The notes under the pieces are model-generated. The model made no database searches, was not told the DNA's origin, and saw only the letters and a list, made by a program, of their open reading frames with translations. The translations under genes were made by a program, and so were the position numbers. A stretch of 25,651 nt of DNA, from IMG/VR virus record IMGVR_UViG_3300037507_002873, positions 1 through 25,651 of that record; one strand, 5' to 3'. Positions 1-25,651 of this stretch are shown here, one piece after another; position 1 is the first letter of the stretch; each line of letters starts with the position of its first letter. This DNA comes from a virus.

Positions 1-636
1 GACACCGTTATGGGCTTGTGTTGTTTGGTTTTTTACAAGGATGGTGTCGCCGACGACCAGGTCTGTAACGCCATCAATTCCGGAGTTGTTTATAGAACCG
101 TTGGCAGTTGCTGTAAGGCGTGCTCCAGCACCAGCAACGTCTGTTTGTGGGCCAGCGGTATATGTTGCAGAAATGTTGCCGGTTGTAGCGACTCTTACGT
201 TGTATGCATATCCAGGGAATAGGCGGTCGAAAAACTTTGGTCGCTGCGTGGTCCCAGCAGTGGCTCGTGATTGATTGCTGAAATCTTCTGGAAGAACAAT
301 TCCCCATTCGAGAGCAGAAGCGATGCCACGTCCGCCAATAACAAGCGGTTGACTTACGCCGGCACGGTCGACTTGAACATCTTCAATAAAAAACGTAAAT
401 ACCGGCTCTCCATCTCTCCGCACCTGTAATGCGTATGGGCCATCGAGCAGCGAATCACCACGCTCTGTTTGAAAGGCGCCAAAGAATGGGTCAGAAAAAT
501 CATGCTCTAAAGTTGCCGAACCAACGTCGTTTAGTTGGTCGGATAGTTGGATTGATTTCCAGCGAGGCAAGTAAGCAATTGTTTGGTTTGGGTCGTTTGC
601 TAAAACAACCCAAACATCCCAGGTTGTTTTAGCCAT
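1..636 (-). CDS. Siphovirus tail/baseplate protein, 3' end cut by the window edge
   Basis: The minus frame stays open for 212 codons from an ATG at 636 to the window edge, so only the N-terminal part is seen. The start codon overlaps the stop of the Dit-like gene by one base (TAATG), with an AAGGCG-like Shine-Dalgarno about ten bases upstream. The first 110 residues (MAKTTWDVWVVLAND...) have the look of the early tail/baseplate proteins that follow Dit in siphoviruses of Gram-positive hosts. From about residue 160 the protein carries a segment rich in TLTATANG- and GDTILVKNQT-like strings. That is a module well known from phage tail fibres and other tail-tip proteins, where it reads GDRVLVKNQT...NGIY. 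It follows tape measure and Dit in transcription order, the usual place for tail-tip proteins. The tail-protein call is firm; the exact family is not. Confidence 0.82.
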   Translation of the reverse strand, partial: MAKTTWDVWVVLANDPNQTIAYLPRWKSIQLSDQLNDVGSATLEHDFSDPFFGAFQTERGDSLLDGPYALQVRRDGEPVFTFFIEDVQVDRAGVSQPLVIGGRGIASALEWGIVLPEDFSNQSRATAGTTQRPKFFDRLFPGYAYNVRVATTGNISATYTAGPQTDVAGAGARLTATANGSINNSGIDGVTDLVVGDTILVKNQTTQAHNGV

Positions 637-1508
637 TAGTAGAACGCCTTGCGATATGAAATAATTACCGTTCCGGTTCCCGATGTGCGACTACATGAAA
701 TTGTGTTATCTAAAGGAAATATCTCAAACCATGATTGCCTAGAGCCAGCGCGATACAAATTGGCAATATCGTTGATGCCCTGCTTTTGTAGGGTAAGAGC
801 GTCAGTGTCAATTACAACTGCCTGTCCGGTTGGTATTGTTCCGTTGTAGCCGATTGCCGTCTGGCTTGAAGCGTAGGTTTCGTTTACCAAGCGTGGGTTG
901 GTGAGGTCGCCAGTAGAGGTAAACGTAATCGTCATATAAGTAACCGGCGCAGTCCCAACCGCACCAGCAAGCATCGGTACCGGAACTGGACTGCTAGAGA
1001 AGTTCGCAGATGCTGATGTGCTACCCAGAGCAAACCAGCGAGGGTCCGGGAACTGAACATCAACAGTAAATTCTGTGACATTTAAGTCGCGATGGTCGGA
1101 AACGGTTATGGCACTCACGACCTCGCCATAACCAACGCGAGAAGAGTAATTTGAGGGGTTCTCAGGATTAATGCGAACATGAGTGACGGTAAGAAGTTCA
1201 GGCATTTCGTTGAGCAAGTTGAAAACCGTGTCATAATTTTCGTTAAACTGTGAACGTCGCCCAGACTCAGTTGCGGCAACAGAGCCGGTAACTGGTTCAT
1301 TATCGCTAATCCAAATAGTCCAAGTTTCATTGCGTGTGTCAAGTCTTTTTTCACGCCACTGCTGGCCGTGAATAATTGCAGAGCCAACATTGTCTCCCTT
1401 TTTCGCAGGGATTCCACGCTCAACACTTGAAAGCATGTAACCATGAGTGGCAAGTTCAACGCCATTTACGTCATACCATTCAAGAACTTTTGGAAGAACT
1501 GTTGACAT
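636..1508 (-). CDS. Distal tail protein (Dit-like)
   Basis: A 290-residue protein starting at ATG 1508, five bases after the tape-measure stop; a GGGTGATG stretch over that stop can serve as ribosome-binding site. It follows tape measure and precedes another tail protein, the canonical place for Dit. The N-terminal half (WYDVNGVELAT... to FPDPRWFALG, about residues 10-160) resembles the N-terminal domain of siphovirus tail-component proteins. The C-terminal half is a beta-rich galectin-like module ending in a WFEIFP...GTGTVIISYRKAFY pattern. That ending resembles the final strands of Dit and minor tail proteins of actinobacteriophages. Dit forms the hexameric hub joining the tail tube to the tip. 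Length is in the usual 250-300 residue range. Function is inferred from position and fold-like patterns, not from a search. Confidence 0.8.
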   Translation of the reverse strand: MSTVLPKVLEWYDVNGVELATHGYMLSSVERGIPAKKGDNVGSAIIHGQQWREKRLDTRNETWTIWISDNEPVTGSVAATESGRRSQFNENYDTVFNLLNEMPELLTVTHVRINPENPSNYSSRVGYGEVVSAITVSDHRDLNVTEFTVDVQFPDPRWFALGSTSASANFSSSPVPVPMLAGAVGTAPVTYMTITFTSTGDLTNPRLVNETYASSQTAIGYNGTIPTGQAVVIDTDALTLQKQGINDIANLYRAGSRQSWFEIFPLDNTISCSRTSGTGTVIISYRKAFY

Positions 1509-1513
1509 TTACA

Positions 1514-4500
1514 TCACCCAAACAATCCGCTATTGGCCAGCACCTTCATGCGGCGAGTGATTGAATCTTCTGCTGCGGCAGGTACTGGGTTATTCACGGT
1601 CACAACAATAGTCTTGCTAGGCGCTTCTTCTTGACGAGAAAGAGGAGTCTGTTTTGTTCGTGTATATCTGTCAAGTGCCGATGTTGTGACAATTGTTCCT
1701 GATACTTTTGGAATAAACATTTCTGGGCCGCGTTCGCCAACCAAATATGGACTCATTCCTTCAACTGGGCCACCGACGGCTTTTCGACGTCCACCGCCCA
1801 TAGATATGGGGTTGGCGTCTGTTGTGACTGGGATAGTGACGTCTCTCTTATTGTCGAAAGGATTTGAGTTATCTTGCGGTGCTCCAGATTTTCCGCCACC
1901 AGTATCAACAATTGCATTTACACTTACCCTGAGAGTAAGTGGTGATTTATCAAGCGATTCTTGGGCGGCCAACTGGATGCTATTAAAAATTGCAGGTCCC
2001 AAAGACTTAAGATTTTTGTACATCTCGCTGTCTTCGTCCAAAAGACCCCTTGAAAGGTTTGTAAAATCTGCACCGATTCCTGTAGTCAACGCGGTCACAT
2101 TTCCGGCAGTTTTTGTAAGTGTTTTAAATATTCCCTTTTCCCCATAAAAATTACCTGAAAATGCTTGTCCGGTAATCCCAACATCATTTCCAAGGGTTGA
2201 CACATAACCACCAACAGTTGAAATAAAGCCTCCAAGACCTCCTACGGTTGTGCCAAGAGTTGAAAGGTTTGTCGAACCAACAACTATTTGTCCTGAAGCA
2301 ATACCAGTGGCAGTTGCCAGAGAATCGTAAACCTGAGCAAGTTCAGCATGATTTATGTAAAGTTCGTACGCTGCCTCTTGCAAATCTTGATATGCAGACA
2401 TCACATCAACTGTTGCCCCAGCAAGTTCAAGATTTTTATTTTCCAATTGTGTGGATTTGTCTATAAATGCATTTTGTGTTCCAATGACATCTTCGCTTAC
2501 TTCTGATGCCGCAGCACGTGCTTCATATAGCGCAATCTCGGCGTCTACAAGTTCGACATACGTTGCTCGGCCCATCGCATAGTCACGCGAAACACGCTCA
2601 AATTCCAACTGAAGTTGGTCTATTTGCGCTTGCTCATATCCAGTAACTTCTGCTCCACCGCCAGCACCCATGCGAGTTTCTGCATACTGAACCTCTCTTG
2701 CTGCCTTTTTGCGCTGGTCGTCGTAAGAGCGTTGCGTATTGATGAGTTTTGCAAGATTTGCCTGAGCCTCTCGGAAACTCAGTTGTGACTTAATATATGA
2801 ACCAAGCGAGCCAATGATGTCCTTCATTCGCCCAATTGTTGCTTTTACAAAATCTTGTGCTGGGGTTTCTACGGCTTTCTTCTTCTTCAGGAAGTTTTCC
2901 AAATACTTGGAAATGCTTGCTCGTGTACCAGTCTTATAAAGACCAGTGATTGCATTATCCAAAGACTTTTGTAGACCGCTTCTTGTTCGGCCCGACTTCA
3001 TTTCTTTTTCAAAACCCTTGCCAACACCTTGAGCCATTGGGATACCAAGTCTGTTGGCAGTTTCTTTCGACGGGGACTTAATCTTTAGATATTCTTGACC
3101 AGTAATCATTACTCCCTGAAGCGCGCGAACAAGGGCATCTGACATTGTTTGTTCGCCAGACCGAATACCCTGTGCGATACCAGCAGCAACGTCTTCGCCA
3201 GTTTGTATCGCTGGACCTTCCGCGGCATCCGCAGTTGCCGTAATCGAATTCACAAAGTTTTCTCTAGTGAATCCCATTGTTTCCAAGAACAGAGCGGCAT
3301 CTACTCCAGCACCTTCTCCTCCAGCAGATGCCACAGTTTTGACAATGTGCTCAATTCCTTGCTGGAATGCAAGTCCAGCACCTTTCATATCTCCTGCTGC
3401 AGCAAGGGTGTTTGCGTAGGCCTCAACGGCTTCTGCGCTCTTTGTCAACTCTGCTCGTGCTTCCCTGCCGGCAGAAGTATCTATTGAAATATTACCACTG
3501 GATTCTTTTATTGCTTTTTGTACATCGTTAAAACTGTCAAGCGCATCTCGTTGAGCCTCTTCTTGGCTTTGAGCAAGACCACGCAATCCTCGTTGCGCAT
3601 CGCTGTATTTTTTAATTGCGTCAACTGCTGCCGCATAGGAAGAAATTTGCTGACGTACCATTTCCTGTTCGGCTTCAAATGCGGCAGTCTGCTGCGCGCT
3701 ACGTTCGATGGCATCGTCTTGAACAATCATGTACTTTTGAAGAGCGCTCATTACAAGTCGGAAACCAGCCTGAGCGGTTCTACCAGAACCCTGCACTTTG
3801 TCCATCTCTGCTCTGATATTTGCAAGTGCTGTTGACGCTTCCGCAGTTCCAATTTTTGCAGTGTCTACAAGCAGATTTTTCAATGCAGTGTCGTTTGATT
3901 TGTCACTGAAAATTTTAAAAAAGTTTCCTGCTCCTTCGTCGGCAAGGTCAAGATTGTCAGTTAAACCTTTTAGTGCTCCGCCAAGAACATTTGAGAATGT
4001 TTTTTCAGTTGCCAAACCAGCATCATCAATTTTTTGCATTGTCATCAAAAGTGGAGTCATATCCGAACTTGTTTGAATAAAATCAGTAAAGCCCTGACCC
4101 ATAACCTTGAGGGAATCAAGGACTCTTACACTGTCATATTCAACCTTGTCGACGTGCGGATTTGGCTTATATTTTGCAGCGCCTTCCAAAACCTCAATAT
4201 ATCCATCAAGTCCCGCTTTACCAGTTTTTGCCATCGCGTCAGCAACTTCTTTATTTGCGTTGCCTGCAGCAGAAACTCCAACTTGTATAAGCGCGTCGGT
4301 AACGGTGTCGCCAGTTACGTCGCCAATAATTGCATTCTTATACTCTTCCTCGTCAAGTCCAAGGTCTTCAAAAAAGACCTGCATGAGTGCATCTTTTGAA
4401 TCCTGGTGAAGATTTGCAAACTGACTTTCCATCAGTCCCTTGACTGCGTTTGCCATTCCTTCTGTACTTGTTTGTCCAAGTTTTTTAAGTTCGTCCATCA

Positions 4501-6382
4501 ATTCAGGAGCCTGCTCTTTAATTTGCTCCCTAATACGCTTAACATTTTGCTCAAGTTGTGTCTCTTCCGCGCTTTCTTCTTCAATCTTGAAGCCTATTTT
4601 TACTGTTCCATAGGCAACTGTTTGGTCAAGAAGTTCATTGACTTTCCCCATTTGGTCAATGAGATTGCTTGCGGGACCTTCATCGCTAAGTTTTTTGAAT
4701 AATTTAAATGCAGCATATGCTCCAACAATGGCGACAGTTAGGGCTGCCATGATTGGATGGGCCATAGCAAAAGCCCTCATTGCCGCAGCAGCCTTTGTTG
4801 CGGCGGCCCTGACTCCCATCATTGATGCTTTCAAAAGTCCGTTAGCCTTAACCGAGAGGTATGCGGTAACTGTGTAATATTTAATTGAAAAAATAAGAAA
4901 TTTTATAGAACCCAAAAGACTGAAATTTACTTTTGTATATCCTTTTGCTGTCATCGCTGCAGTGCCCGTTGCCGCCGCCGCAGAAGACGTCGCCGCAGTT
5001 AACCTATAAAGCGACTTTGTGTTGGCGTCGTACATAATCTGAGTACCGAACAAAGTCATTGTCATGTTGGCAAACAATCGAATCAGGGCAGATGTTGTTT
5101 GAATTACCATCGCAAGCCCTGCAACAAGTACTACGCTAACTCCAGCAAATGAAACAAATGCCTTAAGACCAGTTTTGCCAATTAAATCAAAAAGAAAAGA
5201 AAATGCTTTTGATACTACTTGTGAGATGTTTAGCATTGATGTAACCAATGGCTTTAGTGCTTCGCCTAGTTGGATAAGAGCAACACGCGAGTTTGCAAAT
5301 GCTTCATTGAATTCTTTGTCTACAGTTTCTGCGTAACTCATAAACGCGTGGTCAAGGTCGCCGGTAGTGTTCTGCATTCGGCGGAAAATTTCTTCGTTTT
5401 CTGCTGCTGCGGGACCAACCAACTGCAGCATTGCGGTCAATGCACGTACGTTTCCGAATACCTTTGCAAACGCGGCCGCTCCCTCTTGTGTTCCTCCAAG
5501 TTTTTCTGAGAGGTTTGATAGTCCAGCAAAAAGACCTTTGTCTTGAATTTCATTTCTTACCTGTTCTGCGCTGGTACCGACAGCAGCCAATGCGTCTCTT
5601 CCTTGCTTTGACGGCTTGAGCAATTGAGAAAGAGTTTGACGTACATAAATTGCTGCTGTTCCGGCAGTCATACCGGAACGGGTAAGTGCTGCCATCGCTG
5701 CTGCCACGTCATTAAATGAAGCACCGAATGCAGCAGAGACAGGAAGAACTTTACTGAATGCTGGAGCAAACGTGTCGGCTTCTGCCTTACCTTCACGAAC
5801 TGCCGCAACAAGAATGTCAGTTGCTCGTCCGGCACTTAGATTTGCCGAACCATAAGCGTTGAGTGCCGACGTAAGAGCATCTGCGACAACTGTTGTTTCT
5901 CCCATTCCGGCTGCAGCGGCTTTGGCCGATGATTCAAGAACCGACATCGCAACGTCAGCATCACGCAAACCAGCCGAGGTAATAAAGTAAAGTGCTTCTG
6001 CTAGTTCTTCCGGACCCTTAGTTGTCGCTCCCGCCAAATCAAGAACGCCTTCTTTCATCCTTTCTACCGAATCAGCGCTGACTCCTACCAAGCCTCTAAT
6101 TCGGGCAAAGGATGTTTCAAAATTTCTAAAAGCCTGAACTGCGGCTTTTCCAATTTGCATAAAACCACCGGCTACGGTGTATTTCATCAGCGATGCGGTC
6201 ATTCGCATTGAGTCGCCGAGTGTTCGCGCTGTAATTACTCCTTGACCCATTCCGCGCGTCATTGCCCTGCTCGCGCTAGTAACAGCGCTCATGCCGCTTG
6301 TTGCCGAACGAACACCAGTTGTGGTGATTCGAATTGTTACGTTGAGGGGCGTTACCCCACCCGCTGACGGCGTTGCTGGCAT
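1514..6382 (-). CDS. Tail tape-measure protein (TP901 type)
   Basis: At 1622 residues this is the largest gene in the window, and its place after the tail chaperones is diagnostic. Residues about 60-380 match the TP901 core of phage tape measures, including segments such as GPEELAEALYFITSAGL and ALTRSGMTAGTAAIYVRQTL. Hydrophobic stretches at about 390-450 and 500-560 are the membrane-like segments common in this family. Long Ala/Gln/Glu-rich helical parts follow (about 610-1330). The C-terminus has the tape-measure signature GPVEGMSPYLVGERGPEMFI near residue 1530. The protein sets tail length and fills the tail tube until DNA ejection. At about 1.5 angstrom per residue, 1622 residues would imply a tail of roughly 240 nm, an estimate only. 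ATG 6382 has only a weak Shine-Dalgarno (GAGAAA). No lysozyme or peptidase domain was noticed. Confidence 0.96.
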   Translation of the reverse strand: MPATPSAGGVTPLNVTIRITTTGVRSATSGMSAVTSASRAMTRGMGQGVITARTLGDSMRMTASLMKYTVAGGFMQIGKAAVQAFRNFETSFARIRGLVGVSADSVERMKEGVLDLAGATTKGPEELAEALYFITSAGLRDADVAMSVLESSAKAAAAGMGETTVVADALTSALNAYGSANLSAGRATDILVAAVREGKAEADTFAPAFSKVLPVSAAFGASFNDVAAAMAALTRSGMTAGTAAIYVRQTLSQLLKPSKQGRDALAAVGTSAEQVRNEIQDKGLFAGLSNLSEKLGGTQEGAAAFAKVFGNVRALTAMLQLVGPAAAENEEIFRRMQNTTGDLDHAFMSYAETVDKEFNEAFANSRVALIQLGEALKPLVTSMLNISQVVSKAFSFLFDLIGKTGLKAFVSFAGVSVVLVAGLAMVIQTTSALIRLFANMTMTLFGTQIMYDANTKSLYRLTAATSSAAAATGTAAMTAKGYTKVNFSLLGSIKFLIFSIKYYTVTAYLSVKANGLLKASMMGVRAAATKAAAAMRAFAMAHPIMAALTVAIVGAYAAFKLFKKLSDEGPASNLIDQMGKVNELLDQTVAYGTVKIGFKIEEESAEETQLEQNVKRIREQIKEQAPELMDELKKLGQTSTEGMANAVKGLMESQFANLHQDSKDALMQVFFEDLGLDEEEYKNAIIGDVTGDTVTDALIQVGVSAAGNANKEVADAMAKTGKAGLDGYIEVLEGAAKYKPNPHVDKVEYDSVRVLDSLKVMGQGFTDFIQTSSDMTPLLMTMQKIDDAGLATEKTFSNVLGGALKGLTDNLDLADEGAGNFFKIFSDKSNDTALKNLLVDTAKIGTAEASTALANIRAEMDKVQGSGRTAQAGFRLVMSALQKYMIVQDDAIERSAQQTAAFEAEQEMVRQQISSYAAAVDAIKKYSDAQRGLRGLAQSQEEAQRDALDSFNDVQKAIKESSGNISIDTSAGREARAELTKSAEAVEAYANTLAAAGDMKGAGLAFQQGIEHIVKTVASAGGEGAGVDAALFLETMGFTRENFVNSITATADAAEGPAIQTGEDVAAGIAQGIRSGEQTMSDALVRALQGVMITGQEYLKIKSPSKETANRLGIPMAQGVGKGFEKEMKSGRTRSGLQKSLDNAITGLYKTGTRASISKYLENFLKKKKAVETPAQDFVKATIGRMKDIIGSLGSYIKSQLSFREAQANLAKLINTQRSYDDQRKKAAREVQYAETRMGAGGGAEVTGYEQAQIDQLQLEFERVSRDYAMGRATYVELVDAEIALYEARAAASEVSEDVIGTQNAFIDKSTQLENKNLELAGATVDVMSAYQDLQEAAYELYINHAELAQVYDSLATATGIASGQIVVGSTNLSTLGTTVGGLGGFISTVGGYVSTLGNDVGITGQAFSGNFYGEKGIFKTLTKTAGNVTALTTGIGADFTNLSRGLLDEDSEMYKNLKSLGPAIFNSIQLAAQESLDKSPLTLRVSVNAIVDTGGGKSGAPQDNSNPFDNKRDVTIPVTTDANPISMGGGRRKAVGGPVEGMSPYLVGERGPEMFIPKVSGTIVTTSALDRYTRTKQTPLSRQEEAPSKTIVVTVNNPVPAAAEDSITRRMKVLANSGLFG

Positions 6383-6429
6383 ATAATTATTTTCTCACAT
6401 GCTTTTCAAATGTCAAATTTGCTAAATGT

Positions 6430-6744
6430 CTAATTTTTGTTGACCGTCAGCCCCATTTGAGCAGCAAAAGCCATAAGTTGGTCGTGACCTGCGCGTTTTT
6501 TCATCCAGCCCTTTGCTTCAAAAACGCATATAACTTGTGCTGGGCTTAGTTCCCAGAAGACTTCGAGCGACTGGCCCGTTTGGGACCAGAGTCCGTACCA
6601 CTGAGCCCAGGGGATGCTGTATTCGTGCTTAGCGTTTTGGCCAGTTCCTCGTTTAGTGATTTCCTTTGAGCGTCTGCGAGCCCTACGCTTTGCCTGAGCA
6701 TAAGACTCGCTATCGAGGGGTCCACGCCATTTGCAACAGACCAA
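6430..6744 (-). CDS. Tail assembly chaperone T segment, expected as G-T frameshift product
   Basis: This frame overlaps the 3' end of G by about 200 bases and lies in the -1 frame relative to G. It is open from 6783, just after a TGA, to a stop at 6430. It has only a TTG as possible start at 6744 and no ribosome-binding site, so independent initiation is unlikely. Programmed -1 frameshifting near the end of G to make a longer GT protein is the conserved arrangement in long-tailed phages. The segment is basic at first (QAKRRARRRSKEITKRG), then Trp-rich (SIPWAQWYGLWSQTG, LEVFWELSPAQ) and ends LTVNKN. T binds tape measure and recruits tail-tube subunits. I found no canonical X XXY YYZ heptamer in register; C-CCC at 6717-6720 and TCCCAAAC at 6578-6585 are the nearest candidates. 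Confidence 0.75.
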   Translation of the reverse strand: MVCCKWRGPLDSESYAQAKRRARRRSKEITKRGTGQNAKHEYSIPWAQWYGLWSQTGQSLEVFWELSPAQVICVFEAKGWMKKRAGHDQLMAFAAQMGLTVNKN

Positions 6745-7073
6745 GACGTCCCAATCACGTTGGAGTACATAACCACCTCCCCGTCAAGCATTGCTTCGCC
6801 AATTTCAAGAATGTCCTTTTTCAACAAGAATGAAAAGGTTTGACGAACTGTAGTCACTGGGAATTTCTCCAGTTTTTCTTGCCATGCCTCAAGTCCACCA
6901 AAGTGAATCTCAACATCAGAGATGCTGTTGTTGGTAAACTTCACGTGATAAATTACTTTTTCAATTTCCCCATCTTCAGTTAAGACTCTTTCCCAAGAAT
7001 CTCCAACTTTGATTGTTTTTGCAAACTCGCAAGGAATGCCTTTATTTTTCAATATTACGGGTGAATAGTCCAT
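6546..7073 (-). CDS. Tail assembly chaperone G (upstream frame)
   Basis: A 175-residue protein lying between the major tail protein and tape measure, where siphoviruses encode their tail chaperones. The frame extends 16 codons further upstream to a TTG, but that extension lies in a terminator hairpin and a promoter. The ATG at 7073 (MDYSPVILKNKG...) is therefore the better start. No Shine-Dalgarno precedes it; instead TATGCT ends six bases before the ATG, suggesting a leaderless mRNA. Residues 1-130 are a compact mixed domain (FAKTIKVGDSWERV..., VEIHFGGLEAWQEKLEKFPV). The tail end (SLNEELAKTLS..., SRSKSSGN) is low-complexity and overlaps a second open frame. G coats the tape measure during assembly. 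The role is assigned mainly from position, size and the overlapping -1 frame. Confidence 0.82.
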   Translation of the reverse strand: MDYSPVILKNKGIPCEFAKTIKVGDSWERVLTEDGEIEKVIYHVKFTNNSISDVEIHFGGLEAWQEKLEKFPVTTVRQTFSFLLKKDILEIGEAMLDGEVVMYSNVIGTSWSVANGVDPSIASLMLRQSVGLADAQRKSLNEELAKTLSTNTASPGLSGTDSGPKRASRSKSSGN

Positions 7074-7108
7074 GTTGACAGCATACACAACCGACCGTAT
7101 ATGCGCAA
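7074..7108 (-). promoter_or_regulatory. Promoter for tail-morphogenesis genes, predicted leaderless
   Basis: On the minus strand TTGCGC (7103-7108) and TATGCT (7080-7085) are separated by 17 bases. Six more bases lead to the ATG of chaperone G at 7073. Transcription normally starts about seven bases after the -10, so the mRNA would begin at or next to the start codon. No Shine-Dalgarno is present, which fits. The -35 overlaps the foot of the preceding terminator hairpin. Confidence 0.6.
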
Positions 7109-7147
7109 ACGCCAGCCCCAAGCATGAATCGCTTGAGGCTGGCGTTT
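7107..7147 (-). terminator. Strong hairpin after the major tail protein gene
   Basis: Arms of 11 bases (7107-7117 and 7137-7147) are perfectly complementary. A further five pairs (7119-7123 with 7131-7135) follow a single C-A mismatch, leaving a seven-base loop. On the minus strand the stem ends in GTTT, a short U tract. It lies 18 bases after the stop of the major tail protein and just before a promoter. It most likely terminates, or reduces, transcription of the highly expressed tube-protein gene. Confidence 0.7.
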
Positions 7148-7165
7148 AACCCAGCAGACTAGTTA

Positions 7166-7723
7166 TTAGGCGCTAAGACCTGATGAGGCCTCACGGAACT
7201 CGACTTTTCCAAAGCCCAGACCGGTTGCCGTTGGAAGAATCGCTTCCGCATCGAACGATGGCGTTGAGAAGTTGTCTGTCGAACCAGACATGATTGTTCC
7301 ACCAGTGATTTGACACTTGTTCAACACAAATGCCATTTCGGCCAAATCGGACTCAAGGTCATTTACCAAGAATTCAATCTTGAAGTTAGGAAGTGACTGT
7401 CCGTCGAACTCGTATGATGCGAGTTCTGCCGAACCGGAACCACTCGTTGCGACTGAACCTCCGAAGATAGTTGCCAATACTGGAAGGCTGAGTTCCGAAT
7501 AGGTTGCGGAGAAGTTGAGACGGTCGACCTTACCCTTTTTGGCAAGAACCTTTCCGTCACCCTTCAACTCAACGCTGATGAAGTTTGGCTCAACCGAAAC
7601 TTCTTGAATGCCCGGTACATCTACGGCTGCGCCGTAAGTGATGCCACCAGTGACATCTGCAGTGACGGGGTAGACCTTGCAGTCGTGTACGTCGAAAGAG
7701 ATTGTGGAATTATTTGCGGCCAT
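7166..7723 (-). CDS. Major tail protein (tail tube)
   Basis: A 185-residue protein upstream of the tail chaperones, the usual place of the tail-tube subunit. The N-terminus (MAANNSTISFDVHDCKVYPV) leads into a beta-rich sequence without predicted signal peptide. Segments such as GIQEVSVEPNFISVELKGDGKVLA and KVDRLNFSATYSELSLPVLATIFGG are typical of actinobacteriophage tube proteins, where GDG...A...K and a YSELSL-like helix recur. The start at 7723 has a strong AAAGGAG ribosome-binding site eight bases upstream, as expected for an abundant structural protein. A 16-pair hairpin follows the stop, separating it from chaperone expression. The gene stands alone between lysis module and chaperones. 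Confidence 0.88.
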   Translation of the reverse strand: MAANNSTISFDVHDCKVYPVTADVTGGITYGAAVDVPGIQEVSVEPNFISVELKGDGKVLAKKGKVDRLNFSATYSELSLPVLATIFGGSVATSGSGSAELASYEFDGQSLPNFKIEFLVNDLESDLAEMAFVLNKCQITGGTIMSGSTDNFSTPSFDAEAILPTATGLGFGKVEFREASSGLSA

Positions 7724-7751
7724 GTTTGTGACTCCTTTGGTCTGCTAGGCA

Positions 7752-7765
7752 CTCACTTGCGTGAG
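7752..7765 (-). promoter_or_regulatory. Small leader hairpin upstream of major tail protein
   Basis: CTCAC and GTGAG flank a four-base loop (GCAA read on the minus strand, a GNRA tetraloop). It lies in the leader about 30 bases before the start codon and upstream of the AAAGGAG site. GNRA-capped stems in 5' leaders often stabilise mRNA; that role here is inference. No convincing -35/-10 pair was found in this 85-base gap. Confidence 0.35.
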
Positions 7766-7808
7766 CGTTTGAATTCTCACAGGTTTATATGTATAGACGA
7801 AGTATTCT

Positions 7809-8681
7809 CTAGGGATTTATCCGAGACCATGTTTTGTGATTTACAATTCCGGTTTCTTCAAGACCGACCTTCTTTTGAAACTGCTTAACGGCCGCTTCTG
7901 TTTTTGGTCCAAAGTCTCCGTCGGTTGCGCACTGGACTCCTGCTTTATTCAACAACTGCTGAAGTGTTTTAACCGCACTTCCTTTTGCTCCAAGTTGCAG
8001 AACTGGGTTTGAAGCAGCATTCGCCTTTCCACGCTTTATTGCAGCATCGGCATTTCCCACAGGCGCTTGGGCTGCAGTCGGTGCCGAATTCGCCACGAGG
8101 GTGGGTGCTGGTGCGGGTACTGCGGTTGCTTCGCCAGGCTTGCAAACTTCTAGTGGGTTTGCGTTCATCCATGCTTGTACTGCTTCTGGCACTTCATCAC
8201 CTTTTGTATAACGGATATGCCATGGTTCTTCCGGTACTACTTCCCAAGAAAATCCAAACTTGCGGCAATTTGCAATCATCCACTTCAAACGCTCGCCACT
8301 TGCGGTATGAACATCAACGGCCAAGCCGCTATTGTGCTGCGAGGTACCCGGTGCAGCCAAACTGGCCAACTTCTCCGACTTCTTGTACCACTTAACGCCT
8401 TCAAACGTACGAGTGCTGTTTCCGTTCGGTTCTTTTGTATATCGCTCAAGAAAAACTCTTAGTTGAGCGTCATAAGAACGATACAAGTCGCCAGCAGAGG
8501 TGGGCTTTAGTTCGATTCCATCAGCGGCCGCAGCAGCCTTGAGTGCTTTCCAAGCATTGGCGGCCAACCAGTGAAGGCGACCTCCATCAACCTTCGGTAG
8601 AAGACTTTCTGGAAAACGACCAGGTTTGTGTCCCGCAACATCTTTTGGTGGCGTAAGTTTATCGATATACAGTTCGGACAC
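7809..8681 (-). CDS. Endolysin: M15 (VanY-type) peptidase with peptidoglycan-binding domain
   Basis: A 290-residue protein starting at GTG 8681 after an AGGAG site. Residues about 60-165 form an M15B D-Ala-D-Ala carboxypeptidase domain. The first zinc motif is SQHNSGLAVDV (His116, Asp123). The second motif, EEPWHIRY, supplies the catalytic Glu152 and the zinc ligand His155. A Pro/Ala-rich linker (about 180-215) leads to a C-terminal PG_binding_1-like domain (about 222-288) with LQLGAKGSAVKTLQQLLNKAG and GDFGPKTEAAVKQFQ. The enzyme would cut peptide cross-links or stems of the host wall at the end of infection. No signal peptide is seen, so release through a holin is expected. Two small membrane proteins lie directly upstream. 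The 1-60 region looks like an extra helical part. Confidence 0.93.
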   Translation of the reverse strand: MSELYIDKLTPPKDVAGHKPGRFPESLLPKVDGGRLHWLAANAWKALKAAAAADGIELKPTSAGDLYRSYDAQLRVFLERYTKEPNGNSTRTFEGVKWYKKSEKLASLAAPGTSQHNSGLAVDVHTASGERLKWMIANCRKFGFSWEVVPEEPWHIRYTKGDEVPEAVQAWMNANPLEVCKPGEATAVPAPAPTLVANSAPTAAQAPVGNADAAIKRGKANAASNPVLQLGAKGSAVKTLQQLLNKAGVQCATDGDFGPKTEAAVKQFQKKVGLEETGIVNHKTWSRINP

Positions 8682-8693
8682 TTTGGTCTCCTG

Positions 8694-8939
8694 TTACTTT
8701 GATGGATTTTCTTGTTCCACTTTGCTGAACACTTCGTTGATTTCTTTTTCTGACAGTTTCCCATCTGTTAAAAATGCACGAGCCAACCCTTCAAGCACAT
8801 TCGCCACGCCGCCGATTCCGGCCATAAATATGGCCTTCTCCATTGACACGCCAGCAATTGTGCCTGCTCCGATAACGCCCAGGCCGGTGACCGTGAATGT
8901 TGCGATAACTCGAAGGATGACATTTTTTAGCATGTTCAT
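8694..8939 (-). CDS. Holin-like small membrane protein (r1t type)
   Basis: An 81-residue protein starting at ATG 8939 with a GGAG site eight bases upstream. A longer frame exists, but its first 59 codons are Lys/Arg-rich, overlap the gene before it and have no ribosome-binding site. Two hydrophobic segments are seen (about residues 5-27 and 33-54), then a charged tail, TDGKLSEKEINEVFSKVEQE. The pattern LRVIATFTVTGLGVIGAGT followed by a second helix ending in LEGLARAF resembles the r1t holin family of Gram-positive phages. It stops 12 bases before the endolysin start, the classic holin-endolysin arrangement. Holins open the membrane to release endolysin. Family membership is from memory of the pattern. 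Confidence 0.75.
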   Translation of the reverse strand: MNMLKNVILRVIATFTVTGLGVIGAGTIAGVSMEKAIFMAGIGGVANVLEGLARAFLTDGKLSEKEINEVFSKVEQENPSK

Positions 8940-9009
8940 AAATATTTCTCCAGAGTGGACACCCAGCGGAGTGTTTACGCACTGGGCGCCCAATCCGAGG
9001 TAGCGATAC

Positions 9010-9234
9010 CTACTTCTTAGCCGCCGCTTTTTTTTCTTCCGGTTTCTTAGCAAGGAATGAAGCGACCATTGGGTCGCCAACTTTCGTGCTAAGCAGTGCG
9101 AGAGCAGCAGCAGCAAGCGGCATCAAGAGAGCCGTCATTTCTGCATCAACATTGTACTTGTCGCACACGTAGACAATGACACCGAGTGCTCCACCTTTGA
9201 GAACTTGGTCATAACTCATTTTCTTCTTGTCCAT
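9010..9234 (-). CDS. Second small membrane protein, possible holin or antiholin
   Basis: A 74-residue protein starting at ATG 9234 behind a clean AAGGAG site. It has two hydrophobic stretches (about residues 13-24 and 33-49: ALGVIVYVCDKY and TALLMPLAAAALALL) and a Lys-rich tail, EEKKAAAKK. It is the first gene of a three-gene lysis set, followed by another holin-like gene and the endolysin. Pairs of small membrane proteins before an endolysin often act as holin and antiholin, and a Lys-rich C-terminus is common in holins. Which of the two forms the pore cannot be told from the sequence. Confidence 0.65.
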   Translation of the reverse strand: MDKKKMSYDQVLKGGALGVIVYVCDKYNVDAEMTALLMPLAAAALALLSTKVGDPMVASFLAKKPEEKKAAAKK

Positions 9235-9309
9235 GATTACTCCTTGGTCATCGGCGTTATCGCCGCAATCAGTCTTGACTAAGGATTCGTATACCTGGAC
9301 TATGGTCTT

Positions 9310-11502
9310 TTATTCTGCTTTTGCTAAAAGCCTTTTCATTAGGTCCCTAACAACAGATTCCTGTTCGACCTCGTCACCTTCTGTAACAGCATCCACAACG
9401 ATTCTTTTGCCATCAACAAGGTCGTATACATCTTCGTCGATTGTGTCTGCTGCAAGTAAGTACCAAGCCTGAACATTGTTCTTTTGGCCGATTCGGTGGC
9501 ACCTGTCTTCTGCTTGGTCGTGTTCTGCCGGGGTCCAACCCATTTGCACGAATACGACATCGGAGCCGGCAGTAAGCGTTAGACCAACACCACCTGCTTG
9601 TAGGTTGAGAACAATTACGCGGGACTTTGAATCATTTTGAAACGCATCAACAGCACGCTGACGCTCCTCAAGCGAATCTCTTCCGCTTACGCGCAAGCCG
9701 CCATATTTTTCGGCAAGATGGTCAACAACGTCAATGTTGTAGGCAAACACAACCAACTTTCTGTCACACGAATCAAGAAAAGAATCAATCCATTCTTCCA
9801 CTGCATCCATTTTGGCTAATGCCGCCAAACGCTTAAGAACCTGTGTTCTGGCCATGTGCTCAGATGAATCTTTACCTTTGTATCCGTTTGCCGAAAGAAA
9901 TGATACGAGGTCATTTTCGGCACTCCTGTACTGTTTGAAAGCAGGTCCAGATGCGTCAAGGTGCACAACATTGCGAACCTTGTCTGGAAGTTCGGGGAGT
10001 ACCTCATCTTTGGTTCTTCTGATGTAGCAGTTTTGACGAAGTTTCGTATTCAATTCAATTAAGTTGCTCGCTCCACCAGTGTCCCAACCAAAACCATTAT
10101 GGTGCGCGTTGGTGTAGCGCTTTAGGAAAGCCCACTTTCCTCCAAAGCGACCAAGCATTCCCATTATCTCCAACTGAGAAACAAGTTCTGATGGTCTGTT
10201 TGTTACCGGAGTGCCAGACAAAAGAAGCACGGAACCCGACGAGCCAATGCTTTTGGCTATATCTTTTGCGGCCTTGGTTCGTTTTGAGGTTCCATTTTTT
10301 ACGTAATGAGACTCGTCAAGAACAAGACCGCTGGGTTTTAGATGTTTGATTGGCTCAACAAACTTATAAAGAATGTCGTAGTTCACTACGTTCACATCGC
10401 AGGAAATAATATCAGTTTTTCCGGACACAACATTGACCGTTCTTTGTGGTAACCATTTAGCGAATTCTCTACGCCAGTTTTCCTTCAACGAGGCCGGACA
10501 AACAATCACCGCAGGGAAAGCATCTTTTGCTTCCAGTGTCGCTATTGCTTCTACAGTTTTTCCCAAACCCATCTGGTCTGCAATAAGACATCTCCCAACA
10601 GAGGATGCATAAGCAACACCAGCCTTTTGATATGGCATCAGCGTTCCGGAAAGTGTCGGTATGTTGATATCAGCGTCGGTTGAGGCAGATGCTGTCAGCA
10701 GTTCTGCATCTCTTTTTGCAGAAGTTAATAGTGCTTTTCTTAACGAATCGCTTATCTCAAATGAATGCTTATCTGCTATCTCGATTACCGCAATGCAAGG
10801 GGGGCATGTCCAAAACTTTTTCTTTACATCCCATAGTCGACCTTGAATTTCCTTTATCTCGGCAACAATCTCCTGATTATAGGAAAAGTCAAAAATGATT
10901 CTTCCACTTTTAGACATGGTGATTTTGCGGTCGTTCAATATCTGGCTACTATCCGTCGCTACGCCCATTTTATTAAGTTCCTCTGTTGTGTTGAATCCGT
11001 AGTTGCTTGCAAAAAACTCTATCTGCGCGCTGCTAGAAAGCGGCGCAACCCACAAACTTGCTTCAGTGTTCCATCTGACACCATCTATTTTTTGCAGTTC
11101 GCCTATTAGTTGCTCGTCGTATTCGCACTCGATTACAAATATATCTCCGTTTGTAGATACTTGATTTACTCCCCTTTTTCTTACCTGTTCAAGAATCGAC
11201 GATGAATCAGCACCGGTGAAATTAACTGGTCTAGGTGGAGGCGAGATGTCGTCGTATTTGATTCCGTGTTTTTTTAATTGCGCTTCATACCGAGAAAGCA
11301 TTGTCCATGCAACATACGAAACCGGAGGCGACCACTTTGAATCTGGGAGAAGTGCTACAAGGGAGCCAAATCTAGAGTCTGCTTTGTTAAAGCCAATTCC
11401 ATCTTTTTCCTCAGCACCATCACACAAATTTGCAATTGTGCGTAATGCTTTTGAGAGAAGCGCTACATCGTAGTTATTTACTGTGTTGAGACTGTCGACC
11501 AT
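9310..11502 (-). CDS. SNF2-family helicase, SMARCAL1/HARP-like
   Basis: A 730-residue SF2 ATPase of the Swi2/Snf2 group. Motif I is DQMGLGKT (Lys315), motif II is DESH (396-399), motif III LLLSGTP, and motifs V/VI are in GGVGLTLTAG and AEDRCHRIGQ near residue 665. Ahead of the motor two similar modules (about 118-170 and 200-250) share the pattern F-hydrophobic-Y-x(2-3)-I-x-E-hydrophobic-x3-G-x-x-W-x(6-7)-W. This resembles the HARP modules of SMARCAL1, an annealing helicase that rewinds RPA-bound DNA. In phages such proteins are thought to assist replication or fork repair. The ATG lies inside the end of the preceding gene (25-base overlap), suggesting translational coupling. It sits between a surface-protein gene and lysis genes, away from any replication gene seen here. 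Confidence 0.9.
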   Translation of the reverse strand: MVDSLNTVNNYDVALLSKALRTIANLCDGAEEKDGIGFNKADSRFGSLVALLPDSKWSPPVSYVAWTMLSRYEAQLKKHGIKYDDISPPPRPVNFTGADSSSILEQVRKRGVNQVSTNGDIFVIECEYDEQLIGELQKIDGVRWNTEASLWVAPLSSSAQIEFFASNYGFNTTEELNKMGVATDSSQILNDRKITMSKSGRIIFDFSYNQEIVAEIKEIQGRLWDVKKKFWTCPPCIAVIEIADKHSFEISDSLRKALLTSAKRDAELLTASASTDADINIPTLSGTLMPYQKAGVAYASSVGRCLIADQMGLGKTVEAIATLEAKDAFPAVIVCPASLKENWRREFAKWLPQRTVNVVSGKTDIISCDVNVVNYDILYKFVEPIKHLKPSGLVLDESHYVKNGTSKRTKAAKDIAKSIGSSGSVLLLSGTPVTNRPSELVSQLEIMGMLGRFGGKWAFLKRYTNAHHNGFGWDTGGASNLIELNTKLRQNCYIRRTKDEVLPELPDKVRNVVHLDASGPAFKQYRSAENDLVSFLSANGYKGKDSSEHMARTQVLKRLAALAKMDAVEEWIDSFLDSCDRKLVVFAYNIDVVDHLAEKYGGLRVSGRDSLEERQRAVDAFQNDSKSRVIVLNLQAGGVGLTLTAGSDVVFVQMGWTPAEHDQAEDRCHRIGQKNNVQAWYLLAADTIDEDVYDLVDGKRIVVDAVTEGDEVEQESVVRDLMKRLLAKAE

Positions 11503-11942
11503 AGTCTTATGTCGTGTGGTTCTGCTGAGTATTCAGATTCAAAAGATGAACGCTTGTGTTCGATGATTGCCCTAACCAGCCTCGTATTTTCTTCAACCAA
11601 GTCAAGATTGTCTGAGTTAACAAGAATTGTTTTTACTTCGGAAATTCTTTTGCTGATGCCGTTTCTATAGCGTTGTGATTTCCTGACCCATTCGTCAAAT
11701 TTTTGCTTTTCTTCTTGATAATCTTCGTCGTCAACCAGACCAAGTTCAACATCTTTTGCCATCATGTCAATTTTGCTTTTATGAAAAAGGACTTGTGAGT
11801 CAGAGTCGGAAAGGGCCGTGATAAGGGCAAAGCACCACGCTGAACGATTTTCTTCGGCTTGCAGCCACTGAATCTCTTCGTCAGTTGCCATACCTTTACA
11901 TTCGCGCTTGGCCATGTCAAGAACATCTAGTTCTTTTTGCAT
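11478..11942 (-). CDS. Hypothetical charged, probably coiled-coil protein
   Basis: A 154-residue protein from ATG 11942, with AGAGG six bases upstream. I do not recognise its family. It is rich in Glu, Lys and Asp, with no signal peptide or membrane segment. The central part (about 60-115: KIDMMAKDVELG...EEKQKFDEWVRKSQ) looks helical and may form a coiled coil. The two Cys residues are far apart, so no zinc site is suggested. It overlaps the start of the SNF2 gene by 25 bases, so the two are probably co-translated. A role as helicase partner is possible but unsupported beyond adjacency. Confidence 0.75.
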   Translation of the reverse strand: MQKELDVLDMAKRECKGMATDEEIQWLQAEENRSAWCFALITALSDSDSQVLFHKSKIDMMAKDVELGLVDDEDYQEEKQKFDEWVRKSQRYRNGISKRISEVKTILVNSDNLDLVEENTRLVRAIIEHKRSSFESEYSAEPHDIRLWSTVSTQ

Positions 11943-12000
11943 TTGTACCTCTTAGGTTGAAGTTATTTAGTATCCTCAGCCTACCAAGAATTGGGTCTTG

Positions 12001-15000
12001 TTACTCGCTGTCGGGTTCTTTCATGTGCAACCACATTGCAGCGACAATGGCCAACACTGTTGATATTCCAGCAATTCGCTGAATAGTGCCAGACAAAGTT
12101 AAATAAACAACAAGTGAGCCAGCAAGCGTGAAGCCCATGTTAAATATTCCGTAAACGAACTTTTTGAAGAATGCTTTCCAGTTCATGACTTTTTCTCCGT
12201 CAACGTATTTGTAAATACTTATACTCTTTATCCAGTCCAGACCATCGCCGGCTATTTCGCCAGTAGGCTCAGATTCTTCCTCCCTATCCCGTCTAGTTGC
12301 TGTGTCTTGTCTTGTGCTCGGGGGTGTTCCTCCAGAACCTCCAGAACCTCCGGAAATCGGTGAGGCTGGACTGGCGAGGGCAAGGGAGGCAGCAGACGCT
12401 GCGAGGAGGCTGGCGGCCACTACGGTGCGACGCTGGCCAACGTCAATGGTTTGGTCGAGCATTTGATAGTTATCAAGGGCCCCCTCAAATATGTCCACAA
12501 CGTCCTCGAACACGTCTCTAATCGCTTCTGGAGCAGTCTGAGCGGCATCTACGATTTGGTCTGCCTGTTCCTCGCTTAACTCATCTACGGGAACCTGCTC
12601 GAAGATTGCCTCTGCTTGGCCCTCATCAATGCTTTCAAGAACCTTGGGGCTAGTTGCAAGTTCTGTTGCTTGACCTGACTCAATGCCGCCTTCCTGCTCT
12701 ATTACTAACGTGACGACTTGTCCAACCTGCTCGCTCGTAATTGTGTCTGATTCCAACACATCTACGATGACTCCGACTGATTCGGAGTCCAATTCATTAC
12801 CCAAAACAGCGGTGAAGGTTTCAATCAAAACTTCGGTGCTTACTTCTTCGTCAAAGACTGCGCCAAGAGCAGCGCCCAAATTCTCTGCGGTTAGACCGTC
12901 CTCCAATACATCAACGATAAGGTCAATGGTTTCTGCATCCGAGAGGTCACTATCAAACACGCTGTCAAAGATTGCTTCTGTCTCTGACATGCTCAGGTTT
13001 GTTTCAAGCAAGTCTCCAAGAACTGTCATGGTGTCCGCAACAGAGATGTCCTCGTCAAACACGGCTGCCATAACTGTGTTCAGGTCGCCAGAACTAAGCG
13101 GACCATCAAAGATTGATTCCAAAGCCGACACCATATTATCGGCAGAAGTATCTTCGGAGAATGCTGAATCCAAAACTGCCGTCAACTGTTCGCCGGTGAT
13201 GTCTGCATCCAGCATCGTCGTCAGTGCTTCAGTGAATACATCTGCCGAAACATCTTCGGTGAACACGGCTTCCAGGACATTGTCAAACTGAGTGTCGGTA
13301 AGTTCTGCGCCGAGGAGCGTGTCAAGAACAGCGCCAACCTCGTCAACAGTAATTTCGACGCCGACAGTGAATGCATCTTCAAGGATGTTGTCAAGTTCAA
13401 TCGTCCCAATTGACTCTCCCTCTTCTATTTCGGGGAGGGTATAATTGGTTTCCCATGATTCTTCTTCTTTTTCCTCTTCTGGGGACTGTTCTACTGGTGG
13501 GTATTGCCATTGTGTCCCGTTCCCATCAGGAAGAGGAATAGTTGTCACTGTTCCGCTTTCTTGTTCTTCCTCTGACTCTGGCAAAGTCATGGTTGTCTCT
13601 TCTTCAGGCTCTTCGTCGTCATCAGGAAGAGTCGTCGTCGGAATAACTACTGGCTCAACATAAACAGGAACAGGAATAGTTGTAGTAGTGGTGGTTGTAG
13701 TCGTAGTGGTAGTAGATGAAGTAGTTGTGGTTGCTTCAGTCGGGTCAAGAACAGTTGCATCAACAGTCACTTCTGGTCCGTACACGCACGGACCCACTCC
13801 TTCGTTGGAGAAACAACTCTGATTTCCCGCTTTGATACCGAAACGAACTGGTCCGTATCCAGTCGTTACAGGGTTGCTTCCGGAAAACATCCACTCGCCC
13901 AGTGAGTAATTGGTTCCCTGATTAGTCCACACACCCCAACCGCCTGACGTGGCTCCACCAATCACGGTTAGGTCATAAAAACTAACCGAGTAACCATAGA
14001 TGGCGGTATTGCTTGCCGCCGATGCATCCCAATCAAGGTCAACACTTCCGTCTGTGTTTGCAACAGCCGTCAAGTTTGTAACTGGATTTAGGTATGGAGC
14101 AACTGTTGTAGTGGTTGTAGTGGTACTCGTAGTAGTCGTGGTGCTCGTAGTACTCGTAGTTGTAGTTGTCTGAGGAACCGTAGTACTCGTAGTTGTAGTA
14201 GTGGGCGGAACCGTTGGAGCAGTTTCACTATTTGATGCAACTCCGCCAAATGCTGTACAGGTTCCAGAAATGCAACGCTCAGTGGAGCCAGCCTCGCTGT
14301 CAACCATCAGCGCTGGAGGTAAGCCTGTGTCGTCAAGGTTGAACGAAGCAAAACCAAGTTTGTATGTACCGCTTATGGAGACTTCGTATGTTGAAGTTTG
14401 CCAACCAGTAGCACCATAAGAATTCGTAGAGTAATCACCAGTTCCAGGATTGGTAAACCCAAGAAGTGCGTATTGCTCAACATAGTTGTTTACCGTTACT
14501 ACTGGCGTTCCAGTAACAGTCACGGGAACGAGTGAAGTTATGGAGCCATCGTTAAAAGGAACATAGTCAGTTCCGACGTAGTTCCAAGCCATTGTGTATG
14601 TCGTGCCTGCTGTCAGTTGCACCTCACGAGTTATCCATGCCGCGTCTGTCGGTGTACCTCCGCCATTGCCAGATGCTTGTGCCTGCGATGTAAGCATGTT
14701 TTTGATTTCTGTCACCGAGCCAGCCGAAAGACCTAAAGCACTTGCTGCTTGGTTAAAAGTCTGTTCGTTTTTGGGTTGAAGCAGAACAGCGTTTGTTCCG
14801 TTATTGGGGGAGAATGTCCAACTGCCAGAAGCAACTGCTGGTGCGTAGTACGGGCTAGAAGGACTTCCAACAGCACCCCTAGAACCGTGGGTAAAAGTTC
14901 GGGAACCAGCAAATATGGTTACACCACTACCGTTGCCAGTAATGGTGCTACCCAGTGTCCCAGACTGAGTTCCTTTATCCCAACCAGCAAAAGTTGCATC

Positions 15001-15126
15001 CTCAAAACCAGTATTAGGGATGGTGGCTGCTTGAACGGGCGAAGATAGGCCAATCAGCGCAATTAGAAGAGAAACTGGCCCAAGAATTCTGGACAGTGCT
15101 TTGCGGTGGTGGGAAAATGTAGACAT
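12001..15126 (-). CDS. Giant exported repeat protein with Thr-rich linkers and membrane anchor
   Basis: A 1041-residue protein from ATG 15126. Residues 1-33 are a signal peptide: basic start, hydrophobic core, and VQA before the cut. Residues 34-300 are beta-rich and resemble a carbohydrate-binding or adhesin module (PNTGFEDATFAGWD). Two Thr runs broken by Ser and Val-Pro (about 303-342 and 463-485) flank an FN3-like domain (about 345-455). An acidic Pro/Glu-rich part follows (about 490-575). Residues 597-800 hold twelve consecutive 17-residue units. A hydrophobic stretch at about 895-917 precedes a Gly/Ser/Pro-rich and charged linker. Two hydrophobic segments near 985-1035 probably anchor the C-terminus. 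Such linkers are typical of O-glycosylated surface proteins, including Acidimicrobiia ones. Two glycosyltransferase genes lie directly upstream. It could change the host envelope, block superinfection or decorate virions; none is shown. Confidence 0.85.
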   Translation of the reverse strand: MSTFSHHRKALSRILGPVSLLIALIGLSSPVQAATIPNTGFEDATFAGWDKGTQSGTLGSTITGNGSGVTIFAGSRTFTHGSRGAVGSPSSPYYAPAVASGSWTFSPNNGTNAVLLQPKNEQTFNQAASALGLSAGSVTEIKNMLTSQAQASGNGGGTPTDAAWITREVQLTAGTTYTMAWNYVGTDYVPFNDGSITSLVPVTVTGTPVVTVNNYVEQYALLGFTNPGTGDYSTNSYGATGWQTSTYEVSISGTYKLGFASFNLDDTGLPPALMVDSEAGSTERCISGTCTAFGGVASNSETAPTVPPTTTTTSTTVPQTTTTTSTTSTTTTTSTTTTTTTVAPYLNPVTNLTAVANTDGSVDLDWDASAASNTAIYGYSVSFYDLTVIGGATSGGWGVWTNQGTNYSLGEWMFSGSNPVTTGYGPVRFGIKAGNQSCFSNEGVGPCVYGPEVTVDATVLDPTEATTTTSSTTTTTTTTTTTTIPVPVYVEPVVIPTTTLPDDDEEPEEETTMTLPESEEEQESGTVTTIPLPDGNGTQWQYPPVEQSPEEEKEEESWETNYTLPEIEEGESIGTIELDNILEDAFTVGVEITVDEVGAVLDTLLGAELTDTQFDNVLEAVFTEDVSADVFTEALTTMLDADITGEQLTAVLDSAFSEDTSADNMVSALESIFDGPLSSGDLNTVMAAVFDEDISVADTMTVLGDLLETNLSMSETEAIFDSVFDSDLSDAETIDLIVDVLEDGLTAENLGAALGAVFDEEVSTEVLIETFTAVLGNELDSESVGVIVDVLESDTITSEQVGQVVTLVIEQEGGIESGQATELATSPKVLESIDEGQAEAIFEQVPVDELSEEQADQIVDAAQTAPEAIRDVFEDVVDIFEGALDNYQMLDQTIDVGQRRTVVAASLLAASAASLALASPASPISGGSGGSGGTPPSTRQDTATRRDREEESEPTGEIAGDGLDWIKSISIYKYVDGEKVMNWKAFFKKFVYGIFNMGFTLAGSLVVYLTLSGTIQRIAGISTVLAIVAAMWLHMKEPDSE
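12727..13338 (-). repeat. Twelve tandem 51-bp (17-residue) coding repeats
   Basis: Residues 597-800 of the giant protein split into twelve units of exactly 17 residues with no insertions. Examples are VGAVLDTLLGAELTDTQ, FDNVLEAVFTEDVSADV, FTEALTTMLDADITGEQ and LGAALGAVFDEEVSTEV. The pattern is about nine helix-like residues with V/A-L at positions 4-5 and I/V/A-F/L at 8-9, then an acidic turn ending in D/E-x-S/T. Even units tend to carry F-x-E/D-D/E, so the true period may be 34 residues. The DNA has diverged, so the repeats are old or under protein-level selection. Confidence 0.85.
13670..13736 (-). repeat. Thr-codon microsatellite, linker 2
   Basis: A run of ACN triplets (mostly ACT and ACA on the coding strand) encodes about 20 nearly uninterrupted Thr residues in the giant exported protein. 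Any slippage by whole triplets keeps the frame, so linker length may vary between relatives. Confidence 0.8.
14097..14217 (-). repeat. Thr-codon microsatellite, linker 1
   Basis: A longer ACN-triplet tract encodes roughly 40 residues of Thr, interrupted by Ser, Val-Pro and Gln. It separates the N-terminal beta-rich module from the FN3-like domain. Short identical DNA units (ACTACGAGT-like) recur within it, pointing to past slippage or unequal exchange. Confidence 0.8.
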
Positions 15127-15151
15127 TTTGCAACAAATTTATGTTGCAAAA
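15126..15151 (-). promoter_or_regulatory. Perfect inverted repeat abutting the giant-protein start codon
   Basis: TTTTGCAACA (15126-15135) and TGTTGCAAAA (15142-15151) are perfect complements around a six-base AT loop. The A of the start ATG is the last base of the repeat on the coding strand. No Shine-Dalgarno is present. The repeat could be an operator for a dimeric repressor, or an mRNA hairpin covering the start site. The two cannot be told apart here. Confidence 0.55.
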
Positions 15152-15175
15152 ACAAATAGTCTTTATAGGACCCAA

Positions 15176-15200
15176 AACCTGTATAGCCAAACTACAGGTT
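15176..15200 (-). terminator. Possible terminator after the second glycosyltransferase
   Basis: AACCTGTA and TACAGGTT are perfect eight-base arms around a nine-base loop, followed on the minus strand by TTGGG. The stop codon of the glycosyltransferase at 15192 lies inside. The U tract is too short for a strong intrinsic terminator, so partial readthrough into the giant-protein gene is possible. Confidence 0.45.
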
Positions 15201-16286
15201 GATTATTTCCGAAAACACAGAAATCCATTCCGGACCAGTTTTTGACATTGTAAATTCCTTATCAATAATTCTTTTTATTTTGCGTGACTCTTCTTCTCTG
15301 ACTTTAAATTGTTGAAGTTCGTCAAAGTGACTCATCCAATCAGCATCAGATACAGCAACTCTACCGACGCCCATGGAGGCAAGGTATTCATACTCGGGCA
15401 AAGCAGATGCAACAAATGGAATTCCAGAAGCAGCGTACTCCACCCCCTTGATAAAGGATTTTGCTCTGTTGAAGGGTATGTCGTTAAGCGGAACTATGCC
15501 GATGTCAAAATTTTTATGCGCTTGCTGCATTTCAAAAAGAGGAACCATTCCGCTGACATCGCACAATTTCGAGTCAATACCAAGTCTCAAATACGCTGCG
15601 GGCGCCCACGGCAAGTTACCTGCGTGATGAAACCTTATACCGTTTTTCACCAGATACGAATTTAAAAATGGCTGCATTACCTCAAGGTCCATCGACCTCC
15701 AAGGTGTAGCCCCAAGCCAACCAATTACCGGTGCCCTTTTTATTGCTTTTAACCTCTGGAAAGAATTATCTTGTATTGCGTTCCTCACCATGAATATTGG
15801 CTTGGAAGGATATTTTGCTGTGAAGTAGTCGCGAATAAAAGGAGTTGAGCAAATAAGCGCATCGGAGATTTTGATTATCTCTGAATATATTTCTCTATTG
15901 TTATGTTTGTTTGATTTTGAAGAAGACGACTGATACGCAAGATTTGCTGTGTGCAGTTCGTCATATAAGTCATCTATGTCAACAACTATTTTTTGCCCAA
16001 GTGATTGCGCTTTTGGAATCCCTTCTAGTACATCGAGAGACATGATTACCTTCAAAACAATTACGTTGTTTTTTCGCGAAAAACTTCCGTTTAGTCTTTT
16101 GACGGTGAACTCTCCACTTGGCTTTATGGACAAAAATCCAAAAGACGATGCGATTCCCGCAAGGTTCAACTGTTGCGACGGAAGTATTGAGCGATACCAT
16201 GTGCAGCCGTTTGGCACATACTGTTCGTCAACAATGGACCAATCAAGGGAGACAAATCCAACATTTGCCTTGGAAAAAATATTCAT
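15192..16286 (-). CDS. GT-B fold glycosyltransferase, copy 2
   Basis: A 364-residue protein whose ATG directly follows the stop of its upstream paralogue (TAAATG). It has the two-domain GT-B shape of GT4-like enzymes. The N-terminal half contains VPNGCTWYRSILPSQQL and the conserved VVDIDD (101-106). The second domain begins near PVIGWLGATPWR (186-197). It carries DIGIVPLNDIPFNRAKS (261-277) and then KGVEYAASGIPFVAS (280-294), the donor-sugar binding region where GT4 enzymes have an E-x7-E element. It would transfer a sugar from an activated donor; neither donor nor acceptor can be read from sequence. No signal peptide or membrane segment is seen, so it acts in the cytoplasm. It lies just before the Thr-rich exported protein, a plausible acceptor. 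Confidence 0.85.
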   Translation of the reverse strand: MNIFSKANVGFVSLDWSIVDEQYVPNGCTWYRSILPSQQLNLAGIASSFGFLSIKPSGEFTVKRLNGSFSRKNNVIVLKVIMSLDVLEGIPKAQSLGQKIVVDIDDLYDELHTANLAYQSSSSKSNKHNNREIYSEIIKISDALICSTPFIRDYFTAKYPSKPIFMVRNAIQDNSFQRLKAIKRAPVIGWLGATPWRSMDLEVMQPFLNSYLVKNGIRFHHAGNLPWAPAAYLRLGIDSKLCDVSGMVPLFEMQQAHKNFDIGIVPLNDIPFNRAKSFIKGVEYAASGIPFVASALPEYEYLASMGVGRVAVSDADWMSHFDELQQFKVREEESRKIKRIIDKEFTMSKTGPEWISVFSEIINL

Positions 16287-17390
16287 TTATTTAATGTCCA
16301 TAATGTTTGCAAATGTCGTTTCCCATTCTTTTGCCATTACGTCAATAGAAAATTTTTCTCTAAGTATCTCTTGAGAAACTTCAACTTCATCATTTCTCAT
16401 GTTGTGATTGAGTAACTCATCAAAATGATAAACCCAATCTGACTCAGAATAGGCTACTCGGCCAATGCCATTTTGTGCAAGGACTTCGTACTCCGGGGAG
16501 TAGGAGGCGACAAAAGGTATCCCTGCTGCGGCATATTCTAGCCCTTTTAAATATGATTTTGCGTGATTGAAGGGAATGTTGTTTAGCGGGACGATGCCGA
16601 TATCAATTTCCTTGAAGAGTTCTGGAAGGTTGAGTATCGGAATCATTCCCTGCTTTGTGTGTCTATTTTTTGGCACTCCAAGAAGTTCTGATGCTTGTGA
16701 AGCATTCTCCACATGTCCGGAATGATGAAAAGTTAAATTGTTCCGAATCAAATAGTTACCGAAAAAACCACTTAGTTGTTCTAGGTCATTGCCCCTCCAT
16801 GGCGTTGCCCCAACCCAGCCAATAACCGGTTTTTTAAACAAGTGTTTTTTCTTTTTCCACCTATCTAAATCAATCCCGTTCCTCACCATAAATATTGGTT
16901 TAGAGGGATGTTTTTTTCTGTAATGTTCATAAAGAAAAGGAGTTGAGCAAATGAGCGCATGCGCCCGCTCAATTATAGAAAAGTAAATATCTCTGTTGTT
17001 TTCTTTATTCAATTCTGGGTGAGTAGTTGTAAACGCCCTGTTCGATTCCGGAAGTCCCTCAAACCAGTCATCAATATCCACGACAATTTTTTGTCCGCTT
17101 GATTCCGCTCTTTCAATTGCGGTCAAGTTGGATATGTGCATCGCAAGTTTGAATACAATTATCTTGAAGCCACTTGCCAAACCTTCATTATCGTAAAGGG
17201 GCTTTTTTATGTGTATCCCCATATCGCCGTTCGTTGATGAGGCGATTGTGCCAACAAAGGCAGCGTGACCTTTTTTGTTAAGTTCTTTTGCCGGGAGGAC
17301 ACACCTATACCAAGTGCACCCGTTGGGTATGAGTAATTCCCCAATCCGAGACCAGTCCTGAGAAGCAAATCCAACAGAAAACTTATGCAC
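16287..17390 (-). CDS. GT-B fold glycosyltransferase, copy 1
   Basis: A 367-residue protein when started at GTG 17390 (VHKFSVGFASQDWSRIGE). The frame is open for another 103 codons, but that part lies antisense to a plus-strand gene and does not align to the paralogue, so it is rejected. A GTG two codons earlier (17396) is an alternative. It shares with the next gene IPNGCTWYRCVLPAKEL, GQKIVVDIDDWFEGL, KPIFMVRNGID, VIGWVGATPWRGNDLEQL, DIGIVPLNNIPFNHAKSYLK and GLEYAAAGIPFVAS. The pair clearly arose by duplication. It is the first gene of the unit glycosyltransferase, glycosyltransferase, giant surface protein. TAGACT ends seven bases before the GTG and no Shine-Dalgarno is obvious, so it may be leaderless. 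Confidence 0.85.
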   Translation of the reverse strand: MHKFSVGFASQDWSRIGELLIPNGCTWYRCVLPAKELNKKGHAAFVGTIASSTNGDMGIHIKKPLYDNEGLASGFKIIVFKLAMHISNLTAIERAESSGQKIVVDIDDWFEGLPESNRAFTTTHPELNKENNRDIYFSIIERAHALICSTPFLYEHYRKKHPSKPIFMVRNGIDLDRWKKKKHLFKKPVIGWVGATPWRGNDLEQLSGFFGNYLIRNNLTFHHSGHVENASQASELLGVPKNRHTKQGMIPILNLPELFKEIDIGIVPLNNIPFNHAKSYLKGLEYAAAGIPFVASYSPEYEVLAQNGIGRVAYSESDWVYHFDELLNHNMRNDEVEVSQEILREKFSIDVMAKEWETTFANIMDIK

Positions 17391-17454
17391 ACTCACGAGT
17401 CTACTATGAATATACTTGTAGAATTCTATTGCAACCCTCTGTAGAAAGAAAAAT
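17391..17454. promoter_or_regulatory. Divergent intergenic region between glycosyltransferases and zinc-ribbon gene
   Basis: These 64 bases must hold the signals for both directions. For the minus strand, TAGACT (17398-17403) lies seven bases before the GTG, and TTGCAA with TATTCA at 16-base spacing is an alternative pair. For the plus strand, TAGAAT (near 17419) and a weak GAAAG ribosome site are seen, without a clear -35. Confidence 0.4.
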
Positions 17455-17679
17455 ATGAGCGCTTGGCAGGAATATAAAAAGAAACTTGGTGAAACTCGGC
17501 CGTGGGATACCCTCAACCCAGAAAACCATACAGACGAAAACACCGCTCGTAAACGTATGAACATTTGCGAGGTTTGCCCACGTCTCGTGCAAGCCACCAA
17601 ACAGTGCAAGGAGTGCGGCTGCTTTATGGTTCTCAAAACAAAACTCACTAACGCCGTATGTCCAATAGGTAAATGGTGA
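17455..17679 (+). CDS. Small four-Cys zinc-ribbon-like protein
   Basis: A 74-residue protein and one of only two genes seen on the plus strand. It has CEVC at 38-41, CKEC at 50-53, Cys56, and Cys69 near the end. The run ICEVCPRLVQATKQCKECGC then FMVLKTKL and CPIGKW is a pattern I recall from small uncharacterised proteins of cyanophages and other aquatic phages. CPxC and CxxCGC pairs suggest a zinc ribbon; the function is unknown. It lies between two minus-strand genes, divergent from one and convergent with the other. That pattern is typical of independently acquired phage accessory genes. A GAAAG stretch before the ATG is a weak ribosome site. The recalled similarity makes it more likely a real gene than antisense noise. 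Confidence 0.75.
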   Translation: MSAWQEYKKKLGETRPWDTLNPENHTDENTARKRMNICEVCPRLVQATKQCKECGCFMVLKTKLTNAVCPIGKW

Positions 17680-17690
17680 AGCCCATCACC
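17675..17690 (+). terminator. Weak hairpin over the zinc-ribbon stop codon
   Basis: GGTGA and TCACC flank a six-base loop and include the TGA stop. No clear U tract follows, though an A/T-rich stretch begins about 40 bases later. It may help separate the convergent transcripts. Confidence 0.25.
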
Positions 17691-17762
17691 TTCTGACATT
17701 GAGTTGCTACGAAGAATTTGCTGGATTAGATTTTACAACAAAAAAATAAATAATTAACAAAA

Positions 17763-18641
17763 CTATTCTTTACGCAGCCAATAACAAAGTTCCCATCCAC
17801 CGTCAATGTACTCATCACCTATGCGCTGTGGTGCATTTACCGACGAACTGCCTATTTCCCCAATTGGAATGTGCCGATGCTCAAGGTTTTTATTCGCAAG
17901 TCTGGCCGCGTCCTCCCTGAGATTTTTCACCCACTTGATTGAATCAAGTTCGGCTGTTTCGTGAACCGAAGAGGGCGTTGACTCATTTCTGCCTTGTGCG
18001 AACCAAGACAAATAGGCATAACGCACACCCTGGGTAACGGGGTTTACGCTGTGACAACCAGCATAAGAGGATGGATACATAAGAATGTCTCCAATTTTTG
18101 GCTTAAATTCAATGCCCCAAGGCGCATAAGAGAGTTCCCCTCCAGAATAATCTTCGTTAAGAACGACCGCAGCGGTGACGGTATTCGATAGAGGGAAAGA
18201 CGAAAGAGGGGTTACGTTGTCTTCACCATATGGCAAATCGCAGTCTGAGTGTGGTCCGATTCCCTGACCATTTTCATATCTAATGAAATAACCTCTAGTC
18301 CTCCAACGAATTGAATTAATCACTACGGGGAATAGCACCGCGTACTGAACAATGCTTTTATAGAGAGCGTCTTCTAGTAAAAGAATAAAATCAATATGCT
18401 TCTGAGGCATTCCTTCGTAAAGGTAATTGTTGTACCTTATTGGTGCAGATTGAATATCGTCTTCAGAGTATTCGTATAAACCGTTGTTTAGTTTTGCATC
18501 CTTTGATTTTGGCGATTCCGTGTAACCCTGCGGCAATGTATTTTTTTCAATTCCCTCCATCACCTCTTTGAATAAATCTTGATTTATTAAAGATGGGTTC
18601 CCAAACTGAACAATTCCAGAGCCATGATGATAAATGTTCAT
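17763..18641 (-). CDS. Fe(II)/2-oxoglutarate dioxygenase A
   Basis: A 292-residue protein. A TTG two codons upstream is possible, but ATG 18641 overlaps the preceding stop as TAATG and is the better start. The double-stranded beta-helix core shows the iron-binding H-x-D in GIGPHSDCD (His131, Asp133). It also shows the distal His197 in GCHSVNPV and Arg207 in GVRYAYLSWF for the 2-oxoglutarate carboxylate. YSGGELSYAPWGIEFKP and GDILMYPSSY are typical prolyl-4-hydroxylase-like core strands. The enzyme would hydroxylate a protein or small-molecule substrate using O2 and 2-oxoglutarate. It is the last of three dioxygenase genes in an overlapping run (20420-17763). The active-site set is complete, so it should be active; the substrate is unknown. 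Confidence 0.87.
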   Translation of the reverse strand: MNIYHHGSGIVQFGNPSLINQDLFKEVMEGIEKNTLPQGYTESPKSKDAKLNNGLYEYSEDDIQSAPIRYNNYLYEGMPQKHIDFILLLEDALYKSIVQYAVLFPVVINSIRWRTRGYFIRYENGQGIGPHSDCDLPYGEDNVTPLSSFPLSNTVTAAVVLNEDYSGGELSYAPWGIEFKPKIGDILMYPSSYAGCHSVNPVTQGVRYAYLSWFAQGRNESTPSSVHETAELDSIKWVKNLREDAARLANKNLEHRHIPIGEIGSSSVNAPQRIGDEYIDGGWELCYWLRKE

Positions 18642-19516
18642 TACCAAATCCTTGATACAAGTGTGTGTAGGTGCGAACTTCCAGACGGGTCTTTTTTGTT
18701 GGCGAGAGCCAAGACATCCTCACGAAGCGAAGGCATGTATACGTTCGTAGCCGAAGTGTTAACCGAAGGGTCAACAACATATTCGCCAACTGATTGATTC
18801 GGCGTTCCGTGTGCATACCAGCCCAAATACGAATACCTGTGACCGCCAGTAACTGTTTTCACTTCGTGAGCAGCAACGTAGTTAGATGGGAACATCAATA
18901 TGTCGCCCTTTTGGGGCTTGTAAGTTATGTTCAGATAATTGAAATGGTGATGACCACCAGTAAAGTTCTTGCCGTTCAGTTCCTCTTCCGTATCAACGCA
19001 ATCGTTGAGATAAATCAAACACGAAACACTGTTCCTCGTAGCCAACTGCTGTTTGGGGTGGTCAAACCCATATGCGTAGTCAGCGCTCGTGTCGCCATGA
19101 ATCCCTAAGTACAGCCCACCCTTAGTAGGCGAATAGGAAACAAAGTGACCCTTTACTTTCCACCAAACGACCTTGTACGCCAACGGATACTCCCAAAAAT
19201 AATGAAGCAGGCATTCATCTTTTGCTGATTCAAGTGCGTTGAGTAAATTGACAACGGTTTCATCCTGTGATTGATGCGCTACCGAACACCTACGAGGCAT
19301 GTCGCCCGCTGAGTCCTCTGAAAAAATGTAGTCGCTTTTGTTCGAAAGAATATTTTCGCCGGTTTCTGGGTCAATATCTGGTTTGTACATTGACGGAGAA
19401 TCAAGGTCTACGAGAACTTCTGCAATATTGAATACCGAATCCCAATCCAATGAGACCGCGTTCTTGAATAAAACTACGCCTCCGCCAAGATTTTCTATTG
19501 AACAATTTTTATTCAT
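18641..19516 (-). CDS. Fe(II)/2-oxoglutarate dioxygenase B
   Basis: A 291-residue protein. A longer frame starts 23 codons earlier, but ATG 19516 has an AGGGGTG ribosome site seven bases upstream and fits the N-termini of its paralogues (NLGGGVVLFKNAVSLDWD). Iron ligands are His140 and Asp142 in LGIHGDTSAD and His217 in AAHEVKTV; Arg227 in HRYSYLGWY holds 2-oxoglutarate. The core again has GDILMFPSNY. Unlike its relatives it has GGHHHFNY in place of SGGELFFPY, which may alter the substrate pocket. Its start overlaps the end of dioxygenase C by eight bases and its stop overlaps the start of A by one base. The three genes should therefore be translated as one unit. Confidence 0.87.
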   Translation of the reverse strand: MNKNCSIENLGGGVVLFKNAVSLDWDSVFNIAEVLVDLDSPSMYKPDIDPETGENILSNKSDYIFSEDSAGDMPRRCSVAHQSQDETVVNLLNALESAKDECLLHYFWEYPLAYKVVWWKVKGHFVSYSPTKGGLYLGIHGDTSADYAYGFDHPKQQLATRNSVSCLIYLNDCVDTEEELNGKNFTGGHHHFNYLNITYKPQKGDILMFPSNYVAAHEVKTVTGGHRYSYLGWYAHGTPNQSVGEYVVDPSVNTSATNVYMPSLREDVLALANKKDPSGSSHLHTLVSRIW

Positions 19517-20420
19517 TGACGGCACCCCTGTTTTGCGGTAAATGATGCTTTGTGCTTGAACTGTGATTTTGATTAAGAACCCCACCCATAAAAGACATCA
19601 AGTCACTTGAGGAATGTTTATCCTTGATGTAGGAAACATAATCATCAACAATAGTTGGTAGCCAAACCTGACTTTGCTTGCCTACTGGAACGGGCCGTCC
19701 TGGCTGTATGCCTCTTTCGCTATCGGCTGAACCATGAGAAAAATAAGAAATGTAAACATATCTTTCTCCGCTCAAGCATGGTTTCACCTGATGGGTGCCT
19801 AGGTAGTTTGATGGGAATATGAGTAGGTCACCAGATTTGGGCTGGTGCACGGCGTTGGCATATATGAATTCAATTTCTCCACCGCTGTATTCGTGTTTGC
19901 CCAACTCTTTCTTGTCCCCTACGGATGAATTTAAATACAACAATGCGCTCAATACGTGCCTTGTGGCAAGTTGCAAATCTGGTTCAAAACCAACTTGATA
20001 ATTTACTTCGTTGTCGTTGTGTAAGCCCAGGCCACTTCCTGCACCGTAGGCGGCGACATGACCAGTTTCCATCCACCATATATTTGAAAGAACACGTGGA
20101 TACATTTCTATGTACATCAAAAGATGATTATAGATAGTTCTTTCACATTCTTGAAAAAATGCAACTAATTCTTTGGGGCTTTCGTCATCAATGAAGTCCA
20201 TTATGCGTCCAGCGCTTTTTTGTATTTCGTCAATTTCGTATCTGTGACCGCTTCTGTTTACGGCGTAAGGCTCCGAGCCATCCTCGTGAACAATCGTGTA
20301 GCCATCCCTAATTGCTTTTTCTTTCAGTGCAGAGAAATACGGAACAACCAAATCCTGGTTGACTTCTATGGACTTTGGAAAACAGACAATTCCCATTCCG
20401 TAATTTGTTGGTGCTTTCAT
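19509..20420 (-). CDS. Fe(II)/2-oxoglutarate dioxygenase C
   Basis: A 303-residue protein from ATG 20420; the open frame continues two codons to a TTG, but that would erase the promoter spacing. Iron ligands are His134 and Asp136 in LGLHNDNEVNY and His210 in GTHQVKPC; Arg220 in ERYVYISYF is the co-substrate anchor. N-terminal IVCFPKSIEVNQDLVVPYF matches ISFPKAFEVNQEQLLPW of dioxygenase D, so the similarity covers the whole protein and not just the core. It is the first gene of the three-dioxygenase run. TAGTAT ends six bases before its start and there is no Shine-Dalgarno, suggesting a leaderless transcript begins here. Confidence 0.88.
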   Translation of the reverse strand: MKAPTNYGMGIVCFPKSIEVNQDLVVPYFSALKEKAIRDGYTIVHEDGSEPYAVNRSGHRYEIDEIQKSAGRIMDFIDDESPKELVAFFQECERTIYNHLLMYIEMYPRVLSNIWWMETGHVAAYGAGSGLGLHNDNEVNYQVGFEPDLQLATRHVLSALLYLNSSVGDKKELGKHEYSGGEIEFIYANAVHQPKSGDLLIFPSNYLGTHQVKPCLSGERYVYISYFSHGSADSERGIQPGRPVPVGKQSQVWLPTIVDDYVSYIKDKHSSSDLMSFMGGVLNQNHSSSTKHHLPQNRGAVNE

Positions 20421-20453
20421 ACACAAATACTATATGGGCATAGACCCACATAG
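20421..20453 (-). promoter_or_regulatory. Leaderless -10 and overlapping hairpin before dioxygenase C
   Basis: TAGTAT (20427-20432) stands six bases before the ATG, but no good -35 is seen. A hairpin (20430-20453: CTAT and TGGG arms joined by one G-U pair, six-base loop) overlaps the -10. It lies eight bases after the methyltransferase-like stop, so it may end that transcript while the next promoter starts a new one. Confidence 0.45.
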
Positions 20454-20460
20454 CGAGAAT

Positions 20461-21213
20461 CTAGTTCTTTACAAAAACTGAAGTTCCCAAGAATTGTGCA
20501 AAATGGTAAGAAACCCCTGGCAAATTTTTGAGCGCTTCATGTGCGTCGTAATATGGGTGCCAGCGGTAGGAGGATGAATATATCGATGATGACTCGTTTG
20601 TGCCAGCAATAACAAGAATCCCGCCCGAAGCCAAATTGTTGACCAATGAATTGAGATATTCCTCATCAAGCATAATATCCCAAGCATAAGCATGAGCCAC
20701 AATCATTTCAAATTTATTATCCACCTCGGAAAGTAGTTCGGATTTATCATAAACCGAATAACCAAAAGAACTGTTTGCGTAAACATTTTTTAGATTTTTT
20801 TCAAATAGAAAAAGGCTGGCGTCGTTGACAAAATTTATGCTTGTGTCTTTTAGGCCATCAAAAACATTTTCTGGTGACATAAAAAAATAAGTCATCGGGC
20901 TACTGCATGCCCCAACAAACAATATTGATTTAGGTTTTTTGGTGTGAAGCAAAAAATTCTCTACTAACATTTGAGGGACAAACATGCCATACCACATCTC
21001 ATCAGTCATCTGTTTTCTAAGTTGAAATGCTGTTGCAACAGTGTGCATGCCCAAAGCGTTGTGGGTCAAATCGACATTTGCTTCAAGCAAAGTGTTCCAA
21101 TACTTAGTTGAAGTTTCCTCTACATTCGCCTTGTATTCTTCCGAGATTAGCGAACTACCAGATGAAGAAAGTTGCGTGCTCACCATTCCTGTTAGGATGA
21201 CTTCTGGTTTCAT
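20461..21213 (-). CDS. Class I SAM-dependent methyltransferase-like protein
   Basis: A 250-residue protein whose ATG overlaps the preceding stop as ATGA. A Rossmann-like region starts near residue 95. SILFVGACSSPMTYFF (96-111) sits at motif I, though it is not the usual GxGxG. INFVND (126-131) gives the acidic end of strand 2, FEMIVAHAYAWDIML (168-182) is at motif IV, and LASGGILVIAG (194-204) is at motif V/VI. The first 90 residues are helical and probably form a cap or dimer part. The acceptor is unknown; no DNA-methylase DPPY or NPPF motif is present. That argues for protein, sugar or small-molecule methylation. It sits directly upstream of the three-dioxygenase run, so methylation and hydroxylation may act on one product. 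The degenerate motif I lowers certainty. Confidence 0.65.
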   Translation of the reverse strand: MKPEVILTGMVSTQLSSSGSSLISEEYKANVEETSTKYWNTLLEANVDLTHNALGMHTVATAFQLRKQMTDEMWYGMFVPQMLVENFLLHTKKPKSILFVGACSSPMTYFFMSPENVFDGLKDTSINFVNDASLFLFEKNLKNVYANSSFGYSVYDKSELLSEVDNKFEMIVAHAYAWDIMLDEEYLNSLVNNLASGGILVIAGTNESSSIYSSSYRWHPYYDAHEALKNLPGVSYHFAQFLGTSVFVKN

Positions 21214-21512
21214 AGTTGTTCCCCGTATTTAGATATTTTTAAGTATAAAAAATCGTTTCTCAGTTTGTGTACCAAACTCTTGTACTTTCCATAAACAAAT
21301 GGATGTGCGGGGTTTTTTCCAAACATGGAATTTTTCACTAAAAATGTTTCCATTAAGGCAGTAATAATTTCTTCAAGTTCATAATTTTCAAAGTTGGCAG
21401 GGTCAAGACCGACAACAAAAAGAATTTGAGCAATGTCTTGCCACAAATCGACAATATGTTGGTCTGCGTCAAAAAGTTTTTCTGATGAATTTGCAGTACA
21501 GGACCTTGGCAT
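21210..21512 (-). CDS. Hypothetical protein, 100 residues
   Basis: It starts at ATG 21512 with a GGAG site eight bases upstream and overlaps the methyltransferase-like gene by four bases. I recognise no family. It appears mostly helical (VDLWQDIAQILFVVGL, LEEIITALMETFLVKN, KYKSLVHKLRNDFLYLKISKYG) and has no signal peptide or clear membrane segment. It is fourth in a run of small genes that ends with the methyltransferase, so a partner role is possible, on adjacency only. Confidence 0.7.
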   Translation of the reverse strand: MPRSCTANSSEKLFDADQHIVDLWQDIAQILFVVGLDPANFENYELEEIITALMETFLVKNSMFGKNPAHPFVYGKYKSLVHKLRNDFLYLKISKYGEQL

Positions 21513-21516
21513 ATTT

Positions 21517-21705
21517 TTACTCCTCTCCCGCTAGGAAACCGTCACCGACACCGCAATTCATCATTTGACCGTTTTTAAATTCCCACTGTCGCGTGTTTGG
21601 ATTAAATCGAGCAACATTGTTATCGTAATCGTCAAACTTAAACACAACTGGTTTTTCTTGTTGTGCTTCAATTATCCCAAATGGAACAAAAGGTTTTGGA
21701 ATCAT
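21517..21705 (-). CDS. Hypothetical protein, 62 residues
   Basis: A small protein from ATG 21705, two bases after the stop before it, so translation is probably coupled. It starts MIPKPFVPFGIIEAQQEKPV and continues with short strand-like pieces (VVFKFDDYDNNVARFNP, RQWEFKNGQ). No family recognised. The tight fit between two other small genes is the main support that it is real. Confidence 0.6.
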   Translation of the reverse strand: MIPKPFVPFGIIEAQQEKPVVFKFDDYDNNVARFNPNTRQWEFKNGQMMNCGVGDGFLAGEE

Positions 21706-21707
21706 GT

Positions 21708-21923
21708 CTAAGAGCCAGAAATCAAAACGTAATTGGCGACTTGACGCTTGAGTGATTCATGAGCGGCATACTCAGAATGCCCTTCTGTAAAGTCATGGTC
21801 GTAAGACTCATCGATTGTGGAGACGTCAACACCAAGCGAAAAACAAAGAACGCCGATTGAGTACTCAAGAAGTTCTTTTGCTTCTTGTTTTGCGTTGGCG
21901 AGTTGGGCTTCTGAAAGATTCAT
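21708..21923 (-). CDS. Hypothetical protein, 71 residues
   Basis: It starts at ATG 21923, immediately after the stop of its upstream neighbour. It looks helical (LSEAQLANAKQEAKELLEYSIGVLCFSLG), then has an acidic stretch with His (DESYDHDFTEGHSEYAAHE). Its LEYSIGVLCFSLGVDVSTID faintly resembles IVAQETEIFGVLLRQGVDVDAFD of the gene before it, so the two may be distant relatives. Function unknown. Confidence 0.65.
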   Translation of the reverse strand: MNLSEAQLANAKQEAKELLEYSIGVLCFSLGVDVSTIDESYDHDFTEGHSEYAAHESLKRQVANYVLISGS

Positions 21924-22160
21924 TTATTTCTCAAGTTTTTCTAAGCGTGATTTAAGGGATGCAATTAATCCAATTTTTTCCTTTACGTCAAGTTGCCATT
22001 GCGGAGCATCGGCAGACGGAGAAAAAGCGTTTTCATCAAAAGCATCAACGTCCACCCCTTGGCGAAGCAAAACGCCAAAAATTTCGGTTTCTTGCGCCAC
22101 GATTGCCTCTTGCACAAGGCGCTTTTGAGTCACTCTGTCAATATTTGCGCTGATTTTCAT
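21924..22160 (-). CDS. Hypothetical protein, 78 residues
   Basis: First gene of the small-gene run, starting at ATG 22160 with an AAAGG site about seven bases upstream. It has an N-terminal helical part (RVTQKRLVQEAIVAQETEIFG), an acidic-aliphatic middle (GVDVDAFDENAF) and a C-terminal amphipathic helix (LIASLKSRLEKLEK) that could form a short coiled coil. No family recognised. The 78-base gap before it holds TATTAT near 22197 but no matching -35. Confidence 0.65.
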   Translation of the reverse strand: MKISANIDRVTQKRLVQEAIVAQETEIFGVLLRQGVDVDAFDENAFSPSADAPQWQLDVKEKIGLIASLKSRLEKLEK

Positions 22161-22238
22161 TTTTTGCCTTTACTTTGTCTTGTCGTACTGTATCCAATAA
22201 TAGCACGCCGCTACCCAAATGGGGAAAGGCGAAAGCCC

Positions 22239-23270
22239 TTATAGGGACTGTACTTTTCCTCGTTTATTATTGGCATCAAACACGTCCTTGTGCCTGTATG
22301 GCTGCTTCAAACCTTCTTCACCTTCAAGCGACCTATTCTGGAAGATGGGATTTGTATTACTGCTTAAATCATGCTGGTCTTTGCCGTATTCTTCAATCAG
22401 ACAATATTTTTTGTAATCGTCGTAAATGTTCTCTAGCCAATGGGGTTCACACCACGCCTTGACCGTGTCCACATCGAATACCTCTACGAGCACATTGCGG
22501 TCGCTGCTTCCTTGAGCATAGAAAGTTAAATACCCGTATCGATTGCCTTCCTTGACAATTTTAACGCCGTGCGTAGCAATAAAGTTGCATGGAAAAACAA
22601 CTATGTCTCCCGCTTTTGCTTGGTATTCAACCCCCAGGTAAGGGAAAAATAACTCGCCTCCTGAATACTGATTCTCGCCGACCGAACCCTCGTCTACGCA
22701 GTCGTTGAAATACGCCATGATTGCGATTGTCTGACGCGCACCTAGTTGGCCTTTTGGTATGTACTTCTTTCCCTTCTGTGCCCTAAAATTGGTGTCATTG
22801 TCATTGTGCACTCCCAAGTAGTTGCCGGTTGAGTATCGCAAAGCATGTCCCCTTGTTCTCCACCAGAGAGTCGGTAGAACCATGGGGTATTCATGTATGT
22901 ATTTAATTACGCATTTGTAAATTGAATCCTCAAGATATCTAAAGTAATCAACCATGCTCTGTTCAGTTTTATCGTCAACCACCTGAAGCACCCTCTTCGG
23001 CACCTCATTCATCTGTTCCAAGGAGAATTTGTTGCCATCTTCGTTAACGGCGTATTTTTGTCCTGATAAGTCGTAGTCAAATTTCCATCTTTGCTCATTC
23101 GCGTTTTGCCCCTCTTTGTCAATCCACGGAAGCAACTGTTCTTGATTTACCTCAAAAGCCTTAGGAAATGAGATTACGCCTCCACCAAGTTTGACCATGT
23201 CCATGGCCATAATTTCACTAACCGACTGGTCGTCAATTACTGGATAGTGACCAAAGTATCTATCGTCCAT
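22239..23270 (-). CDS. Fe(II)/2-oxoglutarate dioxygenase D
   Basis: A 343-residue protein and the longest of the five dioxygenases. Iron ligands are His155 and Asp157 in LGVHNDNDTNF and His234 in ATHGVKIV; Arg244 in NRYGYLTFY is the 2-oxoglutarate anchor. SGGELFFPYLGVEYQAKAGD gives typical core strands. Residues 127-150 (YPMVLPTLWWRTRGHALRYS) match the same region in A, B and C, showing common descent. A C-terminal tail of about 80 residues (after 265, WLENIYDDYKKY...) is charged; A, B and C have tails too, but shorter. The ATG at 23270 has no Shine-Dalgarno; a very good promoter with the -10 six bases away lies in the end of the preceding gene. It probably starts its own leaderless transcript. 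Confidence 0.88.
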   Translation of the reverse strand: MDDRYFGHYPVIDDQSVSEIMAMDMVKLGGGVISFPKAFEVNQEQLLPWIDKEGQNANEQRWKFDYDLSGQKYAVNEDGNKFSLEQMNEVPKRVLQVVDDKTEQSMVDYFRYLEDSIYKCVIKYIHEYPMVLPTLWWRTRGHALRYSTGNYLGVHNDNDTNFRAQKGKKYIPKGQLGARQTIAIMAYFNDCVDEGSVGENQYSGGELFFPYLGVEYQAKAGDIVVFPCNFIATHGVKIVKEGNRYGYLTFYAQGSSDRNVLVEVFDVDTVKAWCEPHWLENIYDDYKKYCLIEEYGKDQHDLSSNTNPIFQNRSLEGEEGLKQPYRHKDVFDANNKRGKVQSL

Positions 23271-23305
23271 GGAGCGATTATACCACTACTGATTTGGAAC
23301 GGCAA
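23271..23305 (-). promoter_or_regulatory. Consensus promoter for dioxygenase D, predicted leaderless
   Basis: TTGCCG (23300-23305), a 17-base spacer, a perfect TATAAT (23277-23282), six bases, then ATG. The -35 lies inside the last codons of the DUF6065-like gene. This is the best promoter match in the window. Confidence 0.75.
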
Positions 23306-23993
23306 TTACTGGGAGCCCTGTGAATGATGGCCCAATAACGTTTCCGTCAGCATCAAGACCTGTTTTGATTCCTTTTGCCCATGTCCACGGTTTCTCGGTG
23401 TTGATTTTTGTCTTGAGTTGGTCGTACTTCATTCTTTGCTCCATAAGTTCTTTGTCATCCCATAAATTGCCTACGGAAACACTGACATCAAGCATCACCG
23501 TGTTTTCATATACGTTAAAAAAACAAAACGGGTCACCTGCCCTAAATGTTACTGGCGTGCCGATTTTATTTATCTTCCAATTCATTTGAACCTCATCTGG
23601 CCACCAAAATGTGGGAACAGTTGCCGAAAGAGCCTGCGCATCTTCTTTGATGAAATTTGGTGAACCAGAAAACCAAGTGCTGTAATTATCCTCTGTCCTG
23701 ATAACCCATCCCATGGCGAAAGACACCATTCCTATGATTGAACAATGAACTTGTTTGAATCCATTTTTTGAGAATTCGCCAGACAGGATTTTTGGGACAT
23801 GGTTGCCGCCATCCCACTGCACAACAACATCTTCGCTTAGTACTAGTTCCCAACCCAAAACATTAGCGACTGACATAGGCATGCACTGATAGGCATGCTT
23901 TTTGTAAGTTTCATCCATCCAATCTCTTTTAATTCTTGATTGCCTGATTTCAGGAGGAGTTTGTGTCGTCTTAACAAATTGGACATGCGTCAT
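23286..23993 (-). CDS. DUF6065-like protein
   Basis: A 235-residue protein whose ATG overlaps the preceding dioxygenase stop as ATGA, so the two are co-translated. The order RDWMDETYKKHAYQCMPMSVANVLGWEL, then VVQWDGG, FAMGWVIRTEDNY, WFSGSPNFIKED, TFWWPDEVQMNWKI and FRAGDPFCFFNVY matches my memory of DUF6065. That is a family of unknown function in bacteria and phages, with AYxCxPxxIANxxGWE and MNWK motifs. No 2-oxoglutarate or SAM motif is present. The beta-rich, Trp-rich make-up suggests a binding or cupin-like fold, which is inference. Its pairing with a dioxygenase suggests they work on the same substrate. Confidence 0.72.
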   Translation of the reverse strand: MTHVQFVKTTQTPPEIRQSRIKRDWMDETYKKHAYQCMPMSVANVLGWELVLSEDVVVQWDGGNHVPKILSGEFSKNGFKQVHCSIIGMVSFAMGWVIRTEDNYSTWFSGSPNFIKEDAQALSATVPTFWWPDEVQMNWKINKIGTPVTFRAGDPFCFFNVYENTVMLDVSVSVGNLWDDKELMEQRMKYDQLKTKINTEKPWTWAKGIKTGLDADGNVIGPSFTGLPVIAVPNQ

Positions 23994-24679
23994 GCAGATG
24001 TACTGACTCCACGTGTTGCTGCAGTTGGTGAGTATAAATGAACCTGATTGTGGTTCTTATCGTTGTAGTCAAACATCGTCACCGCCGAGTATTTTAGCCC
24101 ACTTTGTACCGGTAGGGCCGCGTGTGCGAATATGAAAGTTGAAGGGAAGAAGACGATGTCGCCTGCCTCGGGTTTAAACTTCAAATCAAAATACGGGAAA
24201 AACAGTTCCCCACCTTCATAGTCGTCATTGAGATACATGATTGACGATATGGTGCAGGTGTAGGAAAAGCCGTGGTCGGTATGCGTTTGAAAGTGTTGCT
24301 TAGGTCCATACTTGACGTAATTGATTGCTTCCATGTAATCCATTTTTACGTTGTACATTGATTCGTAGTGTCGCAAGCAAGGCGTCAGTCTTTCGGTTGT
24401 ATCTGACCAAATAGCCTTTATTTCAGAAAACTCATTGGGTGCCTGATTTGCAAGGTCTTCGCTAATTTTGCAGTCAAAGCAGTCTCTGTATTCGGGCATT
24501 TTTTGCTCGTGCCCAACGAGGGCCTCCATCCACATGTAGGGCGGTGTCGCGCTTGCGCCTATCGTATCTTCTAGGCGTTCCACTAAGCGCAATTCTTTGG
24601 GAAGCATATTCCTGTAGACCATCATCGCAAAACGAGGGTCCCCCAGGTATTCGCATGAAACATTAACTGCCGAGTTCAT
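23990..24679 (-). CDS. Fe(II)/2-oxoglutarate dioxygenase E (prolyl-4-hydroxylase-like)
   Basis: A 229-residue protein with an AGAAAGG ribosome site before ATG 24679. It is shorter than A-D and belongs to a different branch. Iron ligands are His133 and Asp135 in FQTHTDHG and His186 in FAHAALPV. The co-substrate anchor is Lys196 (GLKYSAVTMF), as in true prolyl-4-hydroxylases, where A-D have Arg. YLNDDYEGGELFFPYFDLKF and GDIVFFPSTFIFAH are standard P4H core strands. Its likely reaction is hydroxylation of a proline or similar residue. It is the first gene of the minus-strand block and diverges from the peroxidase-like gene across 49 bases. Confidence 0.9.
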   Translation of the reverse strand: MNSAVNVSCEYLGDPRFAMMVYRNMLPKELRLVERLEDTIGASATPPYMWMEALVGHEQKMPEYRDCFDCKISEDLANQAPNEFSEIKAIWSDTTERLTPCLRHYESMYNVKMDYMEAINYVKYGPKQHFQTHTDHGFSYTCTISSIMYLNDDYEGGELFFPYFDLKFKPEAGDIVFFPSTFIFAHAALPVQSGLKYSAVTMFDYNDKNHNQVHLYSPTAATRGVSTSA

Positions 24680-24728
24680 TTGATTGCACCTTTCTTGACC
24701 ATGGGTCTCATCATAGTAGAATGTTGGT
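24680..24728. promoter_or_regulatory. Bidirectional promoter region, leaderless on the plus strand
   Basis: On the plus strand TTGACC (24695-24700) and TAGAAT (24717-24722) are 16 bases apart, and six bases then lead to ATG 24729; no Shine-Dalgarno is present. On the minus strand TACTAT (near 24711-24716) could be the -10 for dioxygenase E, with a weak TTTACG-like -35 and a proper AGAAAGG site. The two -10 elements nearly touch, so the promoters probably compete. Confidence 0.6.
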
Positions 24729-25592
24729 ATGAGCGTAAAGTCTATTTCCAGAACAATTGAAACCCTACCGTTGTCTATTTACGACATAAAAATCAAGTCC
24801 GCCGACGGGAAAAACGACGATGTGCTGGCCGACGCAAAGGGTAAGGTGACCCTCCTATTCAACGTCGCTGCAGGCTGTGGGAATATCCCCCAACACGGCG
24901 TAATTGAGCAACTTCATCAAATGTACAAAGGAAACCCTGATTTTACAATTTTGGCTGTGGTCGTTGACGACTTTGTTTGCCACGGATATGAACAGTTTCA
25001 GGGAGGGCTTGCCTCGTATGCCGAAAAAAATGCCCTACACCTCACACCAGGTCAAGTGGCAAAAGATTATGCTCAAACACATTTTGGTGCAACATATGAG
25101 TTCACCGAATTGACAAACGGTCGCTACGATAAGCACTCATACAGCGAAGACTTTGTGCCCAATACTCAAAAACTTCAGGACATTCATGAACTGTGGTTTT
25201 ACCTGACAAGATGCCATGAAGCAGACTTTCAGGAAAATGGAACTCCGTATAGTGATGAATTTATCCCATGGGCAAAGGTAAAGGCTTCGAAACCGGAAGA
25301 CAAAAAAGGCATGTGTAATTTGACGGGAAATTTTACAAAGTTCTTGATTGACAAAACAGGAACACAATATATGCGATACCACAACGGGTTTCTCCTTGGT
25401 GAACGTAGTCAACACGGAGAGTTTTTCCCGTGGTGGCACGGCGAAGGTTTGGAAAAACTTAAAGAGGAATTAGGGGAAAAAGAGTTCTTTGAGTGGACAA
25501 ATGCCCCATATCCAAGCAGGTTGCAGCAAAAAGGCATTGACGAATCCCTAAGGATAATCAAAGACGATATTGATTACATGTTGAACATGTAA
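24729..25592 (+). CDS. Glutathione-peroxidase-like thioredoxin-fold protein
   Basis: A 287-residue protein on the plus strand. LLFNVAAGCGNIPQHGVIEQL (residues 42-62) matches the active-site strand and helix of glutathione peroxidases (NVASxCGxTxQ), with Cys50 as the peroxidatic residue. NFTKFLIDKTGTQYMRY (201-217) matches their late strand. In the catalytic tetrad, Asn201 is kept but the Trp before it is Gly200. The FPCNQFG loop appears as VDDFVCHGYEQFQGG, so the Gln is uncertain. An insert of about 60 residues (130-190) and a C-terminal part after 230 make it about 100 residues longer than usual. It may reduce peroxides or act as a thiol oxidoreductase. Near five iron enzymes a protective role is attractive but unproven. 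Confidence 0.72.
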   Translation: MSVKSISRTIETLPLSIYDIKIKSADGKNDDVLADAKGKVTLLFNVAAGCGNIPQHGVIEQLHQMYKGNPDFTILAVVVDDFVCHGYEQFQGGLASYAEKNALHLTPGQVAKDYAQTHFGATYEFTELTNGRYDKHSYSEDFVPNTQKLQDIHELWFYLTRCHEADFQENGTPYSDEFIPWAKVKASKPEDKKGMCNLTGNFTKFLIDKTGTQYMRYHNGFLLGERSQHGEFFPWWHGEGLEKLKEELGEKEFFEWTNAPYPSRLQQKGIDESLRIIKDDIDYMLNM

Positions 25593-25651
25593 TCACTTAA
25601 TAAGAAACAACCTATTTCTATTCGGAATCGGTATCAAGGAATCCTTATTGT
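25593..25651 (+). other. Region after the peroxidase-like gene, with imperfect inverted repeats
   Basis: AGAAA and TTTCT around 25604-25618 can pair, and AATAAG with CTTATT frames the segment to the window edge. Either could form a terminator, but no clean stem with U tract is seen before the sequence ends. Confidence 0.25.

Follow-up and report, generated by a model that had tools for sequence, protein, structure and literature searches.

The locus analysed here raises the question of what a row of phage-encoded dioxygenases, lying next to glycosyltransferase genes, acts upon. The window, i.e. the whole stretch of DNA that was analysed, is the entire 25,651-bp (25.7-kb) IMG/VR viral contig of record IMGVR_UViG_3300037507_002873. 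It comes from a tailed phage, with a tape measure, tail genes, a VanY endolysin and an SNF2-type helicase, and it stops within the enzyme module, its last 59 bp lying past the GSHPx-like gene (Table 1). A sequence-only reading had proposed that two glycosyltransferases (GT1 and GT2), five Fe(II)/2-oxoglutarate (2OG) dioxygenases, a methyltransferase-like protein (MT) and a DUF6065 protein form a hydroxylation, glycosylation and methylation cassette acting on the adjacent exported protein. Using Pfam and phrog matches, we recovered all these enzymes on the minus strand between 15192 and 24679, and a signal peptide and Thr/Pro linkers were indeed seen by inspection in the exported neighbour. Protein hydroxylation with glycosylation is still the best reading of the cassette, but the proposed substrate had to be given up, as described below.

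Table 1. Genes of the enzyme module and its borders, by position in the window.
Feature	Position	Strand	Evidence (E-value) or remark
Exported Thr/Pro-rich protein	12001..15126	-	Signal peptide and Thr/Pro linkers by inspection
GT1, GT4-like glycosyltransferase	15192..16286	-	phrog_7162 7e-30
GT2, GT4-like glycosyltransferase (corrected start)	16287..17459	-	phrog_7162 1.7e-31 (~2e-31); Glyco_transf_4 2.9e-5, below cut-off
DUF6171 small Cys4 protein	17455..17679	+	PF19668 1.8e-7; recurs next to related cassettes
OGa, 2OG-Fe(II) dioxygenase, PKHD/P3H-like	17763..18647	-	PF13640 5e-9
OGb, 2OG-Fe(II) dioxygenase	18641..19585	-	PF13640 9e-11
OGc, 2OG-Fe(II) dioxygenase	19509..20426	-	PF13640 1.3e-10
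Methyltransferase-like protein (MT)	20461..21213	-	Methyltransf_31 0.043; fold match
Four small ORFs (h78, h71, h62, h100)	21210..22160	-	Order kept in near relatives (L006-L013)
OGd, 2OG-Fe(II) dioxygenase	22239..23270	-	PF13640 1.7e-7
DUF6065 protein, cassette marker	23286..23993	-	PF19541 5e-44
OGe, P4H-like 2OG-Fe(II) dioxygenase, first gene of the cassette	23990..24679	-	PF13640 1.5e-12; phrog_61 1e-25
GSHPx-like protein	24729..25592	+	GSHPx 4e-6, slightly under cut-off
Contig end	25593..25651		Module continues beyond (contig L013)

GT2 is present, but its start, previously placed at 17699, was moved to near 17459 because the plus-strand DUF6171 gene fills that space. The Pfam GT4 matches of GT1 and GT2 were both below the cut-off, the family match of both being phrog_7162, and a Pfam search with the four small ORFs gave no match. 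Scanning IMG/VR for DUF6065 yielded 57 loci of 28-100% identity. Since the order OGe-DUF6065-(small ORFs)-MT-OGc-OGb-OGa was kept in most of them, the grouping of the enzymes is more than chance. Dioxygenase arrays in these bacterial viruses reach 5-12 paralogues, and relatives carry extra dioxygenases (a TauD in L051, a weak PhyH hint in L103). Their cassettes also include an NAD-binding protein and a GSHPx-like protein, the latter belonging to a cluster with 74 members from 54 loci; some relatives have a PF11397 glycosyltransferase as well.

All five dioxygenases exceeded the Pfam cut-off for PF13640 (E 1.7e-7 to 1.5e-12). The HxD...H metal triad was invariant or nearly so in each of the five paralogue-family alignments, as was, in OGa-d, the 2OG-binding Arg located some 10 residues C-terminal to the last His. 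Invariant residues were H133, D135, H199 and R209 in OGa, H163, D165, H240 and R250 in OGb, H155, D157, H234 and R244 in OGd (alignment A6), and H133, D135 and H186 in OGe; in OGc, D138 and H212 were invariant and H136 and R222 nearly so. The 2OG-binding position of OGe is K/R across the family, with a Lys in the window. Judged from these alignments, the active sites of the five dioxygenases are intact. When OGe was compared to the PDB by phmmer, B. anthracis P4H (3ITQ/5HV0, 7e-8) and PBCV-1 P4H (5C5T, 0.017) were retrieved, and the OGe family profile matched B. anthracis P4H (9e-18), human P3H1 (4e-14) and PBCV-1 P4H (2e-8), as well as PKHD hydroxylases, human P4HA2, Chlamydomonas P4H, LH3 and PHD2. 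Among proteins of solved structure, OGe is closest to prolyl 4- and 3-hydroxylases, the chlorovirus enzyme included. The OGa profile matched a PKHD hydroxylase (4e-10) and prolyl 3-hydroxylase 1 (P3H1, 5e-7), and the OGb profile found no significant relative in the PDB. We predict that the dioxygenases are peptidyl-proline hydroxylases; because, of the three compared with the PDB, OGe and OGa showed kinship with prolyl hydroxylases by sequence and OGb lacks a significant relative, that all five would share one substrate type is a guess. TET/JBP-type DNA hypermodification was rejected, since no Tet_JBP (PF12851) match rose above the cut-off: OGa alone matched it, at E 0.06 and 13 bits vs 34.9.

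The AlphaFold (AF2) model of DUF6065 (pLDDT 85.6) has a dUTPase-like (beta-clip) fold, the top 50 fold matches in the PDB all being dUTPases (E 5e-5 to 4e-4, probability 1.00). However, dUTPase catalytic motifs (such as GVID..YRG) were not visible by inspection in alignment A1, and for this reason we do not class DUF6065 as a dUTPase; a peptide- or sugar-binding beta-clip protein would be our guess. DUF6065 was above the cut-off in 17 of 299 Pseudomonadota genomes. In the 14 bacterial regions examined, it adjoins housekeeping genes (by inspection YbaK-, thioredoxin- and LON-domain-like) and no linked 2OG gene was seen, and this bacterial context was dropped as a guide to function. The 50,697 cultured phage records held no DUF6065 match, and our literature search found no paper on it. 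As for MT, the methyltransferase-like call draws on its AF2 model (pLDDT 78), which resembles caffeoyl-CoA/catechol cation-dependent O-methyltransferases (E 2e-7, TM about 0.55), more than on its sequence, for which the only match was weak (Methyltransf_31, E about 0.04); the fold match points to a class I O-methyltransferase, but no clear GxGxG SAM-binding motif was seen.

If the 2OG enzymes and glycosyltransferases modified the exported protein, a secreted mucin-like glycoprotein would result. The gene is adjacent in the window, where GT1 and GT2 directly adjoin it, and GT2-like genes are found near it at loci with no 2OG gene (L069, L070, L074 and L090); GT1 and GT2 may therefore serve the exported protein rather than the 2OG genes. 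Nevertheless, cassette and exported protein each occur without the other. Six cassette-bearing records of 86-106 kb (G004, G310, G313, G315, G316 and G317) have no homologue of the exported protein, whereas a 98-kb record, G009, encodes it together with a single, distant PF13640 match; it is thus not an obligate substrate. In addition, scanning for the exported protein gave 40 loci, in many of which holin/endolysin genes adjoin it without a 2OG gene, and it lay within the fetched flank only in the DUF6065 loci closest to the window, not in most. We judged the exported protein to be outside the core system, and find it most unlikely that it is what the enzymes modify.

A different candidate was found beyond the contig edge. 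By blastn, contig L013 shares 11,142 bp with the window at 99.99% identity, and it extends beyond the window. About 2.9 kb past the window edge, at positions 4964-5452 of L013, is an fn3 gene with PPYF repeats. Its product, of 162 aa, has an fn3 domain (E 5e-5, slightly under the cut-off) and a C-terminal (PP[F/Y]F)n run that begins PPYFPPFFPPFFPPFF. Directly upstream of this gene, and upstream of the cassette, lies a tail-fibre gene (L013 1412-4960). The same arrangement is common to most relatives with a long enough flank, the gene 5' of the repeat gene matching a tail-fibre family in the cases tested. At the third residue of the PPxF repeats, F, Y and H together make up about 95%. As 38% of third positions in fixed codons differ between neighbouring units, recent slippage of the DNA does not account for the repeats; the lack of any variation at the first and second codon positions carries no weight, being forced by the search pattern. 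The one fn3-PPxF protein tested had no match in the cultured phage records. The C-terminal arm is likely an extended polyproline-type rod.

A proline-repeat gene is linked to the enzymes both in the same phage, as seen in L013, and across its relatives. In the forward direction, a PPxF-type repeat ORF was present in the fetched flank of 39 of 59 DUF6065 loci, and about 16 of the 20 loci without one start inside the cassette. For the reverse direction, IMG/VR was scanned with a PP[FYHL]F DNA pattern blind to the enzymes, repeat ORFs being called from stop to stop with no start codon required. This gave at least 119 loci. Among the matches listed, 112 of 119 contained a repeat ORF, 86 a 2OG gene by profile (3.02 per 10 kb), 48 three or more 2OG genes, and 58 DUF6065; after dereplication of these same matches, 76 of 102 clusters had a 2OG gene and 54 had DUF6065. 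When at least 2 kb was available downstream, a 2OG gene was found there in 66 of 77 of the listed matches. Random control patterns of 15 and 14 bases gave 16 and 120 loci, with a 2OG gene in 0/16 and 1/120 (0.01 per 10 kb), respectively. Collagen-like GxP repeats, tried as a general 2OG partner and rejected, had a 2OG gene in 5 of 120 loci (0.06 per 10 kb), and none of the control loci, random (120 and 16) or GxP (120), contained DUF6065. With control loci taken as independent and PPxF loci counted among the matches listed, Fisher p was about 1e-35 for the random and 3e-30 for the GxP comparison. Since 2OG genes abound in aquatic phages, random controls alone could mislead. As a control for habitat, gene placement was examined within eight long records that carry the repeat: 54 of 62 PF13640 genes fell within 15 kb of it, for 17.4 expected under uniform placement, a comparison to which we attach no p-value as some records are related to each other.

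The converse was looked at with the OGb family, found in 305 IMG/VR stretches by scan. In the best 80 of these 305, DUF6065 was present in 68 and PPxF within the fetched flank in 39. Where full 20-kb flanks were available among these best 80, PPxF was found there in 15 of 32 loci and elsewhere in the record in 14 of the remaining 17, making 29 of 32. The exceptions were G325, a record cut near the module, and L573 and L576, which represent one phage type that has the cassette and lacks strict PPxF repeats; in L576, a tail-fibre-like gene just upstream carries a short collagen-like stretch (GPAGPTGATGPTGPTGATG). Tail decoration had been listed as an alternative by the sequence-only reading, and it is a PP[FYH]F repeat protein, encoded upstream of the enzymes next to the tail-fibre gene and outside the window, that tracks them.

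Linkage of this kind could also arise if the enzymes and the repeat gene shared a late, tail-side cargo slot, the 2OG enzymes acting on phage DNA or on something other than protein (a lipid, a small metabolite or a glycan of the host surface). PKHD and TauD-like enzymes have small-molecule substrates in other organisms, in agreement with such a target, and the content of the slot next to the exported protein varies, L069, L070 and L104 having there a set of glycosyltransferase, epimerase and methyltransferase. However, the closest kin of OGe are peptidyl-prolyl hydroxylases, and the Tet_JBP score given above speaks against DNA. Moreover, a mere cargo slot is insufficient because, among the matches listed, 30 of 31 C-terminal PPxF repeats with at least 2 kb downstream co-occur with a 2OG gene there, at a median gap of about 300 bp. 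We consider a non-protein target unlikely. The same linkage would fit an unmodified PPxF arm serving as a docking scaffold, to which the enzymes or a partner would be recruited by a polyproline ligand; polyproline segments are common docking ligands. Against docking, the natural modifiers of such sequences are relatives of prolyl hydroxylases, and the arm belongs to an fn3 protein encoded beside tail fibres; this makes a pure scaffold very improbable.

We therefore favour, with a probability of about 0.68, the reading that the enzymes of the cassette act post-translationally on an appendage of the virion tail, making it rich in hydroxyproline (Hyp). Beyond the co-location of the genes, we infer the steps, namely catalysis, substrate identity, virion location, step order and purpose, from the observed genes, their intact active sites, their order and their linkage to the repeat gene. 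Late in infection, expression of the enzymes would coincide with that of the tail-fibre and fn3-PPxF genes. The small fn3 protein, encoded by the neighbour of the tail-fibre gene and ending in a PP[F/Y/H]F arm, would have its arm prolines, and perhaps other residues, hydroxylated in the cytoplasm by the P4H/P3H/PKHD-like dioxygenases before assembly. Where they are present, glycosyltransferases, the MT-like protein and other enzymes may next add further groups to these hydroxyls. With its rod modified in this way, the tail tip would be stiffer, better protected or directed to another target. The number of paralogues suggests a division of labour by position or by chemistry.

Glycosylation of Hyp has a possible counterpart in a minority of loci, in which PF11397 matches were found (L006, L010, L028, L213, L237 and L249, E down to 1e-38; L007 by clustering). 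PF11397 is, as its Pfam name indicates, the Skp1 GlcNAc-transferase family. The window's own glycosyltransferases, both phrog_7162, are not members, and a profile of the relatives' PF11397 proteins matched nothing in any control locus. In the Dictyostelium Skp1 pathway, a cytoplasmic P4H (PhyA) forms Hyp, which Gnt1, a Hyp GlcNAc-transferase, then glycosylates (PMC3515798). That pathway resembles the proposed one, PF11397 being present in phage relatives, but it concerns one proline of one protein and oxygen sensing, and the window has GT4-like enzymes instead.

Other known systems share parts of this arrangement. PBCV-1 encodes a P4H that is profile kin of OGe, but it is a single enzyme in an alga virus, unlike the 5-12 paralogues accompanied by DUF6065 and a PPxF tail-region gene in bacterial viruses. 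The peptide substrates in the 1999 work of Eriksson on the viral P4H were reportedly proline-rich repeats. The title of that paper, as it appears in PMC9301287 and PMC7019647, refers to viral peptide substrates; according to a note cited in PMC7019647, PBCV-1 virions showed no Hyp, which calls for caution with the chlorovirus parallel. Hyp-rich glycoproteins of plants and algae (extensins, mastigonemes; PMC11015965) likewise combine a proline-repeat rod, P4H and glycosyltransferases, the Chlamydomonas P4H being related to OGe, but they use the secretory pathway, the cell wall and SPPPP, whereas here we propose the bacterial cytoplasm, a phage particle and PP-aromatic-F. Cyanophage 2OG-Fe(II) oxygenases (phrog_61, phrog_81) are of the same superfamily, and in Synechococcus phage S-T4 they lie downstream of tail-fibre genes; yet cultured phages, cyanophages included, gave only distant 2OG matches and neither DUF6065 nor the tested fn3-PPxF protein. 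In a structure survey, EGLN3-like (prolyl-hydroxylase-like) structures were widespread in marine phages, and its passages available to us name no substrate for them (PMC12774648).

Prolyl hydroxylation, Hyp glycosylation and one viral P4H are already known. For phage 2OG arrays paired with PP-aromatic-F proteins, no paper was found among open-licence PMC papers. On balance, we probably face an undescribed and widespread virion-modification system, in which a dioxygenase array and a repurposed dUTPase-fold DUF6065 would produce a Hyp-rich, possibly glycosylated and methylated, PP-aromatic-F tail rod, and there is a real chance that a phage Hyp-rod system should be placed in a separate category. 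The analysis names, with strong controls, a candidate substrate family that is testable and physically linked to the enzymes. The conserved prolyl-hydroxylase-like row beside a PP-aromatic-F tail-region protein suggests that uncultured aquatic phages chemically remodel their own tail, in a manner reminiscent of the Hyp-rich wall proteins of plants, which would give a role to the 'prolyl hydroxylase' genes that abound in aquatic viruses. If this is true, bacterial viruses would make Hyp-rich adhesins or stiff rods via a chemistry best known from eukaryotes, the quality of phage particles would be tied to oxygen, iron and 2-oxoglutarate, and these loci would provide compact enzyme sets for modifying polyproline materials.

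A hydrophobic segment resembling a holin was observed at the end of the exported Thr-rich protein, and in many contigs (L095-L102) holin and endolysin genes were found in its vicinity, together hinting at a role of this protein in lysis or at the envelope. The slot preceding its gene is a variable cargo site, where a sugar cassette alternates in three of the contigs compared.

Inside the 2OG-Fe(II) dioxygenase (2OG) cassette, we found a DUF6171 gene on the opposite strand, and it was found again in other contigs, beside the exported protein and genes of the PPxF type (encoding PPxF repeats). In L065, L071, L072, L076, L079, and L087, a minus-strand PPxF (or PPSF) gene was detected in the neighbourhood of DUF6171 and 2OG genes and not far from the exported protein; it could represent an additional PPxF unit of these phages. 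The 241-aa protein begins with YFLHIPRTSGRA, reminiscent of sulfotransferases, and gave no Pfam match.

Features and their positions (window unless a contig is named)
Feature	Position (strand)	Remark
Exported Thr-rich protein	12001-15126 (-)	
DUF6171 gene	17455-17679 (+)	
GSHPx-like protein	24729-25592 (+)	cluster of 74 homologues
241-aa protein	L013 5480-6205; L010 782	near PPxF gene
Sugar cassette	L069, L070, L104	family 2 glycosyltransferases, epimerase, HAD/nucleotidyltransferase-like, methyltransferases

GSHPx-like proteins are carried repeatedly by the cassettes. Probably not all of them are peroxidases, since in some members the peroxidatic Cys position seems to hold another residue, as in 'NISSKAGY' of L010.

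Among the 120 control loci with collagen-like GxP repeats, L419 alone has three 2OG genes; it might represent a collagen-type counterpart of the PPxF arrangement. In bacteria, DUF6065 genes stand alone in about 6% of the sampled Pseudomonadota (L130-L143), and also in Caulobacter, without linkage to 2OG genes. We infer for these bacterial proteins a dUTPase-like fold, carried over from the phage DUF6065 family.
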